Assembly: GCA_017443985.1 (NCBI GenBank)
Contig: JAFSXR010000037.1
Coordinates: forward strand, 1 to 64,000
Source of the DNA: Synergistaceae bacterium
GTDB taxonomy: Bacteria > Synergistota > Synergistia > Synergistales > Aminobacteriaceae
DNA length: 64,000 nucleotides
Direction of reading: 5' to 3'
The position numbers were made by a program, and so were the translations under genes. The notes beneath the pieces were generated by a model. That model was not told the origin of the DNA and made no database searches. It was given only the letters and a program-made list of their open reading frames with translations. Of this stretch, positions 1-64,000 are shown one piece after another. Within the stretch, counting starts at the first letter, position 1. Each line of letters starts with the position of its first letter.

Positions 1-971
1 ATAATTTCATCAAGTTCTGCCTGTGTGCAGATGCCCTCTTCAACTACCTGCTTATAAACGGGCTGTGCTGCTTCCTGGAACGCTTTGAGCTCTTCGGCTG
101 TCGGCATGTAAACTTCCGCGCCGCTCTTTATAATTGTCTGACGAGCCTCTTCGGAATTTTTGTCGATGAGTTCGTCGTTATAGTCGCCCATTTCGTCAGC
201 TGCTTTGCTGATTGCTGCGCGGTACTCTTCGGGGAGCGAGTGCCACCACTCTGCGTTTACATAGAAAGGATCCGGGTGGAACTGGTAATTAACGCCGGTA
301 AAATATTTCTGGACTTCATAGAATTTCATTCCGACGACGTTTACCCAAGGATTTTCCTGGCCGTCAGCAACGCCGGTCTTGAGTGCCATGTATAAATCAG
401 CGTAGGGGACTGTCGTTGTCGTTGCGCCCAATGCCTTGAACGTCATGTCGATAGTCTTCATTCCGTTCGTTCTCATCTTGAGCCCTTCGAGGTCTGCAGG
501 CTTTTTAATCGGGTGAGCGTTCGTTGAGAACTGACGATAGCCGCCAGCGTCGCAAAGATTAATAATTACAGTGCCGGTTGTTTTTTCAGATTCGGCGCAG
601 ACTTTTTTAGCAAGGTCGCTCTTCAAGAGTGCTGTAACTTATGCACGGGTGTTCGTTAAAAACGGAAGAGTGAACATTAAAAGACGGGGGCTGAAGTCAA
701 ACTGTCCTCCGCGCATTCCCTGAACGACTCCCTGAACAACCTGCTCAAGCATTTCTTTTTCTGTTCCGAGCTGTCCGTTGCCGAACACAGTAACTTTTAC
801 TCCGCCGTTTGTAAGTTTCTCGACATCTGCCGCAAATTTTTCCATTGAGACCCAACGCGGATTGCCTTCGGGCTGAGCGTGTCCTACGATCATTTCATAG
901 TCGGCAGCAAACGCGCCGGAGCACGACAAAGCAAGTGCGCTGACGAAAACAAGAGCTAAAAACTTTTTCAT
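1..971 (-). pseudogene. DctP-type TRAP substrate-binding protein, broken by an in-frame stop, 3' end outside window
   Basis: Periplasmic binding protein of a TRAP transporter for organic acids. The start at 971 follows a GGGAGGAAA ribosome site and gives a signal peptide ending near SGAFAADYE. After 110 codons a TAA at 639-641 interrupts the frame. The same frame then stays open to base 1 and encodes typical DctP sequence (KPADLEGLKMRTNGMK, PYADLYMALKTGVADGQENP, NPWVNVVGMKFYEVQKYF), so this is a single nonsense codon and not a frameshift. A tyrosine codon (TAT or TAC) would fit the position. The permease genes would lie to the left, outside the window. It may be a recent inactivation, an assembly error or a strain polymorphism. 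TAA is not a known selenocysteine or pyrrolysine codon. Confidence 0.85.
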
Positions 972-1043
972 AAAAAATTTCCTCCCTAAAAAAATTAAAA
1001 TAAAAAATTTCTTGGATTTATCTGAAAGTATATCATGAGGCTG

Positions 1044-1058
1044 TATAATTATAAATTA
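1044..1058 (+). promoter_or_regulatory. -10 box placed for a leaderless ispG transcript
   Basis: TATAAT at 1044-1049 lies eight bases before the ispG ATG (1058), and no Shine-Dalgarno sequence precedes the ATG. If the box is used, transcription would begin at or within a base or two of the start codon. No convincing -35 hexamer is seen at 17-base spacing. Confidence 0.45.
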
Positions 1059-2107
1059 TGAGCAAAAGACAAGTAAAAATTAATGAACTGACGATAGGCG
1101 GAGATGCTCCCGTAAGGGTTGAGAGCATGTTGAAGATTTCGCTCGACAAGCGCGAGGAAGTTTTAGCGCAGTGTGAGCGTTTAATTAATGTCGGCTGTGA
1201 GATGGCAAGGGCGGCACTTCCTGAGGCGAAATTCGCGGAAGATCTGAAGCACTTAGTCAATCATACTGGACTAACAATAATGGCGGACATTCATTTTGAC
1301 CCGGTCTTGGCCATTCTTGCAATGGAAGCCGGCTGCCGTGCGATCAGAATAAATCCCGGCAACATGCCGCTGAATAAATTAAACGATGTCATAACGGCCG
1401 CGAAAAATCTCGGCGTTGTTATAAGAATAGGCGCGAATGGCGGCTCAATCTCGCAGGCCCAGCTTGATGCGGCGGAAGGCGACAGGGCGAAGGCTCTTTT
1501 TATCGCCGTAAGGGAGCAGGCAGAATTGTTATTAAGCAGAAATTTCACGGATTTAATTTTATCTGCTAAGTCATCGAGCGTCATTGAGTGCGTCAAAGCA
1601 AATGAGCTCATCGCGGAAAATTATCCTGACTTCCCAATGCACATAGGCTTGACGGAAGCAGGGCCGGGCGACGGCGGAATAGTCAAAGGCACCGCGTGCA
1701 TTTCAAATCTTTTATTAAAGGGCATAGGCAACACGCTGCGAGTCTCACTGACTGACGAACCCGAAAGAGAAGTCAAGGTAGGCTATGAAATTCTCAAGGC
1801 CCTTGAGCTTAGAACGAGGGGAGTAAATTTAATTTCGTGTCCGACCTGCGGAAGACGGCGTGCCGATGTCATGAGGCTTGTTAAAGTTGTTGAGCCGCTG
1901 TTGAAAAAACTTCCCGACGGCGTTTCAGTCGCGGTCATGGGCTGCGAGGTCAACGGCCCTAAGGAAGCCCGGCACGCTCAATACGGCATCGCAGGGACTC
2001 CGGGCGGAGCGGTCTTGTTCCGTGAGGGAAAATCTGTAGGCGAGTATAAATTCGACGAGCTTGAAAATATTTTGCCGGGATTTTTCGGCGTTACTGCCTC
2101 ATCTTAA
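1058..2107 (+). CDS. ispG: 4-hydroxy-3-methylbut-2-enyl diphosphate synthase (IspG/GcpE)
   Basis: Enzyme of the MEP isoprenoid pathway that converts MEcPP to HMBPP with a [4Fe-4S] cluster. The 349 residues keep the cluster cysteines: CPTC at 261-264 and C296 in MGCEVNGPKEA, with the cluster-ligand glutamate E303. The TIM-barrel motifs ADIHFD, INPGN and GNTLRVSL are present. The usual QSMTNT stretch reads ESMLKI, and IGVNAGS reads IGANGGS, so it is a somewhat divergent member. It runs divergently from dctP, and its last 17 bases overlap the convergent glycosyltransferase at 2091. No ribosome site is visible. Confidence 0.93.
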   Translation: MSKRQVKINELTIGGDAPVRVESMLKISLDKREEVLAQCERLINVGCEMARAALPEAKFAEDLKHLVNHTGLTIMADIHFDPVLAILAMEAGCRAIRINPGNMPLNKLNDVITAAKNLGVVIRIGANGGSISQAQLDAAEGDRAKALFIAVREQAELLLSRNFTDLILSAKSSSVIECVKANELIAENYPDFPMHIGLTEAGPGDGGIVKGTACISNLLLKGIGNTLRVSLTDEPEREVKVGYEILKALELRTRGVNLISCPTCGRRRADVMRLVKVVEPLLKKLPDGVSVAVMGCEVNGPKEARHAQYGIAGTPGGAVLFREGKSVGEYKFDELENILPGFFGVTASS

Positions 2108-3116
2108 AGTACAGTCCCGGCGCAAAAATTACGGTCAACGCCTTAAAAAATAATTCCGGCTCCTTGAAAATAAATTTGCCCGTTCCCCAAAATATTTCGC
2201 GGATTTTTTTGTGCTTCAGGTGTTTTGCTTTGAGGCTATAATATTCCCTGTCTCCTGCTTTAGCGGCCCTTGTAAGCTGCTGAATGAGTTTGCGCGCTAT
2301 GCAGAAAGTTAAGGCAAAATTTTTCACGCGCTTATTTTTTGTGTGTTTAATGATACAGCGTGCGGACCGCCACATAACGAGGACTTCCTGCTCAAAAATT
2401 TTATAATTGCTGCGTCTCTCTATATCTGCTTGGCTTTGTTGGGACGAGTGCAAAACGTGAGTGTAAAGAAAATCGCCGATTGATGATATTTGCGAACTGA
2501 ACGCGGCGGCCTTCAACATAAATTCAACGTCTTCGGCGAGATAGCAGTCTTCGGGGAAGCGTATTTTATTTTTCTCAAGGAAATTTTTATTAAAGATACA
2601 GTGCCATATAGTCCAAAATGTCAGCGTCATGTCGTTCTCTTTTGTCCATTCGAGCAGATAATCTTCAGCAGGGGCAGGAGAATTTTTGAAGCTGAGATGT
2701 CTCGGCACATATTTATTCTCGTTCTCGTAGTAGTGATAATAATTACACAAGACAAAATCTGCGTTTGTTGCTTCAGCTTCACCGCATAATCTTGAGATAA
2801 AATTTTTTTCGGCTAAGTCGTCGTGGTCAAAGAAGATAATATATTTTCCGTTTGCGAATTGAAAGGCGGTGTTGCGCGAGGCTGATTGATGGCCGTTGAC
2901 GGTGCGTTTGATAATCTGAAATTTTCTTCCGCTGTCCTCTAAAGTGTTTTGGACGACCTCGACGGTGTTGTCTGTCGAGACATCATCGACAACAATAATT
3001 TCAATGTTTTCATAGTCCTGCGCGATAATCGACTGCAAAGTTTTTGCGATACGCTTTGAGCCGTTGTAAGTCGGGATTATCACGCTGACTAATGGATTTT
3101 CTTTTGTATTTTTCAT
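2091..3116 (-). CDS. Family 2 glycosyltransferase, copy 1 of a paralogous set
   Basis: Probable nucleotide-sugar-dependent transferase for a surface polysaccharide. The 341-residue protein opens with the GT-A fold signature VSVIIPTYNGSKRIAKTL, has the metal-binding acidic motif FFDHDD near residue 93, and LAEDVEF near residue 200 as the likely catalytic acidic motif. There are no membrane segments. The last 25 residues (KEPELFFKALTVIFAPGLYF) match the tails of three neighbouring paralogues. It is the last gene of a minus-strand run starting near 6923, and its start overlaps the next gene by four bases, which indicates translational coupling. The sugar specificity cannot be read from the sequence. 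Confidence 0.85.
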   Translation of the reverse strand: MKNTKENPLVSVIIPTYNGSKRIAKTLQSIIAQDYENIEIIVVDDVSTDNTVEVVQNTLEDSGRKFQIIKRTVNGHQSASRNTAFQFANGKYIIFFDHDDLAEKNFISRLCGEAEATNADFVLCNYYHYYENENKYVPRHLSFKNSPAPAEDYLLEWTKENDMTLTFWTIWHCIFNKNFLEKNKIRFPEDCYLAEDVEFMLKAAAFSSQISSIGDFLYTHVLHSSQQSQADIERRSNYKIFEQEVLVMWRSARCIIKHTKNKRVKNFALTFCIARKLIQQLTRAAKAGDREYYSLKAKHLKHKKIREIFWGTGKFIFKEPELFFKALTVIFAPGLYFKMRQ

Positions 3117-4120
3117 TTTTTTGACCTCAGCCTGTAATAAAAATTCGGGCAGTAAAGGACCATTAACGCCTTAAAAAATATTTCCGGGTCTTTGAAAAAA
3201 TATTTTATCGAGCTCAAAATTATTCTGCGCATTTTTTTGTGTTTGAGATTTTTTAATTTGAGGTCGTAATATGCGCGGTCCCCGTGTTCTGCAGAAAGAG
3301 TGAGCTGCATTATGAACGCATTTATAATAAAAACGTGGAAGATATAATTTTTGATGCTCTTATCGTTCGTTTGTCTTAATATGCAGCGTCCTGCACGCCA
3401 CAATGCGAGAGCACCATATCTGGCCATTCTTATTTCATTTCTTCCATATTCTACTGAGATTTGATCTGAATAATGTATCATGTATGTGTAAAGTATATCA
3501 TTAACATACGAGACGTTTGAAGCACAAGCCATTACTTTATGTGAAAATTCGACATCTTCACAAACGGGGAGTGCTTCGCAAAATTTTAAGCTATGCTCTT
3601 GCAAAAATTCTTTTTTATAAATGAAATTCCAGACAGTCAATAAAGTAATTTGCTTTTTTGTCCATGCAAGTAAATATTTATTTGAAGCTGGAATAAATTT
3701 TGTCTTAAACATATGACGCGGCTCAAATCTGTTTTCTTTTTCGTAATAATGCTGATATTCACAGAAGACTAAATCAGCATTCTTTTCTTCTGCTTCTTTG
3801 CATAAACTTGAAACAAAATTTTTTTTGAGCAAGTCATCACTGTCGCAGAAGCAAACATATTTACCCTCCGCTGCTTCAAGTCCCACATTTCTTGCAGCCG
3901 ACACGCCGCGATTTTTTTCATACCTGATATTTTTGAATACTCGGCCTGAATTTTTCAAAACTTCTTCAGCTACTTCAGACAAATTGTCTGTTGATCCGTC
4001 ATTGACAACAATAATTTCAAGATTTTCATAATCCTGCGCGATAATTGACTGTAAAGTTGCTATGCTGCGGTTCGCCCTATTGTAAATAGGAACTATCACG
4101 CTGACTAATGGCAAAGACAT
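3113..4120 (-). CDS. Family 2 glycosyltransferase, copy 2
   Basis: A 335-residue GT-A transferase with VSVIVPIYNRANRSIATLQS at the N-terminus, acidic motif FCDSDD and a later VCEDVEFS. The C-terminus KDPEIFFKALMVLYCPNFYY matches the shared tail of copies 1, 3 and 4. Two bases separate its start from the stop of copy 3 and four bases overlap copy 1, so the genes are probably cotranscribed. The closest relative inside the window appears to be copy 1, since both also share the region around the LAWTK/LEWTK motif and the SAEHGDRAYYDLK/KAGDREYYSLK stretch. This points to tandem duplication. Confidence 0.85.
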   Translation of the reverse strand: MSLPLVSVIVPIYNRANRSIATLQSIIAQDYENLEIIVVNDGSTDNLSEVAEEVLKNSGRVFKNIRYEKNRGVSAARNVGLEAAEGKYVCFCDSDDLLKKNFVSSLCKEAEEKNADLVFCEYQHYYEKENRFEPRHMFKTKFIPASNKYLLAWTKKQITLLTVWNFIYKKEFLQEHSLKFCEALPVCEDVEFSHKVMACASNVSYVNDILYTYMIHYSDQISVEYGRNEIRMARYGALALWRAGRCILRQTNDKSIKNYIFHVFIINAFIMQLTLSAEHGDRAYYDLKLKNLKHKKMRRIILSSIKYFFKDPEIFFKALMVLYCPNFYYRLRSKK

Positions 4121-4122
4121 TT

Positions 4123-5130
4123 TTATTTTTTCCTCCTCATCAAAAAATACAAACCCGGCGCGAAAAGAATCATCAAAGCCTTAAAAAAAACTTCAGGCTT
4201 CTTGAAAAAAATCTTGCGCGTTCTAAATAGAATTTCACGCAGGATTTTATCACAGCATAAAGATTTATATGCGTCCTTGTCGGTTTTCATTGCGGCAATC
4301 GTAAACCGCCGTATGACTGCTTCGGGCATAATCATATTTTCAGCAAGAAATTTTATTTTTTCTGTTGGTGCGTGAACGCTCAAATACTCCGCCGTTCTGT
4401 AATGAGCGTCAGTGCTGTCAATATAGCGTCTTAATTTTTTTTCGGCTGTGTCGTTGTCCCTGACGCTTCCCATTTCCGGGCCGTGAACATAAATATACAA
4501 ACATTCGCTAGTGAATGAAATTTTTTTTGCGCGGCACAATGTTTTCATCTGAAATTCAATATCTTCTGAAGCTGTGCAGCCGACACTAAAATACAAATTA
4601 AATTCATCGAGAAATTTTTTTCTGAACATCATAGCGCAGACGGTAGGCACGACGGGACTGTTAATGCGCAGTTCTAAAACCTTGCTGCCCGTCATCGGAT
4701 TTTTTGAATTTATGTTGACAGGCCAAAATTTTTCCGGCCTTCCGTCCTCAAAATAATCGACCATGCCTCCGAATGAAATATCGCAGTCATATTTTTTGAT
4801 TAATTCAAGCAAAGCTGTAACAAAATTTTTGTTGATTAAGTCGTCGCCGTCGCAAAAGAAAATATATTCGCCGCTCGCGTTTTTTATGCCGGTGTTGCGC
4901 GAAGCCGATACGCCCGAATTTTTTTCGTGATTAATAATTTTGAATTTGCGCCCGGAATTTTTCAAGACTTCTTCAGCATTTTTCAGCGTCTCATCAGTCG
5001 AAGCGTCATTCACGCAAATTATTTCAAGATTTTCATAATCTTGAGCGATTATTGATCGAAGAGCTGAAGCTATTCGCGCCTCGCTGTTAAATGCCGGGAC
5101 AACCGCGCTGACCAACGGGGAGTTATTCAT
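4123..5130 (-). CDS. Family 2 glycosyltransferase, copy 3
   Basis: A 335-residue GT-A transferase starting MNNSPLVSAVVPAFNSEARI, with the DxD-like motif FCDGDD and the acidic motif ASEDIEFQMK. The central acceptor region (residues 120-230) differs clearly from copies 1, 2 and 4, which fits a different acceptor sugar. The tail KKPEVFFKALMILFAPGLYF is shared with them. Its first eight bases overlap the 3' end of the upstream gene at 5123, so the pair is translationally coupled. Confidence 0.85.
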   Translation of the reverse strand: MNNSPLVSAVVPAFNSEARIASALRSIIAQDYENLEIICVNDASTDETLKNAEEVLKNSGRKFKIINHEKNSGVSASRNTGIKNASGEYIFFCDGDDLINKNFVTALLELIKKYDCDISFGGMVDYFEDGRPEKFWPVNINSKNPMTGSKVLELRINSPVVPTVCAMMFRKKFLDEFNLYFSVGCTASEDIEFQMKTLCRAKKISFTSECLYIYVHGPEMGSVRDNDTAEKKLRRYIDSTDAHYRTAEYLSVHAPTEKIKFLAENMIMPEAVIRRFTIAAMKTDKDAYKSLCCDKILREILFRTRKIFFKKPEVFFKALMILFAPGLYFLMRRKK

Positions 5131-5905
5131 TTATGCTTACGTTGGGATTGTGCTGAAGCTCATAAAATTTTGCAAATTTTGTAAATCGCAGATAGCTGAT
5201 GTTGACGCAGTGAATGAAGCCCCACCAGCCGAGCAGGAAAAATCTGCCTAAAAAATAATATTTTAGAAATTCAAGACTTCCGGCGAAAATCATTCGGCAC
5301 GGCGAGTAATTTTTTTTCTGGATAAAGGCGCGTTTTGCGATTAAGTCTGAATAATTATTGCTCTTCTCGATGACGTGATGAATGGACAAAAAAGAATAAT
5401 GGTCGATGAAATTTTTGCACTTGCCATGCGTTGCGTCGGGGCGGACTTTTACAACGTCATCGTGTTCAAATTCTCCGCTGTTTATCCAAGCGTCGCGGTT
5501 GTAAAGGCGGATTTCTTTGTAGTGCCAGACAAATTTATTTGCGTGCTTCATGCCCGGAAAAACTTCGCCGCGTGGGAGTATGTAGCCGTCTTTAGTGCCC
5601 GATTGTTTTATTGTTTTAATTTCTTCGCGCAGGCCCGGCGATAAAACTTCGTCAGCGTCGAGCCTCAAGACCCATCTATGCAAGCATTGCTCTTCTGCAA
5701 ATTTCACTTGATGGCCGACTGACTGCCACTCATGAAAAATAAATTTTGCGCCGTAATTTTTTGCAATCTCTTCTGTTTTATCCGTGCTCCCTGAATCCAC
5801 GATGACAATCTCGTCAACAAGATCTTTAGCTGATTCAATGACGGCACCGAGCCTTTTTTCTTCGTTAAACGTAACGATATAAAGCGATAATTTTTCTATG
5901 TGCAT
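5123..5905 (-). CDS. Family 2 glycosyltransferase of the WaaE/KdtX type
   Basis: Likely lipopolysaccharide-core or related glycan transferase. I chose the ATG at 5905, giving MHIEKLSLYIVTFNEEKR, over an upstream start at 5959 because family members begin at this point and the longer form would overlap the preceding gene by 50 bases. Motifs: VIVDSGSTDKTEEIA, LRLDADEVLS (the DxD site) and DGYILPRGEVFPGMK. About 260 residues is normal for this group. It lacks the tail shared by its four neighbours, so it is a different subfamily inside the same operon. The ribosome site (AGAAGAAA) is weak. It begins five bases after the stop of the upstream gene. Confidence 0.85.
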   Translation of the reverse strand: MHIEKLSLYIVTFNEEKRLGAVIESAKDLVDEIVIVDSGSTDKTEEIAKNYGAKFIFHEWQSVGHQVKFAEEQCLHRWVLRLDADEVLSPGLREEIKTIKQSGTKDGYILPRGEVFPGMKHANKFVWHYKEIRLYNRDAWINSGEFEHDDVVKVRPDATHGKCKNFIDHYSFLSIHHVIEKSNNYSDLIAKRAFIQKKNYSPCRMIFAGSLEFLKYYFLGRFFLLGWWGFIHCVNISYLRFTKFAKFYELQHNPNVSINE

Positions 5906-5909
5906 TTTT

Positions 5910-6923
5910 TTATTTCTTCTTTCTGCTCGAATATCTGCGGTAATAAAGGCCGGGCGCATATATCAGCATTAAGCACTTAAAAAACCAGTCCGGCCTCCAT
6001 AAAAAAAATTTTGCGGTTGAACACAGCATGACCTCGCGGATTTTTTTGTGCCTCAGAGTTTTTATTATACGGTCATAATATTCGCGGTCGCCTGCGCGTG
6101 CCGTGAGCTTGCATTGTGTCAAAATTCTGTCTGCAATAAATTCTTTTAGCGCGTAATTTTTTATACGTTTGTTTTTTATATTTCGTATTATGCAGCGTGC
6201 TGCGCGAAGCCCGGCGGTCTTTTCTTGAACAAAGTCTTTATGGTGCGGACGGTCAGATGTAAATATTAATGATTGATGAATTTCGTGATCAACATAAGTA
6301 AAAAGAATTTTATTGACGGACGACATTCTTGAACTTAAAGCTATAGCCTTAAAAATAAATTCAATATCTTCATTCCTGTTTAAGTCTTCGGGAAATTTTA
6401 TTTTGTTGAGAAGGTCTTTATTAAAGATATAATTCCATATGCTCCACAGCTCTAATTTATTTTTGCTCCACTCGCACAGATAATCTTCGGGAGTGCCTAG
6501 CGATTTTTCAAGCAACATGCCGGTCTTGTAGTCATTTCCTTTTGGGTTAAAATATTCAAAGCCGCAGAAAACTAAATCAGCTTTTTTGTCTTCAATTTCT
6601 TTGTAAAGTTCAGAGACAAAATTTTTTTGGGGCCAGTCGTCGCTGTCGCAGAAGCAAACGTATTCACCATGCGAAGCGTTAAAGCCGTCATTGCGTGCCG
6701 AAGAAACTCCGCGATTTTTTTCGTGATTAATTATCATGAACACACGCCCGGATTTTTTCAAAATCTCTTCAGATATTCTCAAAGTGTTGTCTGTCGAGCC
6801 GTCGTTCACTAGAATTATTTCTAAGTCCTCGTAGTCCTGTTCAATGACTGCGCACAAAGTTTTCTCTATGAATTTTTCGCCGTTGTAAGTCGGAATAATA
6901 ATGCTGACGAGTTTTCCTTTCAC
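5910..6923 (-). CDS. Family 2 glycosyltransferase, copy 4, first gene of the run
   Basis: GT-A transferase of about 337 residues. Two GTG starts are possible, at 6938 (MRFCLVKGK) and 6923 (MKGKLVSIIIPTYNG). I prefer 6923 because it aligns with the paralogues, but the AAAGG ribosome site near 6940 does not settle it. Motifs FCDSDDWPQKNF and LNRNEDIEFIFK match the family, and the tail RPDWFFKCLMLIYAPGLYYR is shared with copies 1-3. The gene opens the minus-strand glycosyltransferase operon and is followed after four bases by the WaaE/KdtX-type gene. Confidence 0.83.
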   Translation of the reverse strand: MKGKLVSIIIPTYNGEKFIEKTLCAVIEQDYEDLEIILVNDGSTDNTLRISEEILKKSGRVFMIINHEKNRGVSSARNDGFNASHGEYVCFCDSDDWPQKNFVSELYKEIEDKKADLVFCGFEYFNPKGNDYKTGMLLEKSLGTPEDYLCEWSKNKLELWSIWNYIFNKDLLNKIKFPEDLNRNEDIEFIFKAIALSSRMSSVNKILFTYVDHEIHQSLIFTSDRPHHKDFVQEKTAGLRAARCIIRNIKNKRIKNYALKEFIADRILTQCKLTARAGDREYYDRIIKTLRHKKIREVMLCSTAKFFLWRPDWFFKCLMLIYAPGLYYRRYSSRKKK

Positions 6924-6966
6924 TAAACAAAAACGCACCTTTCAAAAAATTTTTATCATTATAAAT

Positions 6967-8427
6967 TCACGAGTTCAAAGCCTCAAGAATTTTTTTCGCA
7001 GTTTTTTCGCCGATGCCCGGAACTTTTTGCAGTTCTTCGGGAGTAAGCGCGGCAATTTTTTTGGAGGAGCCGAACCTCACGAGAAGTTCTACGGCTGTTT
7101 TCTTGCCAAGTCCCGGAATTTCATCAAGCCTCGAACGCGAAAAATGCTTCTCGCGTGCCTTTCTGTGCGTAGTGATCGCGTAGCGGTGGACCTCATCTCT
7201 CAATCTCTGAAATAATTGCAGGACAGGGTCAGAGCGTTTCAGCCTCAAAGGCTTGTCGGGCTGTCCGGGCAAAAAAATTAATTCCTCGCGTTCAGCAAGC
7301 GCGATCAACGGAAGCTCAAAGCCTAAATCTTTTAATGCCTGCTCAGCATATTCAAGCTGTATCGGGCCGCCGTCAATTAAAGCCAGCTGCGGAGAAGGCT
7401 CCGAGTTATCAATCACGTGAGAGTAACGCCGTTTGACAGTCTCATAAATCGATTGAAAGTCGTTAATTTCTCCGTCCTCTATAGAATTAATTTTGAAACG
7501 CCTGTATAAATTCGGGCTTGGCCTTCCCTGTTCAAAGACTACGCAGCAGCCGTAAGTGTCATGGCCGTGAGTGTGCGAGATGTCGAACGCATCAATCCTC
7601 CACGCTAAAGTTTTTAAGCCGAGCAGTTTTTGAATTTGATTCAACACGTTCCAAGTCTCGGAGTCTAAATCTTCCTGAAGAGCCGAAGAAATTTTCTGTC
7701 TCGACAATCTCCAGACAGCGCGGATCGTATCGCGGAAGCGTGCTGCTTTTTCAAATTCTAAATTTTTTGCGGCGATGTCCATTCGCTTACGAATACGCTC
7801 AACGAGTTCGGCAGATTTTCCTGAGAATAATAAAATTAAATCGGCAACCCTCTCTAAATATTCTTCCCTCGTGCAAAGACCTGCGCATGCCCCCATAGAG
7901 TGCCCTAAGCTGTATTCGACACACGGACGTTTTTTAGAGTCTGGATTAATTTTCGAGCGGCACACCCTCAGCGGAAAATATCTTTCAGACAGGCGCATTA
8001 AATTTTTTATATTCCCGGCATCAACGAACGGGCCAAGATATACCGCCCCGTCGTCGCTTTTATGGCGCGTTATGACAAGGCGCGGAAAATCCTCCTTCGT
8101 TACTTTTATATACGGGTACTTGTCGCTCATCTTCAACTCTATGTTAAAAAACGGCGAGTAACGTCGGATTAATTTTGCCTCAACGATCAGGGCTTCGGCT
8201 TCGGTCTCCGTCCTTATGACAGAAATATCTTCGATTAACGAGACAAGTTTATTAAGGCGCGGAGATAAAAGCTGATGCCTGAAATAAGACGAGACTCTGC
8301 GCTTTAATTTTTTTGCCTTGCCTACGTAAATAATTTTTCCTTCAGCGTCCCTCATTAAGTACACGCCCGGACGCTCCGGCAGGGTCTTGAGGATAGCCGA
8401 AATTTTTTCTTTAATTTTTAATGACAT
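6967..8427 (-). CDS. uvrC: Excinuclease ABC subunit C, shortened form
   Basis: Makes both incisions in nucleotide excision repair with UvrA and UvrB. Domains in order: GIY-YIG nuclease (about 18-95, PGVYLM and IYVGKAKKLKRR), four cysteines at the Fe-S site (VCRSKI, RPCVEYS, GACAGLC), the UVR motif binding UvrB (about 200-235), an RNase H-like nuclease with IDAFDISHTHG, LIDGG and DEVHRYA, and two helix-hairpin-helix motifs (IPGLGKKTA, VPGIGEKTA). It has 486 residues where 560-610 is usual. Roughly 100 residues between the UVR motif and the RNase H fold are missing, yet all catalytic residues remain. A TAAAAT box six bases before the ATG suggests a leaderless message. Confidence 0.93.
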   Translation of the reverse strand: MSLKIKEKISAILKTLPERPGVYLMRDAEGKIIYVGKAKKLKRRVSSYFRHQLLSPRLNKLVSLIEDISVIRTETEAEALIVEAKLIRRYSPFFNIELKMSDKYPYIKVTKEDFPRLVITRHKSDDGAVYLGPFVDAGNIKNLMRLSERYFPLRVCRSKINPDSKKRPCVEYSLGHSMGACAGLCTREEYLERVADLILLFSGKSAELVERIRKRMDIAAKNLEFEKAARFRDTIRAVWRLSRQKISSALQEDLDSETWNVLNQIQKLLGLKTLAWRIDAFDISHTHGHDTYGCCVVFEQGRPSPNLYRRFKINSIEDGEINDFQSIYETVKRRYSHVIDNSEPSPQLALIDGGPIQLEYAEQALKDLGFELPLIALAEREELIFLPGQPDKPLRLKRSDPVLQLFQRLRDEVHRYAITTHRKAREKHFSRSRLDEIPGLGKKTAVELLVRFGSSKKIAALTPEELQKVPGIGEKTAKKILEALNS

Positions 8428-8478
8428 GCTAAAATTTTACAACAAGATACTAAAAATTTTTTGAAGGAGTGAATTTTC

Positions 8479-9387
8479 TTGAAGAGCTCCCGTGTGCTAA
8501 AGATATTTATAATTCTTTTTATTTTTATAATAATTTCGTGCACCGTGTATTTTGCTGCCGGAACTAAAAATTATAAAAGCGAATGGCCCTCGCCGCTGCG
8601 ACTCATGACGGGGCCTGCCGGAGGGAACTGGGCAATGCTTGGGGAAATGATCGCCGACGAGTGGCAAAATGCCGGACTGCCGCTGACCGTCAACGTAGCC
8701 GGCGGAGGTGTCTCGAATATCCTCAACATTAACGCGAAGCGCGGAGATTTAGGCTTCTCCGTTGCGTCATTGCTGGGCGCGGCTGTAAAGGGCGAAGGCG
8801 ATTTCGAGGGACGCAGGACTGATGATGTCGAGATAATGTCAAATTTATATCCTCAATACACTTATTTTATTATGCGAAAAGATTTTGCCGAGAAGAATAA
8901 AATAAAATCCGTCGATGACATTATAGAAAAAAGACCCGTGATAAGATTGGCGACGCTCAAGCCCGGAACAAGTACGGAGTTTGTTGTCAAAGCGTTATTT
9001 GAAAAAGCGTGGGGACTCGACTATAAAAAAATTTTTCAAGTCCAGTACGAGAGCTACGAGAGCGGAGCGAGTCTTTTAACCGGCAATCATCTCGACTGCC
9101 TGGCATTCTCAATAGGAAAAGTCGCACCGATCATAAACAACATTGAAAATCAAATTGAGATCGTTTTGCTTCCGGTAAGTCAAGAGGCTATAGATAAACT
9201 TGCTGAGGCATACGGGACAACTGCTCTTGAGATTGAGCCGGGAATTTATGAGGCACTTCCGCCGGGCTCCGAGCCAGTGAAAACTGTAGGCGATTATACG
9301 TGCATAGTCATGCGCAAGGATCTGCCGATGAGCCTCGCCGATGAATTAAAAAAAGTTTTGGACAAAATGCAATTTTCTTCTGATTAA
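8479..9387 (+). CDS. TAXI-family TRAP transporter binding protein, probable lipoprotein
   Basis: Periplasmic or membrane-anchored substrate-binding protein. The start is TTG at 8479, eight bases after GAAGGAGTG. The N-terminus has a hydrophobic stretch ending IISC, which fits a lipobox with Cys near residue 21. The TAXI signature is clear: LRLMTGPAGGNWAMLGEMIA, GGGVSNILNI and KPGTSTEFVVKALF. 302 residues. TAXI proteins normally sit next to a fused DctQM membrane protein, which is absent here, so this is an orphan component that must use a permease encoded elsewhere. A terminator follows, so it is probably transcribed alone. Confidence 0.85.
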   Translation: MKSSRVLKIFIILFIFIIISCTVYFAAGTKNYKSEWPSPLRLMTGPAGGNWAMLGEMIADEWQNAGLPLTVNVAGGGVSNILNINAKRGDLGFSVASLLGAAVKGEGDFEGRRTDDVEIMSNLYPQYTYFIMRKDFAEKNKIKSVDDIIEKRPVIRLATLKPGTSTEFVVKALFEKAWGLDYKKIFQVQYESYESGASLLTGNHLDCLAFSIGKVAPIINNIENQIEIVLLPVSQEAIDKLAEAYGTTALEIEPGIYEALPPGSEPVKTVGDYTCIVMRKDLPMSLADELKKVLDKMQFSSD

Positions 9388-9410
9388 TTTTTTCATGAGA
9401 GTAGATAATG

Positions 9411-9448
9411 AGGAGTCAGGAAACAAATCCGGCTCCTTATTTTTTTTA
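9411..9448 (+). terminator. Intrinsic terminator after the TAXI gene
   Basis: AGGAGTC at 9411-9417 pairs with GGCTCCT at 9431-9437 (one G-T pair) around a 13-base loop and is followed by TATTTTTTTT. The left arm belongs to the TTAGGAGT repeat vocabulary seen across the window. Confidence 0.75.
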
Positions 9449-9513
9449 GAATCATTCATAAATTTTTCACAAGGCTTTAATTTAATATATTTAATTAATG
9501 GAGGTAAAAAGAA

Positions 9514-10359
9514 ATGCCGGGAAAAATAGATTTACACACTCACACAAACGCTTCTGACGGAACTGACAGTCCCGAAGAATTATTAAAAAAAATTCAGGAG
9601 GCCGGGATAAAAATTTTTGCGGTAACTGACCACGACACCATCAAAGGCGCGTTGGAAATGCAAAAAATTATCGGCAGCGCGCCCGTGAAATTTATTAAGG
9701 GCATCGAATTTTCATGCAGGGCCGATAACACAAAGTGCCATATATTAGGTCTTAACTGCGATGAAAATCACGAGGCTTTCAAAAAAGTTTTGAGGGCAGG
9801 CGACGAATTGAGGCACGCGAAATTTTTTAAGAGAATAGAATTTTTGCGCAGCACGTTCAATGTAAAAATCACGGACGAAGAAATTAAAGAGTTATTAAAA
9901 ATTCCGAGTCTGGGAAAAATTCATCTTGGCAACATGCTCGTTAAAAAAGGCTTTGCCGAAACGAGGCTCGAAGCAATGGAAAATTTTGTTGATAAATGCA
10001 AAACCGGCAACGACAGGGTTGACGCTGACTTCGCAATAAATTCTATAATTTCTTCCGGCGGCGTTGCTGTGTGGGCGCACCCTCTTGGCGGAGCACGGGA
10101 GCCGGAACTCTCGCAGGAAAAATTTTTCGCAGCGTTAAAAAAATTAATTTCGTTCGGACTTCACGGGCTTGAATGCTATTATTCAAAGTATGAATTTTTT
10201 AAGTGCGAATGGCTCGCGGAAGAAGCCCGGCAGAATAATTTATACATATCCGGCGGAAGCGACTATCACGGCGCAAATAAAAATGTTCCGCTTGGAAAAT
10301 TAAACGCTGACGATAAAAATATAAGTCAGGAATTTTTGAGCATTTTGAATATTTTTTAG
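9514..10359 (+). CDS. PHP-domain phosphoesterase (RNase AM / YciV-like)
   Basis: Metal-dependent phosphoesterase of the PHP family. Relatives remove phosphate from nucleoside 3',5'-bisphosphates and degrade short RNA from the 5' end. The 281 residues carry all PHP metal motifs: IDLHTHTNASDGT (residues 4-16), VTDHDT near 40, KGIEFSC, VWAHPLGG near 189 and GGSDYHG near 248. A good GGAGG site precedes the ATG. The next gene starts 12 bases downstream, so the two are probably cotranscribed although no shared function is evident. Confidence 0.85.
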   Translation: MPGKIDLHTHTNASDGTDSPEELLKKIQEAGIKIFAVTDHDTIKGALEMQKIIGSAPVKFIKGIEFSCRADNTKCHILGLNCDENHEAFKKVLRAGDELRHAKFFKRIEFLRSTFNVKITDEEIKELLKIPSLGKIHLGNMLVKKGFAETRLEAMENFVDKCKTGNDRVDADFAINSIISSGGVAVWAHPLGGAREPELSQEKFFAALKKLISFGLHGLECYYSKYEFFKCEWLAEEARQNNLYISGGSDYHGANKNVPLGKLNADDKNISQEFLSILNIF

Positions 10360-10371
10360 GAGTTGGATTTT

Positions 10372-11643
10372 ATGATAGCAGGGTTAAAAAAATTATTGTT
10401 GCTCGCAATTTTTGCCGGGCTTGGCTTCGGAGCTTATTATTTCTTCTTTCGTGATGAGCCTGTAGTTTACGGCCTGACGACTTCGGAAATTACACGCGGC
10501 GAAATTGTTTCTACGGTTACGGCAACGGGGGAGCTGAACGCGATCAGCGTCGTCGCAATAGGAACGCAGGTCTCAGGGACGGTGCAGGAAATTTACGTTG
10601 ATTTTAACTCTCCTGTAAAAGCCGGGCAGTTAATTGCGTTGATAGACCCCTCCGTTTTGAAATTGACGCTCGGTGAAAGCGAAGCAAACTTGGCCGTATA
10701 TCAGGCAAGCGTACAGAGCGCACAGGCATCATTGAACGACGCTGAAAGAAAATACAGACGCAACAAAGAACTTTTTGAAAGAAAATTAATTGCCCGAAGT
10801 GAAGTCGATACGAGTGAGACCGACGTAATTATGAAGCGAGCAGCCCTGCGTGAGGCCCAGTCCCGAGTCGTGCAGGGCAGGACCGCCGTCGAACGCGCAA
10901 GAACTAATCTGAACTACACAAAAATTACTTCGCCCGTGAACGGAGTCATCATTGACAGGCAGGTAGACGCAGGGCAGACCGTCGCGGCCAGCTATCAGAC
11001 ACCGACGCTCTTCAAAATTGCTGAAGATTTAACAAAAATGCAGATTGAAACAAAAGTTGACGAGGCCGACATCGGCGCGATAGCGGAGGGACAGAAAGTT
11101 ACCTTCAGGGTTGACGCTTTCCCCGATGAAAATTTTAGCGGCAAAGTTGTCCAGGTCCGAATAGCTCCGACGACAAGCAACAGTGTTGTTACTTACACGG
11201 TAATAATTCATGTTGACAACCCGGAATTAAAATTGATGCCCGGAATGACCGCGAATGTTTCAATCGAGACGGCACGCGCCGAAAATGTTTTGAGGATACC
11301 CGTTGCGGCATTGAGATTTACGCCGCCCGAAGGACTGTTAGATACAATATCATTCGACCGAAATATCTTGACGCAGAAAAAAACTTTATCGTCAGGGACA
11401 GTGTGGCCGGAACACAACGGCTTCATGATGCGGCCCGTAGAAATCAGCACTGGAGTTTCTGATAATAAGTGGGTGGAGCTTAAAACCGAGAAGAGCGGCA
11501 GAGCCCGTCCGGTTTTGCGCGAGGGGACAGAACTTGTAATTAATGCCCAAGCTGGAGTTAAATCAGACAAGACTACGAGGGGAGGATTTTTAGGCGGTAA
11601 CAGGCCGAGAGGAATACCGGGAACGGGAAGGCCGCCTAGATAA
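10372..11643 (+). CDS. Periplasmic adaptor subunit of an efflux system (MacA/HlyD family)
   Basis: Membrane-fusion protein that links an inner-membrane exporter to a TolC-type channel. The ATG at 10372 follows AGGAG by nine bases; an earlier TTG at 10363 is less likely. Residues 5-25 form the N-terminal membrane anchor. Then follow a lipoyl half (GTVQEIYVDFNSPVKAGQLI), a coiled-coil hairpin (about 95-175, alanine and glutamate rich), the second lipoyl half (TSPVNGVIIDRQVDAGQTV) and beta-barrel domains. The C-terminal 25 residues are rich in Gly, Pro and Arg, which is unusual. No MacB-type ABC permease follows, so its partner is elsewhere, and the TolC-family gene at the right edge of the window is a possible outer-membrane partner. 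Confidence 0.87.
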   Translation: MIAGLKKLLLLAIFAGLGFGAYYFFFRDEPVVYGLTTSEITRGEIVSTVTATGELNAISVVAIGTQVSGTVQEIYVDFNSPVKAGQLIALIDPSVLKLTLGESEANLAVYQASVQSAQASLNDAERKYRRNKELFERKLIARSEVDTSETDVIMKRAALREAQSRVVQGRTAVERARTNLNYTKITSPVNGVIIDRQVDAGQTVAASYQTPTLFKIAEDLTKMQIETKVDEADIGAIAEGQKVTFRVDAFPDENFSGKVVQVRIAPTTSNSVVTYTVIIHVDNPELKLMPGMTANVSIETARAENVLRIPVAALRFTPPEGLLDTISFDRNILTQKKTLSSGTVWPEHNGFMMRPVEISTGVSDNKWVELKTEKSGRARPVLREGTELVINAQAGVKSDKTTRGGFLGGNRPRGIPGTGRPPR

Positions 11644-11660
11644 AAATTATTCTTAACTCC

Positions 11661-12179
11661 TCACTCCTTATTATTTATCAGCATACAGTAGCCCGTTACG
11701 GTTAAAATATATTCATCTGGTTTTTTTGAGCTTGTGCTTATAATGGGCGCGTCGGGATCTTCCCAAGAAATTTTTGCCGGCGTGCATGAACCGTCGGAAT
11801 AAAAATAAATCACTTCCGGGCTGAAACGCCAGCCGCTTGTTTCCGGGAGGTACTGCATTTTTATTTTCTGCCACTCAAGAATCACAGGACGGTTTTTATC
11901 AGTGCCAAGAAACGCGCTCAAACTGTTCGCTTCTGCTTCGCGCTTAGTCAGTCCTTCCGCAACGATCCGGCCTCTTCTTGAAATTCCTTCTGATTTTACC
12001 GAGAGCCTCACGGGCATTCCGGAGAGTGCTTTGTCTTCGGCTTCTTCTATTGCTCTCTGGAGACCTGCGGCAGGTGGTTCAAAATAAAATGACAGCTGCG
12101 GAATTGCCACACCTGCCATAAGTCCCATAATCGCGAGCACTAAAAGAATTTCGATTAGAGTAAATGCTCTGCGTTTCAA
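11661..12179 (-). CDS. Type II secretion pseudopilin, GspH-like
   Basis: Minor pseudopilin-like protein of 172 residues with a class III signal sequence: a short basic leader, then the prepilin peptidase site in RRAFTLIEILLVLAIMGLMA, with the conserved Glu at position 5 of the mature part. The C-terminal region (SPEVIYFYSDGSCTPAKISW) resembles the GspH/FimT domain. It lies four bases downstream of gspG, so the two form an operon. The rest of the apparatus is not adjacent; gspE is 22 kb away. Confidence 0.8.
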   Translation of the reverse strand: MKRRAFTLIEILLVLAIMGLMAGVAIPQLSFYFEPPAAGLQRAIEEAEDKALSGMPVRLSVKSEGISRRGRIVAEGLTKREAEANSLSAFLGTDKNRPVILEWQKIKMQYLPETSGWRFSPEVIYFYSDGSCTPAKISWEDPDAPIISTSSKKPDEYILTVTGYCMLINNKE

Positions 12180-12183
12180 AAAT

Positions 12184-12624
12184 TTAATCCTCGTTCGTGA
12201 TGTCGGCGTTGACTCCCTCGCCGCCTTCTTCGCCGTCAGGGCCGTAGCTGATTATTAAAATTCTTCCGCCCTGATTGCGATAGATATAGGGATTGCCCCA
12301 CGGGTCTTCAGGAACTTTTTTCATGTAGCCGCCCTGCTGATAGCGTCTGGGCACGGGCGAAGTCGTAGGAGCCGTAACAAGAGCCTCAAGTCCCTGCTGT
12401 GTGCTGGGATAAAATCCGTTGTGCAGGTGATACATTTGAAGGGTCTGCTCAATCTGGCTGATCTGGGTGCGTGCGGCTGTCCTCTGAGCTTCGGAGACGT
12501 TGCTCCCGATGTTGGGAACGACGAGAGCCGCCAACAGTCCTAAAATAACAACGACTACCATAATTTCAATGAGCGTGAAGCCCGATTTACGACGCATTAA
12601 GAATTTTTTATTAACTTTTTTCAT
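12184..12624 (-). CDS. gspG: Type II secretion major pseudopilin GspG
   Basis: Main subunit of the secretion pseudopilus. The prepilin motif [20 protein letters not shown] begins at residue 15 after a basic leader. The T2SG domain signature is present: [30 protein letters not shown], followed by [11 protein letters not shown], and an acidic C-terminus ([10 protein letters not shown]) of the kind that binds calcium in GspG. 146 residues is the normal size. A strong AGGAGG site precedes the start. Confidence 0.93.
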
Positions 12625-12669
12625 TATAAATTTAGCCTCCTAATTTATTTACCGTAATCCGCAATAAGA

Positions 12670-12691
12670 CTCCCGCTTACGGAAGCGGGAG
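12670..12691. repeat. Perfect 9-bp hairpin upstream of gspG
   Basis: CTCCCGCTT (12670-12678) and AAGCGGGAG (12683-12691) form a perfect stem with tetraloop ACGG. It is followed by GTGGGTTGCGC and the palindrome CGCTAAGCG. There is no T-tract, so it is not a standard terminator. It lies in the gspG 5' region on the minus strand. It could be an RNA structure in the leader or a relic of a mobile-element end. Confidence 0.5.
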
Positions 12692-12768
12692 GTGGGTTGC
12701 GCTAAGCGTTAATTATATAATACTTTCGGTGTGAAATTATGATAAATAAAGGCAGGAATACAGCACGG

Positions 12769-13086
12769 CTACTCTAAGAAAAAAACCTGAGTTAATTTCG
12801 GCTGCGCGCCCGTCTCCGGGTCCATTTCCATCGTCATAACGTCCTTCATGTACTCGTTCCAGCGGTCAACTATCTCGCTTTGAGCTTGAGTCTTTGCCGC
12901 GAAATCAATTCCCTTTTCGCATTCATAGTAGCCGAAAAGTTCATTGCCTACATTCCAGATCGTGTAGTTTTTTATGCCGGCAGATTTCAATAATTCTTTC
13001 ATCTCCGGCCAAATATTGTCATGCCTTTGTTTGTACTCGGCCAGCTTGCCTTCTTTGACTAAGGCTTTCCACGCATAACGTTCCAT
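12769..13086 (-). CDS. rhaM: L-rhamnose mutarotase family protein
   Basis: Small ferredoxin-like dimeric protein that interconverts the alpha and beta anomers of L-rhamnose. The 105 residues match the family: AWKALVKEGKLAEYKQRHDNIWPEM near the start with the active-site His22, then IKNYTIWN and LFGYYEC. The start codon overlaps the stop of ridA (TAATG), so translation is coupled. No rhamnose catabolic genes are nearby, so the physiological sugar is uncertain. Confidence 0.85.
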   Translation of the reverse strand: MERYAWKALVKEGKLAEYKQRHDNIWPEMKELLKSAGIKNYTIWNVGNELFGYYECEKGIDFAAKTQAQSEIVDRWNEYMKDVMTMEMDPETGAQPKLTQVFFLE

Positions 13087-13457
13087 TAATTTTTAACCGC
13101 GATAGCTTCGACTTCACATAAAACGCCCTTAGGAAGAGTCTTAACAGCAACGCATGAGCGCGCCGGCTTCGACGTGAAAAATTTTGCGTAGACTTCATTG
13201 AATGCTGCGAAGTCTCCCATGTCGGCCAAGAAGCACGTAGTTTTGAAAACTTTTGAAAAATCGCTGCCTGCGGCCTCAAGAATTGCTCCTACGTTTTTGC
13301 AGCTCTGTTCAGCCTGTGCGGTTATCCCTTCGGGTGTTGCTCCGGTCTCTGGATTGACTGGAATCTGCCCGGACGTAAAAACAAATCCGTTGACTTCATA
13401 GCCCTGCGAGTAAGGTCCGATCGCTCCGGGTGCTTTCTCTGTTGAAATTACTTTCAT
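13086..13457 (-). CDS. ridA: RidA-family reactive imine/enamine deaminase
   Basis: Hydrolyses reactive enamine/imine intermediates released by PLP enzymes, which protects PLP-dependent metabolism. The 123 residues are typical: GAIGPYSQG near the start, FTSGQIPVNPETG, and the conserved arginine in KPARSCVAVKTLPKGVLCEVE that binds the carboxylate. First gene of a two-gene unit with rhaM. A possible indirect link to the window is the branched-chain amino acid route (ilvCD at 16.5 kb). Confidence 0.92.
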   Translation of the reverse strand: MKVISTEKAPGAIGPYSQGYEVNGFVFTSGQIPVNPETGATPEGITAQAEQSCKNVGAILEAAGSDFSKVFKTTCFLADMGDFAAFNEVYAKFFTSKPARSCVAVKTLPKGVLCEVEAIAVKN

Positions 13458-13508
13458 GTGAAATTTTCTCCTTTAATGAAATTTTTTGAAATTGACGACT
13501 AAATTATA

Positions 13509-14198
13509 TTACAATGCTAAAAAAACAGTCTCATAAATAAAATAAATTCCTCCTGCAATTAAAGCAAGTCCGCAAAGAATATTGACAGCACGCAAAATTT
13601 TATCGCCTCTTTCACTTTGAAGGAATGCCGAGAAAATCTGCGCGAATGTTCCTGCCGCGATCAGCACCGCGCTGTAGCCCAGAGCATAAGCTATCACGAG
13701 CATGAAAGAAGCCTGCGACATTGCAAGCGATAAAACCGGACTGACGTATGCTATGCTGCACGGCCCGACCGCAAGCCCGGAGACTATGCCGAGAATCAAC
13801 GCGCCTTTGAGATTTTGCGACTCCGTCCCTTTTGCCCCTGAGCCCAGCGAAAAAATTTTTACATGGATTAAGCCTGTTAAATGAAGTCCCATTATTATGA
13901 ACACGCAGGCAACGAAGAGCGTTAAAAATTTTTCATAGCCTCCAAGCAAGAGGCCAAGCCCGGAAGTGATTAAGGCAACGAGGCTCAAATTAAAAATTAT
14001 TCCGAGCGAAAAAAAACACGAGACTAAAAAAGCTCTTGACCGTGTCGGCGTGTCTGTGTTCTCGATGTAGCTCACGACAAGAGGCACGAGAGAAATTCCG
14101 CACGGGCTCAACAGCACGCTCGCCATTCCCCACATAAACGCCCCGACGAACTGCCAGCCGCCGGAAGAAAACATTACTTCAAAAATTTTATCTAACAT
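13509..14198 (-). CDS. CcdA-type transmembrane thiol-disulfide transporter
   Basis: Inner-membrane protein that passes reducing power to periplasmic thioredoxin-like proteins. 229 residues with about six membrane helices. The two proline-cysteine motifs of the family are present: LLSPCGISLVPL near residue 30 and VGPCSIAYVSP near residue 145. No thioredoxin-like partner or cytochrome c genes adjoin it. The start lies three bases after the stop of the deacetylase gene, so these two are cotranscribed. Confidence 0.85.
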   Translation of the reverse strand: MLDKIFEVMFSSGGWQFVGAFMWGMASVLLSPCGISLVPLVVSYIENTDTPTRSRAFLVSCFFSLGIIFNLSLVALITSGLGLLLGGYEKFLTLFVACVFIIMGLHLTGLIHVKIFSLGSGAKGTESQNLKGALILGIVSGLAVGPCSIAYVSPVLSLAMSQASFMLVIAYALGYSAVLIAAGTFAQIFSAFLQSERGDKILRAVNILCGLALIAGGIYFIYETVFLAL

Positions 14199-14201
14199 TT
14201 T

Positions 14202-15176
14202 TTATTTTTTCCTTCCTGTTCCGTCAATGCCGAATTGTTTATCGAGCGCAAGATTGTCGCCCGGTGTCGTGAAGTATCCGCTCCGCACCGTTTCAGTTTC
14301 GCCCGTCTTCAAAAGTTCGCTGACCTTCACGAAACTGTAGCCCTGACTCCGCAGCTCTTCAATGATAAAGCGCAATAAATTCACCGTGCCCTTTGGAACT
14401 AAATTAGCGTGAAATAATAAAATAGAGCCCGGCTTCGTCATTGCCGCAACTTTTTTCGCCGAACGTTTAGCGCGTTTTATGTTCGTGTTATCTCCTGCTT
14501 CGGCGGCCACGTCCCATTGAACGACCCTGAGGCCGAGCGACGCAATTATTTTTAATGCCCTCTCGTTATTCCGTCCGTAAGGCAGCCTGAACAAAATCGG
14601 AACGGGGAAAATTTTTTCCTGCTTTTCGTTCACCGCGTCAATGCCTTTTTCGTTGTATATTTCAGTCAAAACTTCTTCTCTTAAAATTTCATACTGGGCC
14701 TGCGTCCATAAAATTTGATTTATTAAAGCTGTGTCGGAGAGCAGAGCGCAGTTTCCGTGCGACCAGTTATGATTCCCGATTTCAAATAAATCGCTCTCGT
14801 TCATAATCTGCTTGACGCGCCGGGCATGGGTCCTCATCCATTTTCCGCCCATAAAAAAAGTGGCCGGAATATTGCTCAAGCGCAAAAAATTTATAACGTT
14901 CATGTCGCAGCCCGTTGTTACTGTCGCAAGCTCGCAAGCGTCGAACGTCAGAGCGACAACCCTCTCGCCGTCCCGGACATTCACGCGGCGTATAACTCCC
15001 TCGTCATTTTTAAGCGGCTCTAATTTGCAGACGGGCTCTAACCTGTCGGGCGGTGTCGGGTTATTAGGAATTGCCTTGCGTGCGTCAAGTTTATCGGCCT
15101 GCCATTCGTCAGCGTATAAAATTTCCGTGAGCATGAAAATAAAAATTAATGCCGCGAAAAATTTTTTTGCTCTCAT
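14202..15176 (-). CDS. Exported polysaccharide deacetylase (NodB family)
   Basis: Predicted carbohydrate esterase family 4 enzyme acting on peptidoglycan or another surface glycan. Signal peptide 1-22 ends LTEILYADEW. The NodB motifs are VVALTFDACE (the TFDD position reads TFDA, a variant known in the family), the zinc pair in GNHNWSH, LFRLPYGRNN, RVVQWDVAAEAGDN and GSILLFHAN. 324 residues. It heads a two-gene unit with the CcdA-like gene. The promoter probably lies in the 237-base spacer to the right, which also holds a copy of the dispersed repeat. Confidence 0.85.
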   Translation of the reverse strand: MRAKKFFAALIFIFMLTEILYADEWQADKLDARKAIPNNPTPPDRLEPVCKLEPLKNDEGVIRRVNVRDGERVVALTFDACELATVTTGCDMNVINFLRLSNIPATFFMGGKWMRTHARRVKQIMNESDLFEIGNHNWSHGNCALLSDTALINQILWTQAQYEILREEVLTEIYNEKGIDAVNEKQEKIFPVPILFRLPYGRNNERALKIIASLGLRVVQWDVAAEAGDNTNIKRAKRSAKKVAAMTKPGSILLFHANLVPKGTVNLLRFIIEELRSQGYSFVKVSELLKTGETETVRSGYFTTPGDNLALDKQFGIDGTGRKK

Positions 15177-15240
15177 AAATTTTTGCTCCCCTCGAAAAAT
15201 TTTTGATGAATTAAAAATAATTATACGCTGAAAAAAATTT

Positions 15241-15325
15241 GCGATTCTATTTTTTGAAACGGCTCTGTAAAATTTTATGAACGCTAAAAATTTTTAAGAT
15301 TTCTGTAGTCCCCATTGTAGCCCCC
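15241..15325 (-). repeat. Dispersed intergenic repeat, copy A
   Basis: Read on the plus strand it runs GCGATTCTATTTTTTGAAAC ... GTAGTCCCCATTGTAGCCCC. Four other copies lie at 25055, 29177, 44203 and 58520. The element sits between divergent genes. Beyond its right end are A-tracts and TTTTAGCACA, which reads as a TGTGCTAAAA -10-like sequence on the minus strand. The strand given is the direction in which this box would transcribe the element. Confidence 0.7.
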
Positions 15326-15413
15326 AAAAATATTTTTCTCTCTAAATTTTTTCACGGGAATTTTTTTGAAAAGTTAGAGTCATTTTAGCACAAAAAATTA
15401 TAAAATATTACTC

Positions 15414-16148
15414 ATGAAAAATAATTTAGTCATAAAAAATATTTACTCTGAACTCTGCGAAGAACTTGCCGCTATGAAATTTTCCGAGCCCGTCGCGGAA
15501 GTCTATAACCCTTTAATTTATGCGTCAGACGGCGTTGAAAAATACTTGAGCTATGCTGAAGGTGAGAAGCGCGTTATATTTCTCGGAATGAATCCCGGCC
15601 CCTACGGAATGGCTCAAACGGGCGTGCCGTTCGGCGAAGTCGGAGCTGTAAAAAATTTTCTTGGCATCAACGAAATAAAAATTGCACTGCCCGAAATAAA
15701 AAATAATTCGTTCAAAATTTCGGGGCTCAATTGTCCGCGCTCCGAAGTCAGCGGAAAAAGGCTCTGGGGATTATTCAAAGAACGTTTCGGAACGGCGGAG
15801 AATTTTTTTCGTGAAAATTTTGTCTTGAATTACTGCCCGTTGTTATTTTTAGAGAGGAGCGGCGAAAACAGAGCTAGAAATTTAACGCCCGACAAATTAA
15901 AAAAATCCGAGCGCGAAAAATTATTTGCGGCCTGTAATTTTTCATTGAAAAAAATTATTGAAGTATTAAGGCCGGAATTTGTTGCAGGGGTCGGAAATTT
16001 CGCGGCTGACCGCGCAAAGGAAGCCTTAGCAGGAAAAAATATAACAATCACAAAAATTCTTCACCCAAGCCCGGCATCTCCTCAAAGCAATAAAAACTGG
16101 GGCGAAAAAGTTACGGAACAGTTAAAAATTTCAGGAATATGGGAGTGA
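15414..16148 (+). CDS. SMUG1-type uracil-DNA glycosylase
   Basis: Base-excision repair enzyme that removes uracil and oxidised pyrimidines. 244 residues. The SMUG1 signature is close to the animal enzyme: LGMNPGPYGMAQTGVPFGEV with the catalytic-pocket Asn, and HPSPASPQSNKNW with the second motif His. SMUG1 has a scattered distribution in bacteria, which suggests transfer at some time. Codon use looks like that of its neighbours. A TAAAAT box seven bases before the ATG and the lack of a ribosome site suggest a leaderless message. Confidence 0.88.
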   Translation: MKNNLVIKNIYSELCEELAAMKFSEPVAEVYNPLIYASDGVEKYLSYAEGEKRVIFLGMNPGPYGMAQTGVPFGEVGAVKNFLGINEIKIALPEIKNNSFKISGLNCPRSEVSGKRLWGLFKERFGTAENFFRENFVLNYCPLLFLERSGENRARNLTPDKLKKSEREKLFAACNFSLKKIIEVLRPEFVAGVGNFAADRAKEALAGKNITITKILHPSPASPQSNKNWGEKVTEQLKISGIWE

Positions 16149-16155
16149 AAAATAA

Positions 16156-16455
16156 ATGAGCTATGAAGATAAAAGCGATTTCGTCCGCGTCAGGGCTCTT
16201 ATTGCCGGAAGAGTCCAGCACGTGGGCTTCAGATACTGGGCCTGCGAACAGGCGGAGCGTTTAGGACTGACGGGAACGGTTGAAAATTTATCTGACGGCC
16301 GTGTCGAAGTTTTTTTTCAGGGCAAGCCTGAACTCGTCGAGGAAATGAAAAAAAAATTAAAGCGCGGGCCTTCAATGGCTCTTGTGCGTCAGGTAATTTT
16401 TTATAATGAACGGGTGAACGAGAACGAAACTTATTTTAATTCGATATATTATTAA
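16156..16455 (+). CDS. acyP: Acylphosphatase
   Basis: Small hydrolase of carboxyl-phosphate bonds. The 99 residues contain both catalytic residues in context: Arg in GRVQHVGFRYW and Asn in GTVENLSDGRVEVFFQG. It starts seven bases after the stop of the glycosylase gene, so they are probably cotranscribed. Confidence 0.92.
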   Translation: MSYEDKSDFVRVRALIAGRVQHVGFRYWACEQAERLGLTGTVENLSDGRVEVFFQGKPELVEEMKKKLKRGPSMALVRQVIFYNERVNENETYFNSIYY

Positions 16456-16513
16456 TTAAACACTCTGCTAAAATAAATTAACTTAATTTTTTCAAAAAGG
16501 AGAAAATTTTTTC

Positions 16514-17533
16514 ATGGCACGTGTATATTATGAAAAAGATTGCGACTTAGGAAAACTCACCGGCAAGAAAATTGCTGTCATTGGTTACGGCTCACAAGGC
16601 CACGCTCACGCTCTTAACTTGAGGGACTCCGGCTGTGATGTCATTGTCGGACTTTACAAGGGCGGAAAGTCTTGGCCTGTTGCTGAGGCTGACGGTTTCA
16701 AAGTAATGACAGTCAGCGAATGCACAAAGGAAGCCGACATAATCATGATATTAATCAACGATGAGAAGCAGGCCGATTTATATCGGAATGAAATTGCGCC
16801 GTACCTCACCGAAGGAAAAGCGATCGCGTTTGCTCACGGCTTCAATATCCGCTACAAGCAGATAGTTGCTCCGAAGGGCGTTGACGTTTTCATGGCTGCT
16901 CCCAAAGGTCCCGGCCACACAGTGAGAAGTCAGTACGTCGCGGGCAAGGGCGTTCCGTGCCTCGTTGCTGTCGAGCAGGACGCTTCAGGAAAATGCCTTG
17001 ACATTGCTCTTGCTTACATTGCAGGTATCGGCGGAGCAAGGGCAGGCGTTCTTGAGACGACAATGCAGCAGGAAACTGAAACAGATTTGTTCGGCGAGCA
17101 GACAGTTCTTTGCGGAGGCGTTGTTGATTTAATGCAGTGCGGCTTTGAAGTTTTATGTGAAGCAGGTTACGACCCCGTCAACGCTTATTTCGAGTGTATC
17201 CACGAGATGAAATTAATTATCGACCTTGTGAACAGGGGCGGAGTTGCCGCGATGAACTACTCAATCTCCGATACGGCGGAGTTCGGCGAATATGTTTCAG
17301 GGCCTCGCGTGCTGCCTCACGAAGAAATTAAAGCCAACATGAGAAAAGTTCTTGCTGACATTCAGGACGGAACTTTCGCAGGAAAATGGATCGCTGAAAA
17401 TAAAAACGGGCGCACGTTCTTTAATTCAAAGCGCGACCAGTTAGCGAAACATCAAATGGAAGTAATCGGCAAGCAGTTAAGAGAGCAAATGTTATGGAAG
17501 GACGGCGGCGGCCTCGATGATGTATCGAAGTGA
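16514..17533 (+). CDS. ilvC: Ketol-acid reductoisomerase
   Basis: Second common step of valine, leucine and isoleucine synthesis: Mg- and NAD(P)H-dependent isomeroreduction of acetolactate. 339 residues, class I. Rossmann motif [21 protein letters not shown] at 20-40, the coenzyme-specificity loop LYKGGKSW, and catalytic metal sites in TETDLFGEQ and [17 protein letters not shown] precedes the ATG. The last 17 bases overlap ilvD, so the two are translationally coupled. No leader peptide or T-box is visible in the 58-base spacer. Confidence 0.97.
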
Positions 17534-19184
17534 TAACATCAAAGCCGGAGTTGACAGAACGCCTAACGTAAGCCTTTTATATGCGCTCGGCCTCACTAAA
17601 GAAGAAATCAAGCGTCCGATTATCGGCGTTGTGAGTTCTTTCAGCGAAGTTGTTCCGGGCCATATGCACTTGGATAAAATCGCTCAGGCCGTCAAAGAAG
17701 GAATCTACGCGGCAGGTGGAACGCCCTTAATGTTCCCGGCTATTGCAGTCTGCGATGGCATTGCTATGGGACATGTAGGAATGAAATATTCTCTCGTCTC
17801 CCGTGATTTAGTCGCCGACTCTACGGAGGCAATGGCAATCGCTCATCAGTTCGACGGCTTAGTCATGATACCGAACTGCGACAAAAATGTTCCGGGACTT
17901 TTAATGGCCGCTGCGCGTGTAAACGTCCCTACGATTTTTTGCGCAGGAGGGCCTATGCTGGCAGGACACTTGAAGGACGGACGGAGAACTTGTTTAAGCC
18001 ACATGTTTGAAGCCGTCGGAGCGTACCACGCAGGAAAAATCGACGAGGCCGGAGTAGATGACTATACCGAAAACGCCTGTCCCTCATGCGGTTCATGTTC
18101 GGGAATGTACACGGCTAACTCAATGAACTGTTTGACGGAAGCGATCGGAATGTCATTGCGCGGCAACGGGACGATACCTGCTCCGTATTCCGCAAGGATA
18201 AGGCTCGCAAAATTAACGGGCATGAAAATCATGGAGCTTGTCGAAAAAAATATCAGGCCGAGAGATATTATGACGGCTAAGGCTTTTGATAATGCCGAAG
18301 CTGTTGACATGGCCTTAGGGTGTTCGACAAATACGATGCTGCACTTGCCTGCGATAGCCCACGAGGCAGGAATTACGATTGATTTCAGCCACGCTAACGC
18401 GATCAGCGAACGCACGCCGAATTTATGCCACCTGGCACCGGCAGGAGATACTTTCATGGAAGATTTAGACCGCGCCGGCGGAGTTTATGCCGTCATGAAA
18501 GAGCTAGCGAAGAAAAATTTAATCGACACTTCATTAATTACTGCGACGGGCAAAACTGTAGCGGAAAATATTTCAGGCGTTGAAAATCTTAATCATGATG
18601 TCATTCGCCCGATTGATAATCCGTATTCGCCCAACGGCGGCATAGCGGTCTTAAAAGGCAACTTAGCTCCTGACGGCTGTGTCGTAAAGCGTTCGGCAGT
18701 CGCTAAAGAGATGATGAAGCACGAGGGCCCTGCGAGAGTTTTTGACTCCGAAGATGACGCGATTAAAACAATTTACGCTGGAAAAATTAATCCCGGCGAC
18801 GTTGTTATTATTCGTTACGAAGGCCCTAAGGGCGGACCCGGTATGCGCGAAATGCTGAACCCCACGAGCGCGATCTGCGGAATGGGACTTGACACAAGCG
18901 TTGCGCTTATAACAGACGGCAGATTTTCAGGAGCCACGAGGGGCGCGAGCATAGGACATGTTTCGCCGGAGGCAGCGTCAGGCGGCAATATCGGCCTTGT
19001 TCATGAGGGAGATATTATCAGCATAGACATTAACAATTATAAAATCGAGCTGAAAGTTTCCGACGAAGAACTTGCGAAACGCCGCGAGGGCTGGACACCC
19101 AACGAGCCTAAGATTAAAACAGGCTATCTTGCGCGTTATGCGAAGCTCGTCAGCTCTGCCGACAAAGGAGCAATCCTTGAATAG
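17517..19184 (+). CDS. ilvD: Dihydroxy-acid dehydratase
   Basis: Fe-S dehydratase that gives the 2-oxo acid precursors of branched-chain amino acids. 555 residues, typical length. Cluster cysteines are in [10 protein letters not shown] and [19 protein letters not shown], and the C-terminal [12 protein letters not shown] motif is intact. Two ATG codons lie in tandem at 17517 and 17520; either may be used. The start lies inside ilvC. The transcription unit probably ends at the terminator that follows. ilvBN, ilvE and leu genes are not in the window. Confidence 0.97.
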
Positions 19185-19191
19185 GTAGGAG

Positions 19192-19236
19192 TTAGGAGGT
19201 AGGAGGTAAAAAATTTCTTGCTTCCTAATTTTTTTT
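19192..19236 (+). terminator. Terminator after ilvD built from an AGGAG repeat
   Basis: TTAGGAGG (19192-19199) pairs with CTTCCTAA (19221-19228) and is followed by eight T residues. The left arm is part of a run of AGGAGT-like words at 19183-19206. Confidence 0.65.
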
Positions 19237-19254
19237 GAGAGGTGAAAATTTATT

Positions 19255-20280
19255 ATGAAAAAAATTTCTTTAATATTTTTGTTCGTGTTTTTATTTGCGT
19301 CGCAGGCGTTTGCTTTTCACGGCGTTCGCTGGGAGTACAAAGCGTCAGTAACAAGCAACATAGTTGTCAATCAAGATAAAGTTCTCTTCGGGGACTCTAT
19401 GGGAGCTTTCTTTGCTCTCAATAAAAATTCCGGCTCTCTTGTCTGGAGTTATCAGGACAACGGCGGCTCCATAATGGGCACTCCTGCCGTACTTGACGGC
19501 AAAGTTGTTTTCGCGGCGGCTGACGGCGGCATTACGTGCGTAAATCTCAATGACGGTTCATTAGTATGGGAGTATTCTCCGAGACCCGATCATAACGACG
19601 GAATTGCTGACGGTGTAACAGCAGGCGCAGGCTTGGCATTTATTTCAAAGGCTGACACAAAACTTTACGCGCTCGATATTAATACAGGGAATACTGTTTG
19701 GACTTTTCAGGCTAATGAGCAGGGATTGAGGGCTGCTCCGGCATATTCTGACGGCTTAGTATTTTTAGGCGAGTACAACGGAATTTTTGACATCATCAAC
19801 GCCAAAACCGGCAAGAGAGAAAACGGCGGCGGCGCGGGCGGTGCTATCAACACTCCCGCTGTGAATAACGGCAACGTTTATTTCTCATCGTGGGACGGCT
19901 CTGTTCAGGCTGTTCAAATTAAGGCCGTAATTCCTTTATGGCACGTGAACATTAAAGACCCTGTAACGACTGCTCCTGTTGTTGCTGACGGAATTATCGC
20001 GGTAGGCACGGGGCGCGGCTATGTCGCGGCTTTAAGCGAGAATGACGGCTCAATTTTGTGGCAGTTTAACTGCGAGAACGGAAGCGTCAGCGCAAAGCCG
20101 ATCATTGCAAACGGAAAAGTTTTTGCGTTCCCTGAGGGCGGAAATATTTACGAGCTTAACTCGAAGTCGGGACGCTTAATCAATAAATTTGAGACCGGCG
20201 GAATAATTTCAAGCCCGGCATATTCTGACGGAGTTATTTATTTCTCAAGCGATGGGAAAGTCTGTGCTTTAAGCGAATAA
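19255..20280 (+). CDS. Exported PQQ-like beta-propeller repeat protein
   Basis: 341-residue secreted protein with a signal peptide (1-20, ending ASQAFA) and repeated blades of the PQQ/WD-like type, e.g. VVFAAADGGITCVNLNDGSL and LYALDINTGNTVWTF, with six or seven blades of about 40 residues. The repeats resemble BamB, but there is no lipobox and no outer-membrane assembly gene nearby, so a scaffold or binding role is the safest description. The gene has its own ribosome site (GAGAGGTGA) and lies between two terminators. Confidence 0.8.
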   Translation: MKKISLIFLFVFLFASQAFAFHGVRWEYKASVTSNIVVNQDKVLFGDSMGAFFALNKNSGSLVWSYQDNGGSIMGTPAVLDGKVVFAAADGGITCVNLNDGSLVWEYSPRPDHNDGIADGVTAGAGLAFISKADTKLYALDINTGNTVWTFQANEQGLRAAPAYSDGLVFLGEYNGIFDIINAKTGKRENGGGAGGAINTPAVNNGNVYFSSWDGSVQAVQIKAVIPLWHVNIKDPVTTAPVVADGIIAVGTGRGYVAALSENDGSILWQFNCENGSVSAKPIIANGKVFAFPEGGNIYELNSKSGRLINKFETGGIISSPAYSDGVIYFSSDGKVCALSE

Positions 20281-20316
20281 TTAAATAATTAATAAAAAAT
20301 TAAGAAAGCTAAGAAT

Positions 20317-20357
20317 TAGGAGCGAGGAGTTAAAATCTTTGCTCCTATTTTTTTTTT
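20317..20357 (+). terminator. Terminator between convergent genes
   Basis: TAGGAGC (20317-20323) pairs with GCTCCTA (20341-20347) across a 17-base loop, followed by ten T residues that run into the end of the minus-strand gene at 20356. Confidence 0.75.
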
Positions 20358-21156
20358 AGAATACTGCGTAGTCGCTGTCTCTTAAATCTGCGATGAACAT
20401 ATGTCCGGGCGCGTGAGTGATCGCGAAATCGGGCTTTGCCGCCATGATTACAGCTTGAGGAGTAACACCGCAGGCCCAGAATACGGGAATTTCTCCGTCT
20501 TTAATTTCTACAGCGTCGCCGAAGTCAGGCTTATTGATGTCTTTAATGCCTATCATCTCAGGCTCTCCGATGTGAACGGGCGCACCGTGAACGGCAGGGA
20601 AACGTCCTGTGCATAAGACAGCCTTAGGGACAAGCGAGGCAGGTATCGGACGCATTGAAACTACCATAGGGCCGCTCAAACGCCCGGCAGGCTTGCACTG
20701 AATATTAGTAACGTACATCGGAACGTTGCAGCCGCAGTCAATATGGCGGACTCTGATATTTGACTGAATCAATGCGCCCTCAAACGAGAACGAGCAGCCG
20801 AGCAGAAAAGCCACGAGATCATCGCGCCAATATTTCGTAACGTCCGTAACTTCGTCAGCAAGCTCGCCATTTTTCCAGATCCTGTAGCGCGGAATGTCAG
20901 TCGCAATATTTGCACCGGGCGCAACCAGTTTCGGCTCGGTCTGTCCGACTTCCGTAACGTCCAAAATCGGACAAGGCTTGGGATTTCGCTGGGCAAAAAC
21001 AAGAAAATCATAGGCCAAGTCCTTTGAAAGCACTACGAGATTGCCTTGCACGTAGCCCTCGCACATTCCTGAAGTCGGCCTGTCCCATTCGCCGGCGCGT
21101 ATCATCTTGCGAACTTCCTGCGGAGAGTAAGCAGCGTAATCACTTGGTTTTGTCAT
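20356..21156 (-). CDS. Putative hydro-lyase, DUF1445/YcsI family
   Basis: 266-residue cytosolic protein of the D-glutamate cyclase-like hydro-lyase family. Motifs: GMCEGYVQGNLVVLSKDLAYDF near the N-terminus, CSFSFEGAL near 120, PMVVSMRPIP near 172, and FWACGVTPQ near 228 followed by APGHMF. In Bacillus subtilis the homologue ycsI lies in the ycsFGI-kipIA cluster, and here it is the last gene of the equivalent set. It may supply or remove 5-oxoproline or a related lactam; that is inference from context. Confidence 0.85.
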   Translation of the reverse strand: MTKPSDYAAYSPQEVRKMIRAGEWDRPTSGMCEGYVQGNLVVLSKDLAYDFLVFAQRNPKPCPILDVTEVGQTEPKLVAPGANIATDIPRYRIWKNGELADEVTDVTKYWRDDLVAFLLGCSFSFEGALIQSNIRVRHIDCGCNVPMYVTNIQCKPAGRLSGPMVVSMRPIPASLVPKAVLCTGRFPAVHGAPVHIGEPEMIGIKDINKPDFGDAVEIKDGEIPVFWACGVTPQAVIMAAKPDFAITHAPGHMFIADLRDSDYAVF

Positions 21157-21183
21157 GTGAAATTCCTCCTTAAAAAAATTAAA

Positions 21184-21954
21184 TTAAATTATTTTGCTGA
21201 GAGGCACAATTTCTATTCCGGCCTTTATTAAACGTTTTCTCAACGTCTGAGCCATCTGTACAGCCGAAGGAGAATCGCCGTGAAGGCAGATTGACTGCGG
21301 ACGAAGCTGAACTATAGTTCCGTCTATGGCCTCGACAACGCCTTCCTTGACCATTCTTATAACACGCTGCGCGGCAACTTCGACATCATGGACAAACGCG
21401 CCTTCCATTTTTCGCGGAACTAATGAGCCGTCATTCATATAGCCTCTGTCGGCGAATGCTTCAGCGGCATATGGAAGTCCGATTTTTTCTGCGGCCTTGT
21501 CAAATTCCGAACCGGCAAGCCCCATTAAAATTAATCCGCTCCCTGCGTCTTTAACTGCCTGAGCAAGTGCAAGAGCTTCTTCGGGTTTTTTAGCGGCACT
21601 GTTGTACATTGCTCCGTGAGGTTTGACGTGCTGTAATTTCGTTCCTGCGGCCTCACAGAACGCTCTCAACGCTCCGATTTGATATAAAGTGTCGGAGTAA
21701 AGTTCATCAGGCGAGCAGGCAACATTGCGCCGTCCGAAGCCTTTTAAGTCAGGGTATGCAGGGTGCGCTCCTATTGCAACTCCTGCGGCAACGGCATCTT
21801 TAACGGTCTTGCGCATGACTAAGGGGTCTCCGGCATGAAAACCGCAGGCAACATTAGCCGACGAAACAAAGGTTAAAACGTCCGCGTCCTGTCCCATTTT
21901 CCACGCGCCGAAACTTTCGCCCAAGTCGCTGTTCAGGTCAACTTTATAGCTCAT
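21184..21954 (-). CDS. pxpA: 5-oxoprolinase subunit A (LamB/YcsF family)
   Basis: Component of the ATP-dependent 5-oxoprolinase PxpABC that opens the lactam to glutamate. 256 residues with the family start VDLNSDLGESFGAWKMGQD, the metal-site motifs ACGFHAGDP and GAHPAYPD, and QSICLHGDSPSAV near the C-terminus. It lies 17 bases downstream of pxpC in a continuous minus-strand operon. Confidence 0.95.
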   Translation of the reverse strand: MSYKVDLNSDLGESFGAWKMGQDADVLTFVSSANVACGFHAGDPLVMRKTVKDAVAAGVAIGAHPAYPDLKGFGRRNVACSPDELYSDTLYQIGALRAFCEAAGTKLQHVKPHGAMYNSAAKKPEEALALAQAVKDAGSGLILMGLAGSEFDKAAEKIGLPYAAEAFADRGYMNDGSLVPRKMEGAFVHDVEVAAQRVIRMVKEGVVEAIDGTIVQLRPQSICLHGDSPSAVQMAQTLRKRLIKAGIEIVPLSKII

Positions 21955-21971
21955 GAATTTTCATCTCCTTT

Positions 21972-23018
21972 TTATGATAATTTTTCCCACGTAACAAAAA
22001 ATTTTTCGCCGTTTACGATTACATTCATTGCACCGCGATTTTGTGAAGCTGCAGCAGGCGGAACGGTGTTAAATTTTTCAACATGAGAACGCAAAAGATT
22101 TAACAAATTTGATTCGGACTTAGAAATTTCTATTCCCTGCTCCTGAGTTATTTCAGCAAAGCGTACTGACGAGCCGGGCATAAACTGACTTAATCTGGCA
22201 ACGTCGAGAGCGTGAACGACTCCGATTTTTACATAGCCTCCTGTTGTCTGACGGTCAGCCATCATGACTATGGGCACGCCCTGTCCGGGAATTTGCACCG
22301 CTCCCATCGGAATAGCATCAGAGACTATATCAGGGCCTTTCACGTGCTCGATTATCTTATCGCTTTCAAAGCGCGTCCCCATTCTGTCGGACGAAGGAGA
22401 AATTTTATATTCAGTGCTGAAAAAAATTTTTATTCCTTCGGGCTTTATATAATCATCTTGAGGGCCTAAAACAGTTCGCAGCGGCGCATTAACCGCATAA
22501 TCGGGACGCAGATTTTCCGGACACGTTACGCCTATTTTGCAAGAATTATTTTCGCCCGTTGATAAAACGTCATCTTTTGCCAGCTTTCTTCCGTTAAGTC
22601 CGCCGATTTTAGCTTTCATGTAAGTGCTTCGGCTTCCCATGACGAGGGGCACATCAATTCCTCCGCTAACGCATAGATATGCTCTCAAGCCTTTTCCGCA
22701 GGCACCGCCGAAAGTCAAAACATCGCCGCTATTAATTTTTATCACTGTCCAGTTTGCAACGGGCTTGCCATTTAATTTAGGCTGTAGTTCCGCGCCGGTA
22801 ACTGCGATAGCTCCTTCGCCCTCGAATAAAATTGCAGGGCCTGTCATCGTCATTTCGAGAGCCGCCGCGCCGTCGGGATTGCAGAGCAAAATATTTCCGC
22901 GTATCAAGGCCGGAGCGTCCATTGCACCGCTTACGGGCATTCCTATAGCCTGATGTCCCCAGCGTCCTAAATCCTGCACGCTTGTTAAAGGGCCGGGTGA
23001 TTGAATTTTTAATTTCAT
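21972..23018 (-). CDS. pxpC: 5-oxoprolinase subunit C (biotin-dependent carboxyltransferase-like)
   Basis: 348-residue homologue of KipA. Begins IQSPGPLTSVQDLGRWGHQA with the conserved GRxGxQ, then GVPVSGAMD-type sequence (IGMPVSGAMDAPAL), PDGAAALEMT and DRMGTRFES. Together with PxpB it forms the ATP-using half of 5-oxoprolinase; in B. subtilis the KipI-KipA pair also affects sporulation kinase KinA. It overlaps pxpB by four bases. Confidence 0.95.
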   Translation of the reverse strand: MKLKIQSPGPLTSVQDLGRWGHQAIGMPVSGAMDAPALIRGNILLCNPDGAAALEMTMTGPAILFEGEGAIAVTGAELQPKLNGKPVANWTVIKINSGDVLTFGGACGKGLRAYLCVSGGIDVPLVMGSRSTYMKAKIGGLNGRKLAKDDVLSTGENNSCKIGVTCPENLRPDYAVNAPLRTVLGPQDDYIKPEGIKIFFSTEYKISPSSDRMGTRFESDKIIEHVKGPDIVSDAIPMGAVQIPGQGVPIVMMADRQTTGGYVKIGVVHALDVARLSQFMPGSSVRFAEITQEQGIEISKSESNLLNLLRSHVEKFNTVPPAAASQNRGAMNVIVNGEKFFVTWEKLS

Positions 23019-23770
23019 GCTTCAACGCCCCTTTTTTTATATTCGATTTTATAAACGCCCGACTTGGCCTGCTCCTCAATTTCTTTATAGCGTTCCATGT
23101 CGACGGGATAAAAATGCACCCACATTCCGGCCTGAATAGCGACGGCGGGATCTCTGTCAGGGTCATAAAGTTCATAAGGCACGCGGCCTATAATCCGCCA
23201 GCCTCCGGGACTTGCGATTGAATATGCTCCGGCCTGCGCTCCGCCGATTGCGACACTGTTAGCAGGAATTAACTCTCGCGGATTTTTTAATCTCGGTGTC
23301 TCTAAAGTTTTGTCCATGCCGCCTAAATACGGGAAGCCCGGAGTAAATCCGTTCATGAAGCAGTAAAGAGGCGACGCGCAATAGCGTTTTATGACTTCTT
23401 CGGCTGAAAGTTTTGTGTATTCGGCAACGTCAGATAGATCGGGCCCAAACTCACCGCCGAAAAATACAGGCACATTAACCTGAGTTGCGTCTGCGTTGTC
23501 CTCGCTAAGTTCTTCTGTAATTGTTTCCAAGTCAGTCATGAGACGCTTGTTTAACGCTTCTAAATCTACTGTTAAAGGGTCAAAGTATATCGACAGCGAA
23601 CGATAGGTAGGGACAAGCTCTCTCATTCCTTCAAAAGGCTTTTCAGTGAGAGAGCGTTTTAATCCCTGTACAAGGCTGTTAATCTGCATGTCAATCTTCT
23701 CGCCGAAGTCAACGAATAAACAAGTCTCTCCGGCAGGAAGAATTTTTGCCTCAAATCCTGAAATTTTCAT
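23015..23770 (-). CDS. pxpB: 5-oxoprolinase subunit B (KipI/allophanate hydrolase subunit 1 family)
   Basis: 251 residues. Family motifs: CLFVDFGEKID near residue 18, FEGMRELVPTYRSLSIYFDP, CFMNGFTPGFPYLGGMD and NSVAIGGAQAGAYSIASPGGWRIIG. Subunit of 5-oxoprolinase. Three bases separate it from the upstream transporter gene and four bases overlap pxpC, so all are cotranslated. Confidence 0.95.
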   Translation of the reverse strand: MKISGFEAKILPAGETCLFVDFGEKIDMQINSLVQGLKRSLTEKPFEGMRELVPTYRSLSIYFDPLTVDLEALNKRLMTDLETITEELSEDNADATQVNVPVFFGGEFGPDLSDVAEYTKLSAEEVIKRYCASPLYCFMNGFTPGFPYLGGMDKTLETPRLKNPRELIPANSVAIGGAQAGAYSIASPGGWRIIGRVPYELYDPDRDPAVAIQAGMWVHFYPVDMERYKEIEEQAKSGVYKIEYKKRGVEA

Positions 23771-23773
23771 AGC

Positions 23774-24982
23774 TTACTCGAAAATTTTTAAGATGTTGGG
23801 CAGTGCCTGAATACCCATCCAAAACGTGAAGGCGACGACGGCCCAGCCCATTGCCGCTAATACAGCAGGGTGTTTATATTCTTCGCCGACTACTTCCTTC
23901 TTGAACGCTCCAAGCAGAATGCAGCCTAAGGCTAACGGAAGAATTAAGCCATTAACAGATCCGGCCGCTATTAAAAGCGCGACAGGATTTGCAACGAAAA
24001 TATTTATTGCCGTTGAAGCGCATATAAAGCCGATCATCCACCATCTGTAATTTCTGTCTATTCCTCCGAACAATGAACGCAGGAATGAAACTGAAGTATA
24101 TGACGCTCCAATTACTGAAGTAACGCCTGCCGCCCAGAGAATAACTCCGAACATTCTGTAGCCAAGTTCACCGGCTCCGCGCTTGAAAGCGTCCGCCGCA
24201 GGGTTAGCTTTCTCCAGAGGTATAGCAATTTCTCCTGCCGCAACGTAAACAACTCCCAAGACGGCCAAGAATAATAAAACGCGCATGATAGACGTAACAA
24301 CTATTCCGTTCATAGCGCCTTTTGTTGCGTCCTTCGCGTCCCTTACTCCGGCGTCGATTAATCTGTGTGCGCCTGAGAAAGAAATATATCCTCCGACAGT
24401 TCCGCCGATGAGAGTTAAAATTATTGTCCAGTTGATTGTCGAAGGCATAACGGCTTCTTTAGCTGCCAATGCGACAGGAGGGGCAGACTGGACAGCCACG
24501 TAAAGCATGAGGGCAATCATCAAAATTCCTAGAAACTGCGTGAAGTAGTCCATAGCTTTTCCTAAATCTTTATTCAGGAAAATAAAAATCGCTATGGCCG
24601 CGCTGATCGCCGCACCGTAAGAATTAGGAACGCCCAGCACCGTGTTGAGCCCCAGTGCCGCTCCGCCCACGTTGCCGATATTGAACGCAAGGCCGCCGAG
24701 TGCTACGGCAAAGGCGAGAAGATAGCCCAGACCGGGAACGACTTTGTTTGCTATGTCCTGCGCACGAAGCCCGGAGACGCAGATTATTCTCCAGATGTTC
24801 AACTGCACTATAGCAGTTACGATTATAGTAACGGCTATGGCAAATGCGGCGGACGCAACAAGCTGCTGTGTGAATACAGTCGTCTGTGTGAGAAAGCCCG
24901 GCCCGATTGCCGATGTAGCCATCAAGAATGCCGCGCCGAGAACTACCTGTAAGGTTCCTTTCTTTCCGTCATTTTCACTCAT
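23774..24982 (-). CDS. NRAMP-family transporter of the 5-oxoproline cluster (YcsG-like)
   Basis: About 402 residues with some eleven membrane helices. The start at 24982 (MSENDGKKGTLQV) lies seven bases after GGAGG; a start at 24997 would put the ribosome site inside the gene. GPGFLTQTT matches the DPGN-type first-helix motif only loosely, so the ion specificity may not be manganese. YcsG homologues co-occur with pxpABC, which suggests transport linked to 5-oxoproline. It is the first gene of the operon. Its 5' end and promoter region are partly duplicated at 25.93-26.05 kb. Confidence 0.87.
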   Translation of the reverse strand: MSENDGKKGTLQVVLGAAFLMATSAIGPGFLTQTTVFTQQLVASAAFAIAVTIIVTAIVQLNIWRIICVSGLRAQDIANKVVPGLGYLLAFAVALGGLAFNIGNVGGAALGLNTVLGVPNSYGAAISAAIAIFIFLNKDLGKAMDYFTQFLGILMIALMLYVAVQSAPPVALAAKEAVMPSTINWTIILTLIGGTVGGYISFSGAHRLIDAGVRDAKDATKGAMNGIVVTSIMRVLLFLAVLGVVYVAAGEIAIPLEKANPAADAFKRGAGELGYRMFGVILWAAGVTSVIGASYTSVSFLRSLFGGIDRNYRWWMIGFICASTAINIFVANPVALLIAAGSVNGLILPLALGCILLGAFKKEVVGEEYKHPAVLAAMGWAVVAFTFWMGIQALPNILKIFE

Positions 24983-25054
24983 GGTTAAAACCTCCATAAT
25001 TATAGTTTTTGGGATTTTTATATTTTATCACGAGTGAAAGCAAGAAAAAATTTC

Positions 25055-25104
25055 GTGATTCTATTTTTTTAATCGGCCTTGTGAAATTTTGCGGGCATTA
25101 AAAT
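25055..25104 (-). repeat. Dispersed intergenic repeat, truncated copy B
   Basis: GTGATTCTATTTTTTTAATC ... GTGAAATTTTGCGGGCATTA aligns with the left half of copy A. The GTAGTCCCC half is missing; the sequence passes directly into the end of the methyltransferase gene. It lies upstream of the NRAMP-type gene. Confidence 0.5.
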
Positions 25105-25107
25105 TTG

Positions 25108-25737
25108 TCATTTTTCAGCCAACAGCATAAGCCACGTAGCCCCGATAGATTTTTTATGATTAGCTTCGATTTTTGAAAAGCCTGCCGCACGTAATGCTTT
25201 CTCGATTTCTTCTTCGGAATATGTGTTCATACCGTCAATTCTCTTCTTGAACCATTGAATTATTTTATCCTGCCCGTTCGATTCCATGACAACCATGAAA
25301 CGCCCGCCCGGTTTCAAAATTTTTTTGACGTTTTCAAAACATCTCTCAAGGCCCGGCCAGAAGTATATAGTCTCGAAAGCCGTAGCTAAGTCAAATTTTT
25401 CATGTTCAAGTTTTAAGTTTGATACGTCGTCATCGAGAACTTTAATTCTCCCGGCCTCAAGCATTTTTTTATTCGTCCTCTTTGTCCTCTCGACTGACAG
25501 CGGGGAATAATCGACAGCGGTAACTTTCGAGCCCGGATATTTTTTCAGAAGCTCGCCCGCGTCCCTTCCGTTTCCGCAGCCCAGCTCAACGATCTCTAAA
25601 GGCTCGGGAATATTTAGCAGAGACATCGCCCAATCTGCAACGCTAGCATGACCGAAACTCATGCCGCTCAACATCAGCCTGCCTAAAAATCCTTCGGGTT
25701 TTCTCGTTTGATTGAAGAATTTTCTTACAAGTCCCAC
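25108..25737 (-). CDS. Class I SAM-dependent methyltransferase
   Basis: About 209 residues. I chose GTG at 25737 (MGLVRKFFNQTRKPEG), nine bases after AAAGGAG; the longer reading from 25812 adds an unlikely N-terminus. SAM-binding motifs: IVELGCGNGRDAG near 47-59, VTAVDYSPLS, LDDDVSNL and LKPGGRFMVVME. Substrate unknown. The gene lies between a truncated repeat copy on one side and a rearranged segment with direct duplications on the other, so it may have arrived or been moved with that rearrangement. Confidence 0.85.
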   Translation of the reverse strand: MGLVRKFFNQTRKPEGFLGRLMLSGMSFGHASVADWAMSLLNIPEPLEIVELGCGNGRDAGELLKKYPGSKVTAVDYSPLSVERTKRTNKKMLEAGRIKVLDDDVSNLKLEHEKFDLATAFETIYFWPGLERCFENVKKILKPGGRFMVVMESNGQDKIIQWFKKRIDGMNTYSEEEIEKALRAAGFSKIEANHKKSIGATWLMLLAEK

Positions 25738-25871
25738 GATAACAAACTCCTTTATAAAAGTTTTATGCCTCAAATTTATAAAAATATTAACACAAAGAAA
25801 ATTAAATAGCAATTTTCAAAATAAGTTGCGTTGTATAATTATGAAACTACAATCATGAAAGGAAAGTTAAG

Positions 25872-25955
25872 ATGCAGTTCAGACGCTTTGGAAAAAAATA
25901 TTTTATGCATATCGACAGAAGCGAGGAGATAGCCCAGACCGGGAACTACCTGTAA
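25872..25955 (+). pseudogene. Truncated PPC/DUF296-domain gene, 5' fragment only
   Basis: ATG at 25872 opens MQFRRFGKKYFMHIDRSEEI, which looks like the start of PPC-domain (DUF296) DNA-binding-like proteins. After this the frame runs into a duplicated piece of the NRAMP-type gene read antisense and stops at 25955 after 27 codons. The rest of the gene is absent. A TATAAT box at 25834-25839 suggests it once had its own promoter. The family call rests on about 20 residues. Confidence 0.55.
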
Positions 25956-26053
25956 GGTTCCTTTCTTTCCGTCATTTTCACTCATGGTTAAAACCTCCAT
26001 AATTAAAGTTTTTGGGATTATCGTATTTTATCACGAGTGAAGGCAAGAAAAAA
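25929..26053 (-). pseudogene. Duplicated 5' end of the NRAMP-type gene with an internal deletion
   Basis: Bases 25946-26053 repeat 24951-25043 (ribosome site, start and upstream region of the NRAMP gene) with few changes, and 25929-25946 repeat the GGGCTATCT region about 200 bases further into that gene. The copy reads MSENDGKKGTLQVV joined in frame to PGLGYLLA and then runs antisense through the PPC fragment to a stop at 25839. The junction shows the microhomology GTTC. It is not expected to be functional. Confidence 0.75.
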
Positions 26054-26076
26054 TCAGGTAGGAGTTAGGAGTTTTT

Positions 26077-27585
26077 TTATTCGTCCTCTTTAATTTTTTT
26101 ACCGGCCATTTTGTCCATTAAGACCGGCGATAAAATTCCAAGCACGCATAAAGCGATTAATACCCAGCATACGGGCGTTGAGAATAAAATTCTCGGGTCT
26201 CCGCCGGATAATAATAATGAACGTCTCAAGCCTTTTTCGCCTATAGGGCCAAGTATCAAAGCAAGAACTATCGCGGCGTTGTTAAGTCCGAATTTTCGAG
26301 CAAGCCAGCCGATTACGCCGAAGATTAACATGATTACAACGTCAACAAAATTTTGATGAATTGCGAACGAGCCGACGACACACAAAATTGTTACTGAAGG
26401 AATTAAAATCGCGTCGGAAAGCCTCGCAATATTCGCAAAGCCCCGACAGCCTAATAAGCCTATGCCGAGCATAAAGAACTGAATTAAGACAAAGCCGGCA
26501 AAAAATGTATATGTCATTTTCGCTGTCTCGCCGACAAATAAATTCGGGCCCGGTGTCAAGCCTTGAATGATTAATCCGCCCATTAATACCGCCGTAACGC
26601 TTTCGCCTGGTATTCCAAGTGTCAGCATGGGAATTAATGAGCCTCCCGTTACTGCGTTGTTAGCGGCCTCGCTTCCTGCTACACCTTCATAACTTCCATG
26701 ACCGAATAATTCTTTATTCTTTGAAAACTGCCGTGCCGTGTTGTAACCCATGAAGCACGCTATCGAAGCTCCTGCGCCGGGCAAAATTCCGACAAGGTTT
26801 CCGATTATCCATGAGCGTCCGATCGTAGGCGCAATAGTTTTTAATTCGTCCTTCGTCAATAACATTCTGTCGTTAAACTGCGTGGCTCTTGCGCGTTGTT
26901 TTATTTTTGCTTCGGCTAAAATTAACGCTTGGCTCATCGAGAACAGACCGATTAAAGCGCAGGTTACATTTATTCCCTCGTATAAAGAACTCTGGCCGAA
27001 CATAAATCTTTTTACGCCCTGCATGGGATCCATTCCGATCGTCGATAATAAAAGACCGAGCGCACCGCTCATTAATCCTTTTACCATTGACTTTGAAGAA
27101 ACTCCGGCGATTATTGTCAGTCCGAAAATCGAGAGCCAGAAATATTCAGGCGAGCCGAACTTCATCGCGAGTTTTCCGAGCACCGGCGCAAAGAAGTATA
27201 ACGATATGCAGGAGAGCAGACCGCCGAAAAATGACGCTATGCACGCCGTGCCGAGTGCTTTTCCGGCTTGGCCCTTCAACGTCATCTGATAGCCTTCGAT
27301 AGCTGTCGCGGCACTTGCAGGAGTTCCGGGAGTGTGAATTAAAATTGCAGAGATTGAACCGCCGAAAATAGCTCCGCAGTAAATTGCTCCGAGCATAATC
27401 ATTCCCGTTGATGCTTCCATTGAGAACGTCATCGGCAGCAAAAGAGCAACGCCCATCGCCGCAGAAAGTCCGGGCAGACAGCCGATAACTATTCCGATCG
27501 TAACGCCGGCGATCATTGCTAAAATGTTGACGGGGTAAAGAGCACTGACGAAGCCGTTACCCATTAATGATAAAGTTTCTAACAT
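26077..27585 (-). CDS. Tripartite tricarboxylate transporter, large permease TctA
   Basis: 502-residue inner-membrane protein with about twelve helices. TctA signatures: IGCLPGLSAAMGVALLLPMT near residue 38, GAIYCGAIFGGSISAILIHTPGTPASAAT, GILPGAGASIACFMGYN and TLGIPGESVTAVLMGGL. It moves carboxylates with sodium or protons together with TctB and the binding protein TctC. It is the last gene of tctCBA and begins 18 bases after tctB. Confidence 0.93.
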   Translation of the reverse strand: MLETLSLMGNGFVSALYPVNILAMIAGVTIGIVIGCLPGLSAAMGVALLLPMTFSMEASTGMIMLGAIYCGAIFGGSISAILIHTPGTPASAATAIEGYQMTLKGQAGKALGTACIASFFGGLLSCISLYFFAPVLGKLAMKFGSPEYFWLSIFGLTIIAGVSSKSMVKGLMSGALGLLLSTIGMDPMQGVKRFMFGQSSLYEGINVTCALIGLFSMSQALILAEAKIKQRARATQFNDRMLLTKDELKTIAPTIGRSWIIGNLVGILPGAGASIACFMGYNTARQFSKNKELFGHGSYEGVAGSEAANNAVTGGSLIPMLTLGIPGESVTAVLMGGLIIQGLTPGPNLFVGETAKMTYTFFAGFVLIQFFMLGIGLLGCRGFANIARLSDAILIPSVTILCVVGSFAIHQNFVDVVIMLIFGVIGWLARKFGLNNAAIVLALILGPIGEKGLRRSLLLSGGDPRILFSTPVCWVLIALCVLGILSPVLMDKMAGKKIKEDE

Positions 27586-27603
27586 TTCAAAATTTCACCG
27601 TCC

Positions 27604-28053
27604 TTATTCAAAAAATATTCCTGCCGGCAGTCTGACCTCAAGAAATAATGTAAACGCGCAGTAAACCAGAGCGATTATTACAATTTCTGATAAGACTATC
27701 TGCCAAAGTTTGACGCGAAGGAAAATTAAACTTGCTCCCATAAATAAAATGCTCGCGATATAAAATCCCGCGTAAGGCATAACGGCAAGATATATTAAAA
27801 TCATCGCGAAGAGAACAAAAAATTGAGACGGAACAAAATTTTTGAAGTCCTCAAGTCCGCTTTCAACTCCGTAACTAATTGCGGCTCTTATCATGTTAAA
27901 GACGTGCAGAGTCGTCAGGCCGGCAAGCAAAGCAATTACGCACAACGGATAAATCTGCGCGGCCTTCGGAAGCTGAAGCGTCATATATAAAAAGAACGCA
28001 CACACGGCATACATAGCAAGACATACTCCGATGTCAGTCTTTTTCATTTTCAT
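27604..28053 (-). CDS. Tripartite tricarboxylate transporter, small subunit TctB
   Basis: 149-residue membrane protein with four predicted helices (about 10-27, 36-53, 78-100 and 104-140). Size, helix pattern and position between tctC and tctA fit TctB, a poorly conserved family. A stem-loop at 28094-28127 separates it from tctC. Confidence 0.82.
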   Translation of the reverse strand: MKMKKTDIGVCLAMYAVCAFFLYMTLQLPKAAQIYPLCVIALLAGLTTLHVFNMIRAAISYGVESGLEDFKNFVPSQFFVLFAMILIYLAVMPYAGFYIASILFMGASLIFLRVKLWQIVLSEIVIIALVYCAFTLFLEVRLPAGIFFE

Positions 28054-28093
28054 GTGAAAATTTTTCTCCTTTCTTAAATCTCTATTAATAAAA

Positions 28094-28127
28094 TGAGGAA
28101 TTAGGAATTTTAACTCCTAACTCCTCA
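28094..28127. terminator. Stem-loop between tctC and tctB
   Basis: TGAGGAATTAGGA (28094-28106) pairs with TCCTAACTCCTCA (28115-28127), 12 of 13 positions matching. On the minus strand it lies after tctC and has no long T-tract, so it may stabilise or partly terminate the tctC message and give more binding protein than permease. It is one of the AGGAGT-type repeats. Confidence 0.55.
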
Positions 28128-28148
28128 CTCCTAATCCCTCACTAAAAA

Positions 28149-29093
28149 TTAGTCCCAGAGTTTTGCAACCTCGTCCGTGCAGAATTGATACTGCTGATTA
28201 ATTAATTTCGCTGTGTCTTCGGCGTTCATGAACAGAGTTGTAACTCCTGCCTTCTCAGCAGCCGCGATATATTCTGGATCTTCCATTGCAGCTTTGAAAG
28301 CCTCTTCGTAAAATTTCACGGCTTCGGGGGAAGTTCCTTTAGGGGCTACGATAGCTCTCGCGCTTCCGTACCACTTGTTATAAAGGCCAAGTTCACCAAG
28401 CGTCGGAACGTCAGGGAATGAGGCCATGCGCTTTTCAGCGAACACGCCCAAAATTTTTACTTCGCTCATCATTGCGGCGATGTCTGCTTCTTTTGCGACG
28501 GAGAAATCGACTTCGCCCTGACGTAAAGCAAGCAGCTGATCCGCAGTTCCGCCGTAAGGTATCGCCATATACGTGAAGCCGGCTGATTTTGCAAAAAGTT
28601 CCGCGCCGATGTGATTAGATGCTTTCATTCCGTTCGTTGAGGCTTTGAGTTTGCCGGGATTTTCTTTTGCGAATTTCACAAGCTCCTCAACAGAGTTGAA
28701 CGGGCTGTCTTTTCCGACCATGACTAACGAAGTTTCGTTGACGTGGTTGCAGATCGGCACGAAGTCATCAACTTTATAATCGCCGAGCCCTTCGACAATG
28801 TTCGAGCAAAGCGTCGGAAGGTTAATAAATCCTATCGTGTGTCCGTCCGGCCTTGCGTTTGCAAGAGCTGTCCAGCCGATTGACCCTGAGCCGCCCTCAA
28901 GATTTTGAATGACTAAAGTTTTTCCGATCTTGTCGGTCGCAAACTTTGAGAGAACTCTCGCGGTGTTGTCCGTCCCTGAGCCGGCCTTATAGGCAACGAT
29001 TACGGTAACGTTCTTCTTCGGTGCCCAAGCATATGCTGAACACGCAGCCATGACTAACGCAGCAACGAGTGCCAAGAAAATAAATCTCTTCAT
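28149..29093 (-). CDS. Tripartite tricarboxylate transporter binding protein TctC (Bug family)
   Basis: Periplasmic binding protein of 314 residues. Signal peptide ends near ACSAYAWAPKK. Bug-family motifs: VTVIVAYKAGSGTDNTARVLS, NLEGGSGSIGW and YKVDDFVPICN, with MAIPYGGTADQLLALRQGEVDFSV in the second lobe. First gene of the tctCBA operon. The ligand (citrate or another carboxylate) cannot be told from sequence. Confidence 0.93.
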   Translation of the reverse strand: MKRFIFLALVAALVMAACSAYAWAPKKNVTVIVAYKAGSGTDNTARVLSKFATDKIGKTLVIQNLEGGSGSIGWTALANARPDGHTIGFINLPTLCSNIVEGLGDYKVDDFVPICNHVNETSLVMVGKDSPFNSVEELVKFAKENPGKLKASTNGMKASNHIGAELFAKSAGFTYMAIPYGGTADQLLALRQGEVDFSVAKEADIAAMMSEVKILGVFAEKRMASFPDVPTLGELGLYNKWYGSARAIVAPKGTSPEAVKFYEEAFKAAMEDPEYIAAAEKAGVTTLFMNAEDTAKLINQQYQFCTDEVAKLWD

Positions 29094-29425
29094 AAAAAAT
29101 CACCTCTTATAAAATTTTTGGATCGTATGAAAATTATATTGCTTAATCGAAAAAAAATAAAAGCTAAAAATTTTTTGCGATTCTATTTTTTGAAACAGCT
29201 CTGAAAATTTTTATGGACGCTAAAATTTTTTAAGATTTTTGTAGGTGTAAATGTAGTGGTAAAAAAAATAGTCTCCGAAATTTTTAGAGACTACGTTAAA
29301 ATTTTATCACACTCGAAAAAAAATTCCTGCCTCCTGTTTCCTAACTTCTACCGCCTGACTGAATAAATGTTATAATCTGTGAGAATTTATTTGATTTTGA
29401 ATTTCACTAGGAGGAATTTTTTATT
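29094..29425. other. 332-base divergent spacer between tctC and rpmB
   Basis: Contains the tctC ribosome site (AGAGGTGA on the minus strand), dispersed repeat copy C at 29177-29260, a hairpin TAGTCTC/GAGACTA at 29270-29294, an AGGAGT-like word block at 29331-29350 and a TATAAT box at 29371-29376 that could serve rpmB. No additional gene is visible. Confidence 0.6.
29177..29260 (-). repeat. Dispersed intergenic repeat, copy C
   Basis: GCGATTCTATTTTTTGAAAC is identical to copy A over these 20 bases; the right half has diverged (GTAGGTGTAAATGTAGTGGT in place of the CCCC repeats). The adjoining hairpin TAGTCTC/GAGACTA and TGTGATAAAAT on the minus strand keep the same order as the other copies. 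Confidence 0.65.
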
Positions 29426-29632
29426 ATGGCTAAGTTTTGTGATTTCTGCGGACGCGGCCCTGTGGCCGGAAACGCCGTAAGCCATTCAAACAGACATACA
29501 AGAAGACGCTGGAATATTAACCTTCAGACAGTCAGAGTAGATGCCGGAGACGGCGAAGTATTCAAAGCAAGAATTTGCACGAAATGTCTTAGAAGCGGTT
29601 TCGTAAAGAGGGCAACAACACATGCAGATTAA
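29426..29632 (+). CDS. rpmB: 50S ribosomal protein L28
   Basis: Large-subunit ribosomal protein of 68 residues: MAKFCDFCGRGPVAGNAVSHSNRHTRR. It keeps two CxxC pairs (C5/C8 and C51/C54), so it is the zinc-binding (C+) form. AGGAGG precedes the start. Its last 11 bases overlap pepA. Confidence 0.95.
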   Translation: MAKFCDFCGRGPVAGNAVSHSNRHTRRRWNINLQTVRVDAGDGEVFKARICTKCLRSGFVKRATTHAD

Positions 29633-31076
29633 GCGGTTAAGTAATCAGGCGGCCGATGCTCTCTTGATACTTTTACGCGAAGAAGACACGAGTTTATCAA
29701 GTTTCTCTGGGCTTATTGATGATAAGCTCAGAGATTTTATTGTGTCTTTAATTTCGCGCAAGGACTTCACGGGCAAAAAAGGCAGTCTCGTAAAATTGCC
29801 GCTGTTCGATTCTCAATATAAAAATCTTTATTTAATCGGTCTCGGAAAAAAAGAGAAGTGCGACATAAATTTAATTCGCGATTCTTTAGCGTGGGGATTT
29901 AGAAAAATCGGACGCGAGCGCAACAAAACCGCCAGCGTTATTCTCAAAAACTTGAGCAGCTGTAAAGAGCTTGCTTTAACGCTAGGCGAGGCCGCCGGAC
30001 TTTGCTCTTACGTTTTCGACAAATATAAAACTAAGGACGAAAATTATGAGCCTTTCGCATTGACTGAAATTTATTCAGACTCGTATGACGAGAAAGAAAT
30101 TTCAACGGGCTTGAAATTAGCAGACGCTCAAATTTTTGCGCGTGAAATTATAAACGAGCCGGGCTGTGCCGTATGGCCTGCTGTGCTTGCAGAAAAAGCT
30201 GAAGAGCTTGCGAAAAAATATAATCTCGGCTGCGAAGTCTGGGACGAGAATAAATTAAAAGCCGAACGAATGGGCGGAGTGTTAGCGGTCGGCAGCGGTT
30301 CAAAAAATCCCCCGCGCTTCATTCATTTAACATACAAGCCCGAAAATCCCGTCAAGAAAATTGCGTTCGTGGGCAAGGGAATTACTTTCGACAGCGGCGG
30401 ACTTGATATTAAGCCGGAAAATTTCATGACCACTATGAAAGGCGACAAGACCGGCGCGTGCAACGTTCTTGGAATTATGAAAGGCGTTGCGGAACTTGGC
30501 CTTAACGTCGAAGTTCACGGCTTTATGTCCGTAGCTGAGAACATGCCTTCGGGGAGCGCATATAAACCTGACGATATTATCACGGCCCGGAACGGAAAGA
30601 CGATTGAAATTAATAACACTGACGCGGAGGGGCGTTTAGTTCTTGCTGATGCTCTGTGCATGGCGAGCGAAATTAAACCCGACGCAATCATCGACATGGC
30701 GACATTAACGGGCGCGTGCATGGTAGCTTTAGGGAAGTGGCGTGCAGGACTTTTCGTTAATGATGAAGAACTCTGCGAAAAAATTTCAGAGGCTTCAAAC
30801 CGTCGCGGCGAGTTATTATGGCGTTTGCCCATCGACGATGAAAATATTGCCGAGACGCTGAAATCTCCTTACGCCGATTTAATTAACTGCGGCAACAGAT
30901 ACGGCGGAGCGATTTTTGCGGCAATGTTCCTGAAAGAATTTGTCGATAAAAATATCGCGTGGGCTCACTTGGACATCGCCGGCCCTGACACGAAAGACAA
31001 AGAGTACGGAGTTTATTCAAAAGGAGCGTCAGCTTTCGGCGTTCGTACCTGCCTTGACTACCTTATTAACAGTTAG
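29622..31076 (+). CDS. pepA: Leucyl aminopeptidase (M17 family)
   Basis: Dizinc (or Mn) exopeptidase that removes N-terminal residues, fitting a peptide-using organism. 484 residues with a diverged N-terminal domain and a conserved catalytic half: FVGKGITFDSGGLDIKP, MTTMKGDKTGACNV, NTDAEGRLVLADAL and ATLTGACMVALG. The start overlaps rpmB, so the pair is cotranslated. A run of AGGAGT-like words follows the stop. Confidence 0.94.
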   Translation: MQIKRLSNQAADALLILLREEDTSLSSFSGLIDDKLRDFIVSLISRKDFTGKKGSLVKLPLFDSQYKNLYLIGLGKKEKCDINLIRDSLAWGFRKIGRERNKTASVILKNLSSCKELALTLGEAAGLCSYVFDKYKTKDENYEPFALTEIYSDSYDEKEISTGLKLADAQIFAREIINEPGCAVWPAVLAEKAEELAKKYNLGCEVWDENKLKAERMGGVLAVGSGSKNPPRFIHLTYKPENPVKKIAFVGKGITFDSGGLDIKPENFMTTMKGDKTGACNVLGIMKGVAELGLNVEVHGFMSVAENMPSGSAYKPDDIITARNGKTIEINNTDAEGRLVLADALCMASEIKPDAIIDMATLTGACMVALGKWRAGLFVNDEELCEKISEASNRRGELLWRLPIDDENIAETLKSPYADLINCGNRYGGAIFAAMFLKEFVDKNIAWAHLDIAGPDTKDKEYGVYSKGASAFGVRTCLDYLINS

Positions 31077-31119
31077 GAGTTAGGAAGTAGTAGGTAGGAA
31101 ATAGAAAGGGGATTTTTTC

Positions 31120-31815
31120 ATGAGAAGTAAAAAAATTTTAGCGGCATTGATTTTATTTTGTGTTATTCTGTTCTGCGGTCAGTCTTACGCGGAGGTTGAC
31201 CCGATGGACTCGTCGGGCTTTGTGAAACTTGCCGAAGCTGTACCTGACGTAATACTCGAAATACGTTACTACTCGACTTATAATTTTGTCGGAGACCGTA
31301 TCGAAGGCTACGAGACTCCCGTTGCGTATTTAACAAAGGAAGCGGCAGCAGCTCTTAAAGAAGTCAGCGATGAGGTTATAAAAAAGGGCTACAGGCTGAA
31401 AATTTATGACGCATACAGACCTCAAAGGGCAGTCAGTCATTTTGCGCGCTGGGCCAAAGATGTAAAGGACACGCGCATGAAAAAATATTTTTACCCCGAT
31501 CTTGACAAGTCCGTTTTATTCGATCAGGGGTATATAGATTACAAGTCGGGGCATAGTCGCGGAAGCACGCTCGATTTAACTTTGTTCGACATGAAAACGG
31601 AAAAGGAAGTTGACATGGGCGGAACGTTTGATTATTTCGGAGTTAAGTCTCACCCGGACTATAAAAAAATTACGAAAAAGCAATATAACAACAGAATGAT
31701 TTTGCGCAACGCAATGACTGCTCACGGCTTCAGGCCGCTTAGTACGGAATGGTGGCACTTCACGCTCAACAATGAGCCGTACCCTGACACTTATTTTGAT
31801 TTTCCGGTAGAGTGA
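31120..31815 (+). CDS. Exported D-Ala-D-Ala dipeptidase (VanX/DdpX family)
   Basis: M15D zinc peptidase of 231 residues with a signal peptide (1-24, ending GQSYAEVD). Motifs: EIRYYSTYNFVGDRI, DAYRPQRAV, the zinc site SGHSRGSTLDLTLFD near 147-161 and the catalytic STEWWHFTL near 208-216. It probably releases D-Ala-D-Ala from cell-wall turnover for use as nutrient. No van-type ligase is nearby, so a glycopeptide resistance role is not supported. Confidence 0.9.
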   Translation: MRSKKILAALILFCVILFCGQSYAEVDPMDSSGFVKLAEAVPDVILEIRYYSTYNFVGDRIEGYETPVAYLTKEAAAALKEVSDEVIKKGYRLKIYDAYRPQRAVSHFARWAKDVKDTRMKKYFYPDLDKSVLFDQGYIDYKSGHSRGSTLDLTLFDMKTEKEVDMGGTFDYFGVKSHPDYKKITKKQYNNRMILRNAMTAHGFRPLSTEWWHFTLNNEPYPDTYFDFPVE

Positions 31816-31835
31816 TTAAAAAAATAAAATTACGA

Positions 31836-31867
31836 GTGAGGAGTTAGGAGCGATTCTAATTCCTCAC
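31836..31867. terminator. Bidirectional terminator between convergent genes
   Basis: GTGAGGAGTTAG (31836-31847) pairs with CTAATTCCTCAC (31856-31867), a 12-bp stem with one G-T pair. On the plus strand it is followed by TTTGATTTTTTG. It overlaps the stop codon of the minus-strand gene. Confidence 0.75.
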
Positions 31868-32544
31868 TTTGATTTTTTGAGTAACTTTTCAAGAACTTCA
31901 ATAAGCGGCAAAATTCTTTTATCGTTGGCAGGTTTTTTCAAGGCTTCCTCAGCTGTGATGTTGTCGCCCCAGTATTCTTTGTTGCGCTTTACGCTCTTGC
32001 TGATGACTGAACCCTCAAGAGAAACTCCTGCGAAAAGTCCCTTAGAGATTGAGTAGCTGTAGATCGATGCCTTTGCCTGAGCGTCCGTTGCGGCTTCCGC
32101 TCTGCGTCCGGAGGGCCCGGCAGCAATTCCAATGTCTCCGCCGAGTTTCGTTCTGCTGCTTAAAAAAGCGTTCACTCCCCTTTCATTAATGACAGCAAGC
32201 AGCAGAGAAATTTTCTGCGCTCCGATCTGAAAGCCGAATGAGCCGCCGCCGATGTTATAAAAACTCGGCCCGTACCATTTTCCGTTCTCGCGCTTCAAGA
32301 TAAGCCCTTCGCCATACTCGCCGCCGATAATGAACCCTGCCTTCAACATCGTCGGAACAAGCGCGACAGCGTGAGAAGTTTTTAATGTATCTGCCATGTC
32401 TTCAGCATCGTCCTGCTTTGAAATTTCATTAATCATTGAGATAGCATCGCTGATAATGCTGTCTGCCGTTTGAGCGGCTGATGAAGTTCCGCAAAATATA
32501 AGTGCAATTAAAATTGATAACGCAAAAATTTTTTTTATTGACAT
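31864..32544 (-). CDS. Exported SYLF-domain (lipid-binding) protein
   Basis: 226 residues with a signal peptide (MSIKKIFALSILIALIFC... ending SSAAQ). I chose the ATG at 32544 with AAAGGAA upstream; longer readings would run back through the antisense of the tRNA gene. SYLF/Ysc84 features: HAVALVPTMLKAGFIIGGEYGEGLI, PSFYNIGGGSFGFQIGAQ, and KASIYSYSISKGLFAGVSLEG near the end. The domain binds phosphoinositides in eukaryotes; its bacterial role is unknown. Confidence 0.88.
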   Translation of the reverse strand: MSIKKIFALSILIALIFCGTSSAAQTADSIISDAISMINEISKQDDAEDMADTLKTSHAVALVPTMLKAGFIIGGEYGEGLILKRENGKWYGPSFYNIGGGSFGFQIGAQKISLLLAVINERGVNAFLSSRTKLGGDIGIAAGPSGRRAEAATDAQAKASIYSYSISKGLFAGVSLEGSVISKSVKRNKEYWGDNITAEEALKKPANDKRILPLIEVLEKLLKKSK

Positions 32545-32595
32545 ATAAAAAATTCCTTTCATAAAAATTTTCCGCAAGATTATAACAAAAAAAAT

Positions 32596-32624
32596 TTGAC
32601 GTAATTTAATCGCTGTGATAAAAT
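32596..32624 (+). promoter_or_regulatory. Promoter of the tRNA-Pro gene
   Basis: TTGACG (32596-32601), a 17-base spacer and TAAAAT (32619-32624) with a TG dinucleotide just upstream. The distance to the mature tRNA 5' end is 17 bases. Confidence 0.75.
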
Positions 32625-32641
32625 CCCCACTGTTTGATTTA

Positions 32642-32720
<79 letters not shown>

Positions 32721-32806
32721 AGAAGATTTAATTAGCAGCCGTAGTGTCTACGGTAGTTTGTGCTTGTAAGAGTTCAATACATTCCTCATTTGGAAGGTGA
32801 ATTTGT

Positions 32807-33226
32807 TTGTTTTCATTCAATTTTAGCAAAATCCGCGACTATATCATGAAATTTATTAAGCCGTCTTTGTATCTTGGAGGCTTTGATCATTTTTTGAATA
32901 TTTGGAGAGAAGCTGACATAAGAGACAAGGGGATTTTAGCCTTGATGTTTGCTCCGATGTTCTTTTGTTTCGCAGGATTTATTTTAAGCATAATGTATTT
33001 TGTTCTGTTCGTCCTTCCTTCGTATTTATTCACGTTCATCGGCTGGATATTATTAACGGCATTGTTTGGAGCCGGCGGAAAATATTTTTACGCGCATTTG
33101 ACTCATAAAGAAATGCCGGAGAAAAGCGCGCCGGAATTTATTGACGTTGAAGTTGTTACAGGTGAGACGGCACAGGCCGAAAAAACAAAAAGAACACGCA
33201 GAAAAATAAATGCAGACGCCGAATGA
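32807..33226 (+). CDS. Small membrane protein of unknown function, coupled to nikR
   Basis: 139 residues, not recognised. TTG start at 32807 with GGAAGGTGA upstream; an internal ATG at 32846 lacks a ribosome site. Two or three hydrophobic segments lie between residues 45 and 100, followed by a charged C-terminal tail (residues 105-139) rich in Glu, Lys and Arg. The last 17 bases overlap nikR, so translation is coupled and the protein may act with nickel regulation or transport; that is inference from position. Confidence 0.75.
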   Translation: MFSFNFSKIRDYIMKFIKPSLYLGGFDHFLNIWREADIRDKGILALMFAPMFFCFAGFILSIMYFVLFVLPSYLFTFIGWILLTALFGAGGKYFYAHLTHKEMPEKSAPEFIDVEVVTGETAQAEKTKRTRRKINADAE

Positions 33227-33635
33227 TACGGGAAGGCTCGTGAGATTTAGCATAACAGTTCCGGAAAATCTGCTCGCTGAATTTGAGGGCAGTTATTATT
33301 TAGACAGCCGGGACAATCGCTCCGAAGCCGTCAGAAATTTAATGCGCGAATATATTTCGCGTGAGCGTTGGAAACTTGGCAACCGTGAAATTTTTGCGAC
33401 CATAACGATAACTTACGATCACCATCTCCCGGAACTTACAGGAAAAATTACGGCAGCCCAACACGACTGCGGCGACATAATAATCTGTTCAACACACGTC
33501 CATATTAATCACACGACCTGCCTTGAATGCGTAATAACAAAAGGGCTCTCCGATGAAATCAAAAAATTCATTGAGGCCCTCAAAAATATTCGAGGAGTTA
33601 AGAGCGTTAATGTAAATGTTTCGGCGGAGATTTAA
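33210..33635 (+). CDS. nikR: Nickel-responsive transcriptional regulator NikR
   Basis: Ribbon-helix-helix repressor of nickel uptake. 141 residues: RHH domain 9-50 (VRFSITVPENLLAEFE, RSEAVRNLMREY) and ACT-like nickel domain with all four high-affinity ligands H85, H96, H98 and C104 (QHDCGD, STHVHINHTTC). No nickel transporter or hydrogenase gene is in the window, so its targets are elsewhere. Confidence 0.95.
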   Translation: MQTPNDTGRLVRFSITVPENLLAEFEGSYYLDSRDNRSEAVRNLMREYISRERWKLGNREIFATITITYDHHLPELTGKITAAQHDCGDIIICSTHVHINHTTCLECVITKGLSDEIKKFIEALKNIRGVKSVNVNVSAEI

Positions 33636-33638
33636 AAA

Positions 33639-34895
33639 TTAATCGCGCCCTAAAATATATTTCACAGCATCGCTCATAGAAATATTAACCTGCGAGCCGC
33701 TGCGCATGTCCTTTATAGAAACTGCATTGTTAGCTATTTCGTCAGCTCCGATTATGCACGCAAATTTACAAGCTCCCGCAATTTTCATTTGAGCCTTGAA
33801 ACTTTTTCCGGCTGTATCGCAGGCCGAAGCAATTTTATTTTTTCTGAGTTCGTATGTAAGAATCTGCGCCGCTCCTCTCGCGTCATCGTCAAGCGCGGCA
33901 ACGTAGACTTCTGTTTTCGGCATCTCTCCAAAATCACAGCCTTGTTCTTCCATGACTAACATAACTCTGTCAAGACCGCAGGCAAATCCAACTCCGGGAA
34001 TTTTTGCGCCGCCTACCGCGCTTGATAAATTATCGTAACGCCCTCCGCCTGCCACAGCGTTCTGAGCTCCCAAAGCACCCGATAAAATTTCATATGCCGT
34101 CTTTGTATAATAATCAAGTCCGCGAACGAGCCTTTTATTAAGCGTATAAGTGAAGCCTAAACGCTCAAGCCCTGCTCTGACTTCGGCGAAATGTTCTTTA
34201 CATTCATCGCACAGCGAGTCATAAATGTCCGGCGCGCCGTCCGCAACATGTCCGCATGATGGATTTTTGCAGTCTAAAATTCTTAAAGGATTTCTTTCGA
34301 GGCGCGTCAGGCAAGTTTCGCATAATTCATCTTTATGGCTATCGAAATATTCAATTAATTTTTGACGGTAAACGGGGCGGCATTTTTCACAGCCTACGGA
34401 ATTTATGACGACCTCCAGATTTTTTAGGCCGAGCCTCCTGAAAATTTCTATCGAGAGCGCGATAACTTCAACGTCGGCCATAGCACCAGCAATTCCCAAG
34501 CACTCCGCGTCAATCTGATAAAACTGACGGTAGCGTCCTTTCTGCGGTCTCTCGTGTCTGAACATAGGCCCCCAGTTCCAGAGCTTTGCGCTTGCGCCTT
34601 GAACGCATAAATTATTTTCTATTGCCGCCCTCATAACTCCGGCTGTAGCTTCCGGTCTAAGAGTTATGCTCCGGCCTCCTCTGTCCTCAAACGTATACAT
34701 TTCTTTTTCTACTATGTCCGTAGTTTCTCCCACGCCGCGCGAAAATAATTCAGTGTGTTCAAAAATAGGCAGGTGAATTTCGCTGAAGCCGAAGTCTCTC
34801 ATAGTTTGTGAGGCTGTATTAATAATATATGACCATTTCCAAGACTCGGCGGGTAAAATATCGCGAGTCCCTCTCGGTGCGCTTATCGCTGCCAT
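33639..34895 (-). CDS. hisS: Histidyl-tRNA synthetase
   Basis: Class II synthetase of 418 residues. Motif 1 region TEIHLPIFEHTELFSRGVGE-like (SEIHLPIFEHTELFSRGVG), motif 2 FRHERPQKGRYRQFYQIDAE, histidine motifs LVRGLDYYTKTAYEI and GGGRYDNL, motif 3 GVGFACGLDRVML, and an anticodon-binding C-terminal domain. Four cysteines in the 168-235 region (CEKC, CDECKE) may bind zinc. Single gene, convergent with nikR. Confidence 0.97.
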   Translation of the reverse strand: MAAISAPRGTRDILPAESWKWSYIINTASQTMRDFGFSEIHLPIFEHTELFSRGVGETTDIVEKEMYTFEDRGGRSITLRPEATAGVMRAAIENNLCVQGASAKLWNWGPMFRHERPQKGRYRQFYQIDAECLGIAGAMADVEVIALSIEIFRRLGLKNLEVVINSVGCEKCRPVYRQKLIEYFDSHKDELCETCLTRLERNPLRILDCKNPSCGHVADGAPDIYDSLCDECKEHFAEVRAGLERLGFTYTLNKRLVRGLDYYTKTAYEILSGALGAQNAVAGGGRYDNLSSAVGGAKIPGVGFACGLDRVMLVMEEQGCDFGEMPKTEVYVAALDDDARGAAQILTYELRKNKIASACDTAGKSFKAQMKIAGACKFACIIGADEIANNAVSIKDMRSGSQVNISMSDAVKYILGRD

Positions 34896-34976
34896 TTATA
34901 AATCATCTCCATAAAAAAATAAATAAAAAATATTATAATTCATGTTAAGAAAATTTTTTGACAAGGTGATTTTATT

Positions 34977-36665
34977 TTGCAGGATTTTTTTCTAAAGTCG
35001 CGTAAAAGATTCGGGGAGATCTTGCGCGAATATGATTTAGTTACTCAAGACCAGCTTGGTAACGCTTTGAAGATTCAAAAAACTTCAGATAAGAGGATCG
35101 GTGAAATTCTTGTATCAATAAACGCCATGACACGCACTCAAGTTGCGGAGACTTTAGCCGTACAGCTTGAGCTTCAGTTTATACAGCTTGACCGCTATCA
35201 AGCGAAACCCGACGCTATAAAATTAGTTCCCCGAAATATCGCCGAGAGATTAAATTTAATTCCTCTTCAGCTTGACGATGACGATACTTTATTAATAACT
35301 ATGGCTGACCCGTTAGACCTTCCAGCGCAGGACGAAATAAAATTATTAACGGGGCATAATTTGAGGGCAGCAGTGTCCGGGAGCGACGACATATCGAGAA
35401 ATTTGCAGAGAATTTATGATTTCACCGCGAACATGGAGGGTATTTTAGCCGCCAGCGATATGACCGACGGCACGGAAGCATATACGACTCTTTCAGCTAC
35501 GACTGTTGTTGCCGGGCCCGATGACGCGCCTTTAATCGAACTTGTCAACGATATGATACAGCAGGCAGTGAAAGAAGAAGCCTCCGACATTCACATAGAA
35601 GCCTACGAGCAGATGAGCCGCTTCAGATTTCGCGTTGACGGAAATTTATACGTCCATTTTGAATATCCTTCGAGCCTTCACCCGTCCGTAATATCGCGCA
35701 TAAAAATCATGGCTGGCATGGATATTTCAGAAAAAAGAAAACCGCAGGACGGGCGTATCTTGACGGTCGTTGACGGAAAACATATAGACCTGCGCGTCTC
35801 TTCGCTGCCCACGATGAGCGGAGAGAAAGTCGTCATGAGAATTTTGGATAGGGACCACGCCGCCGTTGAACTCGAACAGCTTGGCTTTGATGAAGACGAC
35901 ATGGAATATATAAATAAATTCTGCGAGATGCCATGGGGAATTTTGCTCGCTACAGGCCCGACGGGTTCAGGAAAATCTACGACGCTTTATTCAATGTTGA
36001 AACGTATCAGCAATCCCGACATTAATATAATTACGGTCGAGGATCCCGTAGAATTTTATATTCCCGGGATAAATCAGGTGAACGTCAATGAAAAAGCAGG
36101 ACTGACTTTTGACGCGGCTCTGCGCTCAATTTTAAGACAGGATCCGGATAAAATCATGATAGGAGAAATCAGAGACAGCGACACGGCACAAATAGCAATA
36201 CGTTCGGCACTCACGGGGCATTTTGTTTTATCGACGCTTCACACTAATGACGCTCCGAGCGCAGCGACAAGAATTATTGACATGGGGATTCAGCCGTTTT
36301 TGCTTTCCGCTTCGCTTTCGGGAGTAATTGCACAAAGGCTCGTGAGATGTTTATGTCCTCATTGCAAAGAAGAATATGAACTTGACGAAAAGACTTGTGA
36401 AAAAATCGAAGTTCCGACCGGCTCACACGCTTTCAGGCCCGTAGGCTGTCAGCATTGCCGCAACGGTTACAGGGGCAGGCGCGGAATATATGAAATCATG
36501 TTTGTAGATGACGACCTGCGGGAAATGATTTTGAAAGGCGCGGATAATATTGAATTAAGAGAAGCGGCTATAAAGCACGGAATGAAAACTTTACGGCGTG
36601 CAGGAATTAACGCGGCTCTTCACGGAGTTACTTCGCTTGAGGAAGTTTTGACGACTACAATTTAG
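34977..36665 (+). CDS. gspE: Type II secretion/pilus assembly ATPase GspE/PilB
   Basis: 562-residue hexameric ATPase that powers pseudopilus or pilus assembly. TTG start after ACAAGGTGAT. N-terminal GspE-II/MshE domain (to about 145), Walker A GPTGSGKSTTLYS near 325-337, Asp box, Walker B and His box (RSILRQDPDKIMIGEIRD, LTGHFVLSTLHTNDA) and the zinc tetracysteine motif CLCPHC ... CQHC near 460-490. gspGH lie 22 kb to the left. Neither gspF nor pilC is adjacent. Confidence 0.9.
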   Translation: MQDFFLKSRKRFGEILREYDLVTQDQLGNALKIQKTSDKRIGEILVSINAMTRTQVAETLAVQLELQFIQLDRYQAKPDAIKLVPRNIAERLNLIPLQLDDDDTLLITMADPLDLPAQDEIKLLTGHNLRAAVSGSDDISRNLQRIYDFTANMEGILAASDMTDGTEAYTTLSATTVVAGPDDAPLIELVNDMIQQAVKEEASDIHIEAYEQMSRFRFRVDGNLYVHFEYPSSLHPSVISRIKIMAGMDISEKRKPQDGRILTVVDGKHIDLRVSSLPTMSGEKVVMRILDRDHAAVELEQLGFDEDDMEYINKFCEMPWGILLATGPTGSGKSTTLYSMLKRISNPDINIITVEDPVEFYIPGINQVNVNEKAGLTFDAALRSILRQDPDKIMIGEIRDSDTAQIAIRSALTGHFVLSTLHTNDAPSAATRIIDMGIQPFLLSASLSGVIAQRLVRCLCPHCKEEYELDEKTCEKIEVPTGSHAFRPVGCQHCRNGYRGRRGIYEIMFVDDDLREMILKGADNIELREAAIKHGMKTLRRAGINAALHGVTSLEEVLTTTI

Positions 36666-36667
36666 TG

Positions 36668-36770
36668 TATAATAAAGCCGTCCGGTAGAGGTCGGACGTT
36701 CACAATAAAAATAAAATGAAAACTCACTGAAGAGGGGCTGCTCTCCCCACCTCAGATAAGTTTACATTCT
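36668..36770 (+). ncRNA. Candidate RNA convergent with the small ORF at 36.77-36.89 kb
   Basis: TATAAT at 36668-36673 lies just after the gspE stop. The predicted transcript would begin with hairpin CGTCCG/CGGACG (36679-36698), followed by GAGGGG/CCCC (36732-36750), and run into the 3' end of the oppositely oriented small ORF. This is the arrangement of antisense antitoxin RNAs of the txpA/RatA kind. A -35 hexamer at proper spacing was not found. The call is tentative. Confidence 0.3.
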
Positions 36771-36885
36771 AAGGTTGGAAGTTATGTGTCTTTATGGTGC
36801 GGATCAAGTCCGCTAGTGCTCGTGTCAAGTCAGTGATGGCTTTTACGAGCTTTATTTTTAAGTAAAGCATGACCATATCTTTCAC
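36769..36885 (-). CDS. 38-residue small protein, possible type I toxin
   Basis: Too short for usual gene calling. GTG at 36885 with a near-perfect AAGGGAGGTGG site seven bases upstream. The product begins MKDMVMLYLKIKLVKAITDL and is an amphipathic basic helix without acidic clusters. Upstream on the same strand are a 10-codon leader ORF (36921-36953, MRLTRGTPPP), hairpins CCTGAAA/TTTCAGG (36904-36920) and ATTCTGAA/TTCAGAAT, and TAGAAT as a possible -10. The layout parallels the two cassettes at 55 kb. Function not established. Confidence 0.5.
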   Translation of the reverse strand: MKDMVMLYLKIKLVKAITDLTRALADLIRTIKTHNFQP

Positions 36886-36903
36886 GTTACCACCTCCCTT
36901 GAT

Positions 36904-36978
36904 CCTGAAATTTTTTCAGGCTACGGAGGCGGTGTCCCCCGTGTGAGCCTCATTCTGAAAAATTCAGAATGCCTCTCC
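36904..36978 (-). promoter_or_regulatory. Structured leader of the 38-residue ORF, with a 10-codon upstream ORF
   Basis: Holds two strong hairpins, at 36954-36972 (ATTCTGAA/TTCAGAAT) and 36904-36920 (CCTGAAA/TTTCAGG), flanking the short ORF MRLTRGTPPP (36921-36953). Its GGGGGACACCGCC and CCGTAG strings resemble GGGAGACCGCC and CCGTGTAG in the first 55-kb leader. Confidence 0.45.
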
Positions 36979-37013
36979 TAGTAGCTAATTCTATCATTAA
37001 AGGAGTTTTTATT

Positions 37014-37592
37014 ATGGCACGTAAAAAAAATATAACGCTCGAAGACCTCGCGGCACTTGGCCCGAAAAAAATTATTTTATTAATCATAGCGGCGGCTGTA
37101 ATTTATTTTGCCGGCGGAGATTTATCTTTATTTAATGACAACGGCGCGGAGCAGGATAATTCCGGCTTAATTCAGGGCATCGTCGTGCGCGCTGTTGACG
37201 GAGACACGGCAGTTATAAGAGTAAACGGCGAGGACAGGCGCGTTAGATTTTTAGGTGTTGACACTCCTGAGACCGTTCACCCGACAAAAGGAGTTCAGCC
37301 CTACGGAAAAGAAGCAAGCAACTTTACAAAAGAGTCTCTCAACGGGCGGCAGGTGTGGCTTGAGTATGACAAGTCGCCGCAGGACAGATATAACAGACAT
37401 CTCGCCTATATATGGCTCTCGAAGCCTAAGGCAATCAATAACGAGACAATACGGCGCGAAATGTTCAACGCTAAATTATTGGCCGGAGGCTATGCAAAAG
37501 TTTTGATAATAAAGCCTAATAATAAATACGAAAAAATTTTCAAAGAAATTCAAAACGAAGCGAAAAGCTCAAAATTAGGAATGTGGCAATAA
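37014..37592 (+). CDS. Membrane-anchored thermonuclease-family nuclease
   Basis: 192 residues from the ATG at 37014 (AGGAG eight bases upstream). An N-terminal helix (residues 15-32) anchors or exports the protein. The SNase fold has VRAVDGDTAVIRV with the calcium Asp, RFLGVDTPET with catalytic Arg and Glu, and DRYNRHLAYIWL with the second Arg. Probably degrades extracellular or periplasmic nucleic acid. Monocistronic, with a strong terminator after it. Confidence 0.9.
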   Translation: MARKKNITLEDLAALGPKKIILLIIAAAVIYFAGGDLSLFNDNGAEQDNSGLIQGIVVRAVDGDTAVIRVNGEDRRVRFLGVDTPETVHPTKGVQPYGKEASNFTKESLNGRQVWLEYDKSPQDRYNRHLAYIWLSKPKAINNETIRREMFNAKLLAGGYAKVLIIKPNNKYEKIFKEIQNEAKSSKLGMWQ

Positions 37593-37594
37593 AA

Positions 37595-37640
37595 AAGAGA
37601 GGGGCAAAAATTTTCTGCTCCTCTCTTAATTTTTTATTTT
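37595..37640. terminator. Strong bidirectional terminator
   Basis: AAGAGAGGGGCA (37595-37606) pairs with TGCTCCTCTCTT (37616-37627), 12 bp with one G-T pair, followed by AATTTTTTATTTT and preceded by an A-tract. It serves both convergent genes. Confidence 0.9.
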
Positions 37641-38494
37641 ATTTTTCTGTAATTCCCGTCGGGGCTGTAGGTGTAAGTCTCAGCTTTTTTAGCTCTCGGG
37701 TTCACGACCCCTAAGTCCTCGCCGTTGAGAATTACCTGCGCCGCCGTAGGCCGTCCGAACAAGACTCTCGCAGTCTCTTTCAAATCCCAGCGCATGACCT
37801 CGCCGCGCTTCAGCGTCCTGCGGTAAACTGGAGCAGAGTCTCCGAACGACACGCTAAGCCAGACATCATTCACCGCGTGAATTTCAAGCGAAGGAGTTAT
37901 TTCCGGCTCCGGTTCCGGCTCTTCTGAAACTAAAACATCGTCAGAAAGCTCTACGTTTTCAAAGACAGCTTCGTTTATATCAATGTCGTTTGATAAAGTT
38001 TCCTGCGTTATTGTATTCTCGCCGTTACCGGAAAAACTGAAGAATTTTAGATTTTTGAGATCTATTCCGCCGCTGTTTAATGCGTACCAGACATATATTC
38101 CCGTTCCTATTAACGCCGCAATCAGGACAATAAACAAGCCTAAATGTGAAGCTGCCTTAAAGCCTTCGGGCATTGATGAGCCGTTGCCCAAAACATTGCC
38201 GACAGCCGCGTGGTCTTTTCTGTAGCTTGACTTGCTGTGCTCCGTGCGGTCAATCAGCGCGTTGAAATCGTCAAGCAGATCCTCCGCGCCTATAACTTTT
38301 AAGTAAGTCCGTATAAAGCCCTTGATGTAAACAGGCTCAGGGAAGTCCGTATAGTCTCCTTCTTCAATTCCGCGAAGATACTCCGGCCTGATTCTGGTTC
38401 TGTCGAAAACTGTTTCGAGTGTTATTCCGGCGTTCTCGCGGCGTTCTGTTACAACGCGCCCAAGCTCCTTGAGTGCTTCATTACGGTCGGTCAA
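37634..38494 (-). CDS. RodZ-like helix-turn-helix membrane protein
   Basis: 286 residues: N-terminal HTH_25 domain (about 8-75, GRVVTERRENAGITLETV and IRPEYLRGIEEGDY), a membrane helix at about 120-142, an acidic linker (PEPEPE) and a C-terminal DUF4115 domain (about 195-286, VNDVWLSVSFGDS and KRGEVMRWDL). RodZ links MreB filaments to the cell-wall machinery. The TTG start lies within the last codons of rpe (14-base overlap), so translation is coupled. Confidence 0.85.
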   Translation of the reverse strand: MTDRNEALKELGRVVTERRENAGITLETVFDRTRIRPEYLRGIEEGDYTDFPEPVYIKGFIRTYLKVIGAEDLLDDFNALIDRTEHSKSSYRKDHAAVGNVLGNGSSMPEGFKAASHLGLFIVLIAALIGTGIYVWYALNSGGIDLKNLKFFSFSGNGENTITQETLSNDIDINEAVFENVELSDDVLVSEEPEPEPEITPSLEIHAVNDVWLSVSFGDSAPVYRRTLKRGEVMRWDLKETARVLFGRPTAAQVILNGEDLGVVNPRAKKAETYTYSPDGNYRKIK

Positions 38495-39173
38495 AATTTT
38501 TCATAGCCTCCTCAATATTTTTTCTTGCGTTAATGAGCCATCTCTCCGGGTCATTGCTGTTAAACAGAGAACTGCCTGCAACAATGACATCACAGCCGGC
38601 TAGGGCTATTTCAGCAATGTTATTTTCGTTTATGCCGCCGTCAATTTCAATAAGGTAATGATATTTTTTTGCCTCGCGGAGACTCACAAGCTCGCGGACT
38701 TTATTTAATGAGCTTGGAATAAATTTCTGCGCCCCGAAGCCCGGCGTTACCGACATAATTAAAATTAAATCTGCAATTTCGAGAACGCTCTCGTCAATGC
38801 TTGAAATTTTTGTCGGCGGACAAATTGAAATTCCTGCTTTAAGCCCTGCGCTTTTTATTTTATTCAATGAAGCGTGAAGCAGATGCCCTTCTGTCTCGGC
38901 GTGTATCGTGATCGATGAAGAATTTTTATTCATGAACAGAGGCAGAATTACATCAAGGCTGTCAATCATTAAATGCGTATCGATAAAAGCGTCAGGATAT
39001 TTTTTTCTGAGAGCGTCAACAAAATGCGGGCCGAACGATAAATTTTTTACAAAATGCCCGTCCATAATATCAAAGTGAAGCCAGTCGAACTGATTTTTCA
39101 TCGCGTCAACAGACCCGGCAATGTTCAAAGGGTCCGCGCCAAAAAGCGATGGTGCTAAAAATATTTTTCTCAT
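38481..39173 (-). CDS. rpe: Ribulose-phosphate 3-epimerase
   Basis: TIM-barrel enzyme of the pentose phosphate pathway (Ru5P to Xu5P). 230 residues with APSLFGADPLNI, HFDIMDGHFVKNLSFG, DTHLMID, ILIMSVTPGFGAQKF and IEIDGGINENNI. The usual VEPGFGGQ motif reads VTPGFGAQ. In the 53 bases upstream is a block of TAGGAGT-like words followed by the AGAAAGGGG ribosome site. Part of the rsmB-PASTA-rpe neighbourhood. Confidence 0.93.
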   Translation of the reverse strand: MRKIFLAPSLFGADPLNIAGSVDAMKNQFDWLHFDIMDGHFVKNLSFGPHFVDALRKKYPDAFIDTHLMIDSLDVILPLFMNKNSSSITIHAETEGHLLHASLNKIKSAGLKAGISICPPTKISSIDESVLEIADLILIMSVTPGFGAQKFIPSSLNKVRELVSLREAKKYHYLIEIDGGINENNIAEIALAGCDVIVAGSSLFNSNDPERWLINARKNIEEAMKNFDRP

Positions 39174-39226
39174 AATTTTTTCCCCTTTCTAGTTCCTACT
39201 TCCTAACTCCTAACTCCTACCTGTTT

Positions 39227-40534
39227 CTACCTTTGCCTTTCCTGCCAGACAAATTCACCGCCAAGATATATACTCACGACACATTCCTGCGTATAGCTTG
39301 CGGTGGTGTTGATGTTTTCTCCGCCCTTAACCTGACGGCTCATAACCTCCCGTTTTCCGTTCGGGTCAGTGATTTCTATTCTTAGATCCATAGGCCGTGC
39401 CAGCGGCGGAACGGGATAACGGATACGCGCAGTCTTGTTTCCTACTGATGAAGCAGGCGACGAAGCAGGCGTGTTTTGCTGTGCCGTAACATTATTATTT
39501 GAAGCAGCTGAAGGAGCCGGAGCCGGTGCCGGAGTTTTTGACGGTGCTGAAGTCTGTGTGGCCCCCTCCGGTTTTGAGTTATTCTGTGCCGTTTTCGTTA
39601 AGTCGTTCAGATCGTAGTCATCGCCGATAAAAACTTCGTCCTCGCCGCCGACCGAGACAGTAACACTGCGGTTATTATTCTGCGCCGTGTTTGCGGCTGT
39701 TTTATTTTTATCGTCCTGCGCCGTATTTTTTGAAGCCGTGTTTCTCGGAATTGTAACAGTTCCGTTTCTTTGAGCCGTCGTTTTACTGTCAGCATCTGAA
39801 AAACCTGAGGGCCTTCGCTGTGTCGCAAGTTTGAGGGTAACTCCCTGTCCCGGCCTGACGGAAGTCCCTGCGCCCGGTTTTGTTTCGATTGCTAGACCTT
39901 CTGGCAATAACGGGCTGTAGACTCTCTCGACAGCTTGAACTTTTACTCCGCCCGTCTCAAGAATATTTCTTGCTTCGTCCTCTGTCATTCTGTTCACGTC
40001 CGGTATAGTTATATTTTCCGGCTGTGCATTGCCGGCCTGAACGAGCAGATCAATTTTACGCCCTGAATTTACGCTGGCAGGAGCCGCCGGGCTTTGAGCG
40101 ATGACTGTCCCGGCCTTCGCGTTGGGCTCGCTGATTTTTATAACGTCGCCGAGCGAAAATCCCTGCGCTTTAATTTCTTCCTGAGCCTTCGCCAAAGTCT
40201 TGCCCGTAACGTCCGGGATCGCGTGAAGTTCTCCGCTCTGGCTTACCTGTAAAACGATTACCCGGCCTTGTCTTAATTCTGTCCCGGCCTGCGGAGACTG
40301 AGCTAAAACTCTTCCCTCCGGCATCGTCGAGGCAACAGGCTCAAGCTGAACGACAAGCCCTGCGCTTTCCGCTTCAGCGACTGCCTCTGATTCAGATTTC
40401 CCGACTAACTGAGGAACTTGAGAATTATTTTCGGGCTTCAAAAAAATCGTGTAGACCGCGATCGCACCCGATGCGAAAATTGTAACGACTACCATAAATA
40501 AAACCCAAGCAATTATTCCTCCCTTGCGCCGCAT
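39227..40534 (-). CDS. PASTA-domain membrane protein without a kinase domain
   Basis: 435 residues: short cytoplasmic start, a membrane helix (about 8-30), three PASTA repeats (about 37-100, 104-170 and 174-238; e.g. IPDVTGKTLAKAQEEIKAQG and IPDVNRMTEDEARNILETGG), a low-complexity Asn/Thr/Ala/Pro linker (240-350) and a C-terminal domain of unknown type. PASTA repeats bind peptidoglycan fragments and usually sit on PrkC/StkP kinases. In Firmicutes the kinase occupies this place between rsmB and rpe; here only the sensor part is present. Confidence 0.87.
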   Translation of the reverse strand: MRRKGGIIAWVLFMVVVTIFASGAIAVYTIFLKPENNSQVPQLVGKSESEAVAEAESAGLVVQLEPVASTMPEGRVLAQSPQAGTELRQGRVIVLQVSQSGELHAIPDVTGKTLAKAQEEIKAQGFSLGDVIKISEPNAKAGTVIAQSPAAPASVNSGRKIDLLVQAGNAQPENITIPDVNRMTEDEARNILETGGVKVQAVERVYSPLLPEGLAIETKPGAGTSVRPGQGVTLKLATQRRPSGFSDADSKTTAQRNGTVTIPRNTASKNTAQDDKNKTAANTAQNNNRSVTVSVGGEDEVFIGDDYDLNDLTKTAQNNSKPEGATQTSAPSKTPAPAPAPSAASNNNVTAQQNTPASSPASSVGNKTARIRYPVPPLARPMDLRIEITDPNGKREVMSRQVKGGENINTTASYTQECVVSIYLGGEFVWQERQR

Positions 40535-40537
40535 TAA

Positions 40538-41248
40538 TCACGCCTCCTTATTCAAAAATTTTTCGCTTAATTTTTTCAAAGCGTCAGTGCCTTGTAATTT
40601 TTCATTTTCTTTTGCATAGTCTAAAATATTTTTGCCGTCTTTATTTTTTAAGTTTATATCAGCACCGGCGTTTAATAAAGTTTCTACCATTTCGGGACCG
40701 TTCCACCGGGCCGCAAGCATGAGAGCATTATCGCCGGCATTGTTCCGCGTGTCGTCAGCTCCTGCTTCGATTAATAAATCAACGGCTTCGGGCGTTCCGA
40801 ACTGTGCCGCATGTAAAAGAGCCGTCATTCCGTTGCTGTCCCGTACGTTTACGTTTGCTCCGGCAGACAGGAGCAATTTTATAACATCAATTTTATTTTT
40901 TCGTGCCGCTCCCACAAGCGATGTCATTCCGTCGTATCTTGCCGCGTTCACGTCAGCTCCTGCGTCGATAAGAATTTTAACGGCTTCGGGGGTGTTAGTG
41001 CCCGATGCCCAAATTAGAGGCGTGTTGCCGTCATATGAAACTAAATTTATATCGCTTCCTGCTTTTATCAGAGCTTGTATTATATCGGGAGTCCGTCTGG
41101 CCGCCGCTATATGCAGTGCGTTCTCTCCAAATTCGTCAAGCGCATTGACATCTATCCCGGAGTCAATCGCGCTTTGAATTTCTTGCAGAGTTCCCGTCTC
41201 GCAAAGTTCGATAAAATTCTGCTCTTTAACTTTCTTAAATGTTGCCAA
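40538..41248 (-). CDS. Ankyrin-repeat protein
   Basis: 236-residue cytosolic protein with about six ankyrin repeats of 33 residues from residue 25 on, e.g. NALHIAAARRTPDIIQALIK, NTPLIWASGTNTPEAVKILI, TALLHAAQFGTPEAVDLLIE and NALMLAARWNGPEMVETLLN. No enzymatic domain. TTG start after GGAGG, the ribosome site itself being the end of an AGGAGT repeat block. Four bases upstream of the PASTA gene, so they are cotranscribed; a partner protein role is likely but the target is unknown. Confidence 0.87.
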   Translation of the reverse strand: MATFKKVKEQNFIELCETGTLQEIQSAIDSGIDVNALDEFGENALHIAAARRTPDIIQALIKAGSDINLVSYDGNTPLIWASGTNTPEAVKILIDAGADVNAARYDGMTSLVGAARKNKIDVIKLLLSAGANVNVRDSNGMTALLHAAQFGTPEAVDLLIEAGADDTRNNAGDNALMLAARWNGPEMVETLLNAGADINLKNKDGKNILDYAKENEKLQGTDALKKLSEKFLNKEA

Positions 41249-41279
41249 AAAATTTTTCCTCCTAACTCCTGACCCCTAA

Positions 41280-42605
41280 CTATCTTTTCATTATCAGCGA
41301 ACAATAAAAACCATCAAGCCACGCATTACACGGCATGATATAAAATCCGTAGGGCTTGCCTTTTTTGAAAGCCGGGCCCTTGAAATTAATCATGCTTGAA
41401 ATTTCCGCACATTCCGGGTGAGCCGTGAGAACTTCCGCGACGACGTTCTCATTTTCCTGTCTCAATAAACTGCACGTAATATATAAAATATTTCCGCCGG
41501 GCGCGCATAAATTTACAGCGCGTTCGAGTAATTTTTTCTGAGTCGCGACGGTCGCGTCAAATTTTTTCCAATCGAGCCGCCATTTTGATTCCGGTTTTCT
41601 GTTCCATGTTCCTGAGCCCGTACAGGGCGCGTCAAGCATTATGAAATTCGGCGTGTCGTTCGGTTCTATCACGAGGGCATCGCCGATTTTTAATACTGCA
41701 CGGTCTTTTACTTTTAGTCTCTCAAGTTCTTTCTCTGCACTCGCTGAACGTTTCTCGGATAGTTCCCAACATTCAAGCCTTGCGCCTTGACATTCCTGCA
41801 AAATCTGCCCGGCCTTGACTCCGCGCCCGGAGCACATGTCTAAAATTAATCCCCTGCCCGAATAAAATTTTCTTACGAGCGATGCCGCTATTATTGAGCT
41901 TTCAGACTGAACGCTGCACGAGCCCTCACTGAAGCCGGGAACATTAACGGGCAAAACGCTTTCATTAAGCCTCAAAGCCTGCGACATGTCCGACTTAAAA
42001 GCGCGGATATTATTTTCTTCTAAGAGTTTCAATAATTTTTCGGGCTCTTCCGTTCTCAATGACGAGTACGAAGGCAGCGTGAGCATCTCGAAAATTTCGT
42101 TGAGTTCCGCTCTGTTCCACGACCTGACCCACGCTGAAATAAAAAATAACGGCACCCCTGCAATTAAAGCTCTGTCGTCAAGCGTGGGGGATCTTTTCAT
42201 AGCGTCGATCATTTCGTGCCCGCCCTCTTTAATTTTCCGCAAGACTGCGTTGACGAGCGAAATATATTTTTGATTTTCTTTGCTTCTCTTCAAAGTTTCG
42301 ACAATACCGTTAATCAAAACCCCTTCGGAAAATCTGCGGAGCTCCATTAATCCCCCTGCGCCCATAGTTATAGCCGTATAGACCTGCTCCGGAAGTTTCT
42401 CTTTTGAGTGAAGGAAAGAGCCTGCGATTTTTTCCCAAAGTTCGCGCCGTCTCATGACGATATAAATTAACGACGAGGCCAGCGAAATATCAGGGCCTTT
42501 CATTTTTTCACGGTCAGCAAGTTTTCTCAGAGCCTCCGACGCAAACGCCCCTTTGCTTTTATTATCATTGCCAAGAACTTTCAGAGCTGCTTCTATTCCG
42601 CGCAA
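41280..42605 (-). CDS. rsmB: 16S rRNA (cytosine-967-C5)-methyltransferase
   Basis: 441 residues: N-terminal NusB-like RNA-binding domain (to about 135) and a Fmu/NOP2 methyltransferase domain with GLILDMCSGRGVKAGQILQ (SAM site), MLDAPCTGSGTWNRKPE (motif IV) and YITCSLLRQENE with the nucleophilic cysteine (motif VI). The TTG start directly follows the TAA of the upstream gene, after GGAGG. Confidence 0.93.
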   Translation of the reverse strand: MRGIEAALKVLGNDNKSKGAFASEALRKLADREKMKGPDISLASSLIYIVMRRRELWEKIAGSFLHSKEKLPEQVYTAITMGAGGLMELRRFSEGVLINGIVETLKRSKENQKYISLVNAVLRKIKEGGHEMIDAMKRSPTLDDRALIAGVPLFFISAWVRSWNRAELNEIFEMLTLPSYSSLRTEEPEKLLKLLEENNIRAFKSDMSQALRLNESVLPVNVPGFSEGSCSVQSESSIIAASLVRKFYSGRGLILDMCSGRGVKAGQILQECQGARLECWELSEKRSASAEKELERLKVKDRAVLKIGDALVIEPNDTPNFIMLDAPCTGSGTWNRKPESKWRLDWKKFDATVATQKKLLERAVNLCAPGGNILYITCSLLRQENENVVAEVLTAHPECAEISSMINFKGPAFKKGKPYGFYIMPCNAWLDGFYCSLIMKR

Positions 42606-43304
42606 TTAATCACGCCTCCGCGAATTTGCTATTAAAATCATTCTCACTAAAGTTAATGCAGAAGTCAGAGCCGCAGCGATATATGTCCATGCCGCCGCCG
42701 TGAGAACTTTTTTTGCGCCTTTTAATTCATCGGGCGAGAGCGTGTGAGTCTGTTCAAGGAGTGTCAGAGCCCTTGAGCTTGCGTTTATCTCAACGGGAAG
42801 CGTTACAAGATGAAAGACTAAAGCCGCCGTGAACAGCATAATGCCGACAGTAACGAGAGTCGAATTAGACATCACGAGGCCAAGAAAAAATAACGGCGTT
42901 GAGGCAGTCGTTGCTATATTTACGACAGGCACGATAGAATTTCTTAATATCAGCGGCGAATACATCTCCGCGTGCTGAATTGCGTGGCCTGCTTCGTGAG
43001 CTGCAACACCGATTGAGGCAATGCTCCTGCTTCCGTAAACATCATCAGAAAGATTTAGAGTTTTCTTTGTGGGGTCATAATGATCCGTGAGAGAACCTGC
43101 AACGCGATTTATGGGCATATTGCCAAGCCCGTAGAGAGTCAATAAATTTTTTGCGACGCTGTCCGCCGTAACGTTCCCCCTTGCCTGTATCATGCTGTAT
43201 TTAGAGAAAGTGCTCTTCACACTCGACTGCGCCCACATTGATAATAACAACGCCGGGATTACTATAATAATCGTCGGGTCAAGTCCGTAACCATAGCCTA
43301 ACAT
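42606..43304 (-). CDS. YugP-type zinc metallopeptidase, membrane protein
   Basis: 232 residues with three to four membrane helices and the zinc motif in GVAAHEAGHAIQHAEMYSPL near residue 110. N-terminal half (ALLLSMWAQSSVKSTFSKYS) is typical of the family. Substrates are unknown. It is the first gene of a five-gene minus-strand set (peptidase, rsmB, ankyrin, PASTA, rpe) that resembles the conserved neighbourhood of translation and cell-wall signalling genes in other bacteria. Confidence 0.88.
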   Translation of the reverse strand: MLGYGYGLDPTIIIVIPALLLSMWAQSSVKSTFSKYSMIQARGNVTADSVAKNLLTLYGLGNMPINRVAGSLTDHYDPTKKTLNLSDDVYGSRSIASIGVAAHEAGHAIQHAEMYSPLILRNSIVPVVNIATTASTPLFFLGLVMSNSTLVTVGIMLFTAALVFHLVTLPVEINASSRALTLLEQTHTLSPDELKGAKKVLTAAAWTYIAAALTSALTLVRMILIANSRRRD

Positions 43305-43402
43305 AAAAAATCCTCCTTAAAAAATTTTTGAAGTAATTATAGCAAGTTAGGAGGTAGGAAGTAGGAATGATGATAAAATTTTTAGAAAGGGGCTGAAAAT
43401 TT

Positions 43403-44155
43403 ATGAACAATATTAAAGAGGCTGCTGTCAATGCAGGAATAAAGAAAGCAAATTTTTCCGCGCTCAATCAATTTATTTTAGGAATTTTAGCCGGAGCTTT
43501 TATTGCGTTCGGCTCGCAGGCCGCGAACATGATAAGCCACGCTATAAATAATCCTGCACTTGCAAAATTTATAGCCGGGTTAATCTTTCCGGCCGGGCTG
43601 ATACTCGTTGTGCTTGCAGGCGCGGAATTATTCACGGGCAACTGCTTAATGATAATGGCTTTGCTTGAGAAAAAAATTACGCTGAAAAAATTATTGCGAT
43701 CGTGGATTATCGTTTACATTGGAAATTTGATCGGCGGAATTTTTATAGCGTTTTTAATTTCTAAGTCGGGGCAATTAAATAATGAGCTTCTCAAAGAATT
43801 TACGATTAGGGTTGCAAAAAATAAAATTTCGCTTTCATTCTGCAACGCTTTTATTTTGGGCCTGCTCTGTAATTGGCTGGTGTGTCTTGCGGTCTGGCTG
43901 ACGTTCGGAGCATCGGACACGGCCGGAAAAATTCTTGCGATATTTTTTCCGATATGGCTTTTCGTGGCTTCGGGCTTTGAACACAGCGTCGCGAACATGT
44001 ATTACATTCCTGCCGGGATATTTGCTGGCGGCGAGGGGCTTGCGTGGGGCGCAATGTTCACAAAAAATCTTCTGCCCGTAACTTTAGGCAACATTGCCGG
44101 CGGAGCGGTCTTTGTCGGATTTATTTATTGGCTCGTCAATAAAAAACACTTGTGA
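43403..44155 (+). CDS. Formate/nitrite transporter family channel
   Basis: 250-residue pentameric channel protein with six helices. FNT motifs: GAFIAFGSQAANM, VVLAGAELFTGNCLMIM (FNT signature 1), LLCNWLVCLAVWL and GFEHSVANMYYIPAG with the pore histidine. AELFTGN and the conserved His suggest formate, nitrite or hydrosulfide. No formate-lyase or nitrite-reductase gene is nearby to decide. Single gene with its own AAAGGGG site, ending at a strong terminator. Confidence 0.9.
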   Translation: MNNIKEAAVNAGIKKANFSALNQFILGILAGAFIAFGSQAANMISHAINNPALAKFIAGLIFPAGLILVVLAGAELFTGNCLMIMALLEKKITLKKLLRSWIIVYIGNLIGGIFIAFLISKSGQLNNELLKEFTIRVAKNKISLSFCNAFILGLLCNWLVCLAVWLTFGASDTAGKILAIFFPIWLFVASGFEHSVANMYYIPAGIFAGGEGLAWGAMFTKNLLPVTLGNIAGGAVFVGFIYWLVNKKHL

Positions 44156-44168
44156 TATAATAATCAAG

Positions 44169-44202
44169 ACAGTTCCTCGAAATGAAGGGGAACTGTTTTT
44201 TT
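44169..44202 (+). terminator. Terminator after the FNT gene
   Basis: ACAGTTCC (44169-44176) pairs with GGAACTGT (44189-44196), followed by TTTTTTT. The same hairpin is part of dispersed repeat copy D, and TGATATAAT just before it (44152-44161) looks like a -10 box. Confidence 0.85.
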
Positions 44203-44284
44203 GGGCACTACAATGGGGACTACAAGAACTTCAAAATTTTTTAGCTTTCATAAATTTTCACGAGGCAATTAAAAAAAATAGAGT
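44203..44284 (+). repeat. Dispersed intergenic repeat, copy D
   Basis: Opposite orientation to copies A, B, C and E. GGGCACTACAATGGGGACTA ... TTTCATAAATTTTCACGAGG ... AAATAGAGTC. It lies between convergent genes and extends to the end of the nuclease gene at 44306. Confidence 0.7.
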
Positions 44285-44305
44285 CAAAAATTTTTTCGAG
44301 CCTCG

Positions 44306-47179
44306 TTAGAAATTTTGAAAATATTTTTTTTCAAGTTCGCCGCTTCGGCATATGCTTTTTATTTTACAGAACTGACACAAATCTGAATCATATTCCGGCG
44401 AAAATTTTTTGGCGTTCAAAACTTCTGCCGCGCAGGCCATTGCGTATTCGCCCTCGTCAATTCGTTCAGCGATCGAGAACTTAAATTTTTTTGATTTATA
44501 TTCCTTGAAAAATTCTGCAAGGTCGCCGACAAAACTCCCGGAAATTTTCCCGTCCTCAAGGCCAAGAATATAAACTCCGCCGAGTGTAATTTCATGACTT
44601 CTTGCGAACAGAGCCGCATAAACTGAAAGCTGAAGGCCGTATGAAAATTTTTCGCGTTTTTCAAAATTCCATGAATAGTTTTCGATTTTCGTCATGGCCT
44701 CTTCGGAATTTGAGCCCGTGCCCTCTTTATAGTCCGCAATCATTGCAATTTTTCCGCCGTCGGGAGCGTTGAATATTTCTATCCTGTCGCACTGGCCGAG
44801 AAAAGTAACGCCGCTAAATTCAGTTCTTAAATATGCCTCCTCTTCGAGCAAAATTTTTTCATGAGAGTAGCCTGCCGCGTAAAGTTTTTTCAAAATTTCC
44901 GACTGAATGCTGCTCAAGCGTCTGACGCGGTATTCAAGCCCCTCTAATTTTCTTTTGAGCCGGAAATCCCTGACGAGCCGCGAAAAATTTTTATACTCCT
45001 CGTCTAAATTTTCTGATTGAGTTAATATCTTCCATTCGTCCTCAGAAATTTTAGAGAAGTCCTGCGCCGTGTCGGCTCTGTAACGCCGCCAGACCCTCTC
45101 CCAAAATTTATGAAGCATTAAGCCCCATTCAATCTGCGAAACTATTTCCGTGTCCTGCGCGTATAAATTTGCTCCTTTTTCCTGCCACCATAAGAAAGAA
45201 CAGCTTAATAATTTATGAACGTCGCTCGCGCCGACAGCGTTAAACTTTTTTGAAATTACAGGAGGCTCTCTGAAAATTTTTTCTTCTGCGTCAATTTCCG
45301 GGAAGATTAAGCCGTCTGAATTAAGCAAAATTTTTATTCCCTCCGATTGATTTTTTTTATATTTCCATTCGGGCATGTCGGCCAAAAATTTTTGCATAAA
45401 TGGAGATTCTGAAAGCGGCCTGCCTTCCTCGTCGAGCTCTGGATTTGAAATAATCGTAACTTTTTCGCCGATCTGAATTAAACGCCGGAATAATGCCTCG
45501 TGCTGTGCGGCCTTGTCAAAAGTTGTCGGGAGGTATGCTTTTTTCGCGGCTAATTTTTCACGCTCTGCATTTCCGAGAAGCGGCGAGGAGTTCACGTTGC
45601 CCGACCAGGTTTTTTGAGTTACCCCCGTCATTATCCAGACAGGAAAGGACGCGAGAACCGGCGGAGTGTTCGTGAAAATTCTGACGGCGTTTGAGATCTG
45701 CACGGGGGCGCGTGTGTCGGTGTTCGCGCACCAGCGTTCGAGGAAGTCCCAAGCCTCGTCATTTTTTAATTTATCGTTCTGAACGGCTCCCAAGTCCGGC
45801 AACAATTCATTTAACGCTAAAACTTTTCCGGCAACAGTCTCAATCGCGCTCGCGGTATTCCTTAAAATTTCGTCAAGCTCAGGGGTGTTTGCAATTTCGA
45901 GAGTGTCGAAACGTTCGAGCCATAAATTTTCAGCCGTCAAAAAATCATAAAACGCCTGCATAATTCTTTCGGGCCTGTTTAATTTTGTCATAGCATCCTT
46001 GAATTTTTTTATAGCCTGTATAGAAATTAGAGCGGTCTGAAAAATATTTTCATCTTCTTCACTCTTAACTCTCAAAAATTCTTCCCATCTGTCCAGACCT
46101 GCCGGGCCTGCTCTGTAAACTTTCATGACGGGGAATTTGCTCCCGGCGAAGCACGGCTGGGTTAATAACATTGCTGTCTCATAAGTCGGAAAATTCCTCG
46201 ACGTTAAGTGGCGAATCGAGCTCAAAATTTTTCCCGGCAGCGTCAGATTTATTTTTATGCCGCTGACAAAATCATATGGCACTCCGTAACGTTCAAAGGC
46301 TTCTGCAAAATAATCCTCGCGCCCGTTAGAAATCATAATGCCGATGTCGTCAAATTTTTCTTTGTCATAAAGAACAAGGCTGCGCGCAATGGCTTCGGCC
46401 TCAAGTCCGGGCTCGGCGACGGGAATTTTTACAATCCTGCCGCTTGATTTTTTCAGGCTCGAACTTTTACCGCGAAGCTGTAAATCAGCGTCATAAAATT
46501 TTTTCAGATTCGTTTCGGGTTTCAAAATAATTACTTCCGCGCACCTGTCCCTAAGAGCGTAAAGCAATTCCAACTGCGCGTGAGTGAACGACAAAAAGCC
46601 GACAAAGATTATAAAAAATTCTTTGCCCCATTCCTGATTTTTTATGAGCTCTTCGAGAGCCGCCGTGTAGACTTCCGCGCTGTCGAGCAGATTATATTCA
46701 TCAAGATATTTTATGTAGCGTGCATAGACTTCGGGCAAAAGAAACTCCGACGGATTATCGCTTTCAGGATTGAAATCAAGCTGTCCTGGTTTTACTGCCT
46801 CGTTGAGAAGTTCCCTAATGTCTCTTGAAATTATGCTTAAAAACCCCGGACGCATTAGGCCGGGAAGATTCTTTATCTTGTCGGGATATTCCGACAGGAC
46901 TTCTTTCAAAATTGAATCTAAGATTAATAAATGATCGGGCGGCGATAAAATTCTTTTGCGCGTGATAGAGCTGTCCGACTCGCAGATATTTTTATAAATT
47001 TCGTCCCATGTCCATAAATCTTTTTCATCAGTTTTTTTTGACGAGAACCAAAATTTATCGGCCCTCGAAGGAACAACGAAATGAAAAAATTTTTCAGCGT
47101 CCGGGAAATTTTTTTTAATCGTGTCGATAATTTCCGGAACTTCGCTGACGTAATTATATGCGTGTATATTTATTCCCAT
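44306..47179 (-). CDS. AddB-like PD-(D/E)XK nuclease without a helicase ATP site
   Basis: 957 residues. The C-terminal third (about 690-950) is a RecB-family nuclease: GASDVHKLLSCSFLWWQ, GLMLHKFWERVW, FLGQCDRIEIF and the catalytic MIADYKEG, with an iron-staple pattern of one Cys at LLSCS and the later CQFCKIKSIC. The N-terminal part resembles the helicase-like region of AddB, but the GxGKS/T loop expected at the start reads HFVVPSRADKFW, so ATP binding is unlikely. No addA-type partner adjoins. Probably DNA-end processing or a RecB-like repair role, to be confirmed by finding its partner. Confidence 0.8.
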   Translation of the reverse strand: MGINIHAYNYVSEVPEIIDTIKKNFPDAEKFFHFVVPSRADKFWFSSKKTDEKDLWTWDEIYKNICESDSSITRKRILSPPDHLLILDSILKEVLSEYPDKIKNLPGLMRPGFLSIISRDIRELLNEAVKPGQLDFNPESDNPSEFLLPEVYARYIKYLDEYNLLDSAEVYTAALEELIKNQEWGKEFFIIFVGFLSFTHAQLELLYALRDRCAEVIILKPETNLKKFYDADLQLRGKSSSLKKSSGRIVKIPVAEPGLEAEAIARSLVLYDKEKFDDIGIMISNGREDYFAEAFERYGVPYDFVSGIKINLTLPGKILSSIRHLTSRNFPTYETAMLLTQPCFAGSKFPVMKVYRAGPAGLDRWEEFLRVKSEEDENIFQTALISIQAIKKFKDAMTKLNRPERIMQAFYDFLTAENLWLERFDTLEIANTPELDEILRNTASAIETVAGKVLALNELLPDLGAVQNDKLKNDEAWDFLERWCANTDTRAPVQISNAVRIFTNTPPVLASFPVWIMTGVTQKTWSGNVNSSPLLGNAEREKLAAKKAYLPTTFDKAAQHEALFRRLIQIGEKVTIISNPELDEEGRPLSESPFMQKFLADMPEWKYKKNQSEGIKILLNSDGLIFPEIDAEEKIFREPPVISKKFNAVGASDVHKLLSCSFLWWQEKGANLYAQDTEIVSQIEWGLMLHKFWERVWRRYRADTAQDFSKISEDEWKILTQSENLDEEYKNFSRLVRDFRLKRKLEGLEYRVRRLSSIQSEILKKLYAAGYSHEKILLEEEAYLRTEFSGVTFLGQCDRIEIFNAPDGGKIAMIADYKEGTGSNSEEAMTKIENYSWNFEKREKFSYGLQLSVYAALFARSHEITLGGVYILGLEDGKISGSFVGDLAEFFKEYKSKKFKFSIAERIDEGEYAMACAAEVLNAKKFSPEYDSDLCQFCKIKSICRSGELEKKYFQNF

Positions 47180-47220
47180 GATGAGAAAAAACTCCTAAGT
47201 GAAAAATTTAGATAATTATA

Positions 47221-47252
47221 AAATAAAAACCGCCGCTCAAAAAAGCGACGGC
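47221..47252 (-). terminator. Terminator of the permuted binding-protein gene
   Basis: On the minus strand GCCGTCGCT pairs with AGCGGCGGT (9 bp, two G-T pairs) around TTTTTTG, followed by TTTTATTTTAT. Confidence 0.75.
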
Positions 47253-47292
47253 TTCGTAAAATTTAATGGCTTGGGTAAGATTTTTTTATTTA

Positions 47293-48096
47293 TTATTTTT
47301 CAGCTTTATAATCCTTCGTGAGGACTACGGCAACCTGTTTCGCGTCCTCGTAAGGTTCTGAAAAGTCCGTGAACATTTTTCTTTCTTCGTTTACTGTGAT
47401 TCCTGCGCAGATCATGTCAACCTTGCCGCTGTTCACAGCCATGAATAACGAGTCGAACGGGTAAGCAATTATTTCAAGTTCCATATCGAGTTTTCCGGCG
47501 ATTAACGCGCACATCTCGATGTCAATTCCCGTGTAGCCGTCCCCGACTTTAATATCATACGGAGGGAAGCCCGACTCTGTTCCGAGATATAACTTTCCGC
47601 CCTTCGCGCCCTTATGAAGGTCAATATCTTCAGGCTTGGCCGCAGTGGGGTCTTCTTTATATTTCAGCATGATCGCTTCGAGTGATCCGTCGGCTTTAAT
47701 TTCAGCGAGAGCCTTGTTGACTTTATCTAAAAGTTCTTTGTTGCCCTGCTTAAAGCCTATTGCGTACTGCTCAACCGTGAGGGGCTTCGGCAAAATTTTC
47801 AAGACTTCGGGATCATTTTTCACGAACTGGATCGCCGGTGCCTCGTCCATTATTGCGCCCTGAATCTTTCCGACCTTGAGAGCCTGTATAACGTCCGTAG
47901 CTTTTTCGTAAGTTGTGAGCTGCTCCTTCGCTTTTTCCTTGAGCATATTTTTCGCGAGACCTTCCGCGATTGTTCCTCTCTGTGTTCCGATTTTGTAATT
48001 AATAAAATCTTCCGGCTCGGAGATGTTCAAACCCTCAGCAAAGCAAGCGCACGCGCTTAACGCTAAAATAATTACTGCTGCAAAAATTTTTTTCAT
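47293..48096 (-). CDS. Circularly permuted amino-acid ABC transporter binding protein
   Basis: 267-residue periplasmic protein of the SBP_bac_3 family with its halves in swapped order. After the signal peptide (1-21, ending ACFAEG) residues 24-145 carry what is normally the second half: YKIGTQRGTIAEGLAKNMLK, YEKATDVIQALKVGKIQGAI, DEAPAIQFV, LLDKVNKALAEIKADGSLEA. After a linker (146-165) residues 166-267 carry the normal first half: GKLYLGTESGFPPYDIKVG, GYTGIDIEMCALIAGKLDME, PFDSLFMAVNSGKVDMICAG, ITVNEERKMFTDFSEPY. Both halves look intact. No permease or ATPase genes adjoin. A terminator follows. Confidence 0.87.
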   Translation of the reverse strand: MKKIFAAVIILALSACACFAEGLNISEPEDFINYKIGTQRGTIAEGLAKNMLKEKAKEQLTTYEKATDVIQALKVGKIQGAIMDEAPAIQFVKNDPEVLKILPKPLTVEQYAIGFKQGNKELLDKVNKALAEIKADGSLEAIMLKYKEDPTAAKPEDIDLHKGAKGGKLYLGTESGFPPYDIKVGDGYTGIDIEMCALIAGKLDMELEIIAYPFDSLFMAVNSGKVDMICAGITVNEERKMFTDFSEPYEDAKQVAVVLTKDYKAEK

Positions 48097-48240
48097 AATT
48101 TATTTTCCTCCTGTTGCGATTTTTTTTCGAGTTCAAATTTTTTTGCTTCAATGATGAAAAATTATACACGACTTTTTTATTTTGTAAATATATTTTTATA
48201 AAATAATTTTATATTAAACTTTAATTTAATTTTTAGAGCG

Positions 48241-48253
48241 TATAATTTTTTTA
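48241..48253 (+). promoter_or_regulatory. -10 box for a possible leaderless message
   Basis: TATAAT at 48241-48246 is followed six bases later by the ATG at 48253, with no ribosome site between. Same spacing type as at ispG, uvrC and the uracil-DNA glycosylase gene. Confidence 0.45.
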
Positions 48254-48936
48254 TGAGCATAGAACTTTATTTATTAAATATCCGTGAAAAACTTGAGAGC
48301 CCTATTGATGAATATCTCGAATATTTTTCAGCCGAGCGCGTAAAAAAAATTTTGAGCTACAAATTTAATCCCGACAGAAACAGGACGCTATGGGCGGAAC
48401 TTTTAGCGAGAAAATTAATTTCGGAACGGACGGGAAAAAATTTCAAAGAGATAAAAATTTTCAGAAATTCTGACGGCCGGCCTTACTGTGAAAAAAATAA
48501 CGGCAGTGAAATTTTTTTCAGCTTGTCTCACAGCGGAGCTTGGGCCGCGTGCAGCATAGGGGACAGCGAAAACGGAGTTGATGTCGAAAATTTTGACAGA
48601 AAGATTGATATAAACATTGCGAAAAGATTTTTTCTTCCGAATGAATACGAGGTGATAAAAAATTTTTCTCTCAGCTATGACGAACAAAAGAAAAAATTTT
48701 TTCAGTACTGGACGCTAAAAGAAAGCTGCCTGAAGTGCTTAAACCTCAAAGAATGGACGGGCGTTGACTGCGAGAAATTATTGAGAGGGGACGGAGAATT
48801 TCAAGGGAAAAATTTTTTTCTCGATGACGGCGCGGTCGTCGGAGTATGCGCGAAAAAAAATGAACTGCCGGAAAAAATTTTTATAAAAAAGTCTCCTCCT
48901 GACTTATTAAAATTTTTATCAGAAGGAGACTTTTGA
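48253..48936 (+). CDS. 4'-phosphopantetheinyl transferase, Sfp type
   Basis: Transfers the phosphopantetheine arm of CoA to carrier proteins. 227 residues. Motifs: DGRPYCEKN, FFSLSHSGAWAACSI, NGVDVENFDRK with the magnesium acids, and FFQYWTLKESCLKCLNL with the catalytic Glu and Lys. No polyketide or peptide synthetase cluster is in the window, so it may serve fatty-acid ACP or an unlinked cluster. Possibly leaderless transcript. Confidence 0.9.
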   Translation: MSIELYLLNIREKLESPIDEYLEYFSAERVKKILSYKFNPDRNRTLWAELLARKLISERTGKNFKEIKIFRNSDGRPYCEKNNGSEIFFSLSHSGAWAACSIGDSENGVDVENFDRKIDINIAKRFFLPNEYEVIKNFSLSYDEQKKKFFQYWTLKESCLKCLNLKEWTGVDCEKLLRGDGEFQGKNFFLDDGAVVGVCAKKNELPEKIFIKKSPPDLLKFLSEGDF

Positions 48937-48969
48937 GAAAGGAGTGGTTCTTAATGATGTTAGCTAAAT

Positions 48970-49833
48970 TTAACGTCTTGTCTTGAAAAATTCGTCAATG
49001 CTGTCAATAATGTCTTTGGGCAGCATTGTTTTCAGCAAGTACTTTTCCGGCTTAAATCTCAAAACTTCCATGATGCTCCGTTTGTCGCCCTTAGCCGTCA
49101 AAAACATTACGGGAATATTCGCGGTGTTAGGGTCGGAGCGAATCATTTCGAGAACTTTCGGGCCGTTCACTATAGGCATTTCAAAATCAAGCAGAATTAA
49201 ATCCACTTTATTCTTAGCCAAAATAGTTATCGCATTCATGCCGGAGTTCGCAACGAGGATTTTATAATGTGTCGCTAAAAGATTTTTCATTGAGCGCAGA
49301 GCGGTCGCGTCATCATCAACTATTAAAATGCTCTTAAATTCTTTGAGTTTGTCAACGGCCTCGCCTTCTTTTTGAAGGCGTTTAATTAATTCTGCAAGGT
49401 CAACCGGTCTCGTGTAGATCTGCGCGACGTAGTCAGCTTTCTTTCCGATTACCGTGTCAATTTCTTCCTGCGTTCCGATAACAAAAAATCTTATGCCTCT
49501 GTCCTCGACTAAATCACGGATATAGCCAAGCACGTCAATCATTAAATTATCTTCGCCCTGAAGATAAAGAATAAAAATTCTGGGAATGTCTTTCTTCTCG
49601 CCTTCGGGCGATGCGGCACCCTCTTCGCTTTCTCCGCCTTCCTGACTCAATAAGGCCGCGACTTCGGGATCTATTGCTTCTTCATCGCTGCCGTTGTCCT
49701 CCTTGAGAAAATTTGATATAGCAGTTACATCGGGCTTGACTGTGAGGACTTCAAAATCTTGAGCCTTTAAGTGATTGATTATGCCTTCGGATATAAAGCT
49801 GACTTTTTCAGTTATAAATAATACTTTACTCAA
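48970..49833 (-). CDS. Response regulator with an N-terminal degenerate receiver-like half
   Basis: 287 residues. The C-terminal receiver (about 165-287) is complete: ILIVDDDATALRSM, phospho-Asp D216 in LILLDFEMPIVNGP, FLTAKG and the Lys in EKYLLKT. The N-terminal part (1-150) reads like a second receiver split by an acidic insert at about 50-85 (EEGGESEEGAASPEGE) and lacking the phospho-Asp context. There is no DNA-binding output domain. It sits next to the hybrid kinase gene (64 bases apart), so they probably form one signalling pair. Confidence 0.85.
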   Translation of the reverse strand: MSKVLFITEKVSFISEGIINHLKAQDFEVLTVKPDVTAISNFLKEDNGSDEEAIDPEVAALLSQEGGESEEGAASPEGEKKDIPRIFILYLQGEDNLMIDVLGYIRDLVEDRGIRFFVIGTQEEIDTVIGKKADYVAQIYTRPVDLAELIKRLQKEGEAVDKLKEFKSILIVDDDATALRSMKNLLATHYKILVANSGMNAITILAKNKVDLILLDFEMPIVNGPKVLEMIRSDPNTANIPVMFLTAKGDKRSIMEVLRFKPEKYLLKTMLPKDIIDSIDEFFKTRR

Positions 49834-49897
49834 TTCTTTTTTTCCTCCCTCTTTCTTATTTTTAATTCCTAATTCCTACCTAAAATTATAGCAACTG

Positions 49898-52357
49898 TTA
49901 GAGATTTCCCCAGTCCGCATTGGTAACGCACTCTTTAATTTTTTCAAAACGTTCGCGCTCGGCTTCGGGTATTCTGAAATTCTTAGCCTCTTCTATCATT
50001 CTGTCAATGTTATCTAAATCGAAATCGGCCGCGAAATTTTTTATCAGAGAATACATCTCGTGCAAATCCGTCACGGAAATTTCCGGCAGGGACATATCCG
50101 GCTCGTCATTGCTGCCAAAGACCTGAGCTAAAATTTCTTTATAAGCTCTGTATTTTTTGAGCAGTGCCGGAGTTTTTGTTTCTATCTCGTGTTCGTCGTT
50201 TTTATCGCCGCATTCCTCTAAATATTTCGCGTCCGCAGAGAGTTCTAATGCTCCGACGAGTCTTGCCGCGCTCTTGAGTGCGTGAACTTTTACGGTGTAG
50301 TTCTTAATATCTTTCTCGCGTTCAAAATTTTCTATCTCGTCGGCTTTTTTGTCGAGGGTGTTATAAAAAATTTCCAGTGCCTGAATAAAAGTGTCTTCGC
50401 TTCCGCAGTTCGTTACGGCTGCATTAAAATCAATGCCGCTGAGATTTTTATACTTCGTATACTCGTCATTTTCATTTTTATTTTTATCTTCACTTTCATT
50501 TTCTTCTTTGACTACATTCACATCAGCGACAGGCACGCTATTTTTCGCGCTGTCATCTTCTGAAATATCATCGCCGCGAATTATTAAATCGTCAGGAAGA
50601 TACTCAAGCAGAACCTGCTCAAGTCTCACGGTGTCAACCGGCTTTGAAATATAATCGCTGAAGCCTTCGTCAATGTATAGCTGCCTCGCTCCTAAAACGG
50701 CGTTAGCCGTAAGAGCCACGACAGGCGTATTAAAATTTAATCCGTCCGTCATTTTTTTCATGTTGTGGAATGCTTCTATGCCGTCCATGCCGGGCATTCT
50801 GTGATCTAAGAATATCATGTTGTAATGATTCATTCTGACCATTTGCAGCATTTCAAGACCGCTCGAGGCAGTGTCGATTTTTATTTTCGTTTTCTTCAAT
50901 AAATTTGCGAACACGAGCAAATTAACGTCAGCGTCATCAACGACAAGAACACGCGCATTAGGAGCCTGGAACGTGTGCATAAGTTTTTTATCGTGGCTGA
51001 GCGACACAGAAAAAGCTCTCTCGTAATTTCCGATCGGTTCCCATTTAACGACGGTCTGACGGACTTCAAACGAGAACGTCGAGCCTTTATGATAAACGCT
51101 TTCAACTTTTAACTCCGTGCCCATTAGCTGTAATAATTTCTGAACGATAGAGAGGCCAAGCCCGGAGCCGTCCGCGTTGAATTTTCTTGATGACTCTATA
51201 TGTTCAAAGGGCTGGAATATATATTCTAAGTCGTCGGATTTTATTCCGATTCCTGTGTCAGTTACCGCGCACTTCAATAAAATCGTATATGCGTCAACTT
51301 TTTCGTAGCCCATTGTAACAGTAACGCCTCCGCGTTCCGTGTATTTAATGGCATTGTTTAATATATTCAGCATAACCTGCCGGATATGATATTCATCGCC
51401 GTCTAAAATTCTTGGAATTGTTTTATCTACGTTGACGGTGAAGGTCAGGGATTTTTTCTTTGCTCCCTCCGCTGCCATATTAACGAGGTCATTAATAAGC
51501 GAGCTTAAATCATAACGGACGGGGCTTATTTCCATTTTCTTGTCCTGCAGTTTCGAGAAGTCAAGAACGTCATTAATAATTCCGAGCAAAGCGCGTCCGC
51601 TTCTCTGAATTACGAGGGCATATTCGCGGATCTCCGGGCGTTCTTCCTCGCGCAAAATCATTTCGTTCATTCCTAAGATTGAGTTCATAGGAGTCCTGAT
51701 TTCGTGGGACATGTTATTTAAGAAAGAACTCTTTGCTTCGTTTGCTGCTTGGGCTTCAGAAATTGCCGTCTCAAGTTTTTCCTGATTATTTTTATACGAG
51801 TAAGTGAAAAATAAAAACAGCAGGGCCAGCGTCAACGTAACTATTAAAACCGGGAAAAAAATATCGAGCGGCTGCAAGATAGAATTATTAACCGAGCCGG
51901 GATAATTTGACGCGAAAAATACATTGAGAGCGTATGCTGAAATTTCCAGCACAATCATTATTAAAGCGTCCCAGAAATCTAAAAAGCACGGAGTAACTAC
52001 GACAGATAATATAAATAATATCGGGACAATTCCTTTTGAGCCGCCGTCAAGAAAAAATAAACACGTCAGCCCGAAAATAAATCCCGCGACAACAAACGGG
52101 AAAGATATTTTTGAAATGTTCTCCGGGGTTCCGCGCTTTATCTGAACGAACAGCCACAGCATGAGAACCGCTTGCAATAAGAAAAGCGTACAATAACACC
52201 ACCCTGCCGGATTGTTATTCGCCGAAAATCTTTCAACGCCCAAGACTCCCGTGATGATCAGCGAAAAAATTCCGCAGGTCAAGAAACAAAACGCCGTAAC
52301 CTTTCCGCCCCTGCGGTCAGGTTCTAAAATAAAATCCCTCAATGTTTGTATGTTCAT
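49898..52357 (-). CDS. Hybrid sensor histidine kinase with receiver and HPt domains
   Basis: 819 residues. Six or seven membrane helices (about 20-190), no periplasmic sensor loop of note; HisKA with H218 in NNMSHEIRTPMNS; HATPase (about 325-435) with ILNNAIKYTERG, DTGIGIK and GSGLGLSIVQ; receiver (about 460-585) with D518 in IFLDHRMPG and a Lys in DYISKPVD; acidic linker; HPt with H692 in VHALKSAARLVGA. A full phosphorelay in one chain. The neighbouring response regulator is a likely final acceptor. The signal is unknown. Confidence 0.92.
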   Translation of the reverse strand: MNIQTLRDFILEPDRRGGKVTAFCFLTCGIFSLIITGVLGVERFSANNNPAGWCYCTLFLLQAVLMLWLFVQIKRGTPENISKISFPFVVAGFIFGLTCLFFLDGGSKGIVPILFILSVVVTPCFLDFWDALIMIVLEISAYALNVFFASNYPGSVNNSILQPLDIFFPVLIVTLTLALLFLFFTYSYKNNQEKLETAISEAQAANEAKSSFLNNMSHEIRTPMNSILGMNEMILREEERPEIREYALVIQRSGRALLGIINDVLDFSKLQDKKMEISPVRYDLSSLINDLVNMAAEGAKKKSLTFTVNVDKTIPRILDGDEYHIRQVMLNILNNAIKYTERGGVTVTMGYEKVDAYTILLKCAVTDTGIGIKSDDLEYIFQPFEHIESSRKFNADGSGLGLSIVQKLLQLMGTELKVESVYHKGSTFSFEVRQTVVKWEPIGNYERAFSVSLSHDKKLMHTFQAPNARVLVVDDADVNLLVFANLLKKTKIKIDTASSGLEMLQMVRMNHYNMIFLDHRMPGMDGIEAFHNMKKMTDGLNFNTPVVALTANAVLGARQLYIDEGFSDYISKPVDTVRLEQVLLEYLPDDLIIRGDDISEDDSAKNSVPVADVNVVKEENESEDKNKNENDEYTKYKNLSGIDFNAAVTNCGSEDTFIQALEIFYNTLDKKADEIENFEREKDIKNYTVKVHALKSAARLVGALELSADAKYLEECGDKNDEHEIETKTPALLKKYRAYKEILAQVFGSNDEPDMSLPEISVTDLHEMYSLIKNFAADFDLDNIDRMIEEAKNFRIPEAERERFEKIKECVTNADWGNL

Positions 52358-52377
52358 GTTTTGAATGATAGCACATT

Positions 52378-54780
52378 TTATTTTATTTTTAATCCTAACT
52401 GCTCTAAAATTCTTACGCCCTCCATAGCGTCGCGAGCGTAAAAATCTGCTCCGGCATATTTCGCAAGCTCTTGAGTCAGAACCGCTCCGCCGGCAATAAC
52501 TTTTACATCAGGACACGCAGCTTTTAATTTTGTGATTGTGTCCTTCATGCTTGCGACCGTCGTCGTCATTAATGCACTCAAGCCGACCACATGCGCCCGG
52601 CCTTTTTCGACGGCCTCAACAATTTTTTCGGGCGGAACATCTTTTCCCAAGTCGATTACATTAAAATTATAATTTTCAAAAATCGTTTTGACTATATTTT
52701 TCCCAATGTCGTGAACGTCGCCGTAAACAGTCGCAAGAATTACGGGCTCTTTTGCTTTTCCTGACGTGCCGCCGGATTTTTCCATTGAGAGCGATAAAAC
52801 TTCAAACGCCGATTTTGCGGCTTCGGCAGATTTTATTAACTGAGGCAAAAATAATTTTCCTGTCTCGTAATCTTTGCCGACTTCATCAAGAGCCGGGACA
52901 ATATAATTTTCGATAATCTCAAGCGGCTTTTTCTCATTCAGCAGCAAGCGCGTCATGTTCGCGGCTTCGTCCGCCAGACCCTTTTTAATCGCGGAGTTTA
53001 AGTTTAAGTCGGGTGAGGGGTTAGGGGTGAGAGGTGAGGAGTTTTTCTGTCCTCCTGCAACATTCGCGAGGCCGGGATTTTTTTCGCAGTAAGAAATATA
53101 TTCGCTGATATCGTTTTCATCGCCCGATAATAAATTCCAAGCGTAGAGAGTCTCTTTTAAGTCAGCGTCGCCGGGATTGATAATAGCCGCGTCAAGTCCA
53201 TTCATGATAGCCGCGATTAACATTGTGCGGTTGATTAATGGCCTGCGCGGAAGTCCGAATGATACGTTGCTGAGGCCGAGCACTGTGCACACGCCTAAAT
53301 TTTCCTTCACAAGTTTTATAGCTTTCAAAGTTTCGGGAACTAATTTTTGCTGCGCGCTTGCCGTGAGAGTCAGACAGTCAATTAAAATATTTCTTCGAGG
53401 TATTCCGATTTTTTCAGCTTCATTTACAATTTTTTGAGCAATTAAAAATCTTTCTTCGGCCGTTTCGGGTATGCCTCTGTCGTCGAGCGTAAGACCGAGA
53501 ACACACGCGCCGTATTTTTTTGCGACGGGCAAAATTTTTTCGAGGCTCTCCGCTTTTCCGTTCACGGAATTTAATAGAGGCTTGCCGTTATAAATTCTTG
53601 CGGCAGCTTCGAGTGCTTTATAGTCGGAGCTGTCTATCTGAATGGGAAGGTCAACGATGCCCTGAATATTAATCAAAGATTTTTTCAAAACTTCGGGCTC
53701 GTCTATGTCGGGAAGTCCCGTATTTAAGTCGAGAACGTCCGCGCCCTGCTCCTGCTGCTTAACTGCTTCTTTCAATAAATAATCAATGTTGCCCTCGCGC
53801 AAAGCTTTCTGTAATAATTTTTTGCCCGTCGGATTTAATCTCTCGCCGATAACTACAAATTTTTTTCCGAACTTCGTAACTTTTGACGCTGAACAAATTA
53901 CAGTCTCATCAATTACATTTCTTTTAACGGCGTTGCCGGAATGATTTAGCACGGCATTTTTCATTTTATAAATATGTTCGGGAGTTGTTCCGCAGCAGCC
54001 TCCGAGAATTTTTACGCCCATATCCGCAAATTTGACTGCAATCTCCGCAAATTCATCAGGGGTTACGTCATATTTTGAAACGCCGTCGCGCATTACGGGG
54101 AGTCCTGCGTTAGGCTGAACCATTACGGGAATATGAGAGAGAGAGCAGATTTTTTCGACGATCGGCAGCAACTGACGAGGACCAAGCGAACAATTAACGC
54201 CCAGCGCGTCGAGGCCAAGCCCCTCAAGAGTCGCGGTCATCGCTTCAATGGAAGTCCCGAAAAAAGTCCGGCCCGACTGTTCAAAACTCATCGTGGCAAA
54301 AACAGGAAGGCTGGAATTTTCTTTTGCCGCGAGCACGGCCGCTTTTAACTCGTATAAATCCGTGAAAGTCTCCAATAAAATTACGTCGCAGAAATTTTTT
54401 CCGGCGTTGACAATTTCCGCGACGGCCTCATAAATTTCTTCAAAAGACGCATCGCCCGAAGGTGCCATTACACGCCCGGTTGAGCCGATGTCAAGAGCTG
54501 CATAATTACTTCCGGCGGCCTGACGCGCTAATTTTGCTCCTGCACTTACGACTTCGGAAACACTGCGGCCGGATTTAGCTAGCTTGAATTTATTTGCGCC
54601 GAAAGTGTTAGAAGTTATGAAGTCAGCTCCGGCGTTTTTATATTCATCATGTATAGATAAAATTAAATCGGGATTAGTTAAATTTAATATTTCGGGAAGC
54701 TCGCGAAGTTTCAGACCGCGAGCCTGTAACATTGTGCCCATTCCGCCGTCAAAGAATAAAATTTTTTTGGAGTTCAGCAT
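52378..54780 (-). CDS. metH: Cobalamin-dependent methionine synthase, short form
   Basis: 800 residues. Homocysteine-binding domain (about 1-290) with FDGGMGTMLQARG and zinc cysteines in LGVNCSLGP and GGCCGTTPEH; pterin-binding domain (about 308-565) with GERLNPTGKK and QIDSSD; cap domain (about 600-680); B12 domain (about 690-800) with base-off motif DVHDIGKN, then VGLSAL and GGAVL. The C-terminal reactivation domain is absent, as in other anaerobe MetH proteins. Linker residues near 580-595 (SSPLTPNPSPDLNLNS) are encoded by an AGGAGT-type repeat block at 53010-53040, so the repeat has entered the coding region. Confidence 0.93.
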   Translation of the reverse strand: MLNSKKILFFDGGMGTMLQARGLKLRELPEILNLTNPDLILSIHDEYKNAGADFITSNTFGANKFKLAKSGRSVSEVVSAGAKLARQAAGSNYAALDIGSTGRVMAPSGDASFEEIYEAVAEIVNAGKNFCDVILLETFTDLYELKAAVLAAKENSSLPVFATMSFEQSGRTFFGTSIEAMTATLEGLGLDALGVNCSLGPRQLLPIVEKICSLSHIPVMVQPNAGLPVMRDGVSKYDVTPDEFAEIAVKFADMGVKILGGCCGTTPEHIYKMKNAVLNHSGNAVKRNVIDETVICSASKVTKFGKKFVVIGERLNPTGKKLLQKALREGNIDYLLKEAVKQQEQGADVLDLNTGLPDIDEPEVLKKSLINIQGIVDLPIQIDSSDYKALEAAARIYNGKPLLNSVNGKAESLEKILPVAKKYGACVLGLTLDDRGIPETAEERFLIAQKIVNEAEKIGIPRRNILIDCLTLTASAQQKLVPETLKAIKLVKENLGVCTVLGLSNVSFGLPRRPLINRTMLIAAIMNGLDAAIINPGDADLKETLYAWNLLSGDENDISEYISYCEKNPGLANVAGGQKNSSPLTPNPSPDLNLNSAIKKGLADEAANMTRLLLNEKKPLEIIENYIVPALDEVGKDYETGKLFLPQLIKSAEAAKSAFEVLSLSMEKSGGTSGKAKEPVILATVYGDVHDIGKNIVKTIFENYNFNVIDLGKDVPPEKIVEAVEKGRAHVVGLSALMTTTVASMKDTITKLKAACPDVKVIAGGAVLTQELAKYAGADFYARDAMEGVRILEQLGLKIK

Positions 54781-54892
54781 AAAAAATAATACCTCCTGCG
54801 TTTTTTAGAGGGCATTATAACAAAGTTAGGTAGGAGTTAGGAATTAGGAGGCAAGAGTTTTTTCTTCCTGTTTCTTGATTCGATTCGTATAG

Positions 54893-54951
54893 AAAATTTC
54901 CTTTGATATAATGATTTTCACGAGGGGCTCGTCATGGGACACACGGCTCAT
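54893..54951 (+). repeat. 59-base direct repeat, promoter and leader of cassette 1
   Basis: Identical to 55216-55274. Contains TATAAT (54907-54912), then a predicted leader with CGAG/CTCG hairpin, GAGGGG ribosome site and the start of the upstream ORF MGHTAH. ACACGGC here pairs with GCCGTGT 25 bases later, which would enclose most of the upstream ORF. Confidence 0.8.
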
Positions 54952-54987
54952 GTAAACGAGGGAGACCGCCGTGTAGAAATCTGGTGA
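54934..54987 (+). CDS. Upstream leader ORF of cassette 1 (17 residues)
   Basis: ATG at 54934 six bases after GAGGGG. Product MGHTAHVNEGDRRVEIW. Its stop lies six bases before the TTG of the main small protein, which itself has only a weak ribosome site, so expression of the main ORF probably depends on translation of this leader (reinitiation or unfolding). The MGHTAH start is repeated in cassette 2, but the remainder differs. Confidence 0.5.
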   Translation: MGHTAHVNEGDRRVEIW

Positions 54988-54993
54988 ATTAAC

Positions 54994-55137
54994 TTGAGCA
55001 AAAAGCACAAAATCTCCAGACGCAAACAGCGGCACAACCTCCTACGTTTTATTAAGTTGATTGCCGCTGTTCTTCACTGGCTTGTTGACTTTGCCCTCTT
55101 AGCATTTCAGCTTTGGGACAGGATTAATGGTCAGTAA
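54994..55137 (+). CDS. Small basic membrane peptide, cassette 1 (47 residues)
   Basis: TTG start. The N-terminal 18 residues MSKKHKISRRKQRHNLLR are strongly basic, residues 19-40 are hydrophobic, and the end reads AFQLWDRINGQ. The paralogue in cassette 2 has the same plan and the same QLWDR motif, although the nucleotide sequences have diverged, which indicates selection on the protein. An inverted repeat GTGTAA/TTACAC follows, then the shared terminator. Size, charge and leader recall type I toxins, but no family was recognised. Confidence 0.65.
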   Translation: MSKKHKISRRKQRHNLLRFIKLIAAVLHWLVDFALLAFQLWDRINGQ

Positions 55138-55171
55138 ACGTGTGTAATTCGTAGTTACACCGTAATAAAGT

Positions 55172-55211
55172 AGGGAACAACTCCCCTCAATGTTGTCCCT
55201 ATTTTACCACA
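55172..55211. terminator. Terminator of cassette 1
   Basis: GGGAACAAC (55173-55181) pairs with GTTGTCCC (55191-55198) with one bulged A, followed by TATTTTACC. Repeated at 55491-55530. Confidence 0.7.
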
Positions 55212-55215
55212 CTAA

Positions 55216-55274
55216 AAAATTTCCTTTGATATAATGATTTTCACGAGGGGCTCGTCATGGGACACACGGCTCAT
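55216..55274 (+). repeat. 59-base direct repeat, promoter and leader of cassette 2
   Basis: Exact copy of 54893-54951 with TATAAT at 55230-55235. Here the downstream leader folds differently: GAGGAAGTCCTC and ACACGG/CCGTGT. Confidence 0.8.
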
Positions 55275-55298
55275 CAAACGAGGAAGTCCTCCGTGTAG
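55257..55298 (+). CDS. Upstream leader ORF of cassette 2 (13 residues)
   Basis: ATG at 55257 after GAGGGG. Product MGHTAHQTRKSSV. It ends 15 bases before the main ATG, which has its own good GGAG site, so coupling may be weaker than in cassette 1. Confidence 0.45.
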   Translation: MGHTAHQTRKSSV

Positions 55299-55313
55299 AA
55301 TGGAGTGATGTTT

Positions 55314-55454
55314 ATGGCTAATAAGAGCAAACGCTCCAAAGCAAAACGGCGGCAAACTTTCCTCAGGGCGATGAAGAAATTTGCCGCTTTCCTTTTCTGG
55401 CTCGCGAGTTTCCTTCTCACTGTTCTACAACTGTGGGATCGTCTCGTAGGTTAG
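55314..55454 (+). CDS. Small basic membrane peptide, cassette 2 (46 residues)
   Basis: ATG at 55314, eight bases after GGAG. N-terminus MANKSKRSKAKRRQTFLR is highly basic, residues 23-40 form one membrane helix, and the end is LQLWDRLVG. Matches the cassette 1 peptide in the positions of the basic stretch, the Trp near residue 29 and QLWDR at 39-43. Followed by an inverted repeat (CGGGTGTTT/AAACCCG) and the shared terminator. Confidence 0.68.
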   Translation: MANKSKRSKAKRRQTFLRAMKKFAAFLFWLASFLLTVLQLWDRLVG

Positions 55455-55490
55455 TACACGGGTGTTTCTAAACTTTTAAACCCGAATTAG

Positions 55491-55537
55491 AGGGAACAAC
55501 TCCCCTCAATGTTGTCCCTATTTTACCACACTAAAAA
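55491..55537. terminator. Terminator of cassette 2
   Basis: Near-identical to that of cassette 1: GGGAACAAC and GTTGTCCC with TATTTTACC after it. Confidence 0.7.
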
Positions 55538-55599
55538 TTTACAGCCTAAAGTGTTAATATAATCGCAAAGTCTTTATAATTTTTCTGAGGTGATAATTC

Positions 55600-56316
55600 A
55601 TGGGAAAATTTTTCAATAAAATTCGCCAAGTCTTTAATTTATTTTTAATCATGCTTTTAATTGCGGCTGCTACGGCTGTGTTCGCTTATTTTTTGACAAC
55701 GCCTGAGCAGCGCGGAACAACCTTTTGGATTTCGGCAGGCTTTTTAGTTTTTGCTCTCGTGCTTGAAACTTTAATGGCCTCCGGGATTGCCATGCGGTCG
55801 AACGGAGGCAAAGAAATTCCGGCCGGCTTTTCTAAAGTAATTTTAGGCGGAGTTTATTTTCTCTTCGTCATCGTCATGTCCATCGGCAATGCCTTCGCTA
55901 ACTTTTCCGTTACAAAATATATGTTGATTCATGTCGGCGGCCTTGTCGTTTTTCTTGTGCCCATGATAATGATGAACATGGCTTCGCTGAGATTATCAGG
56001 CGCGGACAGAAAAGAACGCGAAGAGGGACGCTTAAATCTTTCATCAATGGCTAACAGAGTCAATTATATTTTTGAGGACATGAAAGCGGCCGGGCTTCCT
56101 AAAGATTCACTTTCACAGCTCGTAAATTTTTCGGAGGCCTTGAGATATTCAGACCCTGCTCCGGCTTCGTCAAAACTTGAAAAAAATTTAGAAGAAGCAG
56201 TGAAGAATTTAGAGACCGCCGCGCAGACGAAGGACATCACGGAAATTTCGCGGGCATTCACAGCCGCAGAGAGAGCCCTCAAAGAGCGCAACGAGTTTGT
56301 AATAAATTCTAAATAA
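55600..56316 (+). CDS. Membrane protein of unknown function
   Basis: 238 residues, family not recognised. Four membrane helices (about 13-33, 44-66, 82-104 and 110-130), then a cytosolic tail of about 100 residues that is helical and charged (KLEKNLEEAVKNLETAAQTK) and may form a coiled coil. TCTGAGGTGA ribosome site. It is followed after 31 bases by the GT10 gene and then capA, so it may belong to a cell-surface unit. Confidence 0.8.
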   Translation: MGKFFNKIRQVFNLFLIMLLIAAATAVFAYFLTTPEQRGTTFWISAGFLVFALVLETLMASGIAMRSNGGKEIPAGFSKVILGGVYFLFVIVMSIGNAFANFSVTKYMLIHVGGLVVFLVPMIMMNMASLRLSGADRKEREEGRLNLSSMANRVNYIFEDMKAAGLPKDSLSQLVNFSEALRYSDPAPASSKLEKNLEEAVKNLETAAQTKDITEISRAFTAAERALKERNEFVINSK

Positions 56317-56347
56317 TTTTTTCAGCTCGGAGGAGTGAGTTTTTTAA

Positions 56348-57307
56348 TTGAAGTTCAAAACCCGAATGCTCGGCAAGATTGAGCAATTTCTTCGTCGGCA
56401 TTTATATTACACGCCGTATTACATAAGGCACAGGCCACTGAACTCGCGCTATCCTGAAATTTTTAATAAATTCGGCGAAAAGATGAGCGTATTTTTTTGG
56501 GCCGACCGTGAATGTGCCGAATCGGTTTACGGCCCTGCTGATCCTCGATATATTTTTTGGGACAGATATAATTTCGGGCTTACGACGCATTTTTACAGCC
56601 ACTTCGAGGCATTTAACACCGTCGGGAAACCTGACAGAAAGTTCGCCATGCTGATAGAGTCCCGTGCGATAACTCCTGAGAGCTATAAAAAATTTATACG
56701 CAATAAAAAATATATTGAGAACGAATTTGAAGCCCTCTTCACTTACGATGAAGAAATTTTAGATACGTTCAGCAATGCAAAATTTGTCCCGTTCTGTGCC
56801 GGCTACTGGTACGGCGAGCCCGACAAAAATAATTACATGCGGAAAAATAAAAATATATCAATGCTCGCGTCTGATAGAAATTCGGCAAAACTTCACAGGC
56901 TCCGAAAAAAATTAGCGTTCAAGTGCAAAAAAGAAAAGCTCGCGGACACGTTCGGAAATTTTGACGGCGGCCCTTATGTAAATTGCGGCGTTACTTTGAA
57001 AGATTATAGATTTCAAATTGCTATCGAGAATGACATAAGCTCTTTCTTCTTCACTGAAAAAATTACGAACTGCTTTGCGGCTCAAACGGTCCCGATTTAT
57101 TTAGGTGCAAAAAAAATTGATAAATTCTTCAATCCTGACGGCATTATTCAGATTTCACTAGACGACGTTGAAAACATAGAAAAAGTTTTAGCTCAATGCA
57201 CCCCCGAAGAATACGAACGGAGGCTCCCGGCAATTCTTGATAACTTTGAGCGCGTCAAGGAATACGCAAATTTCAGCGATTATATTTACGAAAAATATTT
57301 TATGTGA
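56348..57307 (+). CDS. Family 10 glycosyltransferase (fucosyltransferase-like)
   Basis: 319 residues. The C-terminal half has the GT10 donor-binding signature: FQIAIENDISSFFFTEKITNC followed by FAAQTVPIYLGA, with GPYVNCG before it. GT10 enzymes transfer fucose from GDP-fucose in alpha-1,3 or alpha-1,4 linkage; the donor here is inferred. TTG start at 56348 after CGGAGGAGTGAG. Probably modifies an O-antigen or capsule together with the neighbouring surface genes. Confidence 0.85.
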   Translation: MKFKTRMLGKIEQFLRRHLYYTPYYIRHRPLNSRYPEIFNKFGEKMSVFFWADRECAESVYGPADPRYIFWDRYNFGLTTHFYSHFEAFNTVGKPDRKFAMLIESRAITPESYKKFIRNKKYIENEFEALFTYDEEILDTFSNAKFVPFCAGYWYGEPDKNNYMRKNKNISMLASDRNSAKLHRLRKKLAFKCKKEKLADTFGNFDGGPYVNCGVTLKDYRFQIAIENDISSFFFTEKITNCFAAQTVPIYLGAKKIDKFFNPDGIIQISLDDVENIEKVLAQCTPEEYERRLPAILDNFERVKEYANFSDYIYEKYFM

Positions 57308-57320
57308 GGAATAAATTTTT

Positions 57321-58493
57321 ATGTGTAAAAAATTTTTAGCATGTATCTTTATATTTTTATTCACGTCAGCATCAGGAGCAGAGACACGGGCGCGCTTCCT
57401 TTTCATCGGCGACATCATGACGCACCAGCAGCAATTAGACGCGGCGCGTTACAAAGGCAAAGACAAAGAATTAATCGGCACGTATGATTTTTCGCCGCAG
57501 TTCCGAAGAGTTAAGCCGCTAATCGAAAATGCTTTCTTGGTCGGGAATTTAGAGACAACTTTTTCAGGCACGGGCAAAAAATTAAAATATGCCGGCTTCC
57601 CGATGTTCAACACGCCCGACTCATTGACTGACGTTTTGAAAGATTTAGGCATGGATCTGCTGACGCTCGCGAACAATCATATTTTTGACAGGGGCGCGGC
57701 AGGCGCGAGACGCACAACCGTAGCTCTAGACTCTGCGGACTTAACATGGATCGGTCTTGGCATCGACGATGTGCCGTCAAACGACGCTGTAATTTTAGAG
57801 AATGACGGAATAAAAGCCGCGTTCGTAAATCATTCTTACGGGAGCAACCTCTGGCCGAAGTCAAACGACGTTCACTTAAATATAATTTCTGAAAAGGATT
57901 TAACGATGAGCCTTGAGCGCGCAAAAAATTTAAGCCCCGACATAATCATAGCGTGCTTTCACTGGGGCAATGAGTATCACTTCGCGCCGAACGTCCATCA
58001 GAAAAAAGCCGCCGACATAGCTTTTAACAACGGAGCAGATTTATTAATCGGCACTCACCCTCACGTATTGCAGCCCGTTGAAATTAGAAATATCAGCGGA
58101 GATTTCAAGGCCGTCGCGTGGTCGCTAGGGAATTTTGTATCGTTTCAAAGAACTTTGCCGCGTGAAAGGACCTGTATTTTAGCGGCTGAATTTGTTAAAG
58201 ACGGCAACGGAAAAACGAGGCTCGCGAAAATTTCCGCCGCTCCCTTGTGGGTTATCGCGCCCGGACAAAAACGAACGGAAGTAACTTACGCAGGAAGCGA
58301 TGAAAATATTATTGCGTCGCTCGACCTTGAGGGCCTGAGCAAAAATCAAATTAAAAATCTTCGCATTGTCGGCAAAAATGTTTTAGATTTCTTAGGCGCT
58401 CAAGACGAAGTTGACGATTTTGGATTTTATACTTTATGGAAAGAAGAGTCGGCAGATATTTTTCCGAAGAGCCGAAGAAAATCTCCGAAGTGA
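57321..58493 (+). CDS. CapA-family exported metallophosphatase-like protein
   Basis: 390 residues with a signal peptide (ending TSASGAETR). CapA/PgsA motifs: FIGDIMTHQQQ, LVGNLETTFSG, LLTLANNHIFDRG, IIACFHWGNEY, LLIGTHPHVLQPVE and AVAWSLGNFVSFQ. Family members take part in poly-gamma-glutamate capsule synthesis, but no CapB/CapC genes are present, so another surface role is equally likely. Starts 13 bases after the GT10 gene, likely the same operon. Confidence 0.88.
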   Translation: MCKKFLACIFIFLFTSASGAETRARFLFIGDIMTHQQQLDAARYKGKDKELIGTYDFSPQFRRVKPLIENAFLVGNLETTFSGTGKKLKYAGFPMFNTPDSLTDVLKDLGMDLLTLANNHIFDRGAAGARRTTVALDSADLTWIGLGIDDVPSNDAVILENDGIKAAFVNHSYGSNLWPKSNDVHLNIISEKDLTMSLERAKNLSPDIIIACFHWGNEYHFAPNVHQKKAADIAFNNGADLLIGTHPHVLQPVEIRNISGDFKAVAWSLGNFVSFQRTLPRERTCILAAEFVKDGNGKTRLAKISAAPLWVIAPGQKRTEVTYAGSDENIIASLDLEGLSKNQIKNLRIVGKNVLDFLGAQDEVDDFGFYTLWKEESADIFPKSRRKSPK

Positions 58494-58519
58494 AAAATTT
58501 TGAACGCGAATTTTTTTTT

Positions 58520-58604
58520 GCATCTTTATTTTTTTCTTCAGCGTCGTAAAATTTTATAAGAGCTGAAAATTTTTGAAGTCTTTGTAGTCCCCATTGTAGT
58601 CCCC
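58520..58604 (-). repeat. Dispersed intergenic repeat, copy E
   Basis: GCATCTTTATTTTTTTCTTC ... GTAGTCCCCATTGTAGTCCC. It keeps the tandem GTAGTCCCC halves best of all copies. It lies between convergent capA and mnmE, immediately before the terminator hairpin. Confidence 0.7.
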
Positions 58605-58607
58605 AAA

Positions 58608-58650
58608 AAGTTCTTCCTGCAGTTTTTTCTACAGGAAGAACTTTTTTATT
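58608..58650. terminator. Strong terminator between capA and mnmE
   Basis: AAGTTCTTCCTG (58608-58619) pairs with CAGGAAGAACTT (58632-58643), 12 perfect bp, flanked by A- and T-tracts, so it can act in both directions. TTTTAGCACA follows, as in repeat copy A. Confidence 0.9.
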
Positions 58651-58665
58651 TTAGCACAATATTTT

Positions 58666-60000
58666 TCATTTACCTACGCAAAATCTATTGAACATGTAAT
58701 CTAAAAGTTCATCGCCGATCTCAATTCCGAGCACGCGCATTAATTTTATTCTCGCGTCATTCAGAAGGCCGGCTATGATGTCGGGCTCAAAATTTTTTTC
58801 CGCAAGCCCGTGAGCCTCGCGCATGTCGTTCAAACTTTCGCGTATATCCTGAAGCTGTGCCGCTGAAGCGTTTAATTCTCCGCCCGCCGCAGGAGTTTTT
58901 ACTGCTCTGTCATAAATCGCCTGCTTTAGTTCCTCAATGCCCGTTTTATTTTTTGCCGAGACGTAAATTTTTTTGCGCGTTGTCTTAAAATTTGCGGCCT
59001 CCTCTAAATCAGATTTATTAATCACGATTATTATTTTATCTTCCAGAGAGTTTATAAAATTAATTTCCCCATCCGTGATTTTTTTCGAGCCGTCAATAAC
59101 AAATAAACACAAGTCGCCCTCACTCGCGGCCTTTATTGCAAGTTTAACGCCCTCAGCCTCAATAATATTTTCAGTCTCTCTGATTCCTGCCGTGTCGGAC
59201 AAAATCACCGGAAGAGAATTAATTAATATTGTCTCACTGATTATATCGCGTGTAGTTCCGGGAATTTCCGTAACGATTGCGCGGTCTTTCTCTAAAATCG
59301 CATTGAGCAGCGAAGATTTCCCAACGTTGGGACGGCCTGCGATTGTGATCTTAACGCCGCTGTTAAAAATCATTCCGGCCTCGCAGCGCGACAAAAGTTT
59401 TTCAAGTTCTTCGATCACGCAAAAAATTTCGCGGCTTAAATCAAAATTTCCGTCAAAAATTTCGCCCTCCGGGAAATCTAAATTAATCTCGATATTAGCC
59501 TGAATGTTTAATATTTTTTCGTGAACGTCCTGAATTATTTTTGAAAGTCCGCCGTTTAGAGTCCGCGCTGAGGCTTTGAGGGCTTCAACGCTTTGAGCCT
59601 TAATAATTCCTAAAACCCCTTCGGCCTGCGATAAATCGATACGGCCATTAAGAAAAGCTCTTCGTGTAAATTCGCCGGGCTGGGCTAAAACTGCCCCGTT
59701 ATTTAATAAAAGTTCGAGGCACAGACGCGCTATAAAAATTCCGCCGTGCGTATGAATTTCTAAAATATCTTCGCCCGTGTAGCTGTTGGGAGCTTTGAAA
59801 AAAACTGCGAGGACTCTATCTAAAATATTTTCGTGCCCGTCAATTAAGCTCGTTAAATATAATTTTCCTGGAATGTCAAAATTTTTCCGCGTGAGAATTT
59901 TTGTGGAGATCTGAACGGCGCGGGGCCCGGAGACTCTTATTATGGCAATGCCTCCTTCGCCCAACGCCGTTGAAATTGCCGCTACTGTGCTTTCAGCCAC
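58666..60000 (-). CDS. mnmE: tRNA modification GTPase MnmE
   Basis: With MnmG forms the 5-carboxymethylaminomethyl group on U34 of certain tRNAs. 444 residues: formyl-THF-binding N-terminus (ISTALGEGGIAIIRVSGP), helical domain, G domain with GRPNVGKSSLLNAI, PGTTRD, DTAGIRETENIIE and NKSD, and the C-terminal catalytic Cys in FNRFCVGK. No mnmG is adjacent. Its first 19 bases overlap the upstream gene. Confidence 0.96.
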   Translation of the reverse strand: MAESTVAAISTALGEGGIAIIRVSGPRAVQISTKILTRKNFDIPGKLYLTSLIDGHENILDRVLAVFFKAPNSYTGEDILEIHTHGGIFIARLCLELLLNNGAVLAQPGEFTRRAFLNGRIDLSQAEGVLGIIKAQSVEALKASARTLNGGLSKIIQDVHEKILNIQANIEINLDFPEGEIFDGNFDLSREIFCVIEELEKLLSRCEAGMIFNSGVKITIAGRPNVGKSSLLNAILEKDRAIVTEIPGTTRDIISETILINSLPVILSDTAGIRETENIIEAEGVKLAIKAASEGDLCLFVIDGSKKITDGEINFINSLEDKIIIVINKSDLEEAANFKTTRKKIYVSAKNKTGIEELKQAIYDRAVKTPAAGGELNASAAQLQDIRESLNDMREAHGLAEKNFEPDIIAGLLNDARIKLMRVLGIEIGDELLDYMFNRFCVGK

Positions 60001-61247
60001 TCTATAGCACCTGCGCGGCTGCTGACTTTGCCTGTTCCTACTGCCATGTCGAGGCCCTCAAGAAGTTCGCCGACACGTTTGCCGGGCTTCATGTTCAACA
60101 GGCTCATAACTTCGCGGCCCGTCATGTAACGCGGCGCACCCTCAGTCTGAAGTCTGACGCTCGTAAATCTGCGCAGAACTTGTTTCAAGTTCCAAGTATT
60201 ATTTTCGAGAACGTCGCCGTATTCTTCGAGTTTACCCTGCGCTTCGGCCACGCACTTTGCAAACTCTAACGCTACCAGCACGGCCTCTTCGGAGTACTCA
60301 AGAACATCGCGGCAGAATTTAAGCTCATCTGTAGGCACATAAAAATTTCTGTAGTTATTCAGGATCGCGAGAACTTCCTCAATCGTCTCTGACGGAATAT
60401 TCCAGCGCGTGAGATACTCATTGACGGTCCTGTCGGTGTATTTAGTTCTGTCGTGGCCGTCTAAAGTTTTCGTGCCGATGTTGTTAAACAGACCTGCAAG
60501 AACAAAAGCATCGCTCTGCATGATTTTATTTGTGTCGAGTTCTTTTTCGATCATGTCAAGAACTTTCAGCACGTGTTCGTATAAATCTTTCTCGCGCTTT
60601 AATTCTTCAAGCTCTTTCAAAAAGAACGGAATTAAATGGAAATTGTCGCACATTCTGATAAATCTGCACGGACGGCGGACAAGACCCTTCATGATTTCGC
60701 GCCCCCAGCGTTCCTGAGGAATTTCGCTCATTCTGTCGGCGTGACTCTCAAGAAATGCCCTGACATCGCTTTCAGTTTTCCAGAAGATGTCCATCTCAAG
60801 TTCAGCTGAGAAACGCAGCATTCTTAAAATTCTTAACGGGTCCTCTCTGATTAAATCTACGTTGTCGCCCGTGAGCCTTATAACTTTGTTGCGAATGTCG
60901 AAGCGTCCGCCGAACGGGTCAACTATTCCGCCGTCAGATCTAATAGCAATGGCCTCAATGCTTATATCTCGGCAGGCTAGATCGTCCTCAATGGTCGCGC
61001 CTCTCAGTCCGAAGGCTCTGAAATTAACGCCGAGAATTTCGCCCCGCAGCGCAGGATAAGGCCCTCTGGCATCTACGGAGCCGGTTCCGAGTGCAAGAGC
61101 TACGCTGTACATATCATCAGAATCAATCGCCAGCGTAATAACTTCCGGCTGCACTCCCATTTGAAGCATACGGACCGTGTCGCCGACTAGCCATGCTTTT
61201 GCTCTTGTCTCTTCGATTTTTGCGAGAACATCAAGATAATTGCGCAT
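59982..61247 (-). CDS. tRNA nucleotidyltransferase/poly(A) polymerase homologue lacking catalytic residues
   Basis: 421 residues with the fold of class II CCA-adding enzymes: IEEDDLACRDISIEAIAI-type motif, VDPFGGRFDIRNKVIRLTG and REDPLRILRMLRFSAELEM are conserved. But the active site is altered: GGxVRD reads GDTVRM (22-27), and the metal aspartates of DxD are V36 and T38 in PEVITLAI. The later HD-type motif reads LFNNIG (N255-N256). So neither transferase nor phosphohydrolase activity is expected. The reading frame is intact and overlaps mnmE by 19 bases, so it is a maintained gene, possibly an RNA-binding pseudoenzyme. Confidence 0.83.
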   Translation of the reverse strand: MRNYLDVLAKIEETRAKAWLVGDTVRMLQMGVQPEVITLAIDSDDMYSVALALGTGSVDARGPYPALRGEILGVNFRAFGLRGATIEDDLACRDISIEAIAIRSDGGIVDPFGGRFDIRNKVIRLTGDNVDLIREDPLRILRMLRFSAELEMDIFWKTESDVRAFLESHADRMSEIPQERWGREIMKGLVRRPCRFIRMCDNFHLIPFFLKELEELKREKDLYEHVLKVLDMIEKELDTNKIMQSDAFVLAGLFNNIGTKTLDGHDRTKYTDRTVNEYLTRWNIPSETIEEVLAILNNYRNFYVPTDELKFCRDVLEYSEEAVLVALEFAKCVAEAQGKLEEYGDVLENNTWNLKQVLRRFTSVRLQTEGAPRYMTGREVMSLLNMKPGKRVGELLEGLDMAVGTGKVSSRAGAIEWLKAQ

Positions 61248-61305
61248 AATCTCATCTCCAATTTAATTTTTATTTTAGAAATTAGGAGTTAGGAATTTTT
61301 TATAA

Positions 61306-61914
61306 TTAAATTATTAAAAATTTCACAGCCTCAGCAATTTTTCCCGGTTCAATGAAACTTGTATTGATGCACAAGTCGTAATTAGCTTTGTCTCCCCATT
61401 TCTGGCCGGTATAAAATTCATAATAATCGGCGCGTGATTTATTAATCTGCTCGATTTTTTTTGCGAGTTCTTTGTCATTCATTGCGCCGCTGCCCTGTTC
61501 GTAGTCGTTACTCTGATTTTCGCGGCAGCGTTTCATTTTGCTTTCAATGCTCGAATAAACAAAAATTCTGAACGGATTTAACTCGCGCAAAATATAATCG
61601 GCTCCGCGCCCTACGATGACGCAATCGGATTTTGAGGCAGCCTCGCGGATTATATTATGCTGTTCCGACTGGACTGACTGACCGTAATCGGGAACGACCG
61701 CCCAAAACGTACGCCCCGTATGAATGGGAAAAGGAATGACGGGTTTATGCTCGGCGATGTTCTGAATATATTTTTCAGACAGAGAAGTTCTCTTAGCAAT
61801 TTCTGAAATTATTTCGCGGTCATAATACGGCAGGCCCAAAAGTTCCGCGAGCTTTCTTCCGAACTCACGGCCCCCCGATCCAAATTCGCGCCCAATCGTT
61901 ATGATTTTATTCAT
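61306..61914 (-). CDS. Cytidylate kinase-like family protein
   Basis: 202 residues of the Cytidylate_kin_2 family. Begins IITIGREFGSGGREFGRKLA; the P-loop GxxxxGK is replaced by GREFGSGGRE, as usual in this family. Further motifs YYDREIISEIAKRTSLSEKY, CVIVGRGADYIL and KINKSRADYYEFYTGQKWG-like sequence (INKSRADYYEFYTGQKWGD). Its nucleotide substrate is not established. Start overlaps the stop of the next gene (ATGA). Confidence 0.87.
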   Translation of the reverse strand: MNKIITIGREFGSGGREFGRKLAELLGLPYYDREIISEIAKRTSLSEKYIQNIAEHKPVIPFPIHTGRTFWAVVPDYGQSVQSEQHNIIREAASKSDCVIVGRGADYILRELNPFRIFVYSSIESKMKRCRENQSNDYEQGSGAMNDKELAKKIEQINKSRADYYEFYTGQKWGDKANYDLCINTSFIEPGKIAEAVKFLII

Positions 61915-63074
61915 AGTTTTATTACCTTCTTTTTATTCACCGCAAATAATGCCAGAGCCAAGAGCATTAAACCTCCTAACTCCTCACTCCTAAGTCCTAA
62001 CTGGCAGCCGCTTCCGCCGGAGCTTCCGTTGTTGCCGCTTGTTGTTGCCGCCGCAATGCTGACAGCAGAGCCGCCAAGACTGCTTAAAGAAAAAGTTTTC
62101 ACGTGAGCATCGCTATTATTTGCCATGTTATAAAATCTTATTTCGCCGGCAATTACGACAGCTAAAAGATTATTATCGGCCTGCATAAGCTGGACTCTAT
62201 TTGTATCAACAGAGACATCGTTGAAAATTGTCGTAGTGTTGTCTTTATCTTTGTAGTGTTTCAGCGAGAAATTACTGCTTCCCTTTTCAATATAATAAAA
62301 TCCGCTGCTGGTATCGCGGCATATCGCTATGACTGGATCCGAAGTTACTACGGCATCGCTTGAAGTCGAGCCCGAAAGAATTTGAACGCCTTTATTATGC
62401 GCAACGGCCGTCCCTGAACTTACCGAGCACATTGCCTGCGAGCCCGTCGTCGTATTTGTTGCCGTTGAGCTTGAGGCTTTAAGCTGTCCGTCAAAATGCA
62501 TGATGACATCGCCGGAGCCTGTCGGCCTTTGAATTAGGGCATGAACGCGGCTGTCGACCATGAGCCCTTTTACTTCAGGATTAGGAAGACTGTCCGAGCT
62601 TGCGACCGTGTAAATGTTTCTAAGCGTAAAATTTGCCGTCGCGTATTCGCGTATGGCCGAGTTAGAAGCCAAATACAAATAAGCACCCGGACTTGTCCCG
62701 GATATAATCGGGGTTCCGTAAGTTCCCGTTAAAATTATCGGCGCGGAGTTTTCCGGCGTGTTGAGATTTGACGGGCTGAATATATAAGCCTGATCGCCCG
62801 AAATCGTAGTGTCCGTACTGTCAACGGGCGTAATTAAAATTAATTTTGATGTTCCATTACCATTTGAAGTGTTATTTTCCCAGTAAGGCGCAACAATTGA
62901 ACCTGCTCCTGCGTTGCTGTATTGAAGTCCGCTTGTCGTAATGTCTGAAGAACTTGAAATTTTTATTAAGCCGATGCCTGCGCTGGCTCCTGCCGTAGCA
63001 GTATACACAACGTCAGCAGAAGAAACTCCGCAGAGCAGTCCCAGAAAAATAAAACTTAAAAAAATTTTTTTCAT
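61911..63074 (-). CDS. Exported protein with a Synerg-CTERM-like sorting end
   Basis: 387 residues. Signal peptide 1-20 (LLCGVSSADVV), then a Ser/Thr/Gly-rich extracellular part predicted to be beta-rich with no recognised domain, and a C-terminus SGGSGCQLGLRSEELGGLML followed by a hydrophobic helix and KKKVIKL. The SGC motif, helix and basic end match the Synerg-CTERM sorting signal of Synergistota. Eight residues inside it (RSEELGGL) come from an AGGAGT repeat block (61971-62002) that appears inserted between the Cys and the helix. Confidence 0.8.
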   Translation of the reverse strand: MKKIFLSFIFLGLLCGVSSADVVYTATAGASAGIGLIKISSSSDITTSGLQYSNAGAGSIVAPYWENNTSNGNGTSKLILITPVDSTDTTISGDQAYIFSPSNLNTPENSAPIILTGTYGTPIISGTSPGAYLYLASNSAIREYATANFTLRNIYTVASSDSLPNPEVKGLMVDSRVHALIQRPTGSGDVIMHFDGQLKASSSTATNTTTGSQAMCSVSSGTAVAHNKGVQILSGSTSSDAVVTSDPVIAICRDTSSGFYYIEKGSSNFSLKHYKDKDNTTTIFNDVSVDTNRVQLMQADNNLLAVVIAGEIRFYNMANNSDAHVKTFSLSSLGGSAVSIAAATTSGNNGSSGGSGCQLGLRSEELGGLMLLALALFAVNKKKVIKL

Positions 63075-63100
63075 GCTCTTATAATCTCTCCTTTAATTTT

Positions 63101-63649
63101 TCATTTTTTCTTTTTGGCTTTTTGGGCCGTGCCGTTTTTTAATTCATTCATCGTCGCAAAAACTTTTTTGACTAATTTTTCGTTGCCTGCGCTGTAGCGA
63201 AGTATTCCGCCGCGTAAATCGTTATTAGCTTTTTTCATGCACTGCGAGAAAATTTCAGTCCCGTACAAAACATTAGTCCTCACGTCAAGAATATCTTTAG
63301 CCTTTTTGACTTTTGGGAACGCTTTTTTTATTGCCTTCTCGTGAACTTTCCAGCGTATCTGCATCAAGCCGTAGTCGCCGCCCTTTGAAATTGCCTTAGG
63401 GTTTACCGTCGACTCGTGAACAATTAAGGCCGCGATCGCGTAGGGATCCTGCTTATATTTTTCTGCGGCATGAATGACAACCACAGCGTAATCTTTTGCT
63501 TTATTTGCCTTGAGCGACGGATTGACGCGGCAAAATAAATTAGCGATGTTTTGAGTCTTAGAGGTCTTGGCCTCCGCAACGCACGCAATGACTAATAAAA
63601 ATGTAACGGCTAATAAAAAAAATCTTCGCCGTGCAATTATATTTTTCAT
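63101..63649 (-). CDS. Lytic transglycosylase (SLT domain)
   Basis: 182-residue exported enzyme that cleaves the glycan strands of peptidoglycan. Signal peptide ends near CVAEAKTS. SLT motifs: ALIVHESTVNPKAIS with the catalytic Glu, GDYGLMQIRWKVHE, and LRYSAGNEK. The C-terminus is a lysine-rich tail. It lies between a TolC-family gene and the Synerg-CTERM protein, so it could help assemble an envelope-spanning complex; this is inference. Confidence 0.9.
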   Translation of the reverse strand: MKNIIARRRFFLLAVTFLLVIACVAEAKTSKTQNIANLFCRVNPSLKANKAKDYAVVVIHAAEKYKQDPYAIAALIVHESTVNPKAISKGGDYGLMQIRWKVHEKAIKKAFPKVKKAKDILDVRTNVLYGTEIFSQCMKKANNDLRGGILRYSAGNEKLVKKVFATMNELKNGTAQKAKKKK

Positions 63650-63655
63650 GTTCTT

Positions 63656-64000
63656 TTAATCTTTTTCTTTTTCGACTTCTTTTTGAGCGTTCTTGGCCTT
63701 TAACTTCTTCATTTCCGTTCTCAAAGTTTTGAGGCCGGTTTCGCCTAAAACTTCTGTGCCTTTTCCGTAACGCTGGACAGCTTCGCGCCAGTTGCCGTTC
63801 TCATCGGGCGAATAATCTCCGATGGCCTTTCTCAAAGCGACAAGGGCGACGTACATATCTTTCACAGCGTCAAGGTATTCAGTTTTGACTGCCTGATAAG
63901 CCGTCTGGGCGTTGATTAAATCAATCTGCGCTCCCATTCCTTCGGAGTACATTAATTCAGTAATTTTTAATTCCTCTTCGGAGCGTTCAACCTGAATTTT
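63656..64000 (-). CDS. TolC-family outer-membrane protein, C-terminal end only
   Basis: The frame enters from the right edge; a methionine at 63952 is internal, because the preceding 16 codons (KIQVERSEEELKITELM) continue the frame. Sequence MYSEGMGAQIDLINAQTAYQ and AVKTEYLDAVKDMYVALVAL matches the last helices of TolC-type channels, followed by a charged tail (KAKNAQKEVEKEKD). Together with the orphan adaptor at 10.4 kb it shows the cell has tripartite efflux, without proof that these two act together. Confidence 0.83.
   Translation of the reverse strand, partial: KIQVERSEEELKITELMYSEGMGAQIDLINAQTAYQAVKTEYLDAVKDMYVALVALRKAIGDYSPDENGNWREAVQRYGKGTEVLGETGLKTLRTEMKKLKAKNAQKEVEKEKD

Follow-up and report, generated by a model that had tools for sequence, protein, structure and literature searches.

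The window (the whole stretch of 64,000 nucleotides analyzed here), from a gut bacterium of the Synergistota, contains two tandem units, each of them probably a compact toxin-antitoxin module of type I in which the mRNA would close on itself and a predicted antisense RNA arises from the 3′ side. Comparison of homologous units shows conservation of a coding frame, of a pairing between the two ends of the predicted mRNA, of a leader pseudoknot, and of an antisense promoter. The likeness to type I toxins, proposed in a sequence-only reading of this DNA, is supported, and the predicted transcript is of the type I kind, a short mRNA for a small hydrophobic peptide with one helix.

The sequence-only reading had described two units with near-identical ends and diverged middles, which both a direct-repeat search and an alignment of the units bear out. 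A 62-nt repeat (54890-54951 and 55213-55274, spacing 323) and a 50-nt repeat (55172-55221 and 55491-55540, spacing 319) are each 98% identical between copies. Over their whole length the two units are only 73% identical, and, therefore, their middles have diverged. The TATAAT boxes are present as described (54907-54912 and 55230-55235), each with a TG extension. Sense and predicted antisense promoters are both of the extended −10 type without a recognizable −35 element, and a sigma-70 promoter scan that required a −35 element found nothing. The sense RNA would be about 290 nt long, with a predicted 5′ end at ACGAGGGG. The units are not a product of chance, because they recur in other genomes at E-values down to 6.7e-120 and 44 full-length units can be aligned end to end. 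Counts given below out of 43 refer to aligned full-length units of alignment A1. Features of both units are listed in Table 1.

Table 1. Coordinates of observed and predicted features of the two units (positions in the window; CDS, coding sequence).
Feature	Position	Strand	Basis or detail
Unit 1 sense promoter, extended −10 (TGATATAAT)	54904..54912	+	sequence; TNTGNTATAAT kept at columns 2-11 of alignment A1
Unit 2 sense promoter, extended −10 (TGATATAAT)	55227..55235	+	as for unit 1
Unit 1 5′ end, GAGGGG + CUCGU	54922..54932	+	pairs with 55183-55188 (CCCCUC)
Unit 2 5′ end, GAGGGG + CUCGU	55245..55255	+	pairs with 55502-55507
Unit 1 "MGHTAH" leader ORF	54934..54987	+	open here; start, frame, and stop not conserved in 43 units
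Unit 1 leader pseudoknot	54934..54974	+	P2 54934-54938 / 54947-54951; P3 54941-54946 / 54969-54974
Unit 2 leader pseudoknot	55257..55296	+	P2 55257-55261 / 55270-55274; P3 55264-55269 / 55291-55296
Unit 1 leader strand (ACGAGGGAGAC)	54956..54966	+	covaries with loop of CDS hairpin
Unit 1 ribosome site GGTGA	54983..54987	+	near-invariant in alignment A1
Unit 1 peptide (predicted toxin), MSKKHKISRRKQRHNLLRFIKLIAAVLHWLVDFALLAFQLWDRINGQ	54994..55137	+	47 aa; TTG start; end QLWDRINGQ
Unit 2 peptide (predicted toxin), MANKSKRSKAKRRQTFLRAMKKFAAFLFWLASFLLTVLQLWDRLVG	55314..55454	+	46 aa; ATG start; end QLWDRLVG
Unit 1 hairpin inside CDS	55025..55071	.	arms 55025-55034 / 55062-55071; possible antisense terminator
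Unit 2 hairpin inside CDS	55349..55387	.	arms 55349-55356 / 55380-55387
Unit 1 sense terminator hairpin	55173..55199	+	CCCCUC loop 55183-55188; fold z −6.0; covariation z −9.4
Unit 2 sense terminator hairpin	55492..55518	+	CCCCUC loop 55502-55507; alignment A1, covariation, pair counts
Unit 1 predicted antisense promoter, extended −10 (TGGTAAAAT)	55201..55209	-	43/43 units; other genera
Unit 2 predicted antisense promoter, extended −10 (TGGTAAAAT)	55520..55528	-	43/43 units; window count
Unit 1 predicted antisense RNA	55025..55194	-	start approximate, from promoter; 3′ end inferred (CDS hairpin + A-tract)
Unit 2 predicted antisense RNA	55343..55513	-	start approximate; 3′ end predicted on the grounds given for unit 1

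The two peptides described before are both encoded (Table 1), and each of the 43 aligned units keeps an open frame of 44 to 51 codons that begins at one and the same start column, although for two units the frame script chose an alternative start a few bases upstream. Among unit pairs at 70 to 99% identity, this frame has a pN of 0.18 and a pS of 0.50 (pN/pS = 0.37), and its changes at codon positions 1, 2, and 3 number 270, 191, and 444, an excess at position 3. By these comparative measures, the peptide frame is under purifying selection, in agreement with the coding function claimed for a basic one-helix peptide. Homologues that keep the frame of the QLWDR peptides were searched for and found, so that claim stands. 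Peptides of the family are 42 to 51 aa long, with a Lys/Arg-rich start, a "KKQRR"-like block, and one hydrophobic, membrane-spanning stretch with a nearly invariant Trp. The QLWDR motif is present in both window peptides as claimed, but it is no more than the subfamily's version of an end that is looser in the family at large, (L)W-D/E-R/K. Searches of the peptide against Pfam, NCBIfam, PHROGs, PADLOC, and PDB returned nothing beyond single chance matches.

Comparison across subfamilies and genera shows that the 5′ end of the predicted RNA pairs, with covariation, with the loop of the terminator hairpin. Covariation was scored on alignment A1 as the z value of cognate versus permuted duplex energies; for this pairing it is −7.8 overall and −5.4 inside subfamily C alone, where the permutations leave some shared ancestry in and the within-subfamily tests remove part of it. 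Unrelated control windows gave z values of 0.1 to 2.4 in the same test, and permuted partners reached the observed score in 0 of 20,000 trials. Within the pairing, 95.3% of cells are paired, and four of the six pairs have double (compensatory) changes. For all helices together, 84.8% of cells are paired versus 77.9% after shuffling and 88 cells have double changes versus 32.7, while slid structures, a control for the pair counts, are 44 to 56% paired. The end pair occurs as GAGGGG/CCCCUC, GAGGGAG/CUCCCUC, GAGGAGG/CCUCCUC (L062), AGAGGGG/CCCCUCU (L031), and GCGAAGGGAG/CUCCCUUCGC (L048), and other genera have the compensated pairs GAAGGGG/CCCCUUC (L115-L117) and AAGGGG/CCCCUU (L121, L124). At three loci (L050, L051, L054), the pairing is uncompensated. 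Single-sequence folding, a method blind to pseudoknots, recovered only partial end-to-end pairing (mean 0.39 per nt), and the covariance models of Rfam 15 gave only chance matches and a neighboring tRNA.

Covariation also points to a pseudoknot in the leader (P2, z = −8.1; P3, z = −6.7), in which P3 is 94% paired with compensatory changes in all five pairs. The hairpin inside the coding sequence has a z of −9.9, with 88% of cells paired and six of eight pairs compensatory, and a distal helix in the coding sequence has a z of −6.2. Two strands have alternative partners. The CUCGU strand beside the 5′ end can pair with the leader (helix P1) or with the 3′UTR just past the stop codon (z = −4.7 overall and −3.1 inside subfamily R), and the leader strand ACGAGGAAGUC has a possible partner in P1 and another in the coding-sequence hairpin, in the loop (z = −5.5 overall and −4.0, −1.9, and −2.1 inside subfamilies A, R, and C). 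P1 is mutually exclusive with both of these pairings. It was rejected as a firm helix, because its covariation is seen between subfamilies (z = −3.8) and not inside them and because both of its arms have better-supported partners; P1 is possible as a transient helix. The Shine-Dalgarno region has no covarying partner, the terminator loop and the loop of the coding-sequence hairpin having been tried. The simplest reading of these pairings, for which AapA3 is a precedent (PMC6733600), is that the leader would fold first and that the closed full-length fold would form after synthesis of the 3′ end.

The sequence TATTYTAYCACA immediately follows the terminator in each of the 43 units, a few of which have a single change in it. 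Read on the other strand, this is TGTGRTARAAT, an extended −10 box. The antisense −10 motif occurs twice in the window, both times at the expected site, versus 0.03 copies by chance, and 17 of 18 further units match it at 7 to 8 of 8 letters. In genus g25, the antisense −10 is a perfect TGTGNTATAAT, the forward-strand motif being TGTGCTATAAT or TGTGTTATAAT (L115-L118); L119 and L125 have TGGTATAAT, and the motifs of L124 and L129 are weaker. The motif is not just the U-tract of the sense terminator, because in three loci (L043, L048, L030) that tract adjoins the stem directly, whereas the motif, unchanged, comes 10 to 15 nt later. A scan of the 43 aligned units for another conserved reverse-strand promoter, inside the coding region included, found none. 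Given the conserved reverse-strand extended −10, an antisense RNA probably begins inside the sense terminator, with a predicted 5′ end about 7 nt past TAAAAT, and would cover the 3′ half of the mRNA. The antisense RNA, put forward earlier as an inference, thereby gains strong support at the level of sequence. As to its other end, at least 5 A in 8 nt precede the coding-sequence hairpin on the plus strand in 30 of 43 units, and hairpin and A-tract together may act as the antisense terminator, for which they make only a fair candidate. The Lys codons make this region A-rich anyway, which weakens this step, and the terminator scan of the window called no antisense terminator at the hairpin.

We propose that the full-length mRNA would be a closed, stable, and untranslated form. 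Besides the end pairing, the pairings of the 5′ arm with the 3′UTR and of the leader strand with the loop of the coding-sequence hairpin would bring the entire mRNA into the closed form. Loss of the terminator loop through trimming at the 3′ end would free the 5′ end and permit translation. From the other end, the antisense RNA would run from the terminator hairpin through the 3′UTR and the distal half of the coding sequence, displaying GAGGGGAG (GAGGGG) in its own loop against the CCCCUC loop of the sense RNA, and its binding to the mRNA would lead to mRNA decay or silencing. Where the antisense RNA is absent, the peptide would insert into the inner membrane and be toxic.

A more far-reaching reading, which we regard as possible though doubtful, is that a segment of about 300 bp is read both ways with its elements used twice, making up a self-contained new class. 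The sense terminator hairpin would then also be the start of the antisense RNA and the docking site for the 5′ end of the mRNA, and the hairpin in the toxin coding sequence would be both a folding partner of the mRNA and the antisense terminator. Depending on whether their end-pairing codes match, tandem copies would be cross-talking or insulated addiction modules.

The units belong to a multicopy family, with at least eight units in the genome of the window itself. A covariance model (R1), built from the 70-nt leader and searched in this genome and across the order, gave nine matches there: two each on contigs C16 (the window) and C37 and one each on C7, C24, C25, C52, and C76. The C7 copy was also found by a DNA search of the genome, the C52 match is a partial leader, and the C25 copy is apparently frame-disturbed near its start; the copies in this genome have ORFs that are laid out alike. 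The search across the order covered 183 genomes, and an R1 match is present in 39 of the 43 that belong to the same genus. Judged by eye on ORF, terminator loop, and tail, matches in five further genera of the bacterial family (g18, g25, g29, g33, and g34) are units as well; g23 (G084) has a weak R1 match only. Two weak R1 matches outside that bacterial family (L126 in G155 and L128 in G063) lack an ORF, the terminator loop, and the tail and were discarded as false. All named records that bear the terminator are metagenome-assembled genomes of Synergistaceae or Synergistales, from goat, deer, sheep, reindeer, and rumen samples. Viral contigs searched by terminator pattern and plasmids searched by tblastn gave no match.

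Tandem arrays reach five units (L043), and the neighbors of the units are ordinary chromosomal genes. In the window, these are a metH-like gene, identified from its sequence, and the gene of an unknown membrane protein, which lies downstream of the units (55600-56316; 238 aa, no significant Pfam match). Elsewhere, units adjoin a metH-like gene, a sodium symporter, an M17 aminopeptidase, an exonuclease/endonuclease-family gene, a DBI_PRT phosphoribosyltransferase, an AMP-binding enzyme, a TRCF-like helicase, or an MmeI-like enzyme. At L028, the units adjoin the metH-like gene divergently, as in the window, and the gene on the other side differs. At L114 (G000:C52, 1037-1378 and 1656-2999), a unit is flanked on one side by a small ORF that is Phd-like by eye, without a Pfam match, and on the other by an MmeI-type restriction-modification gene.

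Some copies are altered. At L025 (G019:C2:189000-193000, minus strand), the downstream flank of the window is joined to a single chimeric unit, in which QLWDRIIG and a stop are followed by a second frame ending in QLWDRLFG; this is best explained by contraction of an array through recombination between tandem copies. Units at L125 (G106:C173) and L129 (G111:C98, match 735-859) are broken by an insertion of about 55 nt (CTAAGCGATTCGCACAGCTC...CTCTGCTTATG), located within the coding sequence in L125 and between the pseudoknot and the ribosome site in L129, that looks like a small mobile repeat. In addition, truncated units (L035, L040, L045, L049, L058, and L059) keep one or both ends and have lost leader or coding parts; these could be antitoxin-only remnants or decoys.

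The frame and RNA evidence would fit equally well if the peptide were a non-toxic regulator under the same RNA control, modulating a membrane partner or a stress response, and a graded response would be in keeping with as many as nine matches in one genome. We consider this unlikely, given that the peptide is variable apart from its charge, helix, and W-D-R end, which would befit a membrane disruptor more than a binder of a specific partner, and that silencing by a closed mRNA together with an antisense promoter is, to our knowledge, typical of peptides that are harmful when expressed. Leaderless bacteriocins are of comparable size, charge, and helix content, and the units might therefore encode such a secreted peptide on a structured mRNA. 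Yet no immunity or export gene lies in the unit or consistently adjoins it, and we know of no bacteriocin gene with an antisense promoter and a closed mRNA, so that this reading has the faintest chance of being right.

The sequence-only reading had also described leader ORFs beginning with MGHTAH, which are present in the window as stated (MGHTAHVNEGDRRVEIW, 17 codons, and MGHTAHQTRKSSV, 13 codons) but do not hold as a conserved coding feature. It is very improbable that this ORF is translationally coupled to the toxin as mok is to hok, even though both window units have a Shine-Dalgarno-like GAGGGG with an ATG 12 nt on. At the corresponding position, 10 of the 43 units have no start codon, 15 reach a stop before the toxin start, 11 continue into the toxin in its own frame, and 7 pass the toxin start in another frame; a hok/mok-like leader ORF was rejected on this missing conservation, and the coupled reading is largely refuted. 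The letters of the leader are conserved because of the pseudoknot and the end-to-end pairing, ATGRG being the 5′ arm of P2 and GAGGGG the 5′ strand of the helix that joins the two ends. Another reading, a mobile or selfish repeat of the MITE or REP kind with hairpins and a small ORF that are incidental, would account for the many dispersed and tandem copies and for the chimeric and truncated ones. However, the repeat search of the window found no terminal inverted repeats, the peptide is under purifying selection, every helix has compensatory changes, units sit between ordinary genes (beside metH in the window and L028), and the real small insertions break units instead. We give this reading just as little credence as the coupled ORF, and a type I toxin-antitoxin module remains our preferred explanation.

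Among known type I systems, AapA/IsoA of Helicobacter and Campylobacter is similar to the units in many respects. The full-length AapA mRNA is silenced by a 5′-3′ interaction and activated by 3′ trimming, its metastable hairpins are backed by covariation, and IsoA is a cis-antisense RNA (PMC6733600). Both systems have several chromosomal copies, a short mRNA (225 nt for aapA3) for a small peptide, long-distance pairing of the mRNA ends (comparative evidence here, with a different sequence and topology), alternative leader structures backed by covariation, and a cis-overlapping antisense RNA with its own −10 (predicted here). Unlike AapA/IsoA, the units come from another phylum, and their peptide has no Pfam, NCBIfam, or PDB match. 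Their 5′ end has the terminator-hairpin loop as its partner, their leader is a predicted P2/P3 pseudoknot, their predicted antisense promoter lies in the terminator tail and not in the coding region, and their Shine-Dalgarno sequence is not visibly sequestered by a covarying partner.

In Hok/Sok, the mRNA ends fold back on each other and 3′ processing is the trigger (PMC4147584). The units have in common with it a predicted one-helix toxin of about 50 aa, a long structured 5′ leader, and the fold-back of the mRNA ends. Unlike Hok/Sok, they have no mok-like leader ORF, and their predicted antisense RNA lies at the 3′ end and not against a leader ORF. No Hok model was found among the peptide matches to Pfam (19 Hok members) or NCBIfam (6), and peptide models and leader ORF both argue against membership in Hok/Sok. 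In TxpA/RatA, BsrG/SR4, and Fst (RNAI/RNAII) of Firmicutes, an antisense RNA from the 3′ side overlaps the 3′ end of the toxin mRNA (PMC4147584). There the overlap is mainly of the 3′ ends, whereas the predicted antisense RNA of the units runs from the terminator hairpin into the coding sequence, and Pfam and NCBIfam gave no sequence relationship of these toxins to the units' peptide.

According to a paper of 2025, type I systems had until then been described only from Proteobacteria, Firmicutes, and Tenericutes, to which it added MsoT1/MsoA1 of Cyanobacteria (PMC12390103), like the units a recent candidate outside the classical phyla, and from a different phylum. The literature that we searched describes type I systems from just a few phyla and none from Synergistota (Synergistetes). 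The covariation yields predictions at the level of base pairs for a plasmid assay, on a small gene family with many copies per genome that is absent from the protein and RNA family libraries searched. Our best reading of the comparative evidence is a new type I toxin-antitoxin family, which would work like AapA/IsoA and Hok/Sok and, judged by profile and PDB matches, shows kinship to neither. If this is true, a Synergistota family that has a peptide, a promoter grammar, and a leader pseudoknot of its own would be an independent case of the closure logic of AapA and Hok.
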